The notes beneath the pieces are model-generated. The model saw nothing but the letters and a program-made list of their open reading frames with translations, did not search any database and had not been told where the DNA came from. From NCBI RefSeq assembly GCF_001936335.1, contig NZ_CP018888.1, forward strand, positions 744,001 to 808,000: DNA of 64,000 nucleotides. Direction: 5' to 3'. This document shows, one piece after another, positions 1-64,000 of this stretch. The translations under genes were made by a program, and so were the position numbers. Origin of the DNA: Amylolactobacillus amylophilus DSM 20533 = JCM 1125. Lineage in GTDB: Bacteria; Bacillota; Bacilli; Lactobacillales; Lactobacillaceae. Numbering within the stretch: position 1 is the stretch's first letter; the number at the start of each line of letters is the position of its first letter.

Positions 1-374
1 GATTTTTTGGTCACGGTGGGTTTTCTTCCTTTCCGTTGGCGTCTCAATCCACTTGCCCCGTCTTCTTCAAATCTCTTATTCCAAGAACAGACTTGTGACG
101 GACTAATATTAAACTTAGCTGCAACAATATGTACACCAACATCATGAGTTCGATAATAGTCTACCACAGCTAGTTTTTCGTCCGGAGAATATGATTTGTA
201 TTGATGTGTTACTCGTAGTGATTCAAAGCCTTGCGCCTTTGCCTTGGCTGTCCATACACGAATGTTAGAAAGAGATTTAATGCCATACATTTGTGCTAGC
301 GTTGAATATGAATACTTACCTGATAAGTATTGTTTTGCCACCTCAATTTTTAAATCAGTTGAATATTTAGTCAT
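1..374 (-). CDS. IS3-family (IS150-group) transposase OrfA, cut by the window edge
   Basis: Reading leftward from the ATG at 374 gives a protein beginning MTKYSTDLKIEVAKQYLSGK and running off the window edge after about 124 codons. It has two helix-turn-helix-like segments (one near residues 15-50, one near 75-105 with the sequence NISPSQVCSWNKRFEEDG) as in OrfA of IS3/IS150 elements, which binds the terminal repeats and is normally fused to the OrfB integrase by -1 frameshifting. OrfB would lie outside the window. The element's left terminal palindrome lies directly upstream at 383-421. It probably inserted beside an older gene whose terminator survives at 429-456. Confident in the family, not in the exact IS. 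Confidence 0.8.
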   Translation of the reverse strand, partial: MTKYSTDLKIEVAKQYLSGKYSYSTLAQMYGIKSLSNIRVWTAKAKAQGFESLRVTHQYKSYSPDEKLAVVDYYRTHDVGVHIVAAKFNISPSQVCSWNKRFEEDGASGLRRQRKGRKPTVTKK

Positions 375-382
375 AGAAAATA

Positions 383-423
383 CCCCATAATTGTTAGATT
401 ATTTGTCTAACAATTATGGGGCA
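383..423. repeat. Palindromic end of the insertion sequence
   Basis: CCCCATAATTGTTAGA (383-398) and its exact reverse complement (406-421) form a 16-bp perfect stem with a 7-base loop, just upstream of the transposase start. Read on the minus strand the outer edge begins TGCCCC, compatible with the TG...CA ends of IS3-family elements, so the IS boundary is probably near 423. The hairpin may also block read-through transcription into the transposase. The other IS end is outside the window. Confidence 0.6.
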
Positions 424-428
424 CTTCA

Positions 429-456
429 AAAACGGCCTTTTAGCCGTTTTTTATTT
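429..456 (+). terminator. Rho-independent terminator of a gene left of the IS
   Basis: AAAACGGC (429-436) pairs with GCCGTTTT (443-450) around a 6-base loop and runs into a T tract. It points rightward yet no rightward gene precedes it here, so it probably belonged to a gene displaced or interrupted by the insertion sequence. Confidence 0.6.
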
Positions 457-540
457 TGCCAATTATAATTGAGTATTAAAAAGCAAAATGGTATTATGAA
501 AATGGTTACATTTAATATATTAAGTTGAGGGTTTTGCTTG

Positions 541-2565
541 ATGACAAATTTCATTTATTCATTACGATACACAATTGATCCACGAACCAATACACCAGAG
601 AAAGACGAAAAGTTCATTAATTTCGTTAAAGACGCCAAGATTGACAACGTCGCCTTTTTCATTAATCCAGAGGAACTAAACGCCAGTCATCTGACTCAGA
701 CGGAAACACAGGCCTGGCTCGACGCAATTATTCCTTTGCAGGAACGACTTGCACAGCTGGGCGTCACAACCAGCCTTAATCCTTGGACGACCATCATGCA
801 TTCCGATCGGGGCCAAACAGTAAATCCAGAAATTGGTTTCGATACCCTAGTAGACATTAATGGTAGAAAGGCTACTTCAATGGGCTGCCCTGCAGATCCA
901 CGCTGGCGAGATTATTTAGCTGCACGCTATGCCCAATATGCCACACTCCACCCAAAAGAACTCTGGCTGGAGGATGATTTCCGGCATTACAACCACACCC
1001 CACTTAAACTTGCTTGCTTCTGCGACCGTCACATGAAAATCTATCAGGAGAAACTAGGTCTCCTAATTTCACGTGCAGCTTTCGTTAAGGAGGTCTTACA
1101 ATCGGGGCAGCCAACAGAGGCTCGTCACGTCTATCTTGCAACTGCACGGCAAGAGATGATTGACACTGTTAGTCAAATTGAGCAGGCAGTTCATGCGGTT
1201 TCACGTGAAACAAACCTTGCTCTCATGACTAGTTTTCCCAATTGGCATGCAATGGAAGGCCGTGACTGGCTCACTCTATTCGACAATTTGGTTGGTGCTG
1301 GTCATCCACGTGTTGCTCGGCCGCACCTTCCAGCATACAATGAAATTTCACCATTAAAATATGGACGAGTTTTTGAAGAATACACCAGAATTACCGCTGC
1401 CTACCTAGGCGATGAAGCTGTGCTTTATCCAGAATTAGAGAACTATATGTATTCAGGTTTCGTCAAGTCCGTTAAGTTCACACAATTTCAAATAGAAACT
1501 ACTGCGTTAGTTGGTGCGCGTGGAATATTATTGAATCTATTTGACATGATCGGCAACGGAATTAATGAATCCTATGGTTATGCCAAAATGCTGGCAAGAA
1601 TCAAACCATTTATTGAGAAAATATCTGAGCATCGGTTGAAAATGCAGCAGATTCGCGGAATCAAGATTCTCGTAAATCAGGATTCCGGATTCACAATACA
1701 GACAGATAAAGGAATAGATCCTACAGAACTCCTCCCACACGAGCAAAACTGGACTGCCCTACTCAGCACATTTGGTTTCTCTACTACGGTAATTCCAACG
1801 AGTGCTAAGACAAAATTTAAAAACCAAGTACTTGCAATAAGTGGCCAACTTTTACGAAATTTCGCTAACGATGCAATCGTTGATATCATCAGAAATAACA
1901 TCGTCTTACTAGATGGTGAATCAATTCAGGTAATCATCGATCGCGGGCTTGGGGCAGAGCTACTTCATCTACGCTCAAGTGAATGGCACAATGTCCGCAC
2001 GGGATTTCAGTCGTTTGAGCAAGCAGATAATAAGTCGATTGAGGGAGTTAAAAATCCCCGCATCACCATGCTTCAACATACAGGTGACTATCTACAGCTC
2101 GAATACCAACCCAAGGCAGACGTAGATATCTGGACTTCTGCATATAATTCAACCGATCAGAGTCTGGGTAGTGTAATGGCCGTTATCGACAAGCACATTA
2201 TAGTTATGCCAATGAATCAAGATTTAAAGTACGGTTGGGAATCACAATATGTTGGCTATAAACAAGGGCTGTACCAGCAAATTTTAACAGGAATCACAAG
2301 CGTGGACTACCTGGTGAATATGCCTAATGTAAAACTAAACGTTAATTCTACCGGTAATATTATATGGATTAGTAACTTCACCATCGATGACTATGATCAG
2401 ATAATCTGGCATCCGGCGACGAAGGTTCTCCAGACAAACGCAAAAATTATAAAACGATCAGGAAATTATTTTGAAGAAAAAGAAATTAATTTAATTCACG
2501 ACGGAAGTCTAATCAAAATTAATGAGCCAATTAATGGGTTGGAGACAATCCAAATAATAATTTAG
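541..2565 (+). CDS. Large TIM-barrel glycoside-hydrolase-like protein of unknown substrate
   Basis: A 674-residue protein without signal peptide or membrane segment. The N-terminal ~380 residues look like a TIM barrel of the glycoside hydrolase type: the segment LWLEDDFRHY (about 141-150), with acidic residues at a strand end, resembles the acid/base region of beta-galactosidase-like (clan A) enzymes, and a second acidic stretch PELENYMYSG follows near 300. The C-terminal third looks beta-rich. I cannot name the family. ATG at 541 is preferred (GAGGG at 527-531, 9-base spacing); an in-frame TTG lies at 538. A perfect-core parS-like site lies inside the gene (1197-1212). It ends in its own terminator and appears monocistronic. 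Confidence 0.55.
   Translation: MTNFIYSLRYTIDPRTNTPEKDEKFINFVKDAKIDNVAFFINPEELNASHLTQTETQAWLDAIIPLQERLAQLGVTTSLNPWTTIMHSDRGQTVNPEIGFDTLVDINGRKATSMGCPADPRWRDYLAARYAQYATLHPKELWLEDDFRHYNHTPLKLACFCDRHMKIYQEKLGLLISRAAFVKEVLQSGQPTEARHVYLATARQEMIDTVSQIEQAVHAVSRETNLALMTSFPNWHAMEGRDWLTLFDNLVGAGHPRVARPHLPAYNEISPLKYGRVFEEYTRITAAYLGDEAVLYPELENYMYSGFVKSVKFTQFQIETTALVGARGILLNLFDMIGNGINESYGYAKMLARIKPFIEKISEHRLKMQQIRGIKILVNQDSGFTIQTDKGIDPTELLPHEQNWTALLSTFGFSTTVIPTSAKTKFKNQVLAISGQLLRNFANDAIVDIIRNNIVLLDGESIQVIIDRGLGAELLHLRSSEWHNVRTGFQSFEQADNKSIEGVKNPRITMLQHTGDYLQLEYQPKADVDIWTSAYNSTDQSLGSVMAVIDKHIIVMPMNQDLKYGWESQYVGYKQGLYQQILTGITSVDYLVNMPNVKLNVNSTGNIIWISNFTIDDYDQIIWHPATKVLQTNAKIIKRSGNYFEEKEINLIHDGSLIKINEPINGLETIQIII
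1197..1212. promoter_or_regulatory. parS-like ParB binding site (inside the 541-2565 gene)
   Basis: GGTTTCACGTGAAACA matches the Firmicutes parS consensus TGTTNCACGTGAAACA at 15 of 16 positions (only the first base differs), with an intact CACGTG core. It lies about 17 kb left of oriC. parS sites near the origin nucleate Spo0J/ParB for origin segregation and SMC loading. The parB gene itself is not in the window. Confidence 0.8.
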
Positions 2566-2577
2566 CGTCCAAATTAA

Positions 2578-2608
2578 ACAAACTTCTATAATCAGAAGTT
2601 TGTTTTTT
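2578..2608 (+). terminator. Rho-independent terminator
   Basis: ACAAACTTCT (2578-2587) pairs with AGAAGTTTGT (2594-2603), followed by a run of T. It closes the 541-2565 transcript. Confidence 0.85.
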
Positions 2609-2677
2609 ATTAACTGCTATTTTCCATTTTTTTCGTTTATAAGCTATAATCAACGGTATGAATGGGGGTAACGGAAT

Positions 2678-3778
2678 ATGGCTAACTTTCTCGATTATTT
2701 ACGCTGGCGCGGTGATCTCTCCTTTACAGTGAATCCACTAAATGAAGTTGATGCAGCAATTTTAGCAACAATATCGTACTTACCAATTGAACAATACTTG
2801 AAATACCGTAGTTCAATCAAACTAGGAGATATTGCGAAATTGCTATTAAATAATCGACAATTAATCCAGACCTTGGATCAGCAAACGCAACTGACACTTC
2901 AATTGATTATCTACAGTCCCCGTTTTGCAGATATCAATGTGATCGACTATATGTCGAAATCCCGTCAAAATCCAGCAATGCAATTCACGGCGGTTACATT
3001 TAGAATTCGCCCACACCAACTGATTATTAGCTACCGCGGAACCGATCACACAATGATTGGTTGGAGTGAGGATATGACGATGAGCTATTCAAATAAGATT
3101 GAAGGGCAACAAGTTGCGGCAAAATACCTGGCGGAACAGACAGCCCAGCACCCACACTCGAAATTTATCCTTACAGGACACTCAAAAGGCGGAAACTTTG
3201 CCATCTACGCTGGCGCCTACACGCCGCCATCCGTCCAAAGTCAGATTAAACAAATCTATAATTTCGATGGACCTGGCTTTGTGCAAGAAATAATGGCTAC
3301 CCCAGGATTTCAAGCAATTATCGAAAAAGTAAGGTCTTTTGTACCCCAAGGGTCCATCTTTGGTTTGATGCTCAATCACTCGGAACCTTTGAATATTATT
3401 AAATCGGACAAAAAAATACTATTACAACACAATCCCGTCACCTGGAATGTTGTACGTAATAGTTTCGTTAAAGTTGATAAGTTAAAGACCAGCAGTAATA
3501 TCATTGACCAAGCAATCAAAGATTGGCTAGAAGATGTTCCGCCAGATCAGCGCGAAGCACTGTGGTCCTCGTTATTCGATGCTTTTGCCGAGATTAACAT
3601 TACGCAAGTTGATCAACTGATGCGCAATAAATTTATTGGCGCGCTTCAACTAAGTAAAGCTTATCTGGCGCTTAATCCCGCCACCAGGCTGGTGGCCCAT
3701 AAAATTATCGATGAATTGGTCCAGAATATTCGTAGGAATATTCCGAATGTTTCACCATTCAACAATAAGACTGATTAA
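2678..3778 (+). CDS. DUF2974 (Mbeg1-like) alpha/beta-hydrolase family protein
   Basis: A 366-residue cytoplasmic protein with a lipase-type nucleophile elbow GHSKGGN at about 167-173 (Ser169) following the strand KFILT, as in the DUF2974/Mbeg1-like family, which is common and poorly characterised in lactobacilli. FRGTD-like sequence (YRGTD, about 119-123) sits where lipases carry an oxyanion element. Start ATG 2678 is preceded by GGGGG at 2664-2668. It converges on dnaB with only 10 bases between stops and no clear terminator. Hydrolase fold is well supported; substrate unknown. Confidence 0.75.
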   Translation: MANFLDYLRWRGDLSFTVNPLNEVDAAILATISYLPIEQYLKYRSSIKLGDIAKLLLNNRQLIQTLDQQTQLTLQLIIYSPRFADINVIDYMSKSRQNPAMQFTAVTFRIRPHQLIISYRGTDHTMIGWSEDMTMSYSNKIEGQQVAAKYLAEQTAQHPHSKFILTGHSKGGNFAIYAGAYTPPSVQSQIKQIYNFDGPGFVQEIMATPGFQAIIEKVRSFVPQGSIFGLMLNHSEPLNIIKSDKKILLQHNPVTWNVVRNSFVKVDKLKTSSNIIDQAIKDWLEDVPPDQREALWSSLFDAFAEINITQVDQLMRNKFIGALQLSKAYLALNPATRLVAHKIIDELVQNIRRNIPNVSPFNNKTD

Positions 3779-3788
3779 GTAGCCGGCA

Positions 3789-5171
3789 TTAGTATGGCTC
3801 ATGTGTTGTATCCATGTTAGAGAATCTGTTGTGCGATTTAGTAAAAATTAAGTTTGCTGTTCCGCGTGCGCCGGAACGGTTTTTTTCTAGGATTACTTCA
3901 ACAATTCCCGTATCTGGATCTTCATTAGGTGCAGCTCCCGGATTATCCGAGTTCTCCTCACCTTCACTACGATAATAATCATCCCGGTACAAGAACGCCA
4001 CAATATCGGCATCCTGTTCGATAGAGCCAGATTCACGGATATCGGACAAGACTGGTCTCTTATCCTGTCGTTGTTCAACTCCCCGAGAAAGTTGGGAGAG
4101 CGCAATTACTGGTACATGGAGCTCTTTTGCTAATTTCTTCAACTGTCGCGAAATATCCGATACCTCTTGCTGCCGATTCTCACGGTGATTACCCTCGATC
4201 AATTGCAGATAATCAATGACCACGAGACCAAGATTGCCTTTTTCTTTAGCCAAACGACGAGTTTTAGCACGGATCTCTGACATTTTGATGCCCGGTGTAT
4301 CATCGATAAAAATATTTGTTTTGTCAAGCGAACCAGCAGCAACAACGAGATTACGCCACTCCTCCTCGCTCAACTGCCCAGTTCTGAGATGAGTTGAATC
4401 AATCAATCCTTCGGCACATAACATTCTCTGGACAAGTTGTTCCGCACCCATCTCGAGACTAAAAATTGCAATTGTTTTCTCGGTTTGAATACCAACAAAT
4501 TGGCAGATATTGAGCGCAAAAGCAGTCTTACCAACACCAGGACGTGCAGCCAGGATAATTAACTCATCTTCATGAAACCCAGTTGTCAACTTGTCCAGTG
4601 CCTGATAGCCCGTTGCGAGACCAGTAATCATGTTTCCGTCAGCAGGTATCATACTCAAATCATTAATCGTACTATCCAACACATTATGAATTGGCTTAAA
4701 GCTGGATTGATTGTTATCCTGTGCAACATTTAAAATGCTTCGCTCGGCATCATCCAAAATCGTGGTAATATCAGAATTTTCTTCAAGTACATTGGTAATG
4801 ATATTCTGCGATGTAGCAATTAAGTTACGCATCAACGATTTTCTTTTAACTATTTTTGCGTAGAAAACCACGTTGGCAGCCGTTGGAATCATTTGTGCCA
4901 GGTCAATGATATAAGAGATTCCGCCGATATCTTCTAACTGATTGTTGCGTTTCAACTCGTCTTGAATAGTAATGGCGTCTATTTCAACATCATTTGCATT
5001 TAAGTTCAGCATGGCTGCGAAAATTATCTGGTGTGCTCGTTGATAGAAGTCCTCGGGTACCAACTCCTCGGCAGCTTCGATTAGGGAATCAGGCCGCAGA
5101 AAAATAGCACCTAAAACTGATTTCTCTGCTTCAATATCTCGTGGAACATTTGAATTAACAATATTATCCAT
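3789..5171 (-). CDS. dnaB: Replicative DNA helicase DnaB (DnaC in Bacillus naming)
   Basis: Hexameric 5'-3' helicase that unwinds the fork ahead of the polymerase. The 460-residue product has the N-terminal DnaB domain (about 10-110), a linker, then the RecA-like ATPase with Walker A ARPGVGKT (about 209-216), Walker B LVVIDYLQLI and the H4/R-finger segment SQLSRGVEQR. Length is normal. It is the last gene of the leftward gdpP-rplI-dnaB operon, 32 bases after rplI, an order conserved near Firmicutes origins. The Shine-Dalgarno is modest (AGTAGG). Confidence 0.97.
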   Translation of the reverse strand: MDNIVNSNVPRDIEAEKSVLGAIFLRPDSLIEAAEELVPEDFYQRAHQIIFAAMLNLNANDVEIDAITIQDELKRNNQLEDIGGISYIIDLAQMIPTAANVVFYAKIVKRKSLMRNLIATSQNIITNVLEENSDITTILDDAERSILNVAQDNNQSSFKPIHNVLDSTINDLSMIPADGNMITGLATGYQALDKLTTGFHEDELIILAARPGVGKTAFALNICQFVGIQTEKTIAIFSLEMGAEQLVQRMLCAEGLIDSTHLRTGQLSEEEWRNLVVAAGSLDKTNIFIDDTPGIKMSEIRAKTRRLAKEKGNLGLVVIDYLQLIEGNHRENRQQEVSDISRQLKKLAKELHVPVIALSQLSRGVEQRQDKRPVLSDIRESGSIEQDADIVAFLYRDDYYRSEGEENSDNPGAAPNEDPDTGIVEVILEKNRSGARGTANLIFTKSHNRFSNMDTTHEPY

Positions 5172-5203
5172 TTTTTAAACCTACTAAAATTAAAAACTAC
5201 GCA

Positions 5204-5656
5204 TTATTGCGCAGTAATGTGAACTCTGATTTTTGCTTCTACACCTGGAAATAGCTTGACTGGCACATTTGTGTATCCTAGTGTTCGAATCGGCTCCGGT
5301 AAATTGAGCTTCCGCTTATCAATTTTAACATCGAATTGTTGTTGCAATGCTTCAGTAATTTGCTTACTTGGCACGGAACCGAACAGCCTAGTATCTTCGC
5401 CAGCCTTTGACTTAATTTGAACCACTGTCTTATCGTCTTCCAGGAAGGACTTCAATTTAATCGCTTCTTGTTTCTCTTCTTCATACGCTTTTTGCTCAGC
5501 CTTTTGTTTGCCGGCAAGCTCTCTCTTTGCCTGAACTGTGGCCTCTTTAGCATAGCCGTTTTTAATTAAGAAATTATTTGCATAACCATCGGGCACGTTC
5601 TTAACTTCACCGCGTTTTCCTTTGCCACGTAGGTCTTTAATAAAAATTACTTCCAT
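5204..5656 (-). CDS. rplI: Large subunit ribosomal protein bL9
   Basis: 150-residue bL9, which binds 23S rRNA at the base of the L1 stalk and limits frameshifting. The signature N-domain is clear ([20 protein letters not shown], then [13 protein letters not shown]), followed by the long charged connecting helix (about 42-75) and the C-terminal domain. Strong ribosome site GAGGAGG ahead of ATG 5656. It sits between gdpP (17 bases upstream) and dnaB, so it is cotranscribed with both. Confidence 0.97.
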
Positions 5657-5672
5657 CTTGTTTCCTCCTCAG

Positions 5673-7691
5673 TTACTCTTCTTCATCTTCTGTATAGTTA
5701 ATTGAAGCGAGTAATTTTGATCTCGCCTGGTCAACTGTGACGAACTTAAGCTGTGTAGCAGCATTTGATAAATGTCCCCCACCACCCAAGCGTTCCATAA
5801 TTACCTGAACATTGATTTTGCCAAGGGAACGAGCCGATATACCAATAGTCTCCTTATTGCGATGCGTGATGACAAATGAAGCATCAATATGCTCAAGTGA
5901 CAACGCCGTATCTGCAGCCTGAGCCGCAATAATTGGGTCGTAACTTTTGTCCTCCTCACCAACCAAAAGTGCAATATTTGGCTGAATCATTTCGATACTC
6001 GAAATAAGGTGATTTCGCTGGATAAAGCTATTTAGATCTTCCTTCAATAGCGACTGCACAATAGCATTATCTGCACCAACTGAACGTAGATAACTCGCAG
6101 CATCAAATGTTCTGGTACCCGTTCTCAAAGAGAACGCCTTGGTATCAACCGTAATACCGGCCAGCATTGCTGACGCTTCAAGCTTAGTCAAGCTACTGTT
6201 ACCCTTTGGCTGATATTCAAGCATTTCGGTCACCAGCTCACAGGTTGACGAAGCGTACGGCTCAATGTAAACCAAAATCGGGTTCTCTGGAAATTCTTCG
6301 CCACGCCGATGATGATCGATAATCACAACCCTGTTTTGTAGTCTATCATAGAGATCCTTATTGTAAGTAATACTTTGTTTCGAGTGGTCCACCATTACAA
6401 GTAGTGACTTGTCAGTAGCTAGGTCTAGAACCTGATTAGAATTAATGAATACCTTTTGTTCGTCCTTATCGCTAGCATGAATCCCGTCAATCAGCCGCTT
6501 AACATCATAATTAACTTGGTCCTGATTCAAGACGACGTGCGCGTCCTTCTTATTCATCTTAGCAATCTGGGTAATTCCGAGGGCTGCACCAATAGAATCT
6601 AAGTCTGGTGACTTATGGCCGACAACAAACACATGGTCTACATCTTTAAAAAGTTCTTGAAGAGCCTGACTAACCATTCTAGCACGCACACGAGTCCGCT
6701 TTTCCATTGGATTGGACTTGCCCCCGTAGAAACGTGCATCCTTATCGTGCTCTTTAACAACAACCTGATCACCACCACAACCAAGGGCCAAGTCAAGATT
6801 TCGTTGGGCTTGTGTAGCTAATTCATTCAGGCTAGTCTCACCAAATGAGAAACCTGCAGAAAGTGTGACGGGATAGTTTTGTTTCGATGTATCATTACGA
6901 ATTTTGTCCAAAATAGAGAAATTATCTTTCTCAACTTTTGCCAAATTCTGCGCGTGGGCCAGAATAATGAAATGATCATCATCTATCCGCTTTAAATACA
7001 TCTCATACTGTTTTGCCCAATCGCTCAGTGTACCTGTAACGTACGAATTCATCGCACTTATTGCCTGGTCATCCATCGACTGTGAGAGTTCATCATAGTT
7101 ATCTAGGAATATTTGACCGATAGCAATTCGCTCCGCATTATAGCGTTCCTCGATGAGTGCATAGCGTGTAACATCAAGAAGATATAGAACACCCAAATCC
7201 TCCTGCACACTCATCTCAAATTGGCGTTTACCCCAACGGACAACTTGATTTGCTGAAGTATTACTATGAAGCGCCTTGTCCATTAACTTCGCTAATTCAT
7301 CATCAACGGACTCTATTTTTCTACCAATGACATCTTTATTGCTGAGATAGAGCTGCAGGTAAGGATTTACCCATTGAACCTGATTATCCTCATCAAACAG
7401 CAAGATTCCAATTGGCATCTTGATCAATGCTTCCTGTTCACCGCGCTTAATCCGATAACTCAAGTTGGAGACGAAGTCCGTGGCATTCTGCGATAGAATA
7501 TACGCCGCAAAGAAAATCGTGACCGCAATGAGGATAAATAGCAGTAACATAGCTATTCCGTACAACGGGCTAATGATAAATCCAATAATGGAGCCCACTA
7601 AAGAAAGTACCAGAATAGTAATTGTTGAAACAATCAATCTCGAATCTTTGATGAAAGATGGTAGTTCGATATTCTTAAAGAAATTCTTCAA
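5673..7691 (-). CDS. gdpP: Cyclic-di-AMP phosphodiesterase GdpP
   Basis: Membrane-bound enzyme that hydrolyses c-di-AMP to pApA and so controls potassium/osmotic homeostasis and cell-wall stress. The 672 residues show two N-terminal membrane helices (about 20-68), a PAS domain (about 85-150), a degenerate GGDEF domain (about 175-310), then DHH (GHKSPDLDSIG near 358 and IIDHH near 455) and DHHA1 (GGGGHLSNAA near 640). Start is probably TTG at 7691 with GGGATAAA just upstream. First gene of the gdpP-rplI-dnaB run. A CBS protein resembling the c-di-AMP receptor CbpB is encoded at 54495-55016. Confidence 0.95.
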   Translation of the reverse strand: MKNFFKNIELPSFIKDSRLIVSTITILVLSLVGSIIGFIISPLYGIAMLLLFILIAVTIFFAAYILSQNATDFVSNLSYRIKRGEQEALIKMPIGILLFDEDNQVQWVNPYLQLYLSNKDVIGRKIESVDDELAKLMDKALHSNTSANQVVRWGKRQFEMSVQEDLGVLYLLDVTRYALIEERYNAERIAIGQIFLDNYDELSQSMDDQAISAMNSYVTGTLSDWAKQYEMYLKRIDDDHFIILAHAQNLAKVEKDNFSILDKIRNDTSKQNYPVTLSAGFSFGETSLNELATQAQRNLDLALGCGGDQVVVKEHDKDARFYGGKSNPMEKRTRVRARMVSQALQELFKDVDHVFVVGHKSPDLDSIGAALGITQIAKMNKKDAHVVLNQDQVNYDVKRLIDGIHASDKDEQKVFINSNQVLDLATDKSLLVMVDHSKQSITYNKDLYDRLQNRVVIIDHHRRGEEFPENPILVYIEPYASSTCELVTEMLEYQPKGNSSLTKLEASAMLAGITVDTKAFSLRTGTRTFDAASYLRSVGADNAIVQSLLKEDLNSFIQRNHLISSIEMIQPNIALLVGEEDKSYDPIIAAQAADTALSLEHIDASFVITHRNKETIGISARSLGKINVQVIMERLGGGGHLSNAATQLKFVTVDQARSKLLASINYTEDEEE

Positions 7692-7770
7692 TTTATCCCA
7701 TGTCCTTCTCTAAATAAAAACGCTGATACCAATACTGATTTTACCATACAATAGCATGTTAATTCAGATT

Positions 7771-7797
7771 AAAAAAAGACGGTCCCAGCCGTCAAAA
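7771..7797 (-). terminator. Terminator downstream of pyrR
   Basis: On the minus strand GACGG (7793-7789) pairs with CCGTC (7782-7778) followed by seven T. Short but GC-rich stem, placed between pyrR and gdpP, abutting the parS-like site. Confidence 0.7.
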
Positions 7798-7813
7798 TGT
7801 TTCACGTGAATCA
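7798..7813. promoter_or_regulatory. parS-like ParB binding site (3' of pyrR)
   Basis: TGTTTCACGTGAATCA matches parS TGTTNCACGTGAAACA at 15 of 16 positions, with an intact core. It occupies the short gap between the pyrR stop and its terminator, about 11 kb from oriC. Confidence 0.8.
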
Positions 7814-7814
7814 A

Positions 7815-8363
<549 letters not shown>

Positions 8364-8396
8364 CTACTTCCTCGCTATTTTCAGCTTATACTCAGC

Positions 8397-8425
8397 AGAA
8401 TATCTGGTTTTCAGCTAGTTGTCAA
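8397..8425 (-). promoter_or_regulatory. Promoter of pyrR
   Basis: On the minus strand TTGACA (8425-8420), 17-base spacer, TATTCT (8402-8397), about 40 bases ahead of the pyrR start. I see no PyrR-type attenuator hairpin in the short leader. Confidence 0.65.
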
Positions 8426-8435
8426 TTATGGTAAA

Positions 8436-8465
8436 ACAAAAACCCCCAACAATGTCAGGGGTTTT
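8436..8465 (-). terminator. Terminator of the rpsF-ssb-rpsR operon
   Basis: Minus strand AAAACCCC (8465-8458) pairs with GGGGTTTT (8446-8439), running into T residues, nine bases after the rpsR stop. Confidence 0.8.
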
Positions 8466-8473
8466 AACGACCA

Positions 8474-8713
8474 TTAGTCTTCAGCGACGAATGGTAGCAA
8501 TGCCATAATACGTGCACGTTTGATTGCAATTGTCAACTTACGTTGATTCTTTGCTGATGTGCCAGTAACACGACGTGGTAAAATTTTACCTCGTTCTGAG
8601 ATAAAACGTTTCAACAAATCTGTGTCTTTATAATCGATGTATTCGATGTGGTTAGCAGCGATGAAGTCAACCTTACGGCGACGACGGCCACCGCCTCTTC
8701 TTTGTTGAGCCAT
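8474..8713 (-). CDS. rpsR: Small subunit ribosomal protein bS18
   Basis: 79-residue bS18, which pairs with bS6 on the 30S platform. [17 protein letters not shown] start and the [17 protein letters not shown] core are diagnostic. The ATG at 8713 is chosen because AAAGGA lies 11 bases before it; an in-frame GTG at 8722 would sit only 2 bases from that site. Last gene of rpsF-ssb-rpsR. Confidence 0.97.
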
Positions 8714-8735
8714 GACTATCACATTCCTTTCTTAA

Positions 8736-9251
8736 TTAAAATGGTAAATCATCATCCGAAATGTCAATCGTACTACCAGAATCTGCAAAAGGATCGATAG
8801 GTTTACTATCATCAGCCTTTGGTGCAGAATTTGTAGGAGTTTGACCTTGATTATTAAATCCGTTATTTCCAAATGATTGATTACTGTTACCGTTGAAGTT
8901 ATTTTCACCACTTCGACGTGACTCAGTTTGAGATCGCGACTCAAGGAGTGAGAAGTTATCTACAACAACTTCAGTAACGTAAACTCTCTGACCCTCGTTG
9001 TTATCGTAAGAACGCGTTTGAATTCGTCCTTCAACACCAACTAATGAGCCTTTTCTGGTAAAGTTCGAGAAGTTCTCTGCGGACTTACGCCAGATAACAC
9101 AGTTAACGAAATCTGCCTCTCTCTCACCTTGCGCATTCGTAAACTGTCTGTTTACTGCAAGAGTGAAGGTTGCGACAGAAACGCCGCTACCTGTAGTTCG
9201 TAAATCAGGATCACGTGTAAGACGACCAACAAGTACAACTCTATTAATCAT
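8736..9251 (-). CDS. ssb: Single-stranded DNA-binding protein SSB
   Basis: 171 residues: OB fold (about 1-106, [18 protein letters not shown] through [14 protein letters not shown]), a Gly/Asn/Gln-rich flexible linker (about 112-150) and the acidic partner-binding tip DISDDDLPF at the extreme C-terminus. Protects single strands and recruits replication/repair proteins. AAAGGAGA precedes ATG 9251. Translationally placed between rpsF and rpsR as in other Firmicutes. Confidence 0.97.
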
Positions 9252-9281
9252 ACTTAATATCTCCTTTTCCCTAATTTACAA

Positions 9282-9578
9282 TTAAGCTTCTAATTTGACG
9301 ATCATTGAACGTAGAATTGATCCGTCAATCTTTGACAAACGATCAAATTCGTTCACGGCATCAGCGTTTTCTGAAGTAACAACTACGATATGGTATGTAC
9401 CTTCGCGGAATTTGTTAATTTCATATGCAAAACGCTTCTTGCCCCAGTCTTTAGACTCAACTATTGTTGCACCTTGATCAGTTAAAACCTTATCAAAACG
9501 GTCGATCAAAGTTTTCTTACTTTCTTCATCAAGATCTGGCTTGATGATATATGTAATTTCGTACTTAGTTTCTGCCAT
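9282..9578 (-). CDS. rpsF: Small subunit ribosomal protein bS6
   Basis: 98-residue bS6 ([15 protein letters not shown], then [20 protein letters not shown]), which heterodimerises with bS18 and binds 16S rRNA h22-23. AAAGGAGG precedes ATG 9578. First gene of the rpsF-ssb-rpsR operon. The preceding ~120 bases may hold an S6:S18-binding autoregulatory leader. Confidence 0.97.
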
Positions 9579-9700
9579 GACTAGACACCTCCTTTTGGAC
9601 TATTGGCTCTATTAGAAGAGCAAGGAGTAAACTACAATTGCTTGCAGGACGATATAAAAAACCGCCTAATTACTCACAGTGCATAATTCTAACACACCTA
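9579..9700 (-). promoter_or_regulatory. rpsF leader, possible S6:S18-binding RNA
   Basis: The leader can form a hairpin GCAAG...CTTGC (minus strand, around 9651-9625), with a following AT-rich stretch up to the Shine-Dalgarno. In many bacteria this position carries an autoregulatory RNA bound by the S6:S18 dimer through a CCG-containing bulge; I could not place that motif confidently. A TAGAAT-type -10 lies near 9690. Confidence 0.3.
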
Positions 9701-9771
9701 ATAAAAAAAAACCATAACTTTTACACGCGATCCGAGCTAATGCTCATTATAAACTACGCAAAAGTATGGTT
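9701..9771 (-). terminator. Long-loop terminator of gyrBA
   Basis: Minus strand AACCATACTTTT (9771-9760) pairs with AAAAGTTATGGTT (9722-9710, one bulged base) enclosing a second small hairpin GAGC/GCTC, followed by nine T. It ends the yaaA-recF-gyrB-gyrA transcript. Confidence 0.7.
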
Positions 9772-9786
9772 ATTCCTTTTTTAAAA

Positions 9787-12324
9787 TTAAATATTCTCAG
9801 AATCATCCGATTCAGAAACAGATTCATCTGTTGTGGTAGCAGTATCTTCCACGGTAGTATCAAGCGAATCAGCCACTTCCACCTCTGCTTCTTCATCGTC
9901 TTCTGGTACCTTGGTCATTCCGGCAACCTTAGTGCCATCATCCACTCTAATTAGTCTAACACCGAGTGTTGCACGTCCTGTTTGAGAAACGTTTGCCACC
10001 TTGAAACGAATCAGCACGCCGGCATCGGTAATCAACATCAAGTCTTCCGTCCCGTCAACAATTGTAATTCCAGCCAACGGACCATTCTTTTCGGTGATAT
10101 TTGCTGTCTTAATTCCTTTTCCGCCCCGACCCTTAACTGGATACTCGGAACTTGGTGTACGTTTCCCATAACCGTTTTCAGAGATTACAAGCACCTCTGA
10201 GTCAGGCCGTAATACTTCTGAACCAACCACGTAATCATTATCACGTAACCGAATACCACGTACACCAGAAGCCGTGCGACCCATCGAACGAATATCGGTT
10301 TCTTTAAACGTAACGGCGTAGCCGTGATGTGTCCCAATAAAGATAATCTGATTACCATCAGTCGGAATAACATTACTTAGTTCATCGTCCTCTTTAAGGG
10401 TTAAGGCGCGTAGGCCACTCTTTCTGATGTTTGTGAACTCAGCAACCTCTGTTCGTTTAACGGTACCCAATTTCGTCACGAAGAACAGGTATTTATCAGT
10501 ATTCGTATCAGAAATATTGATTACCGCCTGAACCTGCTCACCCTTCTCTACGTTCAATAGATTGATGATTGGAATTCCTTTGGCAGAACGACCAAATTCC
10601 GGAATTTCATAGGCCTTCTTACTGTAAACCTTACCTGTGTTGGTAAAGAAGAGTAAGTAGTCATGTGTAGAACTGAAGATTAGATGCTCGATGAAATCTT
10701 CATCATGGACACCCATTCCCTGAATACCACGGCCACCTCGGTTCTGGACTTTGAACTCATCCACAGGAAGTCGCTTGATGTAGCCGTTATGAGTCAACGT
10801 AAGCAGCACATCTTCGCGCTCAATTAGGTCCTCATCCTCGATGCTCAGCACTTCTCCGACACGTAATTCAGTTCTTCTGTCATCGCCAAATTTACTTTGA
10901 ATTTCAAGCAATTCATCATAAATGATTTTGTCGACACGCTCTGTATGTGCCAGGATATCTTTAAAATCGGTAATTTGCTCAATCAGCGCATTATACTCAT
11001 TCTCAATCTTGTCACGTTCTAGTCCGGTTAAACGAACCAAACGCATATCAAGAATGGCCTGTGATTGCTTGTCTGACAGCTGATAATTCGTAATCAACTG
11101 TTCCTTTGCCACTTCAGCCGTCTTAGAGCTTCTGATAATGCGAATAATTTCGTCAATATGGTCCAGCGCAATTCGCAAACCTTCAAGAATGTGTGCTCGA
11201 GCCTCAGCCTTCGCTAATTCGAACCTTGTTCTCCTTGTGATTACCTCTTCTTGATGTTTGAGGTAGTATTGTAGGATTTCTTTCAGGCTCAAGAACTTTG
11301 GTGCACCATCAACGATAGCCACCATGTTGAAGCCAAAGTTGGTCTGTAACTGTGTTTCCTTGAAGAGATTATTCAAAACAACGTTAGCACTGGCATCACG
11401 GCGGATATCGATTACAATACGCATTCCCTGTCGATCAGATTCATCGTTTAAATCGACGATTCCGTCAAGACGCTTATCACGTGCCAAGTCAGCAATTTTC
11501 TCAACCAAACGTGCTTTATTGACCATGTAAGGTAGTTCGGTAACGATAATCCGTTCTCGACCATTCTTCTCAACCTGAACTTCAGTTTTAGCACGCAAGG
11601 TAATCGTACCCTTGCCAGTCTCGTAAGCTCTCCTAATACCGGACTTACCCATGACAATACCACCAGTCGGGAAATCTGGTCCGGGAAGGACTTCCATCAA
11701 TTCAGCCAAACTAGCATCAGGATTATCCATCATGATGTGGATAGCACTGATTACCTCGACAAGATTATGTGGGGGAATATTGGTGGTCATTCCGACCGCA
11801 ATTCCAGTTGCGCCATTAACCAAGAGGTTCGGGAACCTGGCTGGCAAAACAGCGGGTTCCTTTTCAGATCCGTCATAATTATCGACGTAATCAATCGTAT
11901 CTTTGTTAATATCACGGAGCATTTCAACCGCAATTTTACTCATCCGGGCTTCGGTATAACGCATGGCTGCAGCACCATCACCGTCAACTGAGCCAAAGTT
12001 ACCGTGGCCATCCACCAGCATATTACGGTAGCTAAATGGCTGTGCCATCCGCACCATAGCTTCATAGATGGCAGAATCACCATGTGGGTGATACTTACCC
12101 ATCACATCACCGACAATTCTGGCCGACTTCTTGTATGGCTTGTCTGGCGTAATTCCTAATTCATTCATTCCGTACAAAATACGTCTTTGCACGGGTTTCA
12201 ATCCATCGCGAACATCTGGCAGAGCCCGGGCGACAATAACACTCATGGCATAGTCAAGAAAGGAAGTTCGCATCGTCTCAGACAGATTAACGTTCTCTAT
12301 CCGACGATCATTTAGATTATCCAT
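9787..12324 (-). CDS. gyrA: DNA gyrase subunit A
   Basis: 845-residue breakage-reunion subunit: winged-helix/tower domain with catalytic Tyr in [11 protein letters not shown] (near residue 124), coiled-coil (about 430-470), and the six-bladed C-terminal pinwheel with a GyrA-box-like GRGGKGI near 740. The quinolone-region sequence [20 protein letters not shown] is wild-type-like (Ser and Glu in place). Acidic tail. GAGGTGAG precedes ATG 12324, 12 bases after gyrB. Confidence 0.98.
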
Positions 12325-12336
12325 TAACTCACCTCA

Positions 12337-15438
<3,102 letters not shown>

Positions 15439-15439
<1 letters not shown>

Positions 15440-15660
15440 TAATCTACCAACAATCCTTGAATCATAAATTCATCCTGGCCAATTTTTACCTGGTCACCTG
15501 AGTGCAGTTTCTTGCCCCGTCGTTGTTCACTCTCGCCGTTGACGTATACGGTATTCTCAGCGAGAAACCATTTAGCTTGTCCCCCAGACGAAATATACGT
15601 TAGTTCTTTTAAAAATTGTGCCAGAGTGATATAGTCACCCTTCAATTTAAAATTGGTAAT
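15439..15660 (-). CDS. yaaA: S4-domain RNA-binding protein YaaA
   Basis: Small S4-like RNA-binding protein always found between dnaN and recF. The core [35 protein letters not shown] is intact. I place the start at a rare AUU codon (15660): it has AGGGGG eight bases upstream, gives a 5' leader of about 30 bases from the promoter at 15697-15725, and yields 10 residues before ITLAQFL, close to the Bacillus protein. The alternative GTG at 15684 has no ribosome site and would be nearly leaderless, adding 8 residues. Confidence 0.85.
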
Positions 15661-15696
15661 TAAAACCGCCCCCTTCGATGCCACTTAATCTACTTA

Positions 15697-15725
15697 ATTA
15701 TAGCGTTTTTAGGAAAGAATAACAA
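15697..15725 (-). promoter_or_regulatory. Promoter of yaaA-recF-gyrB-gyrA
   Basis: Minus strand TTGTTA (15725-15720), 17-base spacer, TATAAT (15702-15697). Predicted start near 15690. The perfect -10 makes this a strong candidate. Confidence 0.75.
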
Positions 15726-15828
15726 ATCAAATCAAATATTTTGCTTATTTTTAACGCTTTTAAGCTAAGTTAATATTCCTACACCACTTGAGGTAAAAAA
15801 CGCTAAAAACACAATAAATTCGATAATA

Positions 15829-15860
15829 ATAAAAAGCCCCCAATTTTTCGAGGGCTTTTT
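15829..15860 (-). terminator. Terminator of dnaA-dnaN
   Basis: Minus strand AAAAAGCCC (15860-15852) pairs with GGGCTTTTT (15839-15831), 24 bases past the dnaN stop. Confidence 0.85.
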
Positions 15861-15884
15861 GGCTGAAATAGAGCTAAATATTAA

Positions 15885-17015
15885 TTAAAACGTTCTAACT
15901 GGGGTAATTAACTGCACAAATTTTAAATCAGCTTGATTAGGAACCACCGTAAATGGTCGTAATGGCTGTGTAAACTTCATCAACACTTGATCTGTAATTG
16001 ATGCACGCAGGGCATCACGAAGATAATCCGGGTTAAATGAGATTTCTAGCTCATCCCCGCTCATGGCTTTAGCTGCAATCTCTTCCTCAACGTTACCAAT
16101 TTCAGGAGAATTACCCTTGATTACCACCGTATTATTCAGTGGATTAATCGATAGTTTCACAACGTTATTTCTACTTTCGTGTGTCAGAAGACTTGCTCTA
16201 TCAAGCGAGCTAGATAAAGTAGCAATATCAAACGTCACATCAGTGGTTGATGTTTCAGGTAGTAAACGGTCGGTGTCAGGATAATGACCCTCTAGCAGAC
16301 GTGAATAAAACGAGATATTGCCAATTACGAACAGAATCTGATTTTCACTAGATTTAACACTAATCTTTGTGCTTGTCTCACCAATAATTCTGGATAGCTC
16401 TGTTAGGCTTTTGCCAGGAATAATTAGGTTCATCTCACCTGTTGGACCATCGGTTAATTCAATTTCTCTCTGAGCAAGGCGATGGCTGTCAGTAGCCACA
16501 GCTTTAAGTTTACCTGCTGCAAACGCGAAATGGACACCTGTCAGAATTGGCCGACTTTCCTGAATTGCGACCGCAAAAGTCGTCTGATTAATCAGTTCAC
16601 TAATAACTTTACTGTCTAGTGTGAAGCTATCGTCATTTTGAACTTCTGGTAAACGCGGATAATTATTCGCATCTAAGCCGTTAATCGTAAATTCTGCATT
16701 CTCAGATTTAATCAGGGTCTGGAAATTCTCAGTAACTTCAAAAGAAAAATCTTTACCTGGTAATTTTTTAACAATCTCGCTAAAGAATCTGGCTGGTAAT
16801 ACAATTGATCCTGTAGTGCTAATTTGTAAATCTTCGCTTGCTGCTAACTTAATTTGGATAGAGATGTCCGTGTCGCTACCAGTTAATACTAGCTCTTCTT
16901 CTGACAAATCCAGTTTAATACCCGTTAATATTGGAATAGTTGTTCTAGAAGAAATTGCCCGCATCACATTATTCAAATTTTCTAAAAATAAATTACGGTT
17001 GATAACGAATTTCAT
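15885..17015 (-). CDS. dnaN: DNA polymerase III beta sliding clamp
   Basis: 376-residue clamp with three clamp subdomains (about 1-125, 128-250, 252-376): MKFVINRNLFLENLNNVMRA start, ATDSHRLA near 175 and the C-terminal ...LKFVQLITPVRTF matching the usual PVRTY end. Ring dimer that tethers polymerases and partner proteins. GGAGGT precedes ATG 17015. Downstream of dnaA across the oriC unwinding region. Confidence 0.98.
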   Translation of the reverse strand: MKFVINRNLFLENLNNVMRAISSRTTIPILTGIKLDLSEEELVLTGSDTDISIQIKLAASEDLQISTTGSIVLPARFFSEIVKKLPGKDFSFEVTENFQTLIKSENAEFTINGLDANNYPRLPEVQNDDSFTLDSKVISELINQTTFAVAIQESRPILTGVHFAFAAGKLKAVATDSHRLAQREIELTDGPTGEMNLIIPGKSLTELSRIIGETSTKISVKSSENQILFVIGNISFYSRLLEGHYPDTDRLLPETSTTDVTFDIATLSSSLDRASLLTHESRNNVVKLSINPLNNTVVIKGNSPEIGNVEEEIAAKAMSGDELEISFNPDYLRDALRASITDQVLMKFTQPLRPFTVVPNQADLKFVQLITPVRTF

Positions 17016-17171
17016 AATGACCTCCAGTGTCTTTGTTTATATTAATTATATATTATTTAAGTAGTAATAGTAGTAGGTCCTGTTAATTTTGTTCATAAGT
17101 CGAAAATAACACAAGGAAACAGGAAAGTGCTTGTTTATAACCTGTGGAAAAGTAGTTGAACTTATCCACAA
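17016..17171. other. oriC, dnaA-dnaN side: DnaA boxes, DnaA-trio and AT-rich unwinding region
   Basis: Perfect DnaA box TTATCCACA at 17162-17170, a TTTTCCACA box on the opposite strand at 17143-17151, and a degenerate TTATGAACA-type box at 17090-17098. Then a DnaA-trio TAGTAATAGTAGTAG (17062-17076) directly abuts the AT-only stretch ATTAATTATATATTATTTAA (17041-17060). This is the Bacillus basal-unwinding layout in the same position relative to dnaA and dnaN, so strand opening probably starts near 17040-17076. Confidence 0.85.
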
Positions 17172-18542
17172 CTAGCGATCGAGCATTTGGCGTAAATCAG
17201 CAACTGATCCTTTCAATTCCACATCCGTTTGAATTGCCTTTTGAATCTTATCATATGCGTGCATTACCGTAGTGTGATCCTTACCACCAAACTCCTGACC
17301 AATCTTAGGAAGTGAGAAATCAGTTAGTTCGCGTGTGAGGTACATCGCTACCTGCCGGGGAACTACAATCGACTTGACACGCTTTTTCCCCTTCAATTCG
17401 TTTACAGAGGTTTGGAAATAATTAGCAACAACTTCTTGAATCTTCGAAATTTCAAGCCCTCTATTCTTTTGGACTATTCGTAAATTCCTGAGGGCTTCTT
17501 TAGCAAGGTCAATATTGATATCCTCACGTTTTATTGTAGCATGGGCCTGTACTTTGACTAGTGCGCCCTCGAGGTTTCTAATATTCGTGTCTATTTGACT
17601 TGCGATGTAATCGAGGGTTTGATCATCTATCTCGAGTCGCTCTCCATCCGCCTTTTTACGGAGAATAGCAATTCGTGTCTCTAAGTCTGGTGGTGTAATT
17701 TCTACCTGAAGGCCCCAGGCGAATCTAGAAACAAGCCGTTCAGAGAGGCTCGGAATCTCGTTTGGTAGTCGATCACTAGTCATCACAATCTGTTTTTGAT
17801 CATTGTAGAGAGTTTCAAAAGTATGGAAGAATTCCTCTTGAATCCCCTCCTTACTGGCAAAAAATTGAATATCATCAACTAGTAGCAAATCGCATTCACG
17901 ATATTTATGGCGAAATTTATCCTGAGTTTTATTCTTGATTGAGTTGATGAAATCATTTACGAAAGTCTCGCTTTGAATATAAACCACCTTAGCTGCTGGA
18001 TCATTAGCAAGCATTTGGTGGCCAATTGCCTGCATCAAGTGGGTTTTACCTAGCCCTACTCCACCAAAAATAAAGAGTGGGTTATAAAAACTACCAGGGT
18101 TATCAGCGACTGCCAAAGCAGCTCCTGCTGCTAACTTATTTCCTTCACCTTGAACGAAAGTATCGAAAGTATATTTACTATTTAGTTTCAAGTCACGCGC
18201 AAATTCATTTGGTGTCTGGACGCTTCTTTGAATCACAATCCCGTCATCGTTTTGTTCAGGGGCGATCATCTTCGCAGTTCCTGATTCTGCTGCATTAACT
18301 TTAAATACGGGTACTATTTCGAGTGACGCATATGCATACGCCTCTTGAATGAGTACGCTGGCAAGATTCTTCTCCCAATATCCTTTGCTAACAGGTGTCT
18401 CCACTGAAATCAGCAATTCATTTGTGTCCCGATTAAATGTGATGGCGCGCGTGTTCTTAAACCAGGCGTTATAAGCAACTTCACTGTAACGTTTTTGCAT
18501 TTCATCATTAAAGTATTGCCAGAATTTCACTAAATCAAACAA
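17172..18542 (-). CDS. dnaA: Chromosomal replication initiator DnaA
   Basis: AAA+ initiator that binds DnaA boxes and opens oriC. Domain I (about 1-85), linker, AAA+ with Walker A GGVGLGKTH (about 155) and Walker B LLLVDDIQFF, and domain IV DNA-binding helices with the signature VPRQVAMYLTRELT...GGKDHTTVMHA. I choose TTG 18542 (456 residues, MFDLVKFWQ), preceded by AGGCGGGG with 7-base spacing; ATG 18563 is in frame but has no ribosome site, and further upstream codons read into oriC. The stop sits one base from a perfect DnaA box. Confidence 0.96.
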   Translation of the reverse strand: MFDLVKFWQYFNDEMQKRYSEVAYNAWFKNTRAITFNRDTNELLISVETPVSKGYWEKNLASVLIQEAYAYASLEIVPVFKVNAAESGTAKMIAPEQNDDGIVIQRSVQTPNEFARDLKLNSKYTFDTFVQGEGNKLAAGAALAVADNPGSFYNPLFIFGGVGLGKTHLMQAIGHQMLANDPAAKVVYIQSETFVNDFINSIKNKTQDKFRHKYRECDLLLVDDIQFFASKEGIQEEFFHTFETLYNDQKQIVMTSDRLPNEIPSLSERLVSRFAWGLQVEITPPDLETRIAILRKKADGERLEIDDQTLDYIASQIDTNIRNLEGALVKVQAHATIKREDINIDLAKEALRNLRIVQKNRGLEISKIQEVVANYFQTSVNELKGKKRVKSIVVPRQVAMYLTRELTDFSLPKIGQEFGGKDHTTVMHAYDKIQKAIQTDVELKGSVADLRQMLDR

Positions 18543-18891
18543 ATTTGGTCCCCGCCTGTTCATTCTATTTATGCACAAGCTTAATTTTAGCAGTTTGACC
18601 GATAGTTTTCCACAAGTGAATAAAAAAAACAACAAGTACACAGGCTTGTGGAAAAAAATATGCATAAGTCACAATTAACAAAATTTTTTTGCAAAAAAGT
18701 AAAGTTATTGGCAGACTCTTGTGGAAAACAAAAGTTGTTGTAGCGGAGGATGAGAATAATTTAAAATACTTTATACACAGTGTGTGTAAAAAGATATATA
18801 CACGCTGTTAATTGTGGATAAACCTGTAAATTAACCTGTGTTTTACGCAAAAAGTGCTAAAATAAATAAAAAGTTATCCACACGTGGAAAA
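18543..18891. other. oriC, upstream-of-dnaA DnaA box cluster
   Basis: Between dnaA and rpmH lie at least seven DnaA boxes fitting TTWTNCACA: 18606-18614, 18647-18655 (reverse), 18720-18728 (reverse), 18771-18779, 18783-18791 (reverse), 18813-18821 (reverse, perfect) and 18874-18882 (perfect), plus a one-mismatch reverse copy at 18883-18891. AT-rich tracts separate them. With the 17016-17171 block this makes a bipartite origin; the dnaA promoter must lie among these boxes, allowing autoregulation. Confidence 0.9.
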
Positions 18892-18907
18892 ATTCTGCAA
18901 ATTTATT

Positions 18908-18936
18908 TTGTCTTTTCTCTGTAGATATGATATTAT
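18908..18936 (+). promoter_or_regulatory. Promoter of rpmH
   Basis: TTGTCT (18908-18913), 17-base spacer, TATTAT (18931-18936), about 85 bases ahead of rpmH and immediately right of the DnaA box cluster. Confidence 0.65.
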
Positions 18937-19021
18937 TATCAGGCAATTGTGCTTCAGGTGGCCACGCTATATTAAGTGGATCAGCTTTGAAAGCACTCAG
19001 TTAAACAGGAGGTGCAAAAAG

Positions 19022-19162
19022 ATGACCACAAAGAGAACTTATCAACCAAAGAAACGCCATCGTGAACGTGTCCATGGTTTCATGAAACGGATGAGCACAA
19101 AGAACGGCCGTAGAGTATTAGCTCGTCGCCGTCGTAAGGGTAGAAAAGTATTATCTGCTTAG
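19022..19162 (+). CDS. rpmH: Large subunit ribosomal protein bL34
   Basis: 46-residue, very basic bL34: [20 protein letters not shown] followed by [20 protein letters not shown]. Perfect AGGAGG ahead of ATG 19022. First gene to the right of oriC on the opposite leading strand. Confidence 0.97.
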
Positions 19163-19163
19163 G

Positions 19164-19187
19164 CCACTGACTTCAGTGGTTTTTTTA
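19164..19187 (+). terminator. Terminator between rpmH and rnpA
   Basis: CCACTGA (19164-19170) pairs with TCAGTGG (19173-19179), then eight T. It directly follows the rpmH stop and should lower rnpA expression relative to rpmH. Confidence 0.85.
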
Positions 19188-19207
19188 TATGAATTGGACT
19201 GAATCTG

Positions 19208-19591
19208 TTGAAAAAATCATACCGTGTTAAATCCGAGCTGGATTTTCAAAAAGTTTTTGACCAGAAGAATTCTGTCGCAAACCGGGGGTTTGTGATTTAC
19301 CAACTTAAAAAACCGGGTCAAGCACATTTTAGAGTGGGCATTTCCGTCGGAAAAAAAGTTGGCCATACTGCCGTACTGAGAAATCGCTTGAAACGCTATA
19401 TTAGAGCGACTTTAACCGAGGTCATTGACGAGATACCTGCCGAATTAGATTTTTTAGTTATTGCACGCGCCTCCATTCGTGATTATGATATGAAGCAGGT
19501 ACGACAAAATTTGCTACATGTACTTAAGTTGGCTAAAATTCTTCCGGAAGAAAATAAAGAGGAAAATATCAGTGAAAAAGATTCTCACTAA
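19208..19591 (+). CDS. rnpA: Ribonuclease P protein component
   Basis: 127-residue basic protein that assists the RNase P ribozyme in maturing tRNA 5' ends. [18 protein letters not shown] start, [14 protein letters not shown]-type strand and the RNR motif [11 protein letters not shown] (near 65-75) are typical. TTG start at 19208 with poor Shine-Dalgarno. Its last 20 bases overlap yidC. Slightly long C-terminal tail ([14 protein letters not shown]). Confidence 0.95.
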
Positions 19592-20426
19592 ACGTAATTT
19601 AAAACGCTTTGTTGGGCTTGCAGCAATTGTTGCACTGGCATTAGTTCTTACTGGCTGTTCTACTACTAATGGACCAATCGATCCGAACAGTAGTAGTTTT
19701 TGGGATAAGTATATCCTGTATAACATGTCGAGCTTCTTGCTCTGGATTGCGCAACTTGTAAATAATTCATATGGTTGGGCAATTGTCATCTTTACAATTA
19801 TTGTGCGTGTTGTTCTATTGCCATTAAATGCAATGTCCATTAAGAACATGAAGAAAACCCAAGATATGGCGCCCGCAATCGAGGAACTGAAGAAGAAGTA
19901 TTCTGAGAAGGATGCGGAGACGCAAAGAAAACTGCAGGCAGAGACACAGAAGTTATACTCAGAAGCTGGTGTTAATCCGGTTGCTGGCTGTTTACCAATG
20001 CTACTTCAATTGCCTGTCATGTTTGCGCTGTATCAGACAATCTTCAGGACACCAGAACTCCAAACCGGCCATTTCCTCTGGATGGAGTTAGGTAAGGCAG
20101 ATCCATACTTCCTAATGCCAATTTTAGCTGCTGTATTTACTTTTGCTAGTTCGTATATCAGCCAGATGAGTACCCCAAAGTCGGCCCAAACAGCCGTTAC
20201 AAAAGGAATGACCTACTTTGCACCTTTGATGATTGCAATTCCAGCAATTACTTTCCCAACGGCCATCTCGCTCTACTGGGTAATTTCAAACGCCTTCCAA
20301 GTAGCACAAACATTCGTGCTCCAAAACCCATTCAAGTATCGGCAAGAAATGAACGCCAAATTGGAAGAGGAACGTGAGAGAAAACGGCAAATCAGACGCG
20401 CGTATAAGCGGGCGAAGAAACGTTAG
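19572..20426 (+). CDS. yidC: Membrane protein insertase YidC/Oxa1 (lipoprotein type)
   Basis: 284-residue insertase that works alone or with SecYEG. Lipoprotein signal with lipobox LVLTGC (about 21-26), five membrane segments, the conserved hydrophilic-groove region around [15 protein letters not shown], and a highly basic tail ([14 protein letters not shown]) that can touch ribosomes. GTG 19572 chosen: AGAGGAAA lies upstream and it gives a proper signal peptide. The usual next gene khpB/jag is absent; mnmE follows after a terminator. Confidence 0.93.
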
Positions 20427-20486
20427 AATTGACAAATTGGCATAATGCCATTATATTATTCAAAGAAATTAAATGATGAAGTAGTC

Positions 20487-20548
20487 AAAGTGCTTTTTCT
20501 ATTTAGACCTTATTTCGGTGTAAATAGGAATTAAAGGCACTTTTTTTA
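20487..20548 (+). terminator. Terminator of rnpA-yidC
   Basis: AAAGTGC (20487-20493) pairs with GCACTTT (20537-20543), with inner pairing CTATTTA/TAAATAG, followed by a T run. Confidence 0.8.
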
Positions 20549-20569
20549 TTTGCTAAAGGAGTTTATCAG

Positions 20570-21955
20570 ATGCCGACACTTACTGAATATGATACGATTG
20601 CAGCCATTTCAACACCAATGGGCGAGGGTGCAATCTCCATTGTGCGCCTATCGGGTGAAGATGCGGTTACGATTGCCAATCACTTCTTTAAAGGTCAAGA
20701 CTTAGAACATGTCGAAAGCCACACTATTAACTACGGGCATTTTATTGATCCAGAGAACAGTAATTTAATCGATGAGGTTATGGTGAGCGTAATGCGTGCA
20801 CCAAAGACATTCACCAGAGAGGACATCATTGAGATCAACTGTCATGGGGGAATTGTCGCCACAAATAAGATATTACAGATGTTACTCGGTTACGGTGCTC
20901 GAATGGCAGAGCCCGGTGAGTTCACGAAGCGTGCGTTTTTGAATGGCAGAATTGACTTAACTCAGGCAGAATCTGTAATGGATCTGATTCGAGCAAAGAC
21001 CGATAGGGCAATGCAGGTTGCGGTTGATCAACTGGATGGTAGTTTGACCAATCTCATTAAACGGTTACGGCAGGAAATTCTGAATGTTTTAGCCAATGTG
21101 GAAGTGAATATCGACTATCCTGAATACGACACAGACGAGCTAACCACGAAGATGCTACTTGAGAAGGCCAAATTGGTGTCAACACAGATTGACGAGCTAT
21201 TGAAGACGGCTAAACAAGGCAAAATCATGCGGCAGGGGCTTGCCACAGCTATCGTTGGTCGGCCAAACGTTGGGAAATCATCGCTTCTAAATTATCTTAC
21301 TAAAGAAGAGAAGGCCATCGTGACCAATATCCCAGGAACCACGCGTGATACAGTAGAGGAATACGTCAGTATCAATGGTGTACCGCTTAAGCTGGTGGAC
21401 ACGGCAGGAATTCATGATACGGATGACATTGTGGAACAGATTGGTGTTGAACGTTCTAAAAAGGCCATTACACAGGCGGATCTTATCCTGTTGTTGCTCG
21501 ATGGCTCAGAGAATTTAACTACGGAAGATCATAACTTGCTGGCGTTAACCAAGGATAAGAAACGAATCGTTATTCTGAACAAAATGGACATAGAACGACA
21601 GCTCACACCCGAGTACCTAAAGGATGAGTTCGGGATAGAGAATGTAGTTGCCACGAGTGTCAAATTGCAGACGGGACTAGATGCCGTTGAACAACAGATT
21701 GCCGACCTCTTTTTTGAGGGAATTGAAGATTCAAACAACACGGTGATGGTGACGAACTCGCGTCAGGTTGGTCTGTTGCAACAAGCCAAGAACTCCTTGA
21801 ATGAGGTCATTCGCGGGATAGAGGTTGGCATGCCAATCGATTTGGTTCAGATAGATATGACTAATAGTTGGGATAAATTAGGAGAAATTACTGGTGAAAG
21901 TGCGCCAGATGAGCTGATAACACAACTGTTTAGCCAATTTTGTTTAGGAAAGTAG
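20570..21955 (+). CDS. mnmE: tRNA modification GTPase MnmE
   Basis: With MnmG it installs 5-aminomethyl-type groups on wobble U34. 461 residues: N-terminal folate-binding domain (about 1-120), helical domain interrupted by the G domain (GRPNVGKSS near 228, then [17 protein letters not shown]) and the C-terminal FCLGK with the conserved cysteine. AAAGGAG precedes ATG 20570. mnmG follows after 11 bases. Confidence 0.98.
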
Positions 21956-21966
21956 GATAGCTAATT

Positions 21967-23880
21967 TTGAGAACTTATGACTCCAATGATTACGATGTGA
22001 TTGTGGTAGGTGCGGGACATGCCGGCTCAGAAGCCGCATTAGCCGCTGCCAGAATGGGCCAAAAAACTTTATTGTTAACAATCAATCTGGACATGGTTGC
22101 GTTCATGCCTTGTAATCCATCCTTAGGTGGACCAGCAAAAGGAATTGTTGTCCGCGAAATTGATGCACTTGGCGGTCAAATGGGGAAGAACATTGATGCA
22201 TCTTACGTCCAAATGCGGATGTTAAACACTGGTAAGGGACCCGCAGTGCGTGCGTTACGTGCCCAAGCAGACAAAAATCTTTATCACCGCTTAATGAAGG
22301 ATACGATTGAAAATGAACCTAACCTCACACTGCGACAGGCGATGGTGAATGAACTAGTGATTGAAGATGGTGAGTGTCGCGGCGTTATAACGAACACGGG
22401 TGCTAAATACACTGCTAAAGCAGTTGTGCTAACGGCTGGTACTAGCTCTCGCGGTAAGATTATCATTGGTGAGCTGATGTACTCTTCAGGTCCTAATAAC
22501 TCAATTCCTTCAATCAAACTTTCGGAGGATTTGGAGAAAAACGGGTTTAAGTTGCGTCGCTTCAAGACCGGGACACCGCCACGTGTTGACGGGAATACAA
22601 TCGATTACAGTAAGACCGAGGAACAGCCAGGTGATAAGACACCAAATCATTTCTCATTTACGAGCTCTGATGCTGATTACTTGCAGGATCAACTGAGTTG
22701 TTGGATGACTTACACTAATGATCGGACCCACGATATTATCCGGAATAACCTCGATCGTGCACCGATGTTTTCTGGTGTTATCGAAGGTGTGGGGCCACGT
22801 TATTGTCCATCCATTGAAGACAAAATCGTACGCTTCGCTGATAAGCCAAGACACCAGCTTTTCCTCGAGCCCGAGGGACGCGATACTGAGGAATATTATG
22901 TCGGTGATTTCTCAACCTCTATGCCAGAGGAAGTTCAATTGCAGATGATCCATTCTGTAGCCGGACTAGAGAATGCCGAGATGATGCGGCCTGGTTATGC
23001 GATTGAATATGATATCATCGAGCCTTGGCAGTTAACCCACACGTTAGAGACGAAGCCGGTTAAAAACTTGTTTACCGCTGGCCAGATGAACGGTACATCG
23101 GGCTATGAAGAAGCTGCCGGTCAAGGAATCGTCGCTGGAATCAATGCTGCATTGCGTGCTCAAGGAAATGGAGAGACATTTACGCTCGCTCGTGATGAGG
23201 CATATATTGGTGTGCTTATCGATGATCTGGTTACCAAGGGCACTAATGAACCATACCGACTTTTGACTAGTCGCGCAGAGTATCGGTTGGTCCTACGTCA
23301 TGATAACGCAGATTTACGCTTAACCGATAAAGGTTACGCACTTGGCTTAATCGATGAGGAACGTAAGGCGAAATTTGACCATAAGAAAGAAGCTATTGCC
23401 CGGGAAATAGCACGATTGCGGACAGTTAGAATCAAGCCAAGTGACAAAGTTAATGCGTTACTAGCCAAGTTACATCAAAGTCCGCTCAAGGATGGCGTGT
23501 TAGCCAGCGAATTTCTTAAGAGACCAAATATTTCATATAAAGACGTCCTAAGCCTATTGGGTGAGGAGAAGGCGGCTGCAATTGACCGTTACGTATCTGA
23601 GCAGATTGAAATTTCATTGAGATATGAGGGCTACATCAAGAAGGAGCAGATTAAGATTGATCGACTCCATCGCATGGAAGCTAAGAAGATTCCAGATCAA
23701 ATTGATTACGATGCAATCAATGGTCTCGCAACAGAGGCGCGGGAGAAGTTTAAGAAAATTAGGCCGGAGACACTTGCCCAGGCTGAGAGAATCAGTGGGG
23801 TAAATCCGGCTGATATGGCTATCCTGAGTGTTTATATTGAACAGGGAAGGATTGCCAAAGTTAATCAGGCTGTGTCTTAA
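21967..23880 (+). CDS. mnmG: tRNA uridine 5-carboxymethylaminomethyl modification enzyme MnmG
   Basis: FAD enzyme partner of MnmE. 637 residues with Rossmann motif [19 protein letters not shown] near 10-28, [13 protein letters not shown] carrying a conserved Cys, [12 protein letters not shown] and the helical C-terminal MnmE-binding domain. TTG start at 21967. In many Firmicutes rsmG, noc, soj and spo0J follow; here a terminator and a converging ClC gene follow instead. Carries a Noc-site-like palindrome at 23394-23409. Confidence 0.97.
23394..23409. promoter_or_regulatory. Candidate Noc binding site
   Basis: TATTGCCCGGGAAATA matches the Noc consensus TATTTCCCGGGAAATA at 15 of 16 positions and is extended as a palindrome by flanking GC bases. 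Located in mnmG, 6 kb from oriC. Confidence 0.45.
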
Positions 23881-23906
23881 TGATAGTTGAGTAACTGAGA
23901 CATAAG

Positions 23907-23937
23907 AAAAAACGTGCAGATTTTTGCACGTTTTTTT
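23907..23937. terminator. Bidirectional terminator between mnmG and the ClC gene
   Basis: AAAAAACGTGCA (23907-23918) pairs with TGCACGTTTTTT (23925-23936), with T tracts in both directions, so it can serve both converging genes. Confidence 0.85.
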
Positions 23938-25462
23938 ACATTCGCTCTATTTTTTTGCGGACGGTTAGCCGCTGTTGGTATGGCACAACGAAGGTTACAA
24001 AGTCACCGGCACGTAAAATTGTTGATCCGTCTGGTATGAGTGCTTTTGTTCCACGTGTAATCTTGATTAATAGGGTGTTTTTTGGCCAGTGAATTGTTTT
24101 GACGGGTTGTCCGACCAAGTGGCTTTCTGGCACGATGGTCAGAGTTAGCTGGTCAGTTTTCCCAGAAAACTGAGCTGAAGTCGGCAGCATCATCTTATCT
24201 GCCAAAGATTCATAGATTGGGGCCCCCTTGAATAGATCAACAACGATGTATGCAACGAGACTTACTATTGCTAGGGGCATCAAGTTGGCCAAGTTACCGA
24301 CCATCTCCGTTATGAGTAGAATCGCCGTGAACGGTGCTTTACCAATACCGGCAAAATAACCGGCCATGGCAAAGATAATTAAACTTGGTATCATGGTTGG
24401 CGAAATGAGGTGTAATACTACCAGAATATTACCAAACAGCGCTCCCAGTACCGCACCTAATGTCAGGATGGGCAGGAAAATTCCCCCGGGTAATCCAGAA
24501 CCATATGAAATCATCGAGAAGACAAAGCGTAGGAGGAAAACGCCAAATAATAATAGTGTAGTTTCTTTAGCGGTATTCAAGTCAAGGATCAGGTTGTTAC
24601 CTCCGCCAAGTAGTTCTGGCGCGAAATAGCCTAAAGGTAAAAGAAGGAGTAAAGGAACTAAACCGTTCAAGCTAGTTGGAATGAACTTTATTCTGGCATA
24701 GAGGTGGGGCATTAACAACAAGACCTTCTGGTAAAGTAGACCAAACAAACCAAGGAAGATGCCTAGCACAAGTAATGTCCAATAAGAAGAGAGTGGAAAA
24801 TAAGTTTGATGGCTGATGGCCAAAACCGGTTGTAAACCAAAGATTGTGCTGGTAACGAAATTTGCTGCTAGTGCGGCAGAAAGTGAACTTAGCCAAACGC
24901 GGACTGAAAAGTTATGAAAAACCTCTTCAAGAACGAACATTGTTCCAGCAATTGGTGCGTTAAATGCAGCGGCGAGACCACCGGCGGCACCACTTGCAAT
25001 CAGAATTCTGGTGTTGGTTTTATTGAGGTTAGTTTGCTCAGCGATTCCTTGGCCAATTGATGAACCTAACTGGATTGATGGTCCCTCACGCCCTAGAAAT
25101 AGACCAGAACCAATTGCCAAAACACCCCCAACATACTTCCGCCAAAGAATGCTCCACCAATTTAGTGTCAACTGTCCTTGTAGTTGGATTTCAACCTCAG
25201 GGATACCGCTACCGGCGATATGTGGCTCGTCATGCAGAAATTTGGCTAGGATAAGAGAAATGATTAGTACAAGTATTAACCCTCCAAGTAAGATGGTCCA
25301 ATTAGTATGTGCTAAGCGAAAACCTTTTTGCCAAAAGCGTAGCGAAATTTCGATTAACCATCTAAACGAACCGACGATTAATCCACTTAACAAACCAACA
25401 ACGACGCCACGAAAAATTAGGATCAAGCTTTTATTGTCTAAATGTTGTTTGAGATAATTCAT
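23936..25462 (-). CDS. ClC-family chloride/proton (or fluoride) transporter with C-terminal TrkA-C domain
   Basis: About 508 residues with the ClC filter motifs GSGIPEVE (near 90), GREGPSIQ (near 125) and GGIFLPIL (near 325), then a cytoplasmic RCK/TrkA-C-like domain (about 430-508) that usually binds a regulatory ligand. Start set at ATG 25462, ten bases after GGGGG; the upstream ATG at 25471 sits too close to that site. The gating glutamate position is GREGP, as in Cl-/H+ antiporters. Stands alone. Confidence 0.88.
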   Translation of the reverse strand: MNYLKQHLDNKSLILIFRGVVVGLLSGLIVGSFRWLIEISLRFWQKGFRLAHTNWTILLGGLILVLIISLILAKFLHDEPHIAGSGIPEVEIQLQGQLTLNWWSILWRKYVGGVLAIGSGLFLGREGPSIQLGSSIGQGIAEQTNLNKTNTRILIASGAAGGLAAAFNAPIAGTMFVLEEVFHNFSVRVWLSSLSAALAANFVTSTIFGLQPVLAISHQTYFPLSSYWTLLVLGIFLGLFGLLYQKVLLLMPHLYARIKFIPTSLNGLVPLLLLLPLGYFAPELLGGGNNLILDLNTAKETTLLLFGVFLLRFVFSMISYGSGLPGGIFLPILTLGAVLGALFGNILVVLHLISPTMIPSLIIFAMAGYFAGIGKAPFTAILLITEMVGNLANLMPLAIVSLVAYIVVDLFKGAPIYESLADKMMLPTSAQFSGKTDQLTLTIVPESHLVGQPVKTIHWPKNTLLIKITRGTKALIPDGSTILRAGDFVTFVVPYQQRLTVRKKIERM

Positions 25463-25558
25463 CACTAACATTCCCCCATAAAAATCAATTTTACGCTTTT
25501 AAAAACAAATTTTACAGGAAAATATTTATAGGATATACTCAGCTCAAAGAGGTGAAAG

Positions 25559-26275
25559 ATGAATAAGTTAGTAGTTGAACAGCTGAGTAAGAGCTTTGAT
25601 GAACAGAATGTACTTGAAAATACGAGTTTTACTTTCGAACAAGGGAAAATTTACGGTATGCTAGGGCGCAACGGTGCAGGTAAAACCACCTTTTTTGATT
25701 GTATTGCTCAAGATGAACAATACCAAAGCGGATCTATCGAACTTGTCCAAGATGGTGATTCGAGAGACTTGACGCCCATGGACGTTAGTTATGTCCACAC
25801 GGAGCCCAATTTACCACTATTTCTGACCGGATATGAGTTTATCAGCTATTTCCTCGAGGTCAATAAAAATCGGGTAGCGGGTTCACTAGATGCCAAATAT
25901 TACCTCAACCTTGCCGGACTAGAAGAAGTTGACTGGAATAAGTTGTTAAAAGATTACTCACAAGGCATGAAGACTAAAATTCAACTAGTTGCCTCGTTGG
26001 TGCTCAATACACCAATTTTATTATTGGATGAACCGTTAACAACTGTTGATGTGATTGCTGCACACGAGATGAAGAAGCTAATTACGGACCACAAAACAGA
26101 CGCAATTATCATCTTTTCGACCCATATCTTACAATTGGCACAAGATATTAGTGATGAAATTGTCCTCCTTCATCAGAAGAGATTCAGCGGTGTCGGCGAC
26201 GTCGATATTCACTCGAGTGAATTCGAGAACGAAGTGATTGCTAGACTTGCGAACGGAGTGGAGACAGATGTTTGA
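25559..26275 (+). CDS. ABC transporter ATP-binding protein
   Basis: 238 residues with Walker A GRNGAGKTT (near 36), signature YSQGMKTKIQ (near 142), Walker B ILLLDEPLTTVD and the H-loop STHIL. Pairs with the membrane protein that starts inside its last codons; together they form an ABC-2-type exporter of unknown substrate, broadly like EcsA. GAGGTGAAAG precedes ATG 25559. Confidence 0.88.
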   Translation: MNKLVVEQLSKSFDEQNVLENTSFTFEQGKIYGMLGRNGAGKTTFFDCIAQDEQYQSGSIELVQDGDSRDLTPMDVSYVHTEPNLPLFLTGYEFISYFLEVNKNRVAGSLDAKYYLNLAGLEEVDWNKLLKDYSQGMKTKIQLVASLVLNTPILLLDEPLTTVDVIAAHEMKKLITDHKTDAIIIFSTHILQLAQDISDEIVLLHQKRFSGVGDVDIHSSEFENEVIARLANGVETDV

Positions 26276-27980
26276 CTTTGCTGCAGTATTTAGATTTGAC
26301 CGTTACCTTCAAATAATCACTCAAACAGCGAGAATAAACCGCTTCTTATACTACATCCACCGAATTCCCTTGATCGGGCCTAAACTGCCACTAAATATTT
26401 TTTCGGGACATAATTTTAAAACTGTGACAGCTAACTTACTCTTGATTTACGGTTACATCAAGAAAATAATGGCCCGTATATTAACGTTGGTTGCGATATT
26501 TGTGTGGGTTTACTTCGTACATTTTAATGGCCGGCGCTTTACTGCGGTAGAATTCGTACAAACGAGTATTATTTCCTGGGCAATAGTAATTGGCTTAGGT
26601 TATGCGATTCTTTCCGGCACCACGTTTGGTGGTGTTCGCGCCAATAATTATCGTTTTGCGAGCCAATTTGCACAGGATTATACCCTTGCAATTTTCGATG
26701 AATATGTCCTAAGTACACTTGTTAACGGTGCCATTTACACCGGCTTACTCCTACTCCTTGGTATGTTTGCGGGTAATTTTATCCTAATCCTCAATGTAAT
26801 TCTACTATATTGGGCGATGTATCTGCTGGCGCTTGCTAGTGTGTTCTATATCAGTGCTAGGAGAAAGGAGCGGACAGCGGTAGGTAAAAAAGGCATTAGG
26901 CAGTTTAACGTGAAATCTTTAGGCGTTGGAGTTTTGGGTTGGCTTTGTTTGATAGGTTCAGGCTTGGTTGTCCAATTTATGCCTGATTTTCAGCCCATCA
27001 TTCGAGTCCTTACCAGCGGCTATTTTACGGTGATTCCTTTGCTCCTAATTGGCTTAGCGCTATTCCTTAATCAACGAATGCTCAGCCGGGATAATCAAGC
27101 CACGATGGCCAAGATTAAACGCTATGATGATCAATTATACGAATCTATCACGACCAACAGTAAGAATGAATATGTCCGTACTGGTACAGATATGACTGAA
27201 GAATTGCAGTTGGAGACCACATCCGTTTCTGAGACAGCAAAATTAAGTTTTGGTACCCCTGCGGTTATCGATGCCCTCTTGTTTAAACGCTATCGTCGTA
27301 TTTTACGAAAAAAGATTCTCTTTAAACTTGCTTGGATTGGTGCGATTACACTCGCTTTCGTGATTTACTTTACCCTGTCGCGGTTAGGAATTATTCACTT
27401 CGGTAATGGCCTTACTGCCGGATTAAACTTTTATGGTCTGTTACCGGTATTCTTCTTTTGGCTCTATCTTCTCTCAATTGGCAAGGACGTAATGAGTCTC
27501 AGCTATACCAACCTGGACAGTGTTATGTTGACTTACCCCTTCTACCGTCAACCACAAGTTGTGATCAAAAGTTTCTTTTACCGATTCTATCAGTCATTTA
27601 AGTACAACATGGTCATGACATTGGCAGTATTTGCTGCCGTAGTTGTAGCAATGGGAATTGCAGGATTAAATATTGCACTTTTTCAAATATTCCTCTTTCT
27701 GGTGACGCTGATTGCGTTGACGGCACTGTTCTCATTTCATTATTTGTTTGTCTACTATATTCTCCAACCATTCACTATTGATAAAGAACTCAAAAGTCCA
27801 CTCTTTTCACTTGTAAACTGGTTGTTGTACTTCATCGCTTATATGCAACTGAATATTCCTGATAATTGGCTGTCCTACCAGTACCCGGTCCTAATTATTG
27901 GAGTGACGGTAATGTATGTCGGAATCGGTGCCCTTTTGATTTACCGCTTTGCCCCACAGACTTTCAAGTTGAAAAAATAA
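26268..27980 (+). CDS. ABC-2-type membrane subunit, EcsB-like size
   Basis: About 570 residues with roughly 10-12 membrane segments in two groups separated by a soluble stretch (about 270-340). No ATPase motif. ATG 26268 is used (GGAG upstream; overlaps the ATPase gene by 8 bases), shorter than the maximal open frame. Substrate not recognisable. Confidence 0.75.
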   Translation: MFDFAAVFRFDRYLQIITQTARINRFLYYIHRIPLIGPKLPLNIFSGHNFKTVTANLLLIYGYIKKIMARILTLVAIFVWVYFVHFNGRRFTAVEFVQTSIISWAIVIGLGYAILSGTTFGGVRANNYRFASQFAQDYTLAIFDEYVLSTLVNGAIYTGLLLLLGMFAGNFILILNVILLYWAMYLLALASVFYISARRKERTAVGKKGIRQFNVKSLGVGVLGWLCLIGSGLVVQFMPDFQPIIRVLTSGYFTVIPLLLIGLALFLNQRMLSRDNQATMAKIKRYDDQLYESITTNSKNEYVRTGTDMTEELQLETTSVSETAKLSFGTPAVIDALLFKRYRRILRKKILFKLAWIGAITLAFVIYFTLSRLGIIHFGNGLTAGLNFYGLLPVFFFWLYLLSIGKDVMSLSYTNLDSVMLTYPFYRQPQVVIKSFFYRFYQSFKYNMVMTLAVFAAVVVAMGIAGLNIALFQIFLFLVTLIALTALFSFHYLFVYYILQPFTIDKELKSPLFSLVNWLLYFIAYMQLNIPDNWLSYQYPVLIIGVTVMYVGIGALLIYRFAPQTFKLKK

Positions 27981-28017
27981 ACCAGTCACTAGAGGTTACT
28001 CCAGTGACTGGTTTTTT
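27980..28017 (+). terminator. Terminator of the ABC pair
   Basis: AACCAGTCACT (27980-27990) pairs with AGTGACTGGTT (28003-28013), then T run. Confidence 0.9.
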
Positions 28018-28046
28018 AAGTGTGTCCCAAATATGTAAATTTAAAA

Positions 28047-29357
28047 TTATTTGACGTTTAAAATCCAGATGAAACCGATGAAGACGAAGAATAAGACATA
28101 CATCATTGGCCCGACTTCTTTGCCCCGTTTGGCTGCCAGCATCGTAATTGGATATGAGATCATTCCTAGTGCCAGGCCATCAGAGATCGAGTAGGTTAGC
28201 GGCATACCAACGATGATTAGAAATGCGGGAATGGCAATCTCTAGCTTTGTCCATTCGATTTTGGCAAGTGACTGAGCCATTAAAACACCAACGATAATTA
28301 GTGCGGGTGCAGTGACCTGGTTGGTGACCACGCTTAATAGTGGCGAGAAGAACAGTCCAAGGATGAACAGAAATCCGGTGACGATTGAGGTGAAGCCAGA
28401 ACGGCCACCTACCGCGATACCAGCTGAGGATTCCACAAAAGCACCAACGGGCGAGGTACCCATTACGGCGCCGGCAACCATGGCGGTGGAGTCGGCGGCT
28501 AGTGCCCGACCGACACGTGGCATCTTATTGTCCTTCATCAAACCAGCCTGTTGTGCGAGACCAACTAGAGTACCGGCAGTATCGAAGAACGTGACAAGAA
28601 GGAAAGTGAGCACAACCACAGCTAGTTGGACCGTGTTGATATCCCCGATATGCTTGATTGCCTGACCGAATGTCGGTGCGAGACTCGGTGCCGCCGAGAC
28701 TAATTTTGTCGGGATTGGAATGACGCGAATAAGCATTCCAAGAACAGAGGTGAGTACCATGCCGATGAAAATGGCGCCGGGCACCTTTCTGATCATCAAG
28801 ATAAAGGTTACGACCAAACCGAAGACGGTTAAGAGGGTAGCGGAATCTGAGAATGAGCCCAGCCCAACCAGAGTCGACTTGTTGGCGACAATCAACCCGC
28901 CTTGTTGCAGACCTAAGAATGCGATAAACAAACCGATACCGGCGGAGATTGCATACTTCAGATTCGCGGGAATAGCGTCGATAATTTTCTCTCGTAACTT
29001 GAAGATGGTAATTAAAACGAAGATTAATGAAGCCACGAATACAGCAGCCAAGGCAGTTTGCCAGCTAACGCCCATCCCAATTACGACTGTATATGAGAAG
29101 AATGCGTTAATTCCGAGCGCTGGTGCGGTTGCGATAGGGTATTTCGCGAATACTCCCATGATAATTGAGCCGAGGGCGCTTGCCAGAGCTGTAGCTGTGA
29201 AAACGGCGCCTTGATCCATGCCTGAAGCACCGAGCACACTAGGATTGACGAATAGAATGTAGCACATGCTGACGAAAGTTGTTAGACCAGCGAGTGTTTC
29301 CCGGCGGAAATTGGTCTCTAACTCGTCGAAGGCAAAGTATTGCTTAATATAGTTCAT
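28047..29357 (-). CDS. Guanine/hypoxanthine (AzgA/PbuG-type NCS2) permease
   Basis: 436-residue permease with about 12-14 membrane spans. FRRETLAGLTTFVSMCYILFVNP at the start and the substrate-region GTSPVGAFVESSAGIAVGGRSG are characteristic of the AzgA/PbuG branch that imports guanine, hypoxanthine or adenine with protons. ATG 29357 follows GGAGG; the open frame extends further but without ribosome site. The promoter region carries paired PurBox-like motifs (29374-29454), supporting a purine role. Confidence 0.9.
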   Translation of the reverse strand: MNYIKQYFAFDELETNFRRETLAGLTTFVSMCYILFVNPSVLGASGMDQGAVFTATALASALGSIIMGVFAKYPIATAPALGINAFFSYTVVIGMGVSWQTALAAVFVASLIFVLITIFKLREKIIDAIPANLKYAISAGIGLFIAFLGLQQGGLIVANKSTLVGLGSFSDSATLLTVFGLVVTFILMIRKVPGAIFIGMVLTSVLGMLIRVIPIPTKLVSAAPSLAPTFGQAIKHIGDINTVQLAVVVLTFLLVTFFDTAGTLVGLAQQAGLMKDNKMPRVGRALAADSTAMVAGAVMGTSPVGAFVESSAGIAVGGRSGFTSIVTGFLFILGLFFSPLLSVVTNQVTAPALIIVGVLMAQSLAKIEWTKLEIAIPAFLIIVGMPLTYSISDGLALGMISYPITMLAAKRGKEVGPMMYVLFFVFIGFIWILNVK

Positions 29358-29373
29358 TTGTTTCCTCCAAATG

Positions 29374-29454
29374 GATATCGTTCGTATTTTAAATCGAAAA
29401 AGCACGATATTTATCATACCACCAATTATTAATTGCGTAAACACAAACGATATC
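29374..29454 (-). promoter_or_regulatory. Promoter with inverted PurBox-like pair
   Basis: Minus strand TTTACG (29441-29436), 17 bases, TATGAT (29418-29413). Two 16-base motifs face each other: AAACACAAACGATATC on the plus strand (29439-29454) and AAATACGAACGATATC on the minus strand (29389-29374), identical at 14 of 16 positions. The second contains the CGAAC core of PurR boxes. The upstream copy overlaps the -35. Confidence 0.55.
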
Positions 29455-29487
29455 TTCTAAACATGCACTATCATATACAAGTTTTGC

Positions 29488-29503
29488 GGTTCCACGTGAA
29501 ACA
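29488..29503. promoter_or_regulatory. parS-like ParB binding site
   Basis: GGTTCCACGTGAAACA matches parS TGTTNCACGTGAAACA at 15 of 16 positions (first base differs), intergenic between the purine permease promoter and the ECF S-component gene, about 11 kb right of oriC. Confidence 0.8.
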
Positions 29504-29514
29504 AAATAATTAAT

Positions 29515-30318
29515 TTAGTAGAGCTTTGCTTGGATGCGGTTCAACTTCTTGATAAGCGGTTTGGCGAGAAACCAGATGAAGATGACGGTTGCGCTAGCAT
29601 GAACAAGATCCATGGGTGCCCCCGAAACGTAGGATAGAAGTAGCATGCGTGCGTTGAGCTCTGTGGTGAACATCAATACGGAGGCGGGATTGATGATACC
29701 GCCGTAGAGAATAAATATGCTGAGAAAGCCAAAAATGGCGAGTGGTAGGCGCTTTTGTTGCAAAATATTCGTTTGGACCAGTAGCCCGGCGACGAAACCA
29801 ATGATGCCAAAGGCAATCATCTGCCAGGGAGTCCACGGACCTTGGCTAAAGAAGATATTCGAAACAAGCATAGTCATGCTACCAACGATGAAGCCGACCT
29901 CTGGGCCGAGCGTTGCGCCAGCGATAATGACTAGCGCACCAACCGGCTTGAATTGCGGCAACATATAGAATACGCTTCGGGCAGCCACGGTGATGGCGAT
30001 CAACGAGGCAATGACGGTCATCTCTCGCGAACTACGATTACTCTTTTCAAAGATAATTAAGAAGAAGGCCATAGCGATAAAGATTAATATTAAGCTGAGC
30101 AGGAGGACCTGCCTGATAGGCAGGAGAAATGAGCCTAAGGCCACGGCAATCAGTGCAAGGAGCAAAACTAGTGCCTCATAAAGGTATCGTTGTCGCCAGC
30201 CCGAATGGGACATACCCTGAGTCTCTAGAAATTGTGGTTCAGGCAATGATACTTGGGATTGGCTTTTCTTTGCGTCATACAAGCGGTTGATGAAATCCTT
30301 GATTAGTGGTTGAGCCAT
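29515..30318 (-). CDS. ECF transporter substrate-binding (S) component, probably corrinoid-specific
   Basis: 267 residues: a hydrophilic N-terminal extension (about 1-45), then about six to seven membrane helices. RSVFYMLPQFKPVGALVIIAGATLGPEVGFIVGS (in parts) is the conserved S-component region with small residues for contact with the T component. It overlaps the preceding ATPase gene by 16 bases and is last in an operon with dedicated ATPase, T component and two surface proteins. The DUF4430 partner points to cobalamin-type substrates (CbrT-like); the S component alone does not prove this. Confidence 0.75.
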   Translation of the reverse strand: MAQPLIKDFINRLYDAKKSQSQVSLPEPQFLETQGMSHSGWRQRYLYEALVLLLALIAVALGSFLLPIRQVLLLSLILIFIAMAFFLIIFEKSNRSSREMTVIASLIAITVAARSVFYMLPQFKPVGALVIIAGATLGPEVGFIVGSMTMLVSNIFFSQGPWTPWQMIAFGIIGFVAGLLVQTNILQQKRLPLAIFGFLSIFILYGGIINPASVLMFTTELNARMLLLSYVSGAPMDLVHASATVIFIWFLAKPLIKKLNRIQAKLY

Positions 30319-31937
30319 TCGATGACCTCCTGCACGGTGATGGCATTGTCAACAAAGTCGCGGCTAATACGATTGGCCTCGGTCGTATAGAAATTATTAT
30401 TACCAAAAAAATCATGGCGCTCTGTACAACTGGTCACGGTACCGTTGAAAAATAAGCCGACCTTGTCCGCGTTTTGCGCAGCAAAGTTTAGATCATGGGT
30501 GATCATAATAATTGTCACACTGTGACTGCGTAGTTCTTGCAACGCTTGGGCCACCAGCTCTTTTGCTTTCGTATCCAGACCTTTGGTGGGTTCGTCGAGA
30601 AATAATATTTGCGGTTTTTTTAGTAGAACTTTGAGGAGTCCCAGCACCTGTTGTTGACCGCCGCTAAGGTCAAACGGATTTTGACCCAATACTGAATCAA
30701 GCTTAAACGATTTGCTGCCCGTAAGGATAGTCTGTTCGCTGTCGCTGCTTTCTGGCAAGCCATACCTTAACTCGTCCAAAACATTATCTTTGACGAATAA
30801 TGTGGTAGGGTCTTGCGGTAGGTAGCCAATGCCAGTTTGATATTGCTGTAGTTGCTGTCTGGACTTCAGGGTGTGGCCGGAAATGGTGAGTTTACCCCGG
30901 TATGCAATGTATTCGCCCATCAGGAGGTTCATTAGGGTGCTTTTACCACTACCATTTGCACCTAAAATCATTAGGGTTTCGCCGGCGTTAATCGTGAGGC
31001 TAAGATTTCGGATGACATCCGGTTGCTTGTCATAGCCGAACCAGATATTTTTTGCTCGAATGAGTGGCTGCGGTTTGTTGGCCGTGACTGAGTCGAAGAC
31101 CATCATGCTGGTTTTCTGTGGTCTTTTGGCCTCAGCTAACCAAATTTTGCCTGCACTGACAGAGATTGGTAGTTCTGAGCTAGTAGGCGATATTGCGTGG
31201 ACGATTTGGGCCGCGGCTGGAAGAAGCGGGATTAGATAGGGTGCCTTGACGAAAATCGCCGCGATGGCTGCCTGCGTTGTCTCATCAACAATGATTTCGC
31301 CGGCGTCTAGCACCAGAATTCGGGTGGTATACGGCAATAATTGCGAGACGTCATGCTCGGTGATGAGGATTGTGATGCCAAGCTCGTGATTAATTTTATG
31401 GAGCATCTGAATGAAGTTGTCCGTGGCAATTGGGTCCAGCTGCGCTGTTGGTTCATCCAGAATTAATAACGTTGGGTCCATAATGACTGTGCTGGCAAGG
31501 TTTAATAGTTGTTTCTGTCCACCAGATAGCGTGGCTACGTCTTGTTCAAACCACTGCTGCATGCCAAAGAAATTAACGATTTCGGCGACGCGACGTCTGA
31601 TTTCGGCGCTTGGTCGCCCCAGGTTCTCTAGCCCAAAGGCCAGTTCATGCCAGACCTTGTCTGTGACAATCTGATGGTCTGGGTGCTGCATCACGTAACC
31701 AATTCGCTCCTCAGGAACTGTACTAAGTGGACGATTCATGAAGGATATTGTCCCGGTAGAAATACCATGTTGACTAAATGTGGGGGTAAGCTGCTGAATT
31801 AGTGTGGTTTTACCACTACCATTAAGGCCTAGAAGGAGATTGAAGCTCCCCGGCTCGACGTTGAAGGAGACCCCCTTAATGATGGGGCGCTGGTCTGGAT
31901 AACTAAATGTAAAATTATTTACTTCGATAAGATTCAT
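30303..31937 (-). CDS. ECF transporter ATPase, two ABC domains fused
   Basis: 544 residues containing two complete ABC cassettes: first Walker A GLNGSGKTT (near 37), signature LSGGQKQLL, Walker B LLILDEPTAQLD; second Walker A GANGSGKST (near 330), signature LSGGQQQVL, Walker B ILFLDEPTKGLD. Such fused CbiO-type ATPases belong to dedicated (group I) ECF modules rather than the shared EcfAA'. It overlaps the T-component gene by 23 bases and the S-component gene by 16 bases, so the three are translationally coupled. Confidence 0.88.
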   Translation of the reverse strand: MNLIEVNNFTFSYPDQRPIIKGVSFNVEPGSFNLLLGLNGSGKTTLIQQLTPTFSQHGISTGTISFMNRPLSTVPEERIGYVMQHPDHQIVTDKVWHELAFGLENLGRPSAEIRRRVAEIVNFFGMQQWFEQDVATLSGGQKQLLNLASTVIMDPTLLILDEPTAQLDPIATDNFIQMLHKINHELGITILITEHDVSQLLPYTTRILVLDAGEIIVDETTQAAIAAIFVKAPYLIPLLPAAAQIVHAISPTSSELPISVSAGKIWLAEAKRPQKTSMMVFDSVTANKPQPLIRAKNIWFGYDKQPDVIRNLSLTINAGETLMILGANGSGKSTLMNLLMGEYIAYRGKLTISGHTLKSRQQLQQYQTGIGYLPQDPTTLFVKDNVLDELRYGLPESSDSEQTILTGSKSFKLDSVLGQNPFDLSGGQQQVLGLLKVLLKKPQILFLDEPTKGLDTKAKELVAQALQELRSHSVTIIMITHDLNFAAQNADKVGLFFNGTVTSCTERHDFFGNNNFYTTEANRISRDFVDNAITVQEVIEWLNH

Positions 31938-32871
31938 TAATGTAGTCCTTTTGGAGGTTTAAGCTGCGTCGACGCTGCACCAGATGAAGGAAGAAGTCAT
32001 AGCTACGCAGTAGTAGGGGAATGTTTGCCAGCAGCGCAAAAGCCGCTATACCAAAGATTGTTACCAAGCTATTTCTGTGCGTGGTGATACCGCTCACGTT
32101 GATTACTGGATTAAAGCTGGCTGATAAGAATCCCGTCAGCTTCACTGAGATAACGCTAGCTGTGAGGATGCCGATACTTGCCAAAATGAACCAGTTGCGG
32201 GGATCGAATCTGTGTGGCAGGTAAAGCTTTCGTTTGTGGGTACCGTAGGCCCGAAGTTGCATGGCATCACTGACGTAGATGGCATTCTCCATCGTCCAGC
32301 TAAACATGGCAGACGTGATGGTCAAAGTTCGTCTGATTTTTGTGAAGCCACGGGCAGTCGTGGGACCCTGTCCAATCATGTTTTGAGTGTGCAGTACTTT
32401 TTTGAACTGATTAATGAAAAGAGGGATGAAACGAAACGAGAGTGCGAGGAGAAGAGCCACCTTTGGGAGAACTCGGCCCACTACGTCGACGAACTTGTCG
32501 CGAGTCAAGATGTGATTGATTGCGGTAAACCAGTTTGTGGTGGTCACGAGTACTAGCCCGAGAATTAGACCATAGACAATTGCCTCAAGTGTGATAGAAT
32601 TTCCGTTCTGCAAAAGCGCTAGCTGTGTAACCCCGAAGTGATTGAAGAGGGGGTTAATGCCCATGATTACTAATAGTCCTGGCAGTGCAAAAATCAGATT
32701 GAATTTCAGAACTTTGTGGATGCCGACCAGGGTGGCACTGTATGCGATAGCGCTAACGAGTGAAATCGCGATGAGGTAGGGATGCAAAATAAACATACTA
32801 CACCCTAAGACGGAGATGAAGTAGGCAAAGTTGACTAGTGGGTGGCAATTTGTGAATGAATCTTTGGCCAT
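31915..32871 (-). CDS. ECF transporter transmembrane (T, CbiQ-like) component
   Basis: 318 residues with about five to six membrane spans and the cytoplasmic coupling helices typical of CbiQ/EcfT; the segments GQGPTTARGF and AMQLRAYGTHKRK lie where the conserved Ala-Arg-Gly signatures contact the ATPases. Operon partner of the fused ATPase and S component, 13 bases after the DUF4430 lipoprotein gene. Confidence 0.85.
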   Translation of the reverse strand: MAKDSFTNCHPLVNFAYFISVLGCSMFILHPYLIAISLVSAIAYSATLVGIHKVLKFNLIFALPGLLVIMGINPLFNHFGVTQLALLQNGNSITLEAIVYGLILGLVLVTTTNWFTAINHILTRDKFVDVVGRVLPKVALLLALSFRFIPLFINQFKKVLHTQNMIGQGPTTARGFTKIRRTLTITSAMFSWTMENAIYVSDAMQLRAYGTHKRKLYLPHRFDPRNWFILASIGILTASVISVKLTGFLSASFNPVINVSGITTHRNSLVTIFGIAAFALLANIPLLLRSYDFFLHLVQRRRSLNLQKDYINESYRSK

Positions 32872-32884
32872 GTAGTTACCTCAA

Positions 32885-34081
32885 TTATTTACCAAGATCG
32901 TGCCCAACGTTTCTAGTATAACTGAAGGAGATAGAGTCACCATTCTTCAGTGATGTATACTCGGAAACGCCATAATTTGGGAACCACCCGTTTACGCTGT
33001 ACATCCAACCGGAGAGTGAGCCAGCATCAAACTCGTAGAGTTGGTTAATGCCCTCGATATAATAAGAGCTGTAGATTGGCGTATACGAGGATTCCATCTG
33101 GATACCATATTTTTTCGTTGCACGTACTAGTATATCGTACACGCTGTCGCCTTTGTTCAAGTTAATCGTTGTTGGTGCTAAAATCACGCCAGATTGCGGA
33201 ACAAATGCACGTTTTGCTTCCTTGACATCGGCGGTATGTCCGATTAATGTCGCACATTCAATGCTGATTGTGACCGTCTTTACTTGTTGTCGGGCCTGTT
33301 TGTGTACCGTTTCCGTAGATGAACTTTCGGTAGATGTCACTGCGTTGCTATTCTTAGTACTTGCCGTTTTTGTGGGCTGTCCAGTATTTGCTTTAGCTGA
33401 AGTTATTTTCTTACCTGATTTTTTTGTCGATTCTTTTTGAATAACTGCAAGCTTGGTCCGTGTTTCGTTAATCTTATTCTGGGTGATAAGCTTCTTATTG
33501 GTTGTTTGACCAGCGACAAGATAGATTTTTCTCCCGGTAATGTTTAGTTTGAAGGACAGTATTGTTTTCTTTGCAGACGTTTTGATTGCTGCTTGAGCGG
33601 TAGGTAATTCATGGAGCTGATTGTGCTCCTTGACCACCGCCACGACATGATTTGCGTGCCATTTCTCTGGAATAGTAATGGCCAGCGTAGGCTGCGCAGC
33701 CAGGGCAAAATCCTGCACGTTAATTGCCAGAGCGTAAGGGGCGTCATTCGCTGCTCGTTTGATATTCTGGAGAACATTTTGCTGCAAGGTAAGCCCAAGC
33801 TTTTGGGCAACAGAGTTCTTTACCTGCTTACCAGCAAATTGCCAGGTATAGCGTATTCCGTGCGAAGAACCGCTAAACTGGTACTCCTTGTCTTGGCCGA
33901 CAATTGTGGTCATCTTGGCCTTTGAAATTAGTCCTTTTCCCCGTAGGATTGTCTCCTGCTTTAATGCTGTTGTCTTTACCTCAGGTTTCTGACAGCCAGT
34001 ACTTAAAAGTAAAACAAAGATCAAGCTAAGTATGATTAAAACCCAATTTTTAAAGTGTTTTTGTGTGATTTTAAAACCCAT
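32885..34081 (-). CDS. DUF4430 lipoprotein, transcobalamin C-domain-like
   Basis: 398-residue lipoprotein: signal and lipobox LLSTGC (near 25-30), a central region (about 40-220), a Ser/Thr/Lys-rich linker (about 225-275) and a C-terminal DUF4430 domain (about 275-395) with SVYDIL, EFDAGSLSGWMYSVNGWFPN and NGDSISFSYT. DUF4430 is the fold of the beta-domain of transcobalamin and intrinsic factor, which closes over cobalamin. Its ATG directly follows the stop of the upstream alpha/alpha-barrel gene (TAAATG), so the two are translationally coupled. Surface corrinoid binding is an inference. Confidence 0.8.
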   Translation of the reverse strand: MGFKITQKHFKNWVLIILSLIFVLLLSTGCQKPEVKTTALKQETILRGKGLISKAKMTTIVGQDKEYQFSGSSHGIRYTWQFAGKQVKNSVAQKLGLTLQQNVLQNIKRAANDAPYALAINVQDFALAAQPTLAITIPEKWHANHVVAVVKEHNQLHELPTAQAAIKTSAKKTILSFKLNITGRKIYLVAGQTTNKKLITQNKINETRTKLAVIQKESTKKSGKKITSAKANTGQPTKTASTKNSNAVTSTESSSTETVHKQARQQVKTVTISIECATLIGHTADVKEAKRAFVPQSGVILAPTTINLNKGDSVYDILVRATKKYGIQMESSYTPIYSSYYIEGINQLYEFDAGSLSGWMYSVNGWFPNYGVSEYTSLKNGDSISFSYTRNVGHDLGK

Positions 34082-35677
34082 TTACTCGTTAGATCCCTTC
34101 TTGTGTATCGCGTAGAATGTAGTGCCAATCACGCCAATAATGATGATGAATATCGCGGATAGTATAATAGCATTGTTAACACTAAAGCCGGTGGCTGTAG
34201 AACTTAACTCCGTCTTACTTTTACTTGAAGTAGTTTTTTTAGGAGCTTTAAAAGTAGATGCCGTAAACTGCCAGCCATCATCTTTAGTAGAGTTCTTGCT
34301 AGTAACATCTGAATTACCGCCAGTTGTTGCCTGCTTAATCTGTTTTGAGCTAACCGTTGAAGTCTGTTCATCGTGGTTATTACTACTACTGTTTTTGCTC
34401 ATTGGTTTGACGAAATCGGTAGTTGATAGCGTGGTAGCTTGCGGATTATTTCTTATTTCGCCCGCATTTTTTTCAGTCTGGTGGTCGTCGTCACTGGTTG
34501 CATCTGGTTGGCTTACCTCGGTTTTGTTGATACTAGTGGTTGTGTCCTCGGTCTGATCTGGCGTGTCTTGCCCATCCGCGTCAGTTATTGGAGGATTCGT
34601 TTGCGTAACACTACTATTTTGTTGATCATCCATCTGATAAAAACGGTTGGCACTAGCTAGATAGCGATCATATGAAATTAAGGAATAATAGGATTGAATG
34701 GTCGCCATATTGTTCTGCCGCGTGTCCTCCAGGAAGTACTTAAAGCCTGATTGCGGTACATAGAAACTAAGTAGATTGTCAAGGACGCTAACTCCGTTTT
34801 TCGTAAATGCTGCACTTGTTGGATCTATATTCAGCGAGCAGAGAGCAGTAATCACTTGAGCAGCTGAGTTGGCGTTGTCGGTGGGTACCGCAGATCCAGC
34901 CATGTAGTAGCCGCCGGATTGACTTTGAACGTTGCTCAGCAATGAGACTGCCTTGGCAATAGCCGCTTTCACCCGCACCATACTTTGATAGGGTGCTAGT
35001 GCCTGGAGAGTCATCGCGGTGATATCGGCGTCCGGTCCGTTACCAAATAACGTCCAGCCCCCGTTTGGTTTCTGGTGGGCTAGAATAAAGTCGATTAAAT
35101 CCTGTTTGGTGTAATCGGCGTTTTTGCTTGGAGCGTAGTTTTGCTTGGCATCAAGGGCCAAAAGTGTATAAATTACGCCATTAATTCCTTGATTCTGTAC
35201 TTCTTTGAAGCTTGCAAGTGAATCGAAAAGGTTGAGACCGGATAAATCAGTTACATCCGCGCCAACTGCGGTTAGAGCTAGGACGAGCTTGTCGTAGTCC
35301 GTAGCTGGACGAGAATCTATGATGCCGTTGGGCACTTTTAATGCTATCACGTTGTCGGTCAGATATTTGTCAAATGCACCTGGACGGTCGTTAAGCCCGA
35401 GGTCGCGACCCAGGCTGAGAAAAGTCCATTCATATGCCCCTCTGTAGAAGGTAGCATTCGCGTTAACCTTAGCGATGGGTTTTAGAACGATTTTGCGCGA
35501 ATCTGCAAGTATAGTAGCATATTGCTGATCCTGATTATTCGTTGCTTGATTAGCCTCTGACACCGCATAAACATGCTCATTTAATCCGGGAGAGCCTACT
35601 AGTAGGAATGGAAATAGCATCATTATGAATAGCAGTGCACCTGTCAGTTTAGATATCTTGAGTTGTTTATGGGTCAT
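34082..35677 (-). CDS. Membrane-anchored alpha/alpha-barrel (prenyltransferase-repeat) surface protein, transcobalamin N-domain-like
   Basis: 531 residues from ATG 35677 (AAGGAG seven bases upstream): signal peptide (about 10-40), a helical-repeat domain (about 45-350) with prenyltransferase/squalene-cyclase-type repeats such as QKPNGGWTLFGNGPDADITA and QSQSGGYY, then a Ser/Thr/Asp-rich stalk (about 355-495) and a C-terminal membrane helix with basic tail KKGSNE. There is no LPXTG. This alpha/alpha barrel is the fold of the N-terminal domain of transcobalamin and intrinsic factor. First gene of the five-gene ECF operon. Confidence 0.75.
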   Translation of the reverse strand: MTHKQLKISKLTGALLFIMMLFPFLLVGSPGLNEHVYAVSEANQATNNQDQQYATILADSRKIVLKPIAKVNANATFYRGAYEWTFLSLGRDLGLNDRPGAFDKYLTDNVIALKVPNGIIDSRPATDYDKLVLALTAVGADVTDLSGLNLFDSLASFKEVQNQGINGVIYTLLALDAKQNYAPSKNADYTKQDLIDFILAHQKPNGGWTLFGNGPDADITAMTLQALAPYQSMVRVKAAIAKAVSLLSNVQSQSGGYYMAGSAVPTDNANSAAQVITALCSLNIDPTSAAFTKNGVSVLDNLLSFYVPQSGFKYFLEDTRQNNMATIQSYYSLISYDRYLASANRFYQMDDQQNSSVTQTNPPITDADGQDTPDQTEDTTTSINKTEVSQPDATSDDDHQTEKNAGEIRNNPQATTLSTTDFVKPMSKNSSSNNHDEQTSTVSSKQIKQATTGGNSDVTSKNSTKDDGWQFTASTFKAPKKTTSSKSKTELSSTATGFSVNNAIILSAIFIIIIGVIGTTFYAIHKKGSNE

Positions 35678-36067
35678 GGGACTTCTCCTTTTTGTGAAAC
35701 ACATACTAGATGTTGTGTTCGATAACTTTCATTATAGGCATATATTGTACGTGTGAAAAGTTTAATAACAATTACCTGTATTCTCGAAAAAAGTAAGACG
35801 TATTGCAAAGGGTTTTACCACGGATTAAATTCTTCATAGACGGCAGAATTAAGAAGGTATGTCATTCTTGTCAATCTCACAATAAATAACAACATCTATT
35901 GCTAAGGTGGCTGGTGCTTTCACTAATATTAGCCGTACCCTGTTTTTATTTCGATAATCAAGACCCACTACAGCACGTATTACGGATAATTGTACTTTTG
36001 TTTAATTCCGTCTTATGATGAGTGTGTAAATAATAGAATAACAAATAGGCTGAAGGGAGATAGCATT
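35678..36067. promoter_or_regulatory. Divergent intergenic region
   Basis: Leftward: a TATAAT -10 (minus strand, 35736-35731) with a weak -35 about 17 bases upstream gives the ECF operon a leader of only about 47 bases. Rightward: TTGTAC (35990-35995), 18 bases, TATGAT (36014-36019) serves the 36068 gene. I found no B12-box or cobalamin riboswitch core, and no other structure, in the remaining ~250 bases. Confidence 0.55.
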
Positions 36068-36424
36068 ATGTATTTGCAACTTGATCAGAAAACAGAAGAT
36101 AGAATTGTTGAACATTTTCAAAAGGGCGACCGCTTGATTTTAACCTTTGAAGACGGCGTTGGCCCGTATTCACAGCACGCAATGATTCATATGATGGTGC
36201 AGTTTACGGTGGGAATTATCTCTGCTGACATGCCGCTTGATTTGTATGATAAACAGATGGACTCACCATTAGGTCCCATCTATTACAAATCTGAGTCCGA
36301 GGACTACCTAGAAGAGAAAATGAGTCTCAAATTTAAGGAAGCAACCTCGAGTTATGTGCTATCGAGTGATAGTGGCATGATTGATGAGAGTGTCAACTTC
36401 ATTAATTTCAAAGATAAAAAATAG
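36068..36424 (+). CDS. HesB/IscA-like Fe-S biosynthesis family protein
   Basis: 118 residues starting MYLQLDQKTEDRIVEHF, with FEDGVGPYS and LGPIYYKSESEDYLEE, as in the lactobacillar proteins grouped with the iron-sulfur cluster biosynthesis (HesB-like) family. The three cysteines of true IscA carriers are absent, so Fe-S carriage is doubtful. ATG 36068 follows AAGGGAG; the longer frame upstream lies in the promoter. Monocistronic with a bidirectional terminator. Confidence 0.7.
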   Translation: MYLQLDQKTEDRIVEHFQKGDRLILTFEDGVGPYSQHAMIHMMVQFTVGIISADMPLDLYDKQMDSPLGPIYYKSESEDYLEEKMSLKFKEATSSYVLSSDSGMIDESVNFINFKDKK

Positions 36425-36429
36425 CAAAG

Positions 36430-36479
36430 AAAAAAGGACTTTTCACATACCGTGTATCACGGTTGGAAAGTCCTTTTTT
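36430..36479. terminator. Bidirectional terminator
   Basis: AAAAAAGGACTTT pairs with AAAGTCCTTTTTT (36467-36479), with an inner stem ACCGTG/CACGGT, between the converging 36068 gene and oppF. T tracts on both strands. Confidence 0.9.
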
Positions 36480-36486
36480 ATGCAGA

Positions 36487-37446
36487 TTAGCCTTCTTCGT
36501 GGTTAGCGAGTGCTGCGGCTTTGTATGATTCAATCTCGTCTGTGGCGGCGAAAACGAAATGTTCAGGATAAACCTCAACCAGTTCTCTCTTCTTACCGTC
36601 CTCTTCAGCCGAGGCATCATACGGAATAATCTGTTTCTTCTTCTCGCTCAATGGGTCAGGGACAGGGATAGCGGATAACAAGCTCTGTGTGTATTTGTGC
36701 AGCGGGTGGTTGTAAACCTCATCTGAGGTTGAAAGCTCAACCACGCGCCCATTATGCATTACCGCTATTCGGTCACTGATGTACTTCACCATCGACAAGT
36801 CATGGGCGATAAACAGGTACGTCAGGTTCTTTTGTTCCTGAATATCTTTCAGCAAGTTAACGACTTGTGCCTGAATTGAAACGTCTAGTGCGGAGATAGG
36901 TTCGTCCGCGATGATAAATTGGGGGTCAACGGCTAGCGCCCGAGCAATGCCGATTCTTTGTCTTTGACCACCTGAGAATTCATGGGGATATCTGGTCATG
37001 TGATCAGCATTTAGGCCCACCAATTGTAATAGTTCCTTCACACGTGCATCACGCTCGGCCGAGTTCTTGACCAATCCGTGAATATCCAGTCCCTCAGCGA
37101 TGATGTCCTTGACCTTCATTCTGGGGTTCAGTGATGCATACGGGTCTTGGAAAATCATTTGGACATTCCGCCGAAATTCCAACATATCGGGGTGACCCGA
37201 TTTGAGATTCGCAATGTTTTTGCCATTGAAGAGAATCTCCCCGGATGTGGGGCGGTAAAGGCGGATGATACTCCGGCCAGTAGTGGTTTTACCAGAACCG
37301 GATTCACCAACAAGCCCAAATGTTTCGCCTTCATATATCTCAAACGAGACGTCTTGAATGGCACGCACCTCGTTTGGCTTGCCCTCATTGAAAAATTGGT
37401 TAAGGTGTTCGACTTTGACGAGAACTTTTTCTTTATTGGTTGTCAT
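36487..37446 (-). CDS. oppF: Oligopeptide ABC transporter ATP-binding protein OppF
   Basis: 319 residues with Walker A GESGSGKTT (near 43), signature FSGGQRQRIGIARALA (near 160), Walker B FIIADEPISALD and the C-terminal oligopeptide-transporter extension. Energises peptide uptake with OppD. Its start overlaps oppD by 14 bases; last gene of oppABCDF. Confidence 0.95.
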   Translation of the reverse strand: MTTNKEKVLVKVEHLNQFFNEGKPNEVRAIQDVSFEIYEGETFGLVGESGSGKTTTGRSIIRLYRPTSGEILFNGKNIANLKSGHPDMLEFRRNVQMIFQDPYASLNPRMKVKDIIAEGLDIHGLVKNSAERDARVKELLQLVGLNADHMTRYPHEFSGGQRQRIGIARALAVDPQFIIADEPISALDVSIQAQVVNLLKDIQEQKNLTYLFIAHDLSMVKYISDRIAVMHNGRVVELSTSDEVYNHPLHKYTQSLLSAIPVPDPLSEKKKQIIPYDASAEEDGKKRELVEVYPEHFVFAATDEIESYKAAALANHEEG

Positions 37447-38500
37447 CTAAACTGCCCTCCTTAGCCTTTTTTGCAGTAATTTTTTCGTAGATTGCATAAC
37501 GGCGCTTAATTTCCTCTGGTACGGCAACCTTTGGAGAATCTGGATGTAAGAGCCAGGTTGCAGCATAGTGATTCTTTGATACCTCGAAGAATGGAGGCTC
37601 TTCCTCACGGTCAATTTCTAGGGCAAATTCGTTTCTAGGAGCAAAAGCGTCACCCTTTGGTGGATCAAGCAAGTCGGGTGGTGTACCTGGAATTGCGTAT
37701 AGGCGATCCTTGGTCTCAAGGGTAGGCATAGAGTTTAACAGTCCCCAAGTGTAAGGGTGTTGAGGATTGTAGAAGACGTCTTCTGTTTTGCCGTACTCCA
37801 CGATTTTGCCGGCATACATTACTGCTACGCGGTCTGCAATACCCGCAACGACACCTAAGTCATGCGTAATGAAGATAATCGATGTATCAATCTTCTCCTG
37901 AAGTTCCTTCAACAGGCTAATAATCTGCGCCTGAATGGTTACATCCAATGCGGTTGTTGGTTCGTCAGCCAAAATAATTTCAGGATAGTTTACAATTGCA
38001 ATGGCAATCACGATTCTTTGCCGTTGACCACCAGAGAATTGATGTGGGTAATCGTTCATTCTGTTGGCCGCGTTTGGCAGGCCAACAAGCTCCAGAACTT
38101 CTTGTGCGCGCTTCATCGCCTTCTTCTTGTTCATCGTATGGTGCACAAGAAGGGGCTCTGCAACCTGTTTACCGATGGGCATTGTTGGGTCAAGCGATGT
38201 CATTGGGTCTTGGAAGATCATCGAAATACTTTTACCACGCAGGTGATCCATTTCGTGGGCGGACTTCTTCAATAAGTCGTCGCCGTGGAAAAGAATTTCG
38301 CCCTTTTGAATACGCGCATTACCGGCGAGCTGGCCCATGATGCTACGAACGGTAACCGATTTACCAGATCCCGATTCACCAACAATGGCTAGAGTCTCAC
38401 CAGCATTGAGGTCGAAATTAACGTTTCTGATTGCCTTAACTTGTCCAGCGAAGGTATTAAAATTAATTTCTAGATTTTTAACTTCAAGAATTTTACTCAT
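37433..38500 (-). CDS. oppD: Oligopeptide ABC transporter ATP-binding protein OppD
   Basis: 355 residues: Walker A GESGSGKSV (near 39), signature FSGGQRQRIVIAIAI, Walker B IILADEPTTALD and the C-terminal Opp extension with PGTPPDLLDPPKGDAFAPRNEFA, a region that in this family can carry Fe-S cysteines, absent here. GGAGG precedes ATG 38500. Confidence 0.95.
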   Translation of the reverse strand: MSKILEVKNLEINFNTFAGQVKAIRNVNFDLNAGETLAIVGESGSGKSVTVRSIMGQLAGNARIQKGEILFHGDDLLKKSAHEMDHLRGKSISMIFQDPMTSLDPTMPIGKQVAEPLLVHHTMNKKKAMKRAQEVLELVGLPNAANRMNDYPHQFSGGQRQRIVIAIAIVNYPEIILADEPTTALDVTIQAQIISLLKELQEKIDTSIIFITHDLGVVAGIADRVAVMYAGKIVEYGKTEDVFYNPQHPYTWGLLNSMPTLETKDRLYAIPGTPPDLLDPPKGDAFAPRNEFALEIDREEEPPFFEVSKNHYAATWLLHPDSPKVAVPEEIKRRYAIYEKITAKKAKEGSLDDNQ

Positions 38501-38510
38501 AATGACCTCC

Positions 38511-39536
38511 TTAATTCATTGTCTTTGGATCGAATGCATCACGTAGCCCGTCAGCAAGTAAGTTGAATGCTAACATAATCACCACAATGAATACAGCTGG
38601 AATCCAGAGTTCAAACGAGAAGAATCTGAACATTTTTTGACCATCGGAGAGCAGCGTACCAAGTGATGCGGTAGGAGCTGGGATTCCGATACCAATGTAG
38701 CTCAAGAATGCTTCGAAGAAAATGGCTGATGGAATTGTGAACATGGTTTGGATAATGATGACTGAACTGAGGTTTGGAATCAGGTGTTTGAAGGCAATCT
38801 TACTTGATTTCTCACCTAACGTTCTTGCAGCTAAAATAAATTCTTGGTCCTTTAGTTGCAGGGTCTGTGCCCGAACTAGACGGGCCATTGTAATCCAGCC
38901 GGTGATGGCAATGGCGAGGATGATTGAAGTCATACCGGGTTTCAACACAAGCATCATCAGGATGATTACTACCAGGTTAGGAATTGACGAGATAATTTCA
39001 ATCACACGTTGCATGATGGTATCGGTTCTGCCACCGCGCCAACCAGAAATAATGCCGTAAAGGACACCGATCGAAAGGTCGAATAGAGTGGCCATGAAGG
39101 CGATGAACAGGGATACCCGAATGCCGACAATAGTTCTAGAGAACAGGTCGCGGCCCAGATAATCGGTACCGAAGATATACCAGGTGCCATCAGGCACCTT
39201 AGCATTGGCGTAAGTATCTACACTCACACCTGAGATTGTTTTCCAGAAGCCATTGAAACCGGGAATATTTAAATTGCCGATCTTTGGAGCGAGGTTCTTG
39301 AATGCGGGATTCGCCGCGTTTGGATCGCTTGGTAGCCAGAAGAGGGAGATAATTGAGATGAGAACCATCAAGGTTAGGACGACCAATGAGATCATGGCAG
39401 CCTTGTTCTTCTTGAGGCGCCGAAAAGCATCTTGGGTAAATGTCAGAGAAGGTGCTGCAATTTTCTCACGATCATCATGATTCTCGTGAGTACCCACTAA
39501 TTTGAATTTATCTGCAGTAATTTTACTATCAGCCAT
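38511..39536 (-). CDS. oppC: Oligopeptide ABC transporter permease OppC
   Basis: 341 residues: cytosolic N-terminal extension (about 1-45), a first membrane helix, a large extracytoplasmic loop and five more helices, with the EAA-type coupling loop LAARTLGEKSSKIAFKHLIPN (in parts, near 235-255). Shares one base with the oppB stop. Confidence 0.93.
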   Translation of the reverse strand: MADSKITADKFKLVGTHENHDDREKIAAPSLTFTQDAFRRLKKNKAAMISLVVLTLMVLISIISLFWLPSDPNAANPAFKNLAPKIGNLNIPGFNGFWKTISGVSVDTYANAKVPDGTWYIFGTDYLGRDLFSRTIVGIRVSLFIAFMATLFDLSIGVLYGIISGWRGGRTDTIMQRVIEIISSIPNLVVIILMMLVLKPGMTSIILAIAITGWITMARLVRAQTLQLKDQEFILAARTLGEKSSKIAFKHLIPNLSSVIIIQTMFTIPSAIFFEAFLSYIGIGIPAPTASLGTLLSDGQKMFRFFSFELWIPAVFIVVIMLAFNLLADGLRDAFDPKTMN

Positions 39537-40459
39537 TAGTTTGCCTCCTCATTTAATCTAATTCTTGGATCGATCAAACCGTACAGGATGTCGACGACTA
39601 ATATTACGACAACAAGCATTGCTGAGTACATGATTGTTAGTCCCATAATCACGGGGTAGTCATTAGTTGTAATTGATTTAACGAATTGTTCACCAATACC
39701 AGGAATGGAGAAGACATTCTCCACAACCAGTGAGCCAACCATCAAATCGACTGTCATTGGACCAATGATTGTGATAATTGGAATCATAGAATTTCTGAAT
39801 GCGTGTTTACGCACGACGGAGCGTTGTGAGAGACCTTTGGCCCGTGCTAATTCAACGTAGTCACTAGAGAGGACATCGACCATTTCGGTTCTCATGAAAC
39901 GCGCAGTATTCGCCAGCGGTGCCATTGAGAGCGCCAGTGTTGGTAAAATACTACTACTGAACCCGTCCCAACCGGCGATTGGGAACATTTGGAAACGAAA
40001 AGCAAGCCAGAACTGCAACAAGGCAGCAAAGACGAAGTTCGGGATTGAGCGACCAAGGATGGCGAAGATGGTTGCAGTTGAATCAACCCAAGTATTCTTT
40101 CTCATTGCGGCAACCGCACCGAGGAGGATTCCGAGAATTGTCCCCACGACCATCGCTTGGACACCAAGCTGAATGGAAGGAGCAATTCTAGTACCGATAA
40201 GGTATGAAACAGATTGATTATATTGGTAGGAATTACCAAAGTCCCCTCTAATCATTCCAGACATGTAGTTGAGGTATTGTTGCCAAACCGGCAAATCAAG
40301 TCCATATTGTTTCTTCAAGATGGCTACTTGTTCTGCGGGAATTTGGGGGTTATTAAACGGCGTACCAGGTAACAACTTCATCAAGAAGAAGGTTACTGAT
40401 GCGATGATGAAAAGCGTTAAAACCATGTAGGCAAGGCGTTTCAAGATGTATTTGAGCAT
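39536..40459 (-). CDS. oppB: Oligopeptide ABC transporter permease OppB
   Basis: 307 residues, MLKYILKRLAYMVLTLFIIA start and six membrane helices; PGTPFNNP and the coupling loop YVELARAKGLSQRSVVRKHA (near 197-216) are typical of the OppB/DppB family. Second gene of the operon, about 90 bases after oppA. Confidence 0.94.
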   Translation of the reverse strand: MLKYILKRLAYMVLTLFIIASVTFFLMKLLPGTPFNNPQIPAEQVAILKKQYGLDLPVWQQYLNYMSGMIRGDFGNSYQYNQSVSYLIGTRIAPSIQLGVQAMVVGTILGILLGAVAAMRKNTWVDSTATIFAILGRSIPNFVFAALLQFWLAFRFQMFPIAGWDGFSSSILPTLALSMAPLANTARFMRTEMVDVLSSDYVELARAKGLSQRSVVRKHAFRNSMIPIITIIGPMTVDLMVGSLVVENVFSIPGIGEQFVKSITTNDYPVIMGLTIMYSAMLVVVILVVDILYGLIDPRIRLNEEAN

Positions 40460-40551
40460 TTTACCAAATCCTTTCTAACGTAATAAAGCAGCGTTCATCC
40501 AATCGGACTCCCACTGCTAAGTAGTGATTATTGCATTATATCATTTTGTCT

Positions 40552-42186
40552 TTATTTTAGATATGTGCCTACAAAGTTATAGTTGTTAGCAGGACTGTAG
40601 TATAAGTTCTTCACTTTTTGATTTACAAGGTGAGCTTGTACACGTTGATACAATGGAACGACACCCATGTCAGTTGCGAGAACGTCGCTTGCGTCAAGCA
40701 GGTTCTGCCAACGTTTAGCAGGGTCGGTTGCATTAGTAGTCTCGCTGTCTGTGATCAACTTGTCGTATTCAGCGTTACTCCACTTACCATCGTTGTATGA
40801 GCTGTCTGTTGTAAATAAGTCTAAGAAAGTAATTGGGTCTGGGAAGTCAGCACCCCAAAGTGAAATTACCATATCAAACTGTTGTGTTTCTGAACGAGAG
40901 AGTCTCGTCTTGAATGGTACGCTAGCCAGGTTAACCTTCAGGTTAGGCAAGTTCTTCTCAAGAGTACTTTGAAGATATTCTTGTGACTTCTTGGCACCGT
41001 CAGTATCATCACCTAATAATTCAAGGGTTAAGCTACTTTGACCAACTTCTTTCAAACCTTCCGTAAAGAGTTGACCTGCCTTCTTAGAGTTATACTTGGT
41101 GTACTTGTCGCCAACCTTGGTTTCCTTTAAGAAGTCTTTGCCTGTATCTTCGTTAGCGGCAAGACCATCTGGAACCATTGAGCTAGCAGGTAGTGAACCG
41201 TCTGCTAAGACGTCAGTCACAAATTCTTTTCTGTTAATTGCCATTGAGATTGCTTGACGAATCTTCTGGTTCTTTAATGCTGGAATCTTCTGTTGGTTGA
41301 GGGAAAGGTAAGCAATTGTTGATTGCTTCTGTGGTACGTAACTTGCATCACCCTTCATCTGAGCAGCAGTTTCGCCTGAAATTGAAACGTCATCGATCTT
41401 ACCGCTTTGGAATAAGCTTAATGCTGTGTCGGCACTCTTAATTACTTGGACTTGGATTTCGTCAAGTTTAACCTTCTTAGCGTTCCAGTAAGATTTATTC
41501 TTAACTTCTTTCCATTTGTTGTTGGTACCATTCCAGCCAGTTAGCTTGAATGGGCCGTTGAAGACGAGGTACTTACTTTGAGTACCATACTTATCACCGT
41601 ATTTCTCAACAACCTTTTGGTTGAGTGGGAAGAATACAGGGTTAACAAGCATTGTGCCAAAATATGGTACAGGGCGTTCTAAGTTAACAACAAATGTGTG
41701 GTCATCTTTAGCTTCGACACCTAGTGTATCAGCCTTTTTCTTGCCGGCCATAATATCATCGGCGTTCTTGACGCCACTATATAGGTAGGCGTATTGGGAC
41801 TTAGTTGCAGGATCTACTGCTCGTTTCCAAGCATAGACGAAGTCTGCGGCAGTAACATCATCTCCGTTACTCCACTTAGTGTCCTTCAATTTGAAAGTAT
41901 AAGTCAAACCATCATTGGTAGGTTCAACCACTTTCTCAGCTACGGCAGCTTGTAACTTGCTACCTTGGTAACGGTACAATCCATCCATTGTGTCAACTAA
42001 TGCTTGACCTGCGATTGCATCGGTGATTGTAGAAGAATCCATGGAAGCAATGATATCACCTTCCATGCGGCGCCATACTTGTTTATCTGAGTTGCTGGCT
42101 GAACTTCCACCATTAGAGCAGGCGGTTAAGGCAAGCGTTGCAGCAACAGTAACTAAACCAAAAAGTGCTAGACGTTTCTTTTTCAC
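40552..42186 (-). CDS. oppA: Oligopeptide-binding lipoprotein OppA
   Basis: 544-residue SBP family 5 lipoprotein: signal with lipobox LTAC (Cys near 23), the family-5 signature region LTYTFKLKDTKWSNGDDVTAADFVYAW (in parts, near 92-117) and two lobes. Captures peptides outside the cell for OppBCDF. GTG start at 42186 with GGAGG upstream. First gene of the operon, preceded by a promoter at 42308-42336. Confidence 0.95.
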   Translation of the reverse strand: MKKKRLALFGLVTVAATLALTACSNGGSSASNSDKQVWRRMEGDIIASMDSSTITDAIAGQALVDTMDGLYRYQGSKLQAAVAEKVVEPTNDGLTYTFKLKDTKWSNGDDVTAADFVYAWKRAVDPATKSQYAYLYSGVKNADDIMAGKKKADTLGVEAKDDHTFVVNLERPVPYFGTMLVNPVFFPLNQKVVEKYGDKYGTQSKYLVFNGPFKLTGWNGTNNKWKEVKNKSYWNAKKVKLDEIQVQVIKSADTALSLFQSGKIDDVSISGETAAQMKGDASYVPQKQSTIAYLSLNQQKIPALKNQKIRQAISMAINRKEFVTDVLADGSLPASSMVPDGLAANEDTGKDFLKETKVGDKYTKYNSKKAGQLFTEGLKEVGQSSLTLELLGDDTDGAKKSQEYLQSTLEKNLPNLKVNLASVPFKTRLSRSETQQFDMVISLWGADFPDPITFLDLFTTDSSYNDGKWSNAEYDKLITDSETTNATDPAKRWQNLLDASDVLATDMGVVPLYQRVQAHLVNQKVKNLYYSPANNYNFVGTYLK

Positions 42187-42307
42187 TGAATTATACCTCC
42201 GTTATGTGTGTGTTCGCAGTTTAACATGAGAATAGAGTTAAAGTAAAGGCTTAACCATTAATTTTTGTAAATATCTTTAGATTCGATTTCTAGGCGATAA
42301 TACTGCT

Positions 42308-42336
42308 AATATAATAAAGTTTTATTTTGTATTCAA
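42308..42336 (-). promoter_or_regulatory. Promoter of oppABCDF
   Basis: Minus strand TTGAAT (42336-42331), 17 bases, TATATT (42313-42308). The leader is about 115 bases. The rest of the 42187-42452 gap is AT-rich; I see no riboswitch and no clear CodY box. Confidence 0.6.
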
Positions 42337-42452
42337 AAATAGAATAAGAGGTAGGTAAGCGGGTAATCTGCGTAAATTAGAGTGAACTCATAAAGACAGA
42401 TATTTTTAAAGTAATACTTATAAAGTATACTTCGTTATTTACCGTGGAATAT

Positions 42453-42483
42453 AAAAAGCCAACCAAAAGTTGTATGGTTGGCT
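42453..42483 (-). terminator. Terminator of nagB
   Basis: Minus strand AGCCAACC (42483-42476) pairs with GGTTGGCT (42464-42457) followed by T residues. Confidence 0.85.
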
Positions 42484-42497
42484 AATTTATTTGAACT

Positions 42498-43208
42498 TTA
42501 TTTGTTGCTCAACTTACTTGCTGCTGCCTCGTCAACGATGATTGTCACATCAGTGTGATTCTGAAGTGCTGAAGCAGGTAGGTGGGTGGTTACAGGTCCT
42601 TCAACCATTTCCTTCACAGCATCTGCTTTGTTCTCGCCGTAGGCCATCAGGACAATCTTCTTACCCTTCATGATACTACCGATACCCATCGAGTATGCGA
42701 AGCGAGGTACATCATCCTCGTTAGCAAAGAAGCGGGCGTTTGCATCAATAGTACTTTGGGTAAGGGCAACCTTTGAGGTCGTACCATCTAATGGGGAACC
42801 GGGCTCATTGAAGCCAATGTGGCCGTTAACGCCAATTCCTAGAATTTGGATATCGATGGGGTGTTCATCAACGATCTTTTCGTAACGAGCAGTTTCTTCT
42901 TCTGCGTTAGGATTCTTACCATCGGGGACGAAAGTTTCCTTAAATGGTTTCTTGTTGAAGAGGTGCTCATTCATGAAATAACGGTAGCTCTGGTCATCAT
43001 CTTCGCCCAGGCCAACATATTCGTCTAGGTTAACCGAAGTGATGTCGGAGAAATCAAGGTCATTTGCAATCATTTCGTTATAGAGTGAAATTGGGGTTGA
43101 ACCTGTCGCAAGTCCCAGTACTTTTGCACCATTTTCGATGCCATTTTTGATAATTTCGAACGCCTTTTTACCACCAGCGGCGTTGTCTTTAACTACAATA
43201 ATATTCAC
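42498..43208 (-). CDS. nagB: Glucosamine-6-phosphate deaminase
   Basis: Converts glucosamine-6-P to fructose-6-P and ammonia, feeding amino sugars to glycolysis. 236 residues with [15 protein letters not shown] (near 33-47), [22 protein letters not shown] (catalytic His) near 128 and a short C-terminus as in Gram-positive NagB lacking the allosteric tail. GTG 43208 follows AAGGAGG. Promoter overlaps a NagR-type operator. Confidence 0.96.
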
Positions 43209-43223
43209 TTTTCTGCCTCCTTG

Positions 43224-43265
43224 TTTGGTCTAGTCCAATGTAACGCGATTTGGTCGAAATGTCAA
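43224..43265 (-). promoter_or_regulatory. nagB promoter with NagR/DasR-type operator
   Basis: Minus strand TTGACA (43265-43260), 17 bases, TACATT (43242-43237). Overlapping the -10, ATTGGACTAGACCAAA (minus strand, 43239-43224) is an imperfect palindrome close to the dre consensus (TGGTCTAGACCA core) bound by GntR/HutC regulators NagR/YvoA/DasR that respond to amino-sugar phosphates. Confidence 0.65.
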
Positions 43266-43442
43266 TGGAACTGCCTGAATTCTGGGTGAATATATTAACT
43301 AAAGGAAAATTAAAGCAAAAAAATTCAGCCCCATACTGGAGGCTGAATTGAACTGAGATTCAAAAATATAGCGATACACGTCAGAAAGTGTATTTAGCAG
43401 ATAATAAAATTCTGAAATAAGATACTTCAGTAATCTATTGAA

Positions 43443-43515
43443 TGGACCTTAGCGGATTTGAACCGCTGACCTCTTGCATGCGAAGCAAGCGCTCTCCCAA
43501 CTGAGCTAAAAGCCC
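43443..43515 (-). tRNA. tRNA-Ala (anticodon CGC)
   Basis: 73 bases on the minus strand fold into a full cloverleaf: acceptor stem GGGCTTT/AAGGTCC, D arm GCTC...GAGC, anticodon stem CTTGC/GCAAG with loop TTCGCAT (anticodon CGC, reads GCG), T arm AGCGG/CCGCT with TTCAAAT. The third acceptor pair is G-U, the alanine identity element. Discriminator A73. The 3' CCA is not encoded. Confidence 0.93.
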
Positions 43516-43572
43516 GATACAAAATAATTATAGCACTTTTAAAAATGGTGTCTAAAATTTTTCGTGAAAAAA

Positions 43573-43601
43573 TTGACAAATTAAACGAATAACACTAAGC
43601 T
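43573..43601 (+). promoter_or_regulatory. Promoter of the cysteine leader and cystine importer
   Basis: Consensus TTGACA (43573-43578), 17 bases, TAAGCT (43596-43601). Start predicted near 43608, giving a leader of about 235 bases before the importer gene, which contains the 34-residue peptide and the attenuator. Confidence 0.7.
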
Positions 43602-43636
43602 TAGAAAAGTTTGACAAATAAAAGGAGCGTGTTGAT

Positions 43637-43741
43637 ATGAACTCAAAACGGATGTGTTGTAAACCATTAACCAACGACGGAATGCAAAGTCCAGGTTGTT
43701 TTGGGTGTCAATGTATGCTCAATAATTGGCTTTCTCTTTAG
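43637..43741 (+). CDS. Cysteine-rich leader peptide (34 residues) of the cystine importer
   Basis: ATG 43637 with AAAGGAG 11 bases upstream. The product has five cysteines: MCC at codons 6-8 and GCFGCQC at codons 20-26, all TGT. It has no signal peptide and ends in TAG at 43739-43741. Codons 12-15 include CAACGACGG (43672-43680), an exact 9-base complement to CCGTCGTTG (43783-43791) at the foot of the downstream terminator. The TGT-TGT codons themselves lie in TGTTG (43655-43659), which can pair with CAACG. This reads as a transcription-attenuation leader sensing charged tRNA-Cys. Too short for routine annotation. Confidence 0.75.
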   Translation: MNSKRMCCKPLTNDGMQSPGCFGCQCMLNNWLSL

Positions 43742-43784
43742 TTTAAAGGGAATAAGCCCACAACTTGTCTTTGTAGTTTTTGCC

Positions 43785-43822
43785 GTCGTTGATTAGTGTT
43801 TCTAGTCGACGACTATTTTTTT
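43785..43822 (+). terminator. Attenuator terminator ahead of the cystine importer
   Basis: GTCGTTGATTAG (43785-43796) pairs along all 12 positions (two G-U) with CTAGTCGACGAC (43802-43813), then TATTTTTTT. It lies between promoter and importer, so it must be bypassed for expression. The competing antiterminator joins 43672-43679 to 43784-43791 and GCAAA (43684-43688) to TTTGC (43779-43783). Confidence 0.8.
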
Positions 43823-43841
43823 ACAAAATTTAGGAGAATTC

Positions 43842-45239
43842 ATGGAAAATATAATTGTTATTGGAATTTTATTAGTTGTCTTTGCAGCCTTATTCTGCCT
43901 GCAAAGAATGCAGAGTCATAAAGTTAATTTTAACAAATTAATTCTTATCGGCTTGTTTGGGGGAATTATGGTTGGTGTATTGATCCAGGCCCTCTTTGGT
44001 GTCAAAAGTTATGTGACTACGACCGCAGTTGATTGGATCAACATAGTTGGTACGGGCTACGTCTCGTTACTGAAAATGCTCGTAATCCCCTTGATCAGTG
44101 TTTCCCTGATTAGTGCGTTCACGCGGTTAGAAGTGACCACAAAGCTGAGAAGAATCGCGTCCAACGTGTTAGGTATTCTCTTTAGTACCACAGCGGTGGC
44201 GGCTTTGTTTGGTGTCCTATCGGTCTTTTTGTTTAAGTTACAAACAGGAACGTTTCTTAAAGGCTTAACGGCGGATAAATCTGCGCTTGCCGGACTGAGA
44301 TCCAGCCAGGCAACGGTAGCAGATCAGACTCTGCCGCAGCAACTTGTCAGTTTCCTGCCCAATAATATATTTGCCGACTTTGCTGGCACTAGGCCAACAA
44401 GCACGATTGCCGTTGTGATTTTCTCAATCATGGTGGGACTGGTCTTCCTACGGATGAAGAAAAAAAAGGTCGAGTTGGCTGCCCGGTTCACGCGGTTAAT
44501 CGAGCTCTTGAGTGAGCTAGTGATGCGCATTTTGAAAATGGTCTTGAGGCTGACGCCATATGGTGTCTTTGCCCTGATGATTAAAGCGACCGCCACTGCC
44601 AGTGCGCAGGACCTGCTGAAGCTCGGGGTTTTCATCATTGCAGCCTACTTTGCCTTGATACTGGTGTTGCTCATGCACACAGCAATCTTGCTGGTGCACG
44701 GTATTAATCCCGTAACGTATTTCAAAAAAGCTTGGCCTGCACTTGCTTTTGCATTTACATCTCGCAGTAGCGCAGGGACGCTACCATTAAACATCGAGGT
44801 TCAAACTAAATCACTTGGGGTGGCAAGCTCAGTTGCTAATTTTGCCGGCAGCTTTGGTTTAACCATGGGGCAAAATGGCTGTGCCGGTGTCTATCCGGCG
44901 ATGGTTGCGACGCTGATTGCAGCAACGAATGGTGTCAACGTATTCTCTGCGCAGTTTATTATCACATTATTGTTGATTGTGACTGTCTCCTCATTTGGTG
45001 TCGCTGGTGTTGGTGGCGGTGCAATCTTCAGTTCGCTCATTGTCCTTGGTGCCCTGAACTTACCTATTACATTGATGGGTGTGATTATTGCAATTGACCC
45101 GATCATTGACATGATGAGAACCGCAGTAAACGTGAACGACAGTATCCTTGCTGGGATTATCACGGCAAAGAAGACCGACTTGTGGGATAAAGAAGTCTTT
45201 ACTGATCAGAGCGATACAATTAACGTTACTGAGAATTAA
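43842..45239 (+). CDS. tcyP: L-cystine/dicarboxylate symporter of the DAACS family (TcyP-like)
   Basis: 465-residue secondary importer with about eight membrane helices and two re-entrant loops: SLLKMLVIPLISVSLISAF (near 72-90), SRSSAGTLPLNIEV (serine-rich hairpin near 308-321) and MGQNGCAGVYPAMVATL with the substrate-site helix. The TcyP/YhcL branch takes up cystine. The cysteine-rich leader and attenuator ahead of it independently support that substrate. TAGGAG precedes ATG 43842. Confidence 0.85.
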   Translation: MENIIVIGILLVVFAALFCLQRMQSHKVNFNKLILIGLFGGIMVGVLIQALFGVKSYVTTTAVDWINIVGTGYVSLLKMLVIPLISVSLISAFTRLEVTTKLRRIASNVLGILFSTTAVAALFGVLSVFLFKLQTGTFLKGLTADKSALAGLRSSQATVADQTLPQQLVSFLPNNIFADFAGTRPTSTIAVVIFSIMVGLVFLRMKKKKVELAARFTRLIELLSELVMRILKMVLRLTPYGVFALMIKATATASAQDLLKLGVFIIAAYFALILVLLMHTAILLVHGINPVTYFKKAWPALAFAFTSRSSAGTLPLNIEVQTKSLGVASSVANFAGSFGLTMGQNGCAGVYPAMVATLIAATNGVNVFSAQFIITLLLIVTVSSFGVAGVGGGAIFSSLIVLGALNLPITLMGVIIAIDPIIDMMRTAVNVNDSILAGIITAKKTDLWDKEVFTDQSDTINVTEN

Positions 45240-45246
45240 TTAACCG

Positions 45247-45280
45247 AAACTGTACTTTTTCTTGAGTACAGTTTTTATTA
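45247..45280 (+). terminator. Terminator of the cystine importer
   Basis: AAACTGTACT (45247-45256) pairs with AGTACAGTTT (45265-45274), then T run. Confidence 0.85.
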
Positions 45281-45329
45281 TGGTCTTTTGCTATAATTAA
45301 AGATATTCAAATGGATGAGAGATGATATT

Positions 45330-46001
45330 GTGCCGAAATTAGTGATTGTGCGCCACGGAGAAAGCCTGGCTAACGCCAGTAATACATTTACTGGGTGGAA
45401 TGATGTTGACCTGAGTGAGAAAGGGATCACGCAGGCAGAGCATGCGGGTAATCTCTTAAGACAGCTTGATTTCAGCCCGACAATGGTACACACTTCGGTG
45501 TTGAAGCGAGCTATCAAAACGGCGAATATCATCATGGACATCAATGACTGGCTCTATTTACCTATCCAGAAAACTTGGCGGTTGAACGAGCGTCACTACG
45601 GCGCACTGCGCGGAATCAATAAGGACAAGGCACGGGCAGATTTCGGTGCGGAACAGGTTCAGCGCTGGCGGCGCGATTTCAATGAAGTGCCGCCGTTACT
45701 GCAAAAGGCCGACGTGGAGCGGCGTTATGATCTGTTGGACCAGAGTATTATGCCGCGAGGTGAGAGTCTAGCCATGTCCTATCGGCGAATTTTACCTTAT
45801 TATGCGGACCAGATAGCGCCCCACCTCAGACGTGGGGAAGACCAGTTGATTGTCGCGCACGGTAGTTCACTGCGTTTAATCGTGAAGTACTTGGAGCGCG
45901 TCTCCGATCAGGGTTCTAGTGAAATTGAGATTCAAAACGCCGAACCTCTTGTGTACGAGCTCACACCAGAATTAACTATCAAACATAAAATTATTTTGTA
46001 A
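45330..46001 (+). CDS. gpmA: 2,3-bisphosphoglycerate-dependent phosphoglycerate mutase family protein
   Basis: About 223 residues of the histidine phosphatase superfamily. VIVRHGESLANASNTFTGW carries the phospho-acceptor His, WRLNERHYGALRG the substrate loop, and VAHGSSLR the second His, matching dPGM (GpmA) rather than generic phosphatases, although it is more diverged than the usual glycolytic enzyme (for example RHLE-type spacing), so it may be a paralogue. GTG 45330 gives the usual four residues before VIVRHGE; ATG 45315 is the alternative. Confidence 0.82.
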   Translation: MPKLVIVRHGESLANASNTFTGWNDVDLSEKGITQAEHAGNLLRQLDFSPTMVHTSVLKRAIKTANIIMDINDWLYLPIQKTWRLNERHYGALRGINKDKARADFGAEQVQRWRRDFNEVPPLLQKADVERRYDLLDQSIMPRGESLAMSYRRILPYYADQIAPHLRRGEDQLIVAHGSSLRLIVKYLERVSDQGSSEIEIQNAEPLVYELTPELTIKHKIIL

Positions 46002-46006
46002 GCAAA

Positions 46007-46043
46007 AAGGTCTTCAGCCATAGCGACTGAAGACCTTAATTTT
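46007..46043. terminator. Bidirectional terminator
   Basis: AAGGTCTTCAG (46007-46017) pairs with CTGAAGACCTT (46027-46037) between converging genes. Confidence 0.85.
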
Positions 46044-46055
46044 ATTTAGAAATAA

Positions 46056-48383
46056 TTATTCTGAGCGGAGCGCAATTGCGGCATCCTTCTTCGAGGCCAT
46101 TCTTGCCGGTAAATGGCCACCAATGATTGTGAGTACGGTGCTGACAATCACCAGAACCACGGCATGAACGGGGTTCAACTGAGCCACGTTATCTAGTTCT
46201 GTTAGTGAGTAAAGCAGACTGTTGATTGGAAGAGTCAGAAGATAGGCAATGATGATTCCGAGGATTCCGGATCCAACACCGAGAATGGTTGTTTCGGCAT
46301 CGAAGACCCGAGTGATATCCTTTTTACGGGCACCTAAAGCCTTTAATACACCAATTTCCTTGGTCCGTTCTAGGACGCTGGTGTAGGTTAAAATACCAAT
46401 CATAATCATGCTGGTAACGAGCGAGATAGCGGCGAAAGCTACCAATACATAAGTGATTGCGTCGAGTAAGCCGCCTGTAAGTTGGGTAACGGTACCAGAA
46501 AGATCAGAATAAATAATTTTGTCAGCCTTTGATTTGCCCTTATTGTATGCATCCAGGTAGTCGAGGACTTCTTCCTTATCCTCGAAACTGTTGGGATAAA
46601 TCATGATGCTTGCTGGTAGGGAGCTACCACCGAGCATGGCAACAAAGCCATCTTTCTCTGTGCTGGTAAGGGTTTCACCCGTCATCACGTTCTTGTCCGA
46701 CGCCTTCTGGGTGGTAACAATCTTAGAGTCTTTGTTGGCCTTGATAATTTCTTGACTCAATTTGTCACTATAGGCAATACCTGGCGCGAGGAGCCCCATG
46801 TTAGAGCTTTCCTTTGCCCGCAAAACACCAACCACCTTGATGGTCATCGTAGCATCATTGTACATTTGATCATAGTCGGTCTTTGGCATGAAGCCGCCGG
46901 TTGGCAACTGTTGGTAATAACTATCATTATTCACGACTTTGACGGTGGTCCCGACTACCTTGTCGAAATCCACCTTTGCTCCGTCTCGATAGTTGAAGCC
47001 CAGATTCTTCAGCGCGTTAATGTTTGTGGAGTTATCGTGGTCTAGGATTAGGACAACCTCGTTGGCTGATTTGGGATACGTCCCGGCGAGAGCTGCGTAG
47101 TTATCCTGTAAGAAATTCGTATTTTCATCAGAGAGCTGGGTAGGAAAGACGGAAACGCCGACACCGGTCATTGAGGACATCTGACTAGCATAATCAGTAT
47201 AATTCTGTGCGGCATTTGAGAACTTAACCGGTTGCACCTTGCCTGAAACATCACGCAAGAGGTTCATGCCGGTCATGCGAGTGTAACCAATGTTATTGCT
47301 GTACTTAGGATTGATTTTGTTAACATAATCAACGAAATCCTGGTTGATTTTATTGATGTGAACGGCCTTCTCCATCGCATCTTGCTTGGCGATCAGGTAA
47401 CCTTTATTTTTCACGTTTTTTGTGCTTGGTTGCCTAGTTTCCACGTTACTCTGGTCTGTTGCTTGTTGAGAGATGGTCACCGGAAACTTAGCCAGGGTCT
47501 CGGTTTGGGTCGAGTCGATTTGTTTTTGGAAACCGTTAGAGAGTGATAGCACTATTGCAATACCGATAATCCCAATACTCGAGGCAAAGGCTGTTAGAAA
47601 AGTCCGCCCTTTTTTCGTCATGATGTTAGTGAACGAGAGCTTGAGGGCGTTCATGAAGGTCATCTTGGTGTGATTGAGGTTAAACAAATCCCCTTTAGGG
47701 TGCTCCTGGTGCGGGTTTGAGTCACTCTTGATTTGGCCATCTTCGAACCGAACGAGTCGATCGGCATATTCTTCAGCGAGCTCAGGGTTGTGTGTGACCA
47801 TGATGACGAGCTTTTCTTTCGCAAGATCTTGAATTAAATCCATGATTTGAACGGAGGTTTCAGTATCTAGCGCTCCCGTGGGCTCATCACAGAGTAAGAT
47901 GTCCGGGTCGTTTGCAATTGCCCGCGCAATTGCTACACGTTGCATCTGACCACCAGAAAGTTGGTTGGGTTTCTTATTCATGTGGTCGCCAAGCCCGACT
48001 TTTTGGAGAGCGTCAACAGCTTTTTGGTGGCGTTCTTCTTTAGATACGCCACTCAGGGTCATGCCGAGTTCGACATTTGCGATGATCCCGAGGTGTCCAA
48101 TGAGGTTGTAGTTCTGAAAGATAAAGCCAATGGAGTTATTCCTGTAGGCGTCCCAGTCGGTATCTTTGAAATTCTTGGTCGATTTACCATTAATGATCAT
48201 GTCCCCGGTATCGTACCGGTCAAGGCCACCAATCACGTTTAGCATAGTAGTTTTACCAGAGCCACTTGGACCAAGAATAGCAACGAACTCCTTCTCACGG
48301 AAAGAGATAGAGACGTCGTCCAGGGCTTTAGTTGTTGAGTCTCCAACTCGATAATATTTCTTCAGGTGCTTTAGTTCGAGCAT
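46056..48383 (-). CDS. ABC transporter with fused ATPase and FtsX/MacB-type permease
   Basis: 775 residues: ABC ATPase at the N-terminus (Walker A GPSGSGKTT near 36, signature LSGGQMQRVAIARA near 140, Walker B LLCDEPTGALD), then a membrane helix (about 255-280), a large extracytoplasmic domain (about 290-640) and three more helices in the FtsX fold. Such type VII ABC proteins act by mechanotransmission, for example in peptide-antibiotic resistance or lipoprotein release; the substrate is unknown. No two-component system adjoins it. Confidence 0.85.
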   Translation of the reverse strand: MLELKHLKKYYRVGDSTTKALDDVSISFREKEFVAILGPSGSGKTTMLNVIGGLDRYDTGDMIINGKSTKNFKDTDWDAYRNNSIGFIFQNYNLIGHLGIIANVELGMTLSGVSKEERHQKAVDALQKVGLGDHMNKKPNQLSGGQMQRVAIARAIANDPDILLCDEPTGALDTETSVQIMDLIQDLAKEKLVIMVTHNPELAEEYADRLVRFEDGQIKSDSNPHQEHPKGDLFNLNHTKMTFMNALKLSFTNIMTKKGRTFLTAFASSIGIIGIAIVLSLSNGFQKQIDSTQTETLAKFPVTISQQATDQSNVETRQPSTKNVKNKGYLIAKQDAMEKAVHINKINQDFVDYVNKINPKYSNNIGYTRMTGMNLLRDVSGKVQPVKFSNAAQNYTDYASQMSSMTGVGVSVFPTQLSDENTNFLQDNYAALAGTYPKSANEVVLILDHDNSTNINALKNLGFNYRDGAKVDFDKVVGTTVKVVNNDSYYQQLPTGGFMPKTDYDQMYNDATMTIKVVGVLRAKESSNMGLLAPGIAYSDKLSQEIIKANKDSKIVTTQKASDKNVMTGETLTSTEKDGFVAMLGGSSLPASIMIYPNSFEDKEEVLDYLDAYNKGKSKADKIIYSDLSGTVTQLTGGLLDAITYVLVAFAAISLVTSMIMIGILTYTSVLERTKEIGVLKALGARKKDITRVFDAETTILGVGSGILGIIIAYLLTLPINSLLYSLTELDNVAQLNPVHAVVLVIVSTVLTIIGGHLPARMASKKDAAIALRSE

Positions 48384-48492
48384 TGTTCTCTCCTTTGAGA
48401 TGCAAATTTATCATGATAACTATCATAGCAGTATTTTGATTTTTGGTTAAGGTAAGAGTGTTATTTAAGAAAAAAGCAATAATTTTAGCTGG

Positions 48493-49596
48493 TTAAATCA
48501 CGAAGAAGCTCATTATGCTCATGAAGACAGCCAATAGTAATAGCAAACCAATGACGATGCCGTGCCGTTTCTTGTGGAGCATCATCACTGCGGCAAATTC
48601 GCGCAGCGTGGCATTTGGAAGAAAGTAGAAGCGGGTCTTAGCGCCAATTCCGTTAGCTCTCAGACCGGCCCGCTTAGCAACTAAACCTGCGCGGAAAGTG
48701 TGGTAATTATTTGTGACAAAAGCAATAGAGGGCCTTTGGTCAGCGGCGTCTTCAATAGCGATTTGCTTCGAAAACTGCATATTCTGGAATGTGTTCTTGC
48801 TTTGATCCTCGATAATGATAGCCGAGGGTTCGACACCCTGCATAATGGCGTAATTAGCCATTGCGCGGGCCTCCGGGATTAGTTCGTCGGGCCCTTGACC
48901 ACCGGACATAATTAGCTTAGGAGCCTTGCGACCCTTTTTAACCTGCTTATTTCGGTATTTTAAGGCACGATTAATTCTGTTTGCTAGAAGCGGCGTTACA
49001 GTTTGACCTTCAATTAATCCTGCGCCAAGCACAATGAGATAATCCTGGCGGTAGCGTTTTGGAAAGAATTGGTAGAGAAGTAGATTAACGAGGTAATTAA
49101 ATAGGGTAAAGCCCAAGTAAAGCGCGATGAGCGGTGTAACCGAAAGTAACGCGGCCAACCATTCTGGAAAGCCGTTATTGAGGTTGAAAATACTAATCAC
49201 CCAGCCGATGAGCAATAAAAGTCCCAATAATAACGTGAGCGAATTCTGGAGCCCATGGCTCTCGCGTTTCCAGACAATGTAGGCATTCCAGAGGAGGAAT
49301 ATCCACGAGAGGGCTAGGGCGAAGAAGATGATGAAGACTAGTGCGATAAATGTGAAGCCTGCAGTAGTGATGAGTGCTTGATTCTTGGTGGCAAAGATGA
49401 GGACTGCCAACCATAATAAGAAAATCAGAAAGAAAATAGTGAACAAACTTCCATTTACTAACCTACGGGGTTCGCGCAGCCATGTGATGAGAAATACGCC
49501 GAAGCTGACAAGCATGAGAGTGGTGACTAATAGCAGCGCGTTTTCGTAGATTTGGTTAAGAAGGACGTTGTAATTGAAGTCCTGTAAATTGAACAT
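48493..49596 (-). CDS. YdcF/DUF218 family membrane protein
   Basis: 367 residues: about five N-terminal membrane helices (about 20-185), then a DUF218 domain (about 190-345) with LIVLGAGLIEGQTVTPLLANRINRAL (in parts), MSGGQGPDE, EDQSKNTFQNM and VTNNYHTFRA, the usual YdcF motifs, and a last helix. Family members are linked to cell-envelope metabolism; function here unknown. Confidence 0.85.
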   Translation of the reverse strand: MFNLQDFNYNVLLNQIYENALLLVTTLMLVSFGVFLITWLREPRRLVNGSLFTIFFLIFLLWLAVLIFATKNQALITTAGFTFIALVFIIFFALALSWIFLLWNAYIVWKRESHGLQNSLTLLLGLLLLIGWVISIFNLNNGFPEWLAALLSVTPLIALYLGFTLFNYLVNLLLYQFFPKRYRQDYLIVLGAGLIEGQTVTPLLANRINRALKYRNKQVKKGRKAPKLIMSGGQGPDELIPEARAMANYAIMQGVEPSAIIIEDQSKNTFQNMQFSKQIAIEDAADQRPSIAFVTNNYHTFRAGLVAKRAGLRANGIGAKTRFYFLPNATLREFAAVMMLHKKRHGIVIGLLLLLAVFMSIMSFFVI

Positions 49597-49694
49597 GGTT
49601 ACCCCTCTGCCGAAAAGAATTGTGTGGTGAATGTTTCGTTATTACCATTATTTTATGCGTGTTATACTTAGCATATCAAAAAAGGAGACTCATA

Positions 49695-50354
49695 ATGAAA
49701 AAATTTCTGGAAATAATTGCAAATACAGGAATTATCTTGCTTGCCTTTGGCTTGTATTCACTACTCCAAATGCTCTATCTCCTAAGTGATGACGTTAAAT
49801 CTGGTGCATATTGGGGTGAGGTCATCTTAATCGTGTTACTGACTGTTGCCTTAATCGCCGTCATGTGGGCCGTGTATCGCGCCCAGTTGAAACGGGCTAA
49901 TCCGCAAGGCTTCGACCAAAAACCACACTTCAAATGGCGTCGTATTTTCGTTACATTATTAGGCATTGTAATGATGCTTGTCATCCAGATGATCTTTGTT
50001 AGCTCATTTGGGGGCCAACAACCGGAGAACCAGGCCGAATTGAATCAGCTCGCTACGAATCAGAATACCCTATTTAAGGTACTGATTGCTTTCGTTGCCC
50101 CGGTGATTGAAGAAATTATTTTTCGTGGCTACTTAGTTAACACCTTCTTCAAGGCCAATACGGTCTTGAGCAAGATTGCGGCAATCATCGTTGGTGGATT
50201 AGTCTTTGGCTTGTTGCACGAGCCGCGGTTGAGTGCATATCTCCTAATTTATTGGGGCATGGGTATCGTGCTCATGAGCGTCTATATCTTCACCAAAGAT
50301 TTACGGTATGGGATGGCTGTACATATCTTCAACAATGCGTTATCCGTGATTTAA
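49695..50354 (+). CDS. CPBP-family intramembrane metalloprotease (Abi/CAAX-type)
   Basis: 219 residues, about six membrane spans, with the catalytic motifs APVIEEIIFRG (Glu139, Glu140, Arg144), FGLLHE (His) and HIFNNAL (His/Asn). In lactic acid bacteria such proteins are often bacteriocin-immunity or stress-linked proteases; no bacteriocin gene is adjacent. ATG 49695 follows AAAGGAG. The unknown 252-residue gene follows after 29 bases and is probably cotranscribed. Confidence 0.85.
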   Translation: MKKFLEIIANTGIILLAFGLYSLLQMLYLLSDDVKSGAYWGEVILIVLLTVALIAVMWAVYRAQLKRANPQGFDQKPHFKWRRIFVTLLGIVMMLVIQMIFVSSFGGQQPENQAELNQLATNQNTLFKVLIAFVAPVIEEIIFRGYLVNTFFKANTVLSKIAAIIVGGLVFGLLHEPRLSAYLLIYWGMGIVLMSVYIFTKDLRYGMAVHIFNNALSVI

Positions 50355-50383
50355 GTAATTAACTAGTTAAAGGAGTTAAGCAG

Positions 50384-51142
50384 ATGCAACTACAAGTAAC
50401 CATCGAGGACAATCTGACGACGATTGTAAATGATGTTCTAGGCAAAATAGTAATCCAAACTGAGGATAAGGCGCCCGAGTTGGCGGACGCTCCGGTAGTT
50501 ATTTCCTTTCTCAATGGCAAGGTGACCGCAATTGGCACCAGGGGTGTTAAGGGTGCTGACCTGATTGTCAGGTTTTACCCAAAAGAGCTGGAGCCGGTCC
50601 ATGTCCGTGAACAATTGACTCGTCTGCTGGACGAAAAGGGCGTTAAGACAGCAAGCATCAATGCCGAGCGAATCAAAATTCCGACAAATTTGGCTGAAAA
50701 CGTGAAAGTGGTAGTGGCGCAATTCGTTTTGGTTCTAACCCACTTTGGGCTCCATTTCATTCCGGTGAAGAAGAAACCGCTGAAGGCACAGCATCGCTGG
50801 AATAAAGCGGTAAGTGAAATTCCGTTTTATGTTGATGATTTCGGTAGTCGTGCTACCATTGTGTGGCGAAAAAGAAATGAGATGGTCATCAAGAAGGGCG
50901 CTACGATGCTGGCTAAGGCCCCATTGAATAAGGATGGTAGTATTGGGCTGAACCAACGAATGGGCGAGAAGCTCCGTGATGAGCAGCGGGATAAGTTTAT
51001 GAATTTGGTAACCACCGAAGACATCATCCTGAAGAGCGTGAACGAGGTGAGCCTCTTTTTATACTTTGCCGGGACCAACAGCTGGCTCGTGTTGAAAGAT
51101 CAAAATGGAAAGACGATTGATGAATACACGGTCGTTAAATAG
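50384..51142 (+). CDS. Unrecognised soluble protein
   Basis: 252 residues, no signal or membrane helix, rich in charged residues; predicted mixed alpha/beta with a positively charged middle segment (HFIPVKKKPLKAQHRW near 125-140). AAAGGAG precedes ATG 50384. Probably translated from the same mRNA as the CPBP protease, sharing the terminator at 51149. I do not recognise a family. Confidence 0.55.
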   Translation: MQLQVTIEDNLTTIVNDVLGKIVIQTEDKAPELADAPVVISFLNGKVTAIGTRGVKGADLIVRFYPKELEPVHVREQLTRLLDEKGVKTASINAERIKIPTNLAENVKVVVAQFVLVLTHFGLHFIPVKKKPLKAQHRWNKAVSEIPFYVDDFGSRATIVWRKRNEMVIKKGATMLAKAPLNKDGSIGLNQRMGEKLRDEQRDKFMNLVTTEDIILKSVNEVSLFLYFAGTNSWLVLKDQNGKTIDEYTVVK

Positions 51143-51148
51143 AATAAC

Positions 51149-51181
51149 AAAAAAACGAGGATGAACCCCCCTCGTTTTTTT
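51149..51181. terminator. Bidirectional terminator
   Basis: ACGAGG (51155-51160) pairs with CCTCGT (51170-51175), flanked by long A and T tracts, between converging genes. Confidence 0.85.
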
Positions 51182-51189
51182 GTTGGCTA

Positions 51190-52338
51190 TTACGCCTCTT
51201 TTTTGATGAAATAATTCATGATAAACGGAGAAAGCAGCGTGGTTAAGATAATAACGATAATCACGCTCGAGTAGACAGATTGCGGAAAGAGGTGAGCACC
51301 AATCCCGATTTGAGCGATGATTAAAGCCATTTCGCCACGAGAAATCATCCCACTACCAACAACGTTTGCGTCACGCTTCGAGAATTTAAACAGTTGAGCA
51401 CCGATTGTGCCACCATAGAACTTTGTTAATAATGCAAGTACGCTCAGGAGAACAATCAGCCAGATATTCTTGCCGATACCTGTGAAGGTCATCGACAGGC
51501 CAATTGACGTGAAGAAGACGGGGATGAAAACGGAGTAGCCAATCGCACTAACGGCATTTTGAACCTCCTTGAATTGTGGAGTCTGCCGGATAGCCAGACC
51601 ACCGAAGAAGGCACCCACGACGGCGCTGAGGCCGACTAAATCTGCGGCGAATGCCATGCCAAATGCGAGGATGAGGGATGCAATCACCACAGAAAAGTCC
51701 AGTTCGAGGCGCTCTGCCCACCGCATCACGTATGGCGCGACAAACTTGAAGATGAACCAGACAACAATGAAGTAGGTGATTTCGAGGATTGTATTGAAAA
51801 GTAGGCTGTCTGTTGGCCCTGAGCTGCCCTCGTGGGAGAATGTCGTGAAGAGACTGAGAACGATGACCGCGAGAATATCGTCGACGACGGCAGCACCTAA
51901 AATGGTGGTTCCGGACTTACTACTCATCTCGTCGAAGTCTTTCAATACCTCAACTGAGATGGAAACGCTGGTCGCGGCGAAGACAATCCCGATGAACAGA
52001 CTTTCTAGGAGGTTCATGCCGAAGAGGGAGGTTGCGATACCGATGAATACGACTGGGAAAAGCACGCCAAGTAGGGCAACGGTCATGCTCGGCTTAAAGA
52101 ACTTTTTCAGTAGGCCAAGGTCGCTTTCGATTCCCGCGAGGAACATGAGTAGGATGACTCCTAATTCGGCGAACAAGTCAATGGTCTCCCCGGGTTTGAT
52201 GAAACCGAGTAAGGCTGGTCCTAAGATAATACCCGCCAACAATTGACCGATCACGGCCGGTAGGTTCAGGCGGACGAAGATTTGGCCTAAGAGACTGGTG
52301 GTGAGCAAGATGACGATTAAGCTGCCGATAAATTCCAT
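51190..52338 (-). CDS. CPA2-family Na+(K+)/H+ antiporter (NapA-like)
   Basis: 382 residues, about 12-13 membrane helices, MEFIGSLIVILLTTSLLGQ start, conserved ion-site segment LGAAVVDDILAVIVL with the paired aspartates (near 147-148) and FGMAFAADLVGLSAVVGAFFGGL. No C-terminal RCK domain. Homologues confer Na+ or pH tolerance. Preceded by its own promoter and a hairpin with terminator features. Confidence 0.88.
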   Translation of the reverse strand: MEFIGSLIVILLTTSLLGQIFVRLNLPAVIGQLLAGIILGPALLGFIKPGETIDLFAELGVILLMFLAGIESDLGLLKKFFKPSMTVALLGVLFPVVFIGIATSLFGMNLLESLFIGIVFAATSVSISVEVLKDFDEMSSKSGTTILGAAVVDDILAVIVLSLFTTFSHEGSSGPTDSLLFNTILEITYFIVVWFIFKFVAPYVMRWAERLELDFSVVIASLILAFGMAFAADLVGLSAVVGAFFGGLAIRQTPQFKEVQNAVSAIGYSVFIPVFFTSIGLSMTFTGIGKNIWLIVLLSVLALLTKFYGGTIGAQLFKFSKRDANVVGSGMISRGEMALIIAQIGIGAHLFPQSVYSSVIIVIILTTLLSPFIMNYFIKKEA

Positions 52339-52368
52339 GTAAATACTACCCCTTTGTTTAATTAAGAC

Positions 52369-52422
52369 AAAAAAATACCTTCAAGATAACCTACCCACCC
52401 AGGTAAGTCGGATTCTTGAAGG
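52369..52422 (-). promoter_or_regulatory. Structured leader with terminator ahead of napA-like gene
   Basis: Minus strand CCTTCAAGA (52422-52414) pairs with TCTTGAAGG (52386-52378) followed by TATTTTTTT. Inside is a G-rich segment (CTGGGTGGGTAGG) and a smaller stem. It lies downstream of a good promoter and upstream of the antiporter, but could also just terminate the P-type ATPase transcript. Confidence 0.55.
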
Positions 52423-52462
52423 CAGTTTAATTACCCCAACCGTTTGATTTCTAATGGAAATA

Positions 52463-52492
52463 ATTATACCAAAAAATTGGGCAAATGAACAA
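52463..52492 (-). promoter_or_regulatory. Promoter of the NapA-like antiporter
   Basis: Minus strand TTGTTC (52492-52487), 18 bases, perfect TATAAT (52468-52463). Predicted start near 52456, so the hairpin at 52369-52422 is in the leader. Confidence 0.65.
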
Positions 52493-52497
52493 TTTTG

Positions 52498-54348
52498 TTA
52501 ACTGAGGGCGTGCTTCGTTAGCTGCTCACTTTGCTCACGAATGATGCGATCTTTCTTGGGCTCGATTTTGGCCAAGAGGGCTAACAAAATCGTTGTTGTG
52601 TCCACGACTTCTTGAAGAATAGCTCCAAATAGGGCGGGAATGAAGCCGAATGCGGCAATTAGCATCAAGACTACTAGGATAACAATTCCAGTCAGCACAT
52701 CGTTTCTGGCAATTTTCATTGTACGTTTTGAGATATCCACGGCGCGGTTAACGCGCGAGAGGTCGTCAACCAATATGACTGCGTCGGCACTCTCACTCGC
52801 AGCAGTTGCGCCAGTTGCACCCATTGCGATTCCGACATCGGCGGCTGAAAGACTTGGTGCATCGTTAACGCCGTCCCCGACCATTACAACTGGATGCAAG
52901 TCTTTGGCGACACCTTTAATATACTGAATTTTCTGTTCCGGTAGGCAATCGAATTTCACATCGTCGACGCCAACCCGATCTGCAACGGCACGGGCAACCT
53001 TTTCGTGGTCACCAGTGAGCATCATGATATGATTAATTCCTTGTTCGCGGAGGCGAGTAACGGTTTGTGCCGACTCTTCACGGATTGTATCTTCGAAGGT
53101 GATTGAACCTGCATAGTGGCCATTAATCGAAACGAAAACTCCGGTTTTATCGAGTTTAAACGGTGGAACGCTGGGATCAACGAAGTTTAGCTTACCTACT
53201 TTAATTAACTTACCTTGAACCTGCGCCTCAATTCCTTCACCTGTAACCTCTCTTAGGTCAGACATCTCTATTAACTCACTGTGTTCTGTCCCGGCGACAA
53301 GTGAACGGGCGATGATGTGGCCCGACTCCTGCTCTGCGCTAGCGGCCAGTAGCTGAAGTTCGTGCTTGTCTACCCCTTCAACTGGCGTAATGGTGCTGAT
53401 TTGCAGTTGGTTGCGCGTTAACGTGCCCGTTTTGTCAAAAGCAAAGGTTTTGGCGAGCGCCAGCTTCTCAAGTGCGGTACCCGATTTGACGACGATGTTG
53501 TTCTTGCTCATCCGACTCATGCCGGCAACGAGAGCTACGGGTGCGGCGAGGATTAATGGACAAGGCGAAGCGACGACGAGGACCTCGGCAAAACGTACCG
53601 GATCACCAGAGATAATCCAGGCGGTACCTGCGATAATCAGTGAAATAATGGTAAATGGAACTGCATAACGGTCAGCCATCCGCACGAACTTAGCTGGCTG
53701 GGCCTCAGAGGTTTGGACGAGGTGTACAATCGCCTGATACTGGCTATCTGCCGCGACCTTTTGAACGCGCATGGTAATTGAGGCGTTGCCGTTGATGGAA
53801 CCGGACATTAATTGGTCGTCAACTGTCTTCTCTACTGGGACGGACTCGCCGGTTAAGGTTGATTCGTCAAAGCTCGACGAACCCTCTAGGATGACGCCGT
53901 CAACAGGAACAACTCCACCAGGCTTGACCACCACTTGGTCATTGATCGCTAAATCATCGACTTTGACATCAACCAAAGTACCGTTTGCTGCTACTTTATG
54001 GGCAATTTGAGGGGAGTTTTCTAGCAGAGTTTTCAACTCCTTCCCCGCTTGTGATGCAGCGTAATCTTCCAGCGAGTCACCGCCCGTGAGCATTACGAGA
54101 ATCATCCAACTTGCCCAGTATTGGCCAACAAGCATTGTAGCCACAATCGCCATAATGGCTAGTGCGTCCACGCCATACCGTCCGGAGCGGATGGTCTGCA
54201 CCATCTCGATAATCATGGAAACAGCCATGATGGAACCGGCGACGGTAATGAGTACTTGGGCCGCGAGCGGCAGGTGGAAAATGAATTGAAGAACTAATGA
54301 AATCAACCCAACGGCGAGGGTGATATACAACTTCCATTGATGTTTCAT
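52498..54348 (-). CDS. P1B-type heavy-metal-transporting ATPase
   Basis: 616 residues: metal-site helix VASPCPLILAAPVAL (near 270) with SPC in place of CPC, actuator TGES, phosphorylation DKTGTLT (near 318), MLTGD and MVGDGVNDAPSLSAADVGIAMG. There is no N-terminal HMA or His-rich domain. The SPC motif fits the Zn/Cd/Co group (CadA/ZntA/ZosA-like) rather than Cu; direction and metal are not resolvable. ATG 54348 is used (AAAGGA 12 bases upstream); longer frames run into the promoter. Confidence 0.88.
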   Translation of the reverse strand: MKHQWKLYITLAVGLISLVLQFIFHLPLAAQVLITVAGSIMAVSMIIEMVQTIRSGRYGVDALAIMAIVATMLVGQYWASWMILVMLTGGDSLEDYAASQAGKELKTLLENSPQIAHKVAANGTLVDVKVDDLAINDQVVVKPGGVVPVDGVILEGSSSFDESTLTGESVPVEKTVDDQLMSGSINGNASITMRVQKVAADSQYQAIVHLVQTSEAQPAKFVRMADRYAVPFTIISLIIAGTAWIISGDPVRFAEVLVVASPCPLILAAPVALVAGMSRMSKNNIVVKSGTALEKLALAKTFAFDKTGTLTRNQLQISTITPVEGVDKHELQLLAASAEQESGHIIARSLVAGTEHSELIEMSDLREVTGEGIEAQVQGKLIKVGKLNFVDPSVPPFKLDKTGVFVSINGHYAGSITFEDTIREESAQTVTRLREQGINHIMMLTGDHEKVARAVADRVGVDDVKFDCLPEQKIQYIKGVAKDLHPVVMVGDGVNDAPSLSAADVGIAMGATGATAASESADAVILVDDLSRVNRAVDISKRTMKIARNDVLTGIVILVVLMLIAAFGFIPALFGAILQEVVDTTTILLALLAKIEPKKDRIIREQSEQLTKHALS

Positions 54349-54436
54349 AACAATTACATTCCTTTCTTTATGCTCACATTGTAACATGGAAACGTTTTAA
54401 AGTTAAACAATAATCGTTACATTTAATTACAAAAGC

Positions 54437-54463
54437 ATGCCTTAATCTGCATGATATAAGGCG
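54437..54463 (-). terminator. Possible weak terminator of cbpB
   Basis: Minus strand GCCTTA (54462-54457) pairs with TAAGGC (54444-54439) around a 12-base loop with a short T run. Marginal. Confidence 0.4.
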
Positions 54464-54494
54464 TTATCTTTAATAAAAATAATGTATAACGGTT

Positions 54495-55016
54495 CTAAAT
54501 TACCGAGATATTTTGCTTCTGGGAATGAGTTGCTTGGTGTTCTAAGGTAACGGTTTTTGGTGTTACAGCATAATGTTCATCGAGTTCGTGGGCGACATAA
54601 TTGAACGACTTGATTAGTTCCCGCCGGGTGAGGATTCCTTGAAAGACCTGATTTTCATCCACTACCGGTAAGAAGGCATTATCAACTAGAAGGTGCAGCT
54701 CGTGTTCCAGTGTTTCAGTCACCAGGATTTTGTCGAACTCAGTTTGCATGACATCGCGCACGGTCATAGTGTTGAGCACGTCTGTATCAACTTTTTGCGT
54801 CGTTAACATCGGATCAGTAATCATTGCGAGACTCAGTAGTCCAACTATTCTTGAATCGGAGTCAAGTACCGGAATCTTAGCGTAACGCACTTTCGTTAGG
54901 ATTAAAAAAGCGTGCATTAGCGGATTATCATCTTGGACAATCGCTATTTTGCATGCCGGAATGATGAAATCACCTGCTTTTTCTTTGATTAGTTGTTCAA
55001 CTTCTGGGGAAAACAT
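54495..55016 (-). CDS. cbpB: CBS-pair protein, CbpB-like c-di-AMP receptor
   Basis: 173 residues made almost wholly of two CBS motifs (about 15-75 and 88-145), MFSPEVEQLI start, as in CbpB/YkuL-type proteins. In Listeria and Bacillus this protein binds c-di-AMP and, when unbound, stimulates Rel. GdpP, which degrades c-di-AMP, is encoded in the same window. ATG 55016 follows AAAGGA; the frame extends nine codons upstream without a ribosome site. Confidence 0.75.
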   Translation of the reverse strand: MFSPEVEQLIKEKAGDFIIPACKIAIVQDDNPLMHAFLILTKVRYAKIPVLDSDSRIVGLLSLAMITDPMLTTQKVDTDVLNTMTVRDVMQTEFDKILVTETLEHELHLLVDNAFLPVVDENQVFQGILTRRELIKSFNYVAHELDEHYAVTPKTVTLEHQATHSQKQNISVI

Positions 55017-55215
55017 GGATATCTTCCTTTCTCTACTACTCACTAATTTCAGTATACCTAGTAAGAGACGAAAGGCAAAATTAACCGCGGTTATTTAAAC
55101 TAAATTAATTAGTTTACTGTACTGATTGTGAATAAAAATACTGGTCGAATAAGCGCCAGAATACCTCCAGGCAGCCCAACATCGTACAATAGGAACAGAA
55201 AGAAGGGATCGGCCC

Positions 55216-55982
55216 ATGACCAAAAAACGCATAGCCGATGGCCGCGAGTGGTCGGTTGGACCGCTGGTGTCCTCAGCGCCATGGCAATCGGCAGCACCGT
55301 GTGGTGGCAAAGCCAGCTCAACGCCATTCGCCACCTGACCGTCCGGCAAACAGATATCGCCACGGTATTCATTCCCGGTTATGACAGCAACTCTTGGACA
55401 TTTTCGCCCATGATTCAGCGCTTCGCCCGCTACGGCATCGCCACTGATGCCATGACCATCAACTTCAGCATGAATGGCCACCTGGCCATTACCCGCCGGG
55501 CGGCCCTGAACCAGCGCAATCTGCTGATCAATATCATTTTTGCGGATGCCCGCAATCCAGAGAAACAGACGACCCAATTGCACCGCATCATGACCAAACT
55601 CTACACCGATTACGGGGTGCACCAAATCAACTTAGTTGGCCACTCCATGGGCGGTTTTCTAGCCACCCGTTACATTACCCAGCCGACCACCGCCCAGCAG
55701 CCGGCGGTGGTCCGCTTTGTGAACATTGCCTCCGGCGGCGCCCGGGCTGATAGCAATCTGGCCGATTTTCCCAAGAACATTGCCATGTTGGCCATCGGCG
55801 GCAATATTTGGGGCACCCGCAGTGACTGGCAGGTACCGCTGGCTTTCGTCCAGCATTTTGCCAAGACCGTTCCCCAGACCAAGCTGATCACGATCACCGG
55901 TTCCCCGCTCACCGCCTACCACAGTGCCCTGCACCAGAATCCCCAGGTGGATCGGGATATCGCCCAATTTCTGTTCCACTGA
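55216..55982 (+). pseudogene. DUF915 alpha/beta hydrolase, start region frameshifted
   Basis: The main frame encodes a DUF915-type surface hydrolase: N-terminal membrane anchor (VVGWTAGVLSAMAIGSTVWW), VFIPGYDSNSWTF, nucleophile elbow VGHSMGGFLA and a late His in LTAYHSALH. The natural start, ATG 55216 with AAGGG upstream (MTKKRIADGRE), is in a different frame from the body; a shift near 55230-55250 would join them. The body could start at GTG 55248, with no ribosome site. High GC marks it as part of the acquired island. Confidence 0.65.
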
Positions 55983-56026
55983 TACAGATTTCGATTTAAG
56001 TAACTACAGTTGTCAGTCAAAACTCT

Positions 56027-56049
56027 TGTAATCGGTTACACGATATGAT
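56027..56049 (+). promoter_or_regulatory. cre site (CcpA) overlapping the pyruvate oxidase promoter
   Basis: TGTAATCGGTTACA (56027-56040) fits the cre consensus TGWAANCGNTNWCA at every position and lies just upstream of a TATGAT -10 (56044-56049). CcpA binding here would block transcription in glucose, as known for lactobacillar pox genes. Confidence 0.8.
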
Positions 56050-56050
56050 A

Positions 56051-56078
56051 GATTGTAAGCAATGAGATTGTAAGCAAT
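56051..56078. repeat. Tandem 13-base direct repeat downstream of the pox -10
   Basis: GATTGTAAGCAAT occurs at 56051-56063 and again at 56066-56078, a 15-base period, in the start-site region between the -10 and the gene. Possibly an operator for a second regulator. Confidence 0.6.
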
Positions 56079-56131
56079 CGATTCCCATCCTGGGGTGGGA
56101 TAAGTCAAACCATTAAAGGAGTTAATCTATT

Positions 56132-58003
56132 ATGCAAAACACAGTTTCGAACCCTGTACCAGAAAAGAACCAAACCGGCGCCGGCGTGGGTACCGTCCCG
56201 GCGTCTGTGGCCATGCTCAAAGTGATCGAAGCTTGGGGTGTCGACCACATGTACGGTTATCCGGGCGGCTCGTTTAACTCAACCATGAACGCCCTGGATA
56301 TCGAAAAGGAACGGATGCGCTACATCCAGATCCGCCATGAGCAGGTCGGCGCGCTGGCCGCTGCGGCGGACGCCAAACTCACTGGTAAGATTGGGGTTAC
56401 CTTCGGCTCCGCCGGCCCAGGGGCCACGAACCTGCTGACGGGACTGTATGATGCACGAGAAGACCATGCGCCGGTTTTGGCTCTGATTGGTCAAGTCCCC
56501 CACACCAACATGAACTACAACTACTTCCAGGAATTCGACGAGAATCCAATGTTTGCCGACGTAGCCGCCTATGCCCGCTTAGTCATGACACCGGAAAGCC
56601 TGCCCTACATCGTGGACAAGGCAATTCGGGAAGCCTACAAACACCGAGGTGTGGCCGTTGTGGTCATTCCCAACGACTTCGGCTACGTGCAAATTCCGGA
56701 CGAGCTCTACAGTTCAGTGTCGCCCACTGACCAGAAGGATCGCCCGCTGCCCCAACCCACCGATTTAGAAGTGGATGCCGTATTAGAAATGGTCAAAGCC
56801 GCAAAACGGCCGGTCTTCCACGTGGGCCGCGGCATTCGGGACAATGGTGCCAAGCTGGTTGAATTGTCGAAGAAATTACAGATTCCCATCACCGTGACTG
56901 GACAGGCCAAGGGCTTGATTCCGGACGATTACGAAGGCAATCTGGGCATGTTAAACCGGGCCTCCTCCAAGGCCGCCGACGAGATCTTCGCCGTGTCTGA
57001 CCTGGTCATTGCCATTGGCGCCGACTTCCCCTTTGCCAACGCCATCTATCGCACCCACCCGTTCAAATTTGTCCAAGTTGACGTGGATGAAGCCCAATTC
57101 GGCCGCCACCACTACTTGGATAAGGGCGTTTGGTCGGATGCCGGGGACTTTGTCGACAAGATGCTGGTCCGCAGCACCGACGCCGAACCCTCATCCTTCT
57201 TCCAGGCCGCAGTCGCGGATATGCAAAACTGGCAGGCCTACTTGGATCACTTGCTGGATCGAGAAACCAGTCCGCTGGAATTCGAGCAGATCTACCGGGA
57301 GATCAACAAAATTGCTAACGACGATGCTATCTACTCCATTGATGTCGGCGACAACATCATCAACAGCTTCCGCTATCTGAAACTCACCCCGAAGAATAAG
57401 TGGGTTATTTCCGCCCTCTTTGCCTCCATGGGCTCCGGTGTCCCTGGAGCCTTGGCTGCGCAATTGAGCTTCCCCGACCGCCAAGTCTTCCACATTGCCG
57501 GCGACGGTGCCTTCTCCATGGTCATGCAGGATTTGATCACCGAAAAGAAATACGACCTGCCGATCATCAACATCATTACTTCCAACGCCAGCCTGAACTT
57601 CATCAAGTCCGAACAGGACGACATTCCGATGAACCACAGCGGTATCTTCATCGAAGACCAAGACTTCGCGATGATTGCTCGGGGCATGGGCGTAGAAGCC
57701 GTGACCGTACGTGCATCCAGCGATCTGCCTGCCGCCTTCGCCAAGGCCCTGGAAGTCACCCAGGCCGGCCGGCCGTTCCTAATCGACGCCAAGATCACCG
57801 ACAAGCGCGGCATTCCAGTAGAAGAACTGGAATTAAAGCAGCAAGACGGTACCTGGGTCGAGACGGTTAACCCGTCCTACAATGCCAACCGCGCCCTGAC
57901 CCATATCAGCAGCGTCCAAGAATTCTTCGCCGAGTACGACGGCGGTGAATTGAAGAGTTTACCAGAGATTTTTGCAGAACATAATGTACCGACTGACAAG
58001 TAA
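56132..58003 (+). CDS. pox: Pyruvate oxidase (TPP- and FAD-dependent, acetyl-phosphate and H2O2 forming)
   Basis: 623 residues with the three TPP-family domains: Pyr (about 20-190, MYGYPGGSFN, HEQVGALAAAADAKLTG with the catalytic Glu), FAD domain (about 200-370) and PP domain with GDGAF...SNASLNF (near 455-490). Converts pyruvate, phosphate and O2 to acetyl-phosphate, CO2 and H2O2. AAAGGAG precedes ATG 56132; cre site upstream, own terminator. Codon use is strikingly GC-rich, unlike the flanking genes, supporting recent acquisition. Confidence 0.95.
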   Translation: MQNTVSNPVPEKNQTGAGVGTVPASVAMLKVIEAWGVDHMYGYPGGSFNSTMNALDIEKERMRYIQIRHEQVGALAAAADAKLTGKIGVTFGSAGPGATNLLTGLYDAREDHAPVLALIGQVPHTNMNYNYFQEFDENPMFADVAAYARLVMTPESLPYIVDKAIREAYKHRGVAVVVIPNDFGYVQIPDELYSSVSPTDQKDRPLPQPTDLEVDAVLEMVKAAKRPVFHVGRGIRDNGAKLVELSKKLQIPITVTGQAKGLIPDDYEGNLGMLNRASSKAADEIFAVSDLVIAIGADFPFANAIYRTHPFKFVQVDVDEAQFGRHHYLDKGVWSDAGDFVDKMLVRSTDAEPSSFFQAAVADMQNWQAYLDHLLDRETSPLEFEQIYREINKIANDDAIYSIDVGDNIINSFRYLKLTPKNKWVISALFASMGSGVPGALAAQLSFPDRQVFHIAGDGAFSMVMQDLITEKKYDLPIINIITSNASLNFIKSEQDDIPMNHSGIFIEDQDFAMIARGMGVEAVTVRASSDLPAAFAKALEVTQAGRPFLIDAKITDKRGIPVEELELKQQDGTWVETVNPSYNANRALTHISSVQEFFAEYDGGELKSLPEIFAEHNVPTDK

Positions 58004-58021
58004 TTTGTTTCAGTAATAAAT

Positions 58022-58067
58022 AAGCCCGGCACAACAACAGATAATCGTTGTTGCGCCGGGCTTTTAT
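58022..58067 (+). terminator. Terminator of pox
   Basis: AAGCCCGGC (58022-58030) pairs with GCCGGGCTT (58055-58063) with inner AACAAC/GTTGTT, then T run. Very stable. Confidence 0.95.
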
Positions 58068-58085
58068 GTATCAACAGAGTCCTCA

Positions 58086-58217
58086 GCGAGCATCTCGCCG
58101 GTCCGCCACCTTAACTTCGTCATCACCCACGATCCCGATATCGCCGCGCAAGCCGACCTGGTGATGACCATCACCGAGGGCCGGCTCACGGGAGGTGGCG
58201 ATGATGGGCATCATTAA
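58086..58217 (+). pseudogene. C-terminal fragment of an ABC transporter ATPase
   Basis: Reads RHLNFVITHDPDIAAQADLV then MTITEGRLTGGGDDGHH and stop: the H-loop (THD) and tail of a MacB/LolD-like ATPase. The Walker and signature motifs are missing, so only the last ~40 codons were carried with the island. It overlaps the start of the permease fragment, as in an intact operon. Confidence 0.7.
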
Positions 58218-58436
58218 CCGGATCACCAAACGGACCTTACAGGGAGAAATGGGCCGGACGCTGCTGACGATTTTTTCCATGGGGATTGCGGCAACGCTGG
58301 TGATTGCGACGCTGGTGGGGTTTACCAGCAGTCAGAATAGTTTGTATCAAAAACAGTTGAAAGACACCGGCGGTATGCAATTTGTGATTCGTAACGTGCC
58401 CCGGGAGAATGCAGCAAAACTCCGGCGCAATACCGC
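58201..58436 (+). pseudogene. N-terminal fragment of an FtsX-type ABC permease
   Basis: Starts ATG 58201 with GGGAGG upstream: MMGIINRITKRTLQGEMGRT, first membrane helix TLLTIFSMGIAATLVIATLV, then about 30 residues of the extracytoplasmic domain. The coding sequence stops making sense near 58436, where GC content drops abruptly and resident DNA resumes. Marks the right island boundary. Confidence 0.7.
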
Positions 58437-58765
58437 TAGCCATTGGCTTAACTATTGGAATTATCGGATTGATTATTGGCTTAATCGCGATCTTTGGCAG
58501 TATTATCATCACAATCATCGCTGTTTTTCTTAGCCTAATTTTAGTTGGGGTACTCGCCACGTATACAGGATTGGGGCTACTTGCGGGCAGCTGGGCTGTC
58601 GGATTGACGTACCTCGGTGGTGGTGTTTTGGCAATCGGATTAGTATTGTTGTTGATTCCGGTCCTGAAGTGGTTATTGGTCGGAATTTCCCATGTTGTTG
58701 CCCAAATTTTCAGGTGGTTCTACCGTAAAACACTGGGAAGACATAGTGCGGAGGTACAAGGATGA
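58409..58765 (+). pseudogene. C-terminal remnant of a DUF1700-type membrane protein
   Basis: An open frame of 118 codons whose first ~9 codons come from island DNA read in another frame; from about 58436 it encodes three membrane helices and a basic tail (KWLLVGISHVVAQIFRWFYR) like the C-terminal half of DUF1700/HAAS proteins that normally precede DUF4097 genes. By chance GGGAGA precedes ATG 58409, so a truncated chimera might be made. Overlaps the next gene by four bases. Confidence 0.6.
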
Positions 58766-59643
58766 AAATATTAGCGAAAATTGGTGCGGCCTTTTTAACG
58801 ATTGGCCTGGTAATGGGTGTGATTGGCTCACTTAATAGCGTCCTGAAACCTACAGAAATTGTTGCGGGGCGTCCGAGAATAATTCGAAATCACGACAAAG
58901 TTTATCAACTTGACGAATTTCGTAGCATCAACATAGACACAAAGAACTTAGATGTAGACATTGTGGATGGATCTCGCTACGAGGTGAAGGTGATCAGTAA
59001 CCGGACTAATTCTGGCGTTAATGTAACGGAGAAGAATGGCGAGCTGACAGTACAACAAACTAGTCGTCATGACTTTGGTAACTTCGGGTTCGCCTTGGCT
59101 GCTCACCGTGAGAGTAAAATAGTGATCACGGTACCAACGGTAGATAAGGAACTGACAGAGATTAACTATCAGTCAAATAATGCAGACCTCTTCCTTGATG
59201 GATTAAAGGTGCGTCAGATTGACTTTGCTGCAGCGAACAGTGATCTCGACCTGCTGGATACAGAGGTTAGTGGTTCTGTTAAAGTTCAGATGAACAATGG
59301 TGATTTGGATGTACAGAATTCGCGGTTGAATGCAGCTACTTTAGCACTCAGAAATGGTTCGTTGAAATTGGTTGATGGCGAGGTACATAACTTGGGTGCT
59401 GAGTTAAACAATGGTGACTTCGAGGCCCATGCAACTAAGTTTACTGGCAAGAACAAAATCAGTAATCAAAATGGTGACAACGAACTTTCTGGAGCGGATA
59501 AGACCTTAGGATATCGCTTACGTAATAAATACGGTGACAACATGCTTTTTGGTGCTGAAAGTGGCCAAATAATGTCACATAAATGGACGGGTGAGAACCA
59601 AATTGAATTGGTAACGTATAATGGCGATAATACGGTAGAGTAA
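58762..59643 (+). CDS. DUF4097 (adhesin-like beta-helix) protein
   Basis: 293 residues: one N-terminal membrane helix (about 5-27), then a right-handed beta-solenoid of DUF4097 repeats visible as recurring NNGDLD/NNGDFE/QNGDNE turns (about 150-290). In Firmicutes such proteins are cotranscribed with PadR-DUF1700 genes and respond to envelope stress. Starts four bases inside the truncated DUF1700 frame, so its native promoter and regulator were lost or moved when the island entered. Confidence 0.8.
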   Translation: MKILAKIGAAFLTIGLVMGVIGSLNSVLKPTEIVAGRPRIIRNHDKVYQLDEFRSINIDTKNLDVDIVDGSRYEVKVISNRTNSGVNVTEKNGELTVQQTSRHDFGNFGFALAAHRESKIVITVPTVDKELTEINYQSNNADLFLDGLKVRQIDFAAANSDLDLLDTEVSGSVKVQMNNGDLDVQNSRLNAATLALRNGSLKLVDGEVHNLGAELNNGDFEAHATKFTGKNKISNQNGDNELSGADKTLGYRLRNKYGDNMLFGAESGQIMSHKWTGENQIELVTYNGDNTVE

Positions 59644-59748
59644 GGTCATCATGATAATGTGGTTAGTCGTATTTTTGTGTGTAGCTATCACTTTGGAATG
59701 TCTTAATAATAGTGTAAAGGACCGATGGGTTTACGTTGAGCCCCTTTT

Positions 59749-60069
59749 TTAATGGCCACTGGTCACCTTGATGCCGATAATTCCGACAAGTAAAATCAAA
59801 ACGAAGAACCACGTGCTTAGGGACAATTGGTCTTTGAATAATAGACTACCAACAATGACTGAGCCTACTGCATCAACGCCGGTCCAGATAGGATAAGCGA
59901 GTCCGAGTGGTAGAGTTCTGGTTGCTCGAATTAGGAAAAAGAAGCTTAGGGCCATTCCAGCTAACGTCAAGAATTAATAGAGCGGCTTAGTAAATCCGGT
60001 GCTGAGTTTCATTGTTGTTGCCCAATCCACTTCGAACAGACCTGCAGTAATTAGTTGAATCCATGCCAT
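59749..60069 (-). pseudogene. SMR (small multidrug resistance) efflux gene with internal stop
   Basis: From ATG 60069 the frame reads MAWIQLITAGLFEVDWATTM, includes the SMR glutamate (LFEV), then meets TAA at 59974-59976 and continues in frame as FLTLAGMALSFFFLIRATRT to IGIKVTSGH, a full 106-codon SMR protein apart from the stop. The hallmark GLAYPIWTGV motif is downstream of the stop. A nonsense mutation, or a sequencing error, is the simplest reading. Confidence 0.75.
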
Positions 60070-60088
60070 TGATAGTTCCTCCTATGAT

Positions 60089-60202
60089 AAAAAAGACGAC
60101 CACTACTCCTCTCATTCAGCCTAATGAGGAGTGATGCTCGTCTACGCCCGGCGACGTTATCAATATAACGGGAATTCTAACAAAGAAATAATTAGTGGTC
60201 AA
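60089..60202 (-). promoter_or_regulatory. SMR promoter and terminator-bearing leader
   Basis: Minus strand TTGACC (60202-60197), 17 bases, TAGAAT (60179-60174). The ~98-base leader starts with hairpin CGTTAT/ATAACG (60170-60155) and ends with a long hairpin (arms 60142-60123 and 60116-60095) followed by TTTTTT, between promoter and coding start. An attenuator or riboswitch-like element is plausible; I could not match a guanidine riboswitch. Confidence 0.5.
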
Positions 60203-60288
60203 CTAGATATTAGTACAAATTTCTTCTAGTTCAAAAATGGAATCACTCGTCAATTGCGTATTTATTGTTATGAGTGTGACATGACCAC

Positions 60289-60326
60289 CACCTCCAAATA
60301 GTCACTTCGACAGCATAAAGGAGGTG
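60289..60326 (+). promoter_or_regulatory. Hairpin sequestering a ribosome binding site
   Basis: CACCTCC (60289-60295) is the exact complement of the strong Shine-Dalgarno GGAGGTG (60320-60326). The hidden site is followed after six bases by ATG 60333, which opens only an 11-codon frame. Self-sequestered ribosome sites are typical of type I toxin mRNAs. Confidence 0.5.
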
Positions 60327-60400
60327 TTGCCTATGCTCGGAATGGGAAGGAAAATTGGTATCACTTGAACTTTATTCAGGTGTTAAAAGATCTACTCGTA

Positions 60401-60472
60401 ATGATCAACGTTGCTAAAGCAATTGTTTGGTTCTACGAGAAAATCAAAAAAAACACTAATCATTTAGATTAG
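60401..60472 (+). CDS. Small hydrophobic/basic peptide, possible type I toxin
   Basis: ATG 60401 encodes 23 residues (MINVAKAIVWFYEKIKKN, then THLD-type end); in-frame GTG 60380 would add KDLLV-type hydrophobic residues. The profile is a short amphipathic helix with lysine-rich end. It lacks a good ribosome site of its own. Its 3' end overlaps a predicted antisense RNA. No known family. Confidence 0.3.
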   Translation: MINVAKAIVWFYEKIKKNTNHLD

Positions 60473-60538
60473 TGTCACAAGAATTTCCACGAAAGCACTC
60501 TACGTCAGCGGTTACCATCCGCTGGCGTTTTTTCGTCT
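60446..60538 (-). ncRNA. Predicted antisense small RNA (~93 bases)
   Basis: Minus strand promoter TTGTTA (60572-60567), 16 bases, TACACT (60550-60545), followed by about 93 bases ending at hairpin ACACTAATC/GATTAGTGT (60475-60453) plus eight T. It covers the 3' part of the small-peptide gene and its rightward terminator, as antitoxin RNAs do in Fst-type modules. Confidence 0.45.
60502..60533 (+). terminator. Rightward terminator of the small-peptide transcript
   Basis: ACGTCAGCGG (60502-60511) pairs with CCGCTGGCGT (60519-60528, one G-U), then six T. Lies within the predicted antisense RNA. Confidence 0.8.
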
Positions 60539-60607
60539 ACCTGTAGTGTAACATGAAATTGCGTAATAACAAGTCGAGAAAATCAATTATATATGCCAAC
60601 TTTTGGC

Positions 60608-60639
60608 AAAAAAAAAACCACGGCCGGGAATGTGCCGTG
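60608..60639 (-). terminator. Leftward terminator of a second antisense transcript
   Basis: Minus strand CACGGC (60639-60634) pairs with GCCGTG (60624-60619) and runs into ten or more T. No leftward protein gene precedes it; a promoter-like TTGTTC-17-TATAAG lies on the minus strand just right of the 60702 frame. Confidence 0.7.
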
Positions 60640-60701
60640 AGTCTCGTTATATGGCTGGCTATCAGTCAGCTCAAATGTTCAATCTACTTGGAGGAGTAAG
60701 A

Positions 60702-60785
60702 ATGAATGAAAACAAAAGTTGGGTCTTAATTTGTTTGTTTAATAGCTTCAAGGGGGGTGACCTTTTGGCTACACTTATAATATAA
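60702..60785 (+). CDS. Small peptide frame with strong ribosome site, type I toxin-like position
   Basis: 27 codons beginning MNENKSWVLICLFNSF with GGAGGAG seven bases upstream. A second strong site AAGGGGGG near its end precedes TTG and a five-codon frame. The whole frame is covered by the leftward transcript ending at 60608. Resembles the arrangement of decayed holin-like type I toxins; no homology claimed. Confidence 0.3.
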   Translation: MNENKSWVLICLFNSFKGGDLLATLII

Positions 60786-60991
60786 CTTTTAATTGTGAAC
60801 AAAGTGTGACGAAAGATTTCTAAAACTGTTAAGAGTGGTAAAGAAAGTCTTAAGTGCGCTTAAAATATCGCATTAGCAGTCACTTTTAGTGAATGGCCGT
60901 TATTTAACGCTAATTATCGAAATCCAAATTTTGTAATGTAAGCGTTTGTGCCAAACTGAGCATAACAAGAAAATTTAGGGGGAATAATTTC

Positions 60992-61441
60992 GTGAATCTA
61001 AATAAAATAATGTTGGGAACCTTGCTATCGCTGTCTTTGGTTGGGCTCTTTTCGGCTTGTGCGCCACAAGAGAAAAAGTCAACAAGCGCAACAAATGACA
61101 AGGAGAAAACTACCAAAGTTGTGAAAATGACGCTCGGAGCAATGGCTGCGCCAGATTCTGCACCACTTTTTGTTGCACAGGAGCAAGGATTCTTCAGGGA
61201 CGAGGGTATCGATGCAAACATCGAACTGTTTAGGGATGCAATTAAACAGGATGCCACAATGGTACCTGAACCATTCCTAACAATGGCTCGTGGCCAAGGA
61301 CTGCATGTCTTCGGGGTCAGCAATCCAGATGACTTCAGGGTGGCAGCGATGGCCTTTGATAAGGAAATCTCGCAGAACAAACAATTAATGAGTAAGTTTT
61401 ATCGCGCATATAACCGTGCTGTCACGCTCTTGTACTGTTAG
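60992..61441 (+). pseudogene. Internally deleted ABC substrate-binding lipoprotein (NMT1/SsuA-like)
   Basis: Lipoprotein signal with LFSAC (near 17-21), then TLGAMAAPDSAPLFVAQEQGFFRDEGID, the classic start of the NMT1/THI5/SsuA solute-binding fold. After about 90 residues the text jumps to a late-domain segment (VPEPFLTMARGQ...) and stops at 149 residues, less than half of normal length. No permease or ATPase follows. Confidence 0.7.
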
Positions 61442-61450
61442 TTGTAGGGT

Positions 61451-62032
61451 TTGTTCTGCTTTGCTGTGGGTATTTTCTACACATTTGGTCCGTTGCCCCT
61501 GTCCCGCCTGCCACTGGGTGAGCTCTTCTCGGGTGTGACCATGGGTTTATTAATTCCCGTGTTGGCTGTGCTGGTTAACGTAACGCCGGAGGAGCTGATT
61601 GGCCTGAACTTTAGCCCAACTTTTGTTACCGTGCAGTTTAATTGGCATAATCTCCTGGCCTTATTGCTACTCTGTGTCTTACCGACGGCCGTGATTGCCG
61701 GTGTGGAGTTGGCGAATAACTTGGCAGATTATGACGAGAATTTAGTGAACGAACGTAAGACGATTGCAATGTATATTTCACGTAAAACAGGCTTAAACTG
61801 GTATCAGTTGCTGGTTTATGTGGGCTATGCTGCAACGACCGTTGCTGTTTTTATTCGAGTTTTGCCGTGGCCAGCGTTAATCATCTGGTTAACGCTACCG
61901 TATGTCGTTAAATTAACGAAAATTTTTCTAGTAAAGCAGCATAAACAACAGACCTTCCATACCTCGCTAATAGTGGCTGGAGTGGAAATGATGGCAGTTG
62001 TGGCAGGACTAGCAATAGGCTTAGTGATTTAA
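61451..62032 (+). pseudogene. menA: 5'-truncated menA (1,4-dihydroxy-2-naphthoate polyprenyltransferase)
   Basis: The frame keeps about 190 residues of a UbiA-family enzyme: GIFYTFGPLPLSRLPLGELFSG and the second Asp-rich motif region NNLADYDENLVNERKT (in parts), then five membrane helices. The N-terminal half with the first NDxxD motif is missing. Ten bases after the stop of the deleted lipoprotein gene, so one deletion probably removed both ends. Menaquinone side-chain attachment would be lost unless another copy exists. Confidence 0.75.
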
Positions 62033-62162
62033 TTAGCCGGTAGTTTATAATCTGTGTACTCGCACCTAACATAATTGACACATTGGGTGTTTACGGTATT
62101 CAAGTAAAGTAAAAAAGTATAGAATAACGCCATAGGGTACGACTAAAAGGAGGATTTTTTTC

Positions 62163-63092
62163 ATGAATGAAAGTGGTTATGCCGTCGAAGTTAAACACCT
62201 CGATAAGGTCATTAAGCACCGTCAAATCTTGAGTGACGTTAGTTTCACGTTAAAGCCCGGTAGGATCCTAGGCTTACTAGGGCCAAATGGGGCCGGCAAG
62301 ACGACTACAATGCGAATCATGGTGCAGTTGATGAAGGCCACGAGCGGTGAAATTTCCATCGTTGGTCATGATGTCCAGAAGGATTTCGTTGGGGCAATGA
62401 CCGAGGTCGGTACATTGATTGAGAGCCCGGACTTTTATAACTATATGAGTGGTTTCAAAAACCTGCGGCTACTAGCGGATGTAAGTCGGAAGAGTATTTC
62501 AAATGACGAGATCACTGCAGTGTTAGAGCGTGTGGGTCTTTTATCTGTGGCACGTGACAAAGTGGGCAGCTATTCGCTTGGAATGCGTCAACGACTTGGT
62601 CTGGCGCAGGCAATTCTGCACAAGCCAAGCGTCCTCATCCTAGATGAGCCGATGAATGGCTTAGATCCACAGGGGGCACGGGAAATACGTGATTTATTGC
62701 GCGAATTCAAGAATGAGGATTTCAGTGTGATTATCTCAAGTCATTTGTTGAGTGACATTCAACAGCTTGCTGATGACATCGTCTTAATGAAGGGCGGCAA
62801 GGTTGCTTACGATGGTACATTACAAGAATTGTTAGCGAAAACTCATCACGATATCGTATTGACAGTTGAAGATGCTACCGCGGCGGCAGGTGTGTTCACC
62901 GCCGAAAACATTGCCTACAAACAGAACGGCATGACATTTACGGTGGCCGTACAAGAGAATGCGGAGAATGAGCGTCTTGCTCTGGCACGCCTCCTAAACC
63001 GGGCCCAGGTGCTGGTGACGGACATTCACGTCGAGGGCGACAATCTAGAGGAATCATTCCTGACATTTATGGGAACGGAGGATCGTAAATAA
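62163..63092 (+). CDS. ABC-2 transporter ATP-binding protein (BcrA-like)
   Basis: 309 residues: Walker A GPNGAGKTT (near 42), signature YSLGMRQRLGLAQA (near 138), Walker B VLILDEPMNGLDPQG and H-loop SSHLL, followed by a C-terminal regulatory domain (about 225-309) as in bacitracin/lantibiotic exporters. AAGGAGG precedes ATG 62163. The permease gene starts on its last base. Confidence 0.9.
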   Translation: MNESGYAVEVKHLDKVIKHRQILSDVSFTLKPGRILGLLGPNGAGKTTTMRIMVQLMKATSGEISIVGHDVQKDFVGAMTEVGTLIESPDFYNYMSGFKNLRLLADVSRKSISNDEITAVLERVGLLSVARDKVGSYSLGMRQRLGLAQAILHKPSVLILDEPMNGLDPQGAREIRDLLREFKNEDFSVIISSHLLSDIQQLADDIVLMKGGKVAYDGTLQELLAKTHHDIVLTVEDATAAAGVFTAENIAYKQNGMTFTVAVQENAENERLALARLLNRAQVLVTDIHVEGDNLEESFLTFMGTEDRK

Positions 63093-63907
63093 TGGCTAAT
63101 TTATATAAAAATGAGCTCCGCAAGTTAGTTGCGAAGAAATCATCTTGGATTATGTTACTTGTCGCTCTGCTTTTCGAGACTCTAATTTTAGTTGCACAGG
63201 TCGTGACGGATAAAAGCCTTACTACCGGTAAGCTACTTATGGCCGGTGGACCATCAATCGGTGGTACATTCGTCTTGATTTTTTCAATCGTGATGACGGC
63301 AATTATCGTGACGGAGGAATTTCAACGAAACACGGTCAAGCTGCTGCTAACGCGGCCATATACACGCTCACAAGTATTGTTTGCTAAGTTTCTCTCTGCA
63401 ATGACTTATCTCCTTGTATCATATTTTGCCGTCTACCTCTACGGGATTATCTTCGTGGTTATCGCCGGAGGTGGTTGGAATGACCTTGCGGATACGGTTA
63501 GAGCAGTCAATGCTTCACCGATTCAATATGCCTTCCGGGGAATGGCTGCACAATTGTTTGTGGCTATATTCTACCTGCTGGTAACGTTCTTGCTGGCGGC
63601 TGGGATGCGTTCACAGGCGCTATCAATTACGTTCTCGATTGGTTTATACTTCCTGCTGCAGAATATTGGTACGATGCTCTCACTCCTCATCGCATACACC
63701 AAGATGTTCTGGTTGAAGTGGAACCCGATGACTTTGATTCTGGTCAGTCAAGACAGTATTTTGAACATCGGTTTGACCAAAATAAATGGCTTCAACGGTC
63801 TCAACACGCCGCTTTGGGCAGCGATGTTGGCGCTGATTGCTTATATGGTAATCATCTACTTATTAGCAGACTTGATTTTCAGAAAGCGAGACATTTCATT
63901 GTCTTAG
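63092..63907 (+). CDS. ABC-2 family permease
   Basis: 271 residues with six membrane helices and the sequence VTEEFQRNTVKLLLTRPYTRSQVLFAKF (in parts, near 72-95) typical of the coupling region of ABC-2 permeases (BcrB/NatB-like). Forms the exporter with the preceding ATPase; substrate unknown, drug or antimicrobial peptide export is the usual guess. Confidence 0.88.
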   Translation: MANLYKNELRKLVAKKSSWIMLLVALLFETLILVAQVVTDKSLTTGKLLMAGGPSIGGTFVLIFSIVMTAIIVTEEFQRNTVKLLLTRPYTRSQVLFAKFLSAMTYLLVSYFAVYLYGIIFVVIAGGGWNDLADTVRAVNASPIQYAFRGMAAQLFVAIFYLLVTFLLAAGMRSQALSITFSIGLYFLLQNIGTMLSLLIAYTKMFWLKWNPMTLILVSQDSILNIGLTKINGFNGLNTPLWAAMLALIAYMVIIYLLADLIFRKRDISLS

Positions 63908-63928
63908 TACGATAAAATAATTGGTAAG

Positions 63929-63958
63929 AAAAAGAACTCAAAAAATTGAGTTCTTTTT
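63929..63958 (+). terminator. Terminator of the ABC-2 pair
   Basis: AAAAAGAACTCAA (63929-63941) pairs with TTGAGTTCTTTTT (63946-63958). Confidence 0.85.
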
Positions 63959-64000
63959 CTTTAGCTACTTGACCTTGACGTCACGTCAATATGTAGAATG

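Follow-up and report, generated by a model that had tools for sequence, protein, structure and literature searches.

Cysteine-codon leader and candidate transcription attenuator ahead of a TcyP-like cystine importer gene of Amylolactobacillus amylophilus

Leader frame and importer gene

The window, that is, the whole 64-kb stretch of Amylolactobacillus amylophilus DNA analysed here, carries a short leader frame ahead of a gene for a TcyP-like importer (Table 1). The frame encodes MNSKRMCCKPLTNDGMQSPGCFGCQCMLNNWLSL, from the ATG at 43637 to the stop TAG at 43739-43741, and its TGT codons are located at 43655, 43658, 43697, 43706, and 43712. Both the frame, 34 codons long with five TGT among them, and the AAAGGAG ahead of it, described in an earlier sequence-only reading, were found directly in the DNA, and nine bases separate the AAAGGAG from the ATG. 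The promoter given in that reading stood in part: TTGACA is present, but the correctly spaced -10 TAAGCT is poor and the promoter scan of the window had no entry for 43573-43601. It was also possible to see a palindrome, CTAAGCTTAG, spanning the -10 of this candidate promoter.

On both strands of the window, no frame of 8-60 codons other than this leader combined an SD-like site with a CC pair and four or more Cys. The leader thus brings together a short frame, a ribosome-binding site, and clustered codons for a single amino acid, as expected of an attenuator. The importer was about 44-53% identical to plasmid records annotated as L-cystine transporter or tcyP; no NCBIfam model was matched at cut-off, and none for TcyP. 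By sequence it qualifies as an SDF symporter of the TcyP-like kind, with cystine as the putative substrate. No PALP-family gene was matched in the A. amylophilus genome by a search that was positive in 14/14 control genomes; therefore, this genome probably lacks a cysteine synthase, which fits a dependence on import. Around the six SBP_bac_3 genes of the same genome no other credible Cys leader was found, and one Cys frame near an SBP_bac_3 gene in L140 was discarded as implausible, being downstream of the gene.

Table 1: Features of the leader region and importer gene, in positions of the window.
Feature	Position	Strand	Description	Basis
Candidate promoter	43573..43601	+	-35 TTGACA 43573-43578, 17-nt spacer, weak -10 TAAGCT 43596-43601	sequence
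Ribosome-binding site of leader frame	43621..43627	+	AAAGGAG	sequence
Predicted hairpin masking the ribosome-binding site	43625..43721	+	43625-43636 with 43708-43721; -26.8 kcal/mol	
Leader peptide frame	43637..43741	+	34 codons, five TGT	ORF reading
Cys codons 7-8	43655..43660	+	TGTTGT; likely sensor, weak protector strand against 43674-43679	sequence
Antiterminator 5' strand	43665..43680	+	CATTAACCAACGACGG	folding, shuffle tests
Second Cys cluster	43697..43714	+	CFGCQC, codons 21, 24, 26; within antiterminator hairpin	
Antiterminator 3' strand	43783..43798	+	CCGTCGTTGATTAGTG; overlaps entire terminator 5' arm	folding, shuffle tests
Intrinsic terminator	43785..43822	+	stem 43785-43796/43802-43813 (12 pairs), T-rich tail 43814-43822	
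TcyP-like cystine importer (SDF family)	43842..45239	+	465 aa	PF00375, E 2.8e-93

Terminator, antiterminator, and proposed switch

An intrinsic terminator is located between the leader frame and the importer gene, again as expected of an attenuator, and its 12-bp stem lies directly 5' of the importer ORF, as had been claimed. A terminator scan of the window found 3 against 2.5 expected, which is no evidence taken alone. The 9-base complementarity described between the leader frame and the 5' foot of the terminator was exact, CAACGACGG (43672-43680) against 43783-43791. The GCAAA/TTTGC extension proposed with it was dropped, since it reuses C43783, already paired with G43680, and both pairings are mutually exclusive; the helix is instead extended at its other end, where CATTAA (43665-43670) pairs with TTAGTG (43793-43798). 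The resulting antiterminator has 15 pairs and one C/A mismatch, and is longer than the version first described. Its duplex energy was -20.5 kcal/mol, whereas shuffles averaged -11.3 (0/400 equally strong), the 134-nt hairpin that it closes (43665-43798) reached -49.5 against -27.4 in shuffles (0/200, z -6.2), and the entire leader (43605-43813) -57.5 against -44.9 (1/200, z -3.0). An antiterminator that excludes the terminator is thus present in the window leader, far beyond chance. The combination of a chance Cys-codon frame with a chance complementarity is hardly credible: the frame is short, and the sole congener genome compared (G001, 65% complete) has neither DNA of the window leader nor a close TcyP homologue, but the shuffles of duplex and hairpin and the recurrence of such leaders ahead of TcyP in other genera argue against it. 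The pairing of the first two TGT codons with the CAACG strand, also part of the sequence-only reading, is possible as TGTTGT with ACGACG (43674-43679), but it is weak, -3.2 kcal/mol for 43653-43682. The other candidate protector pairing in the window leader is the strong predicted hairpin over the SD (-26.8 kcal/mol).

Taking into account the frame, the hairpins, and the related leaders described below, we hold with considerable confidence that the element is a cysteine-sensing transcription attenuator of the ribosome-mediated kind, the importer being very probably read only when cysteine is short. The leader would be translated during RNA synthesis, and when Cys-tRNA is short the first ribosome would halt at Cys codons 7-8. 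The stalled ribosome, taken to cover about 31 nt, would reach 43668-43671 and leave 43672-43680 exposed, while helices within 43681-43782 would close up; the free strand could then capture the 5' arm of the terminator as it emerges, and the polymerase would continue into the importer gene. When cysteine is ample, the ribosome would pass the antiterminator strand as far as the stop codon at 43739, about 60 nt 3' of that strand, opening the inner helices on its way; the terminator's local hairpin would then win the race. We infer from this arrangement translation of the leader, with a halt at Cys codons as the signal that frees CAACGACGG, starvation as the ON state, and a decisive role for codons 7-8 over 21-26; cysteine starvation would accordingly induce this particular importer gene.

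An equilibrium model in which the ribosome masks the RNA does not by itself yield the off state. A ribosome standing at the stop codon still left the antiterminator favoured (0.92) unless base pairs spanning the ribosome were disallowed. Halting it at codons 7-8 gave preference to the completed terminator (0.55-0.84), and for the untranslated leader read-through was favoured (0.76). If such spanning pairs are disallowed, the antiterminator would also be lost when the ribosome halts at the second Cys cluster. The gap of about 60 nt between the antiterminator strand and the stop codon likewise counts against the proposed switch.

Related leaders before cysteine import and synthesis genes

Among the 37 Lactobacillaceae TcyP loci examined, a Cys-rich leader followed by a terminator was present 5' of the gene in 25 (hand count, window included). 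The leaders of different genera have unlike sequences, and what they have in common is the Cys run, the ribosome-binding site, and the terminator. Antiterminator strength was tested in 14 of the 25, and in 10 of these it was no stronger than in shuffles (p 0.13-0.87; L002, L136, L139, L006, L035, L048, L135, and L045-L047); the tested g6, g37, and Pediococcus-type leaders did not exceed shuffles in antiterminator energy. In the g37 leaders one two-sided change, probably a single event, was seen in 2/11 rows, their number of two-sided pairs was equalled by 169/500 shuffles, and their SD helix fails to align in two divergent rows. A strict Cys-cluster finder applied to all 132 TcyP regions gave 21 Cys, 27 Leu, and 18 Ser clusters, so the count alone is not specific there; within the 21 Cys matches, L041 and L097 look spurious and L055 and L071 are duplicate loci, and the window's own leader does not satisfy this strict rule.

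In some genera a T-box motif lies ahead of the TcyP gene, in others a Cys leader. By pattern search, the motif replaces the Cys leader in 4/37 Lactobacillaceae loci, with L040 alone at the Rfam threshold and L031, L032, and L041 below it; Streptococcus devriesei L075, which is not among the 37, also reaches this threshold. These loci, and the palindrome over the -10, which could be an operator, lend something to the idea that the window leader holds a known sensor, either a T-box, a riboswitch, or a CymR- or CmbR-type repressor. We regard it as very unlikely, given that the window leader had zero Rfam matches at gathering level. Up to E 5, the search gave only a CopA match on the opposite strand (14.8 bits, the threshold being 60), and the T-box covariance model RF00230 was unmatched.

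The nascent peptide itself could be the sensor, arrested by ligand, metal, or thiol oxidation and not by uncharged Cys-tRNA, with the RNA switch unchanged. The dense Cys clusters (CC, CFGCQC, CCxCC, and CCCNC) might coordinate metal or become linked by disulfides. The sequences of arrest peptides usually tolerate little change, whereas here the residues flanking the Cys vary among genera; in L044 an extra A after CCCNC alters the remaining peptide while the RNA is otherwise conserved. Moreover, the genes behind such leaders are here those of cysteine import and synthesis, and we consider this explanation improbable.

The leaders ahead of cysteine-synthesis genes are in line with sensing of Cys-tRNA by the ribosome. 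A strict Cys-triplet leader with an SD was found 5' of cysK2-type genes in 26/40 upstream regions, with a terminator behind each; for any other amino acid the finder gave at most 3/40, and 0 on the reverse strand. L195, L209, and L212, with only a looser Cys frame, were left out of the 26. Likewise, 12/28 metA-like/cysK gene pairs had a Cys leader (no other amino acid gave more than 6, and the reverse strand gave 0), and by pattern search a T-run, a putative terminator tail, lay within 200 nt in 11 of the 12 (not L147). Directly 5' of cysK no leader was found within 600 nt (0/28), as these leaders lie one gene further up, before the metA-like ORF. The cysK regions of other families of the order (the best-scoring 30 minus 4 with cut flanks) gave 0/26 within 600 nt and 0/26 within 1500 nt, so an order-wide spread is not claimed.

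Antiterminator complementarity in the 28 distinct leaders of the cysK2/plasmid set had a mean z of -2.8, with 19/28 at p <=0.03; in the other 9, L. paracasei among them (p 0.29), it was no stronger than in shuffles. In 13 aligned leaders of the best-represented branch, two-sided base changes were observed in the antiterminator, the local hairpin, and the terminator, as counted on a structure derived from one of the aligned rows. The local hairpin 3' of the Cys run covaries in the aligned cysK2 set only, and in the L202 row a base of one arm is altered together with the two partners that compete for it. For the antiterminator, two of five covariation measures were not above shuffles (two-sided pairs 108/500, further pair types 331/500), and a slide of -2 gave 4 two-sided pairs against 3. 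The covariation and the complementarity speak against the frame being a small functional protein, for example a metal-binding peptide, behind which stands an ordinary upstream terminator. Such a protein would agree with the good SD and the complete frame, and an E. faecalis relative carries the annotation hypothetical protein (WP_002355203.1); nevertheless, the window peptide had zero Pfam or NCBIfam matches and two relatives zero Pfam matches, and little except the Cys is kept between genera, making it a quite remote explanation.

The cysK2-ctl1-cysE2 operon of L. paracasei FAM18149 belongs by its sequence to the Cys-leader set, and its leader has, in this order, an SD, an NCCCR leader, and the GGGCGCGAA palindrome, which is the terminator. 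In the available text of PMC6004538 this operon increases its expression in cysteine-deficient medium (log2 -2.9 to -3.2, methionine-deficient versus cysteine-deficient medium), its 5'-UTR coverage is high, and the mechanism is termed "yet to be discovered". The premature terminator described there falls in the same set as the window leader; the terminator and the cysteine response are reported in that text, and the leader peptide is not named in it. The proposal of the sequence-only reading, a cysteine-codon leader attenuator of a cystine importer, is therefore supported by the TcyP leaders across genera, the cysK2 leaders, the covariation, and these L. paracasei expression data, as far as PMC6004538 was available.

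We find it rather likely that in Lactobacillaceae and at least one Enterococcus the whole cysteine regulon (TcyP import, cysK2-ctl-cysE methionine-to-cysteine conversion, and metA-like/cysK synthesis) is under cysteine-codon attenuators in place of a Cys T-box. These would have arisen or been rebuilt several times, sharing little beyond the Cys codons and a three-way RNA topology, and in some the protector strand would be their own ribosome-binding site or Cys codons.

Comparison with known attenuators

Leader-peptide attenuators of the trp/his type are Proteobacteria systems. By comparison with these, which are mentioned in the available part of PMC3766115, the window leader likewise has a short frame enriched for the amino acid under control, and the same terminator/antiterminator alternatives; it differs in its Cys codons, its Lactobacillales host, its importer target, its 134-nt antiterminator hairpin, and an antiterminator strand inside the frame, well before the stop. 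The uORFC-8-2 motif, which precedes cysS in Rhodobacterales, resembles it in having a small upstream frame with a tandem pair of Cys codons, a U-run terminator, and the presumed stalling logic. As described in the portion of PMC8632094 available, this motif is alphaproteobacterial, has its own two-stem consensus, and targets cysS, with no importer or cysteine-synthesis gene; the window leader falls outside it, its target being an SDF-family importer and not cysS.

Runs of Cys codons ahead of cysteine genes are also found in leader frames before Mycobacterium and Propionibacterium cys operons and Bifidobacterium cbs (PMC1262725) and in the polycysteine frames of mycobacteria (Canestrari 2020, as cited in PMC13236596). 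In the accessible text of both sources these have no conserved terminator hairpin, and the proposed control is Rho-dependent (PMC1262725) or translational (PMC13236596). The mycobacterial frames are leaderless according to the title of Canestrari 2020; the window frame has an SD at 43621-43627, before its ATG, and would not be of this kind. Also comparable are the histidine leader peptides before hisS/hisZ paralogues of bacilli (PMC2965389, in the part available), where regular leader-peptide attenuation likewise replaces a T-box in Firmicutes, with histidine as the amino acid and tRNA-synthetase paralogues as targets.

The kind of mechanism is thus known, and the regulon is apparently undescribed so far. 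If true, cysteine and the lactic acid bacteria would join the few cases of leader-peptide attenuation in Firmicutes. Cys-leader attenuation offers a concrete, testable account of how lactobacilli may sense cysteine at genes without a T-box, and a possible answer for the operon of the cheese bacterium L. paracasei whose cysteine response stayed unexplained in the available text of PMC6004538. Many small frames are pointed out by this analysis, one of which already has a database entry, as hypothetical protein WP_002355203.1 in E. faecalis.

The leader locus and its predicted RNA switch

In the window genome (1.61 Mb, 99.95% complete), five TGT codons in a 34-codon frame, the Shine-Dalgarno sequence AAAGGAG and a 12-pair terminator before the importer had been proposed by the sequence-only reading, and all are borne out by the sequence. 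The importer starts 28 bases past the terminator and shares about 44-53% identity with its closest plasmid-borne relatives, which are annotated as L-cystine transporter or tcyP. No TcyP model in NCBIfam matched it, so the "cystine" label rests on those plasmid annotations.

Features of the leader locus, in window positions
Feature	Position	Strand	Basis or remark
tRNA-Ala gene	43443-43515	opposite to leader frame	upstream neighbour of leader
Ribosome-binding site AAAGGAG	nine bases ahead of leader ATG	+	sequence read
Leader frame, 34 codons, five TGT codons	43637-43741	+	sequence read; between tRNA-Ala gene and importer
Terminator, 12 pairs, T-rich tail	43785-43813	+	terminator scan, sequence
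Importer ORF, SDF family	43842-45239	+	PF00375, E 2.8e-93

The segment CATTAACCAACGACGG (43665-43680) forms 15 pairs with 43783-43798, with one C/A mismatch; this antiterminator takes in the complete 5′ arm of the terminator, and the two structures are mutually exclusive. The nine-base complement noticed earlier was correct and is part of this helix; the GCAAA/TTTGC extension suggested for it cannot form alongside the nine bases. For the antiterminator duplex the energy was -20.5 kcal/mol, where dinucleotide shuffles averaged -11.3 (0/400 equally strong); the hairpin 43665-43798 reached -49.5 against -27.4 in shuffles (z -6.2, 0/200), and the whole leader fold gave z -3.0 (1/200 shuffles). In the predicted fold of the untranslated leader, taken as pre-terminator RNA, a hairpin of -26.8 kcal/mol (43625-43636/43708-43721) conceals the ribosome-binding site. 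The TGT-TGT pair (codons 7-8) can also pair, weakly, with 43674-43679.

According to the overall proposal, a ribosome stalled at the Cys codons under cysteine shortage would lead to the antiterminator and to read-through into the importer. We modelled the fold with a 31-nt ribosome masked at several codons of the leader. With the polymerase at 43800, the model formed the full antiterminator without ribosome, only the nine-pair section of it when the ribosome was stalled at codons 7-8, and none with the ribosome at codon 15; with the ribosome at codons 21-26 or at the stop, the antiterminator was absent if pairing across the ribosome was barred and present if it was allowed. Once the 3′ arm of the terminator was out (43813), the equilibrium model gave 0.32-0.49 for the antiterminator and 0.55-0.84 for the terminator with the stall at codons 7-8, and 0.76 for the antiterminator without ribosome. 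Considering these outcomes, the model would fit the proposed logic only if the outcome depends on which structure forms first and RNA on the two sides of the ribosome is slow to pair. For this reason we infer the direction of control from known precedents, together with the L. paracasei member.

A palindrome, CTAAGCTTAG, spans the promoter -10 at 43595-43604. Among other TcyP loci, CCAAGCTTAG in L002 and CTAAGCTTG in L003 lie at a similar place, and L136-L138 carry CCAAGTTTAG at that position. It may be an operator, or merely a common -10.

Cysteine leaders upstream of TcyP genes

TcyP homologues (E 1e-100) were found in 34 of the 397 family genomes searched, and the set studied comprised 37 Lactobacillaceae loci (L001-L007, L009, L031-L052, L133-L139), some of them added by genus searches. 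Reading by hand, we found a Cys-rich leader frame with a Shine-Dalgarno sequence in 25 of the 37, window included, and a terminator hairpin in all 25 (folded or aligned), with single mismatches in L043, L044, and L138. A T-box motif preceded four genes (L031, L032, L040, and L041), of which L040 passes the Rfam threshold; two loci were incomplete (L034, L042) and six had neither Cys leader nor T-box motif. The leader sets have almost nothing in common except the Cys run: g37 leaders read NVRQANSCCCNCQK (the leader of L048 is that of L055, Lactobacillus hominis), g6 leaders range from SAACCACCANAN to NPCCPCCAEM, g13 leaders read QMMCCCQQ and EMMCCCMM, g5 reads MKMCCCLISV (the leader of L047 is that of L071, Pediococcus acidilactici), and g27 reads LACCCTCYML. 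In L044 an extra A directly after the Cys run causes a frameshift which alters the remaining peptide, the RNA being otherwise kept.

A strict automatic scan of 132 TcyP upstream regions detected Cys clusters in 21, none on the reverse strand and 0-3 in 20 shuffles; Leu clusters (27) and Ser clusters (18) were likewise common, and the window's own leader fails the strict cluster rule. In g37, 99.1% of the cells of the antiterminator helix were paired over 11 rows, and two related rows shared a two-sided change at one pair; the covariation score was matched by 12/500 shuffles and the two-sided pair count by 169/500. Antiterminator energy was calculated for 14 of the 25 leaders and was beyond shuffles in four, L001, L037 (0/400), L049 (0.005), and L003 (0.010), and not in the other ten.

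The terminator loop GTGCGCGCAC is unchanged in all six g6 leaders (L002, L033, L136-L139) with variable flanks, an invariance that exceeds a terminator's needs. A second small frame, RLVKLLGKHRGGQTC-like, was seen between terminator and TcyP gene in the Pediococcus-type loci (L045, L046, L047) and one g37 locus, and a different one, MAGQCWHKF, after the terminator in L003 and L037; these frames are possibly a translational layer.

Leaders before cysteine synthesis genes

A TIGR01136 profile search of 201 family genomes gave two groups, under and over the curated cut-off. The 48 places under it were taken as cysK2/cystathionine-synthase type, a label that gene order confirms for just three loci, L220, L221, and L223. 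In 26 of 40 cysK2-type upstream stretches there was a Shine-Dalgarno-preceded frame containing three Cys within a run of four residues, and all 26 frames were followed by a terminator-like hairpin; the same finder gave at most 3/40 for other amino acids and 0 on the reverse strand. From the 43 places over the cut-off, 30 loci were taken, 28 with full flanks. Twelve of these 28 had the Cys leader one gene further upstream, before an ORF which we take to be a metA-like acetyltransferase; none of the 28 had it within 600 nt of cysK itself. Among 26 order-wide cysK loci scanned, no such leader was found.

Antiterminator complementarity was evaluated in 28 distinct leaders (the cysK2 set plus four plasmid loci, minus two repeated peptides). 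The mean z was -2.8, with p ≤0.03 in 19 and above it in nine, including L. paracasei (0.29) and L. casei (0.71); the combined score of -14.9 is not a probability because the rows are related.

For covariation we aligned 13 of the 26 cysK2 leaders (12 distinct), picked as alignable, with helices defined from L203, one of the rows. The antiterminator was 92.3% paired with three two-sided pairs, and its covariation score exceeded 500/500 shuffles; the two-sided pair count was matched by 108/500 and the pair types by 331/500. The local hairpin directly after the Cys codons was 91.7% paired with two two-sided pairs, its covariation exceeding 500/500 shuffles and its pair count being matched by 378. 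For the terminator, 91.0% paired, the eight two-sided pairs were matched by 0/500 shuffles. Slid controls were 31-53% (antiterminator), 22-56% (local hairpin), and 31-54% (terminator) paired; the antiterminator slide of -2 had four two-sided pairs. Arm column 156 changed from G to A jointly with 184 from C to U, 61 remaining paired (U-G, U-A, or C-G), and in L202 columns 60, 157, and 183 changed jointly (one row). As read from the alignment, such joint changes are the pattern that would be expected of two structures competing for one arm. The local hairpin begins within the last Cys codon, so that stalling of a ribosome along the Cys run would disrupt it.

Plasmid members, physiology and novelty

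The plasmid pFAM18149.25 of L. paracasei FAM18149 bears a cysK2-ctl1-cysE2 operon preceded by the leader M(M)SQSMFNAINCCCRTTRFWRCSAC with a Shine-Dalgarno sequence; the terminator AAGGGCGCGAAAATTCTGGATTTCAGAATTTCGCGCCC-T5 follows this leader. In the accessible parts of the published study, the operon genes were at log2 -2.9 to -3.2 in methionine-deficient versus cysteine-deficient medium, the 5′-UTR had high coverage, no T-box was found, a terminator over a palindrome was proposed, and the mechanism was called yet to be discovered (PMC6004538); the term "leader peptide" has 0 occurrences in that paper. Plasmids of L. casei ATCC 393, L. fermentum DR9, and E. faecalis also carry similar leaders, located upstream of the gene for cysteine synthase. 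The E. faecalis leader (L223 1259-1396, ETESCCCMVQ) is WP_002355203.1, annotated as hypothetical protein, followed by a terminator and the cysteine synthase gene.

The PALP family, which includes cysteine synthase, CBS, and tryptophan synthase beta among others, had no match in the window genome, 14/14 control genomes being positive; the genome is thus presumably without cysteine synthase or cystathionine beta-synthase, and its cysteine probably comes from an external source. A cysteine-controlled importer suits an organism that takes cysteine from outside.

Judging from the available portions of the papers, Cys leader frames are already described in Actinobacteria (PMC1262725) and Rhodobacterales (PMC8632094), and Firmicutes leader-peptide attenuation for histidine (PMC2965389). 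Rfam gave no match in the window leader nor in the leaders of 16 other loci scanned, and the open-licence literature, among the matches listed and in their accessible text, held no cysteine leader-peptide attenuation in Lactobacillales. Therefore the regulon of cysteine leaders in Lactobacillaceae is apparently undescribed, the mechanism itself being of known kind.

Elsewhere in the window, the Na+ riboswitch aptamer model RF03071 scored above its threshold (44.3 bits) at 52389-52441 on the minus strand, about 50 bases ahead of a 382-aa ORF (51190-52338) which by its sequence looks like a cation/proton antiporter.
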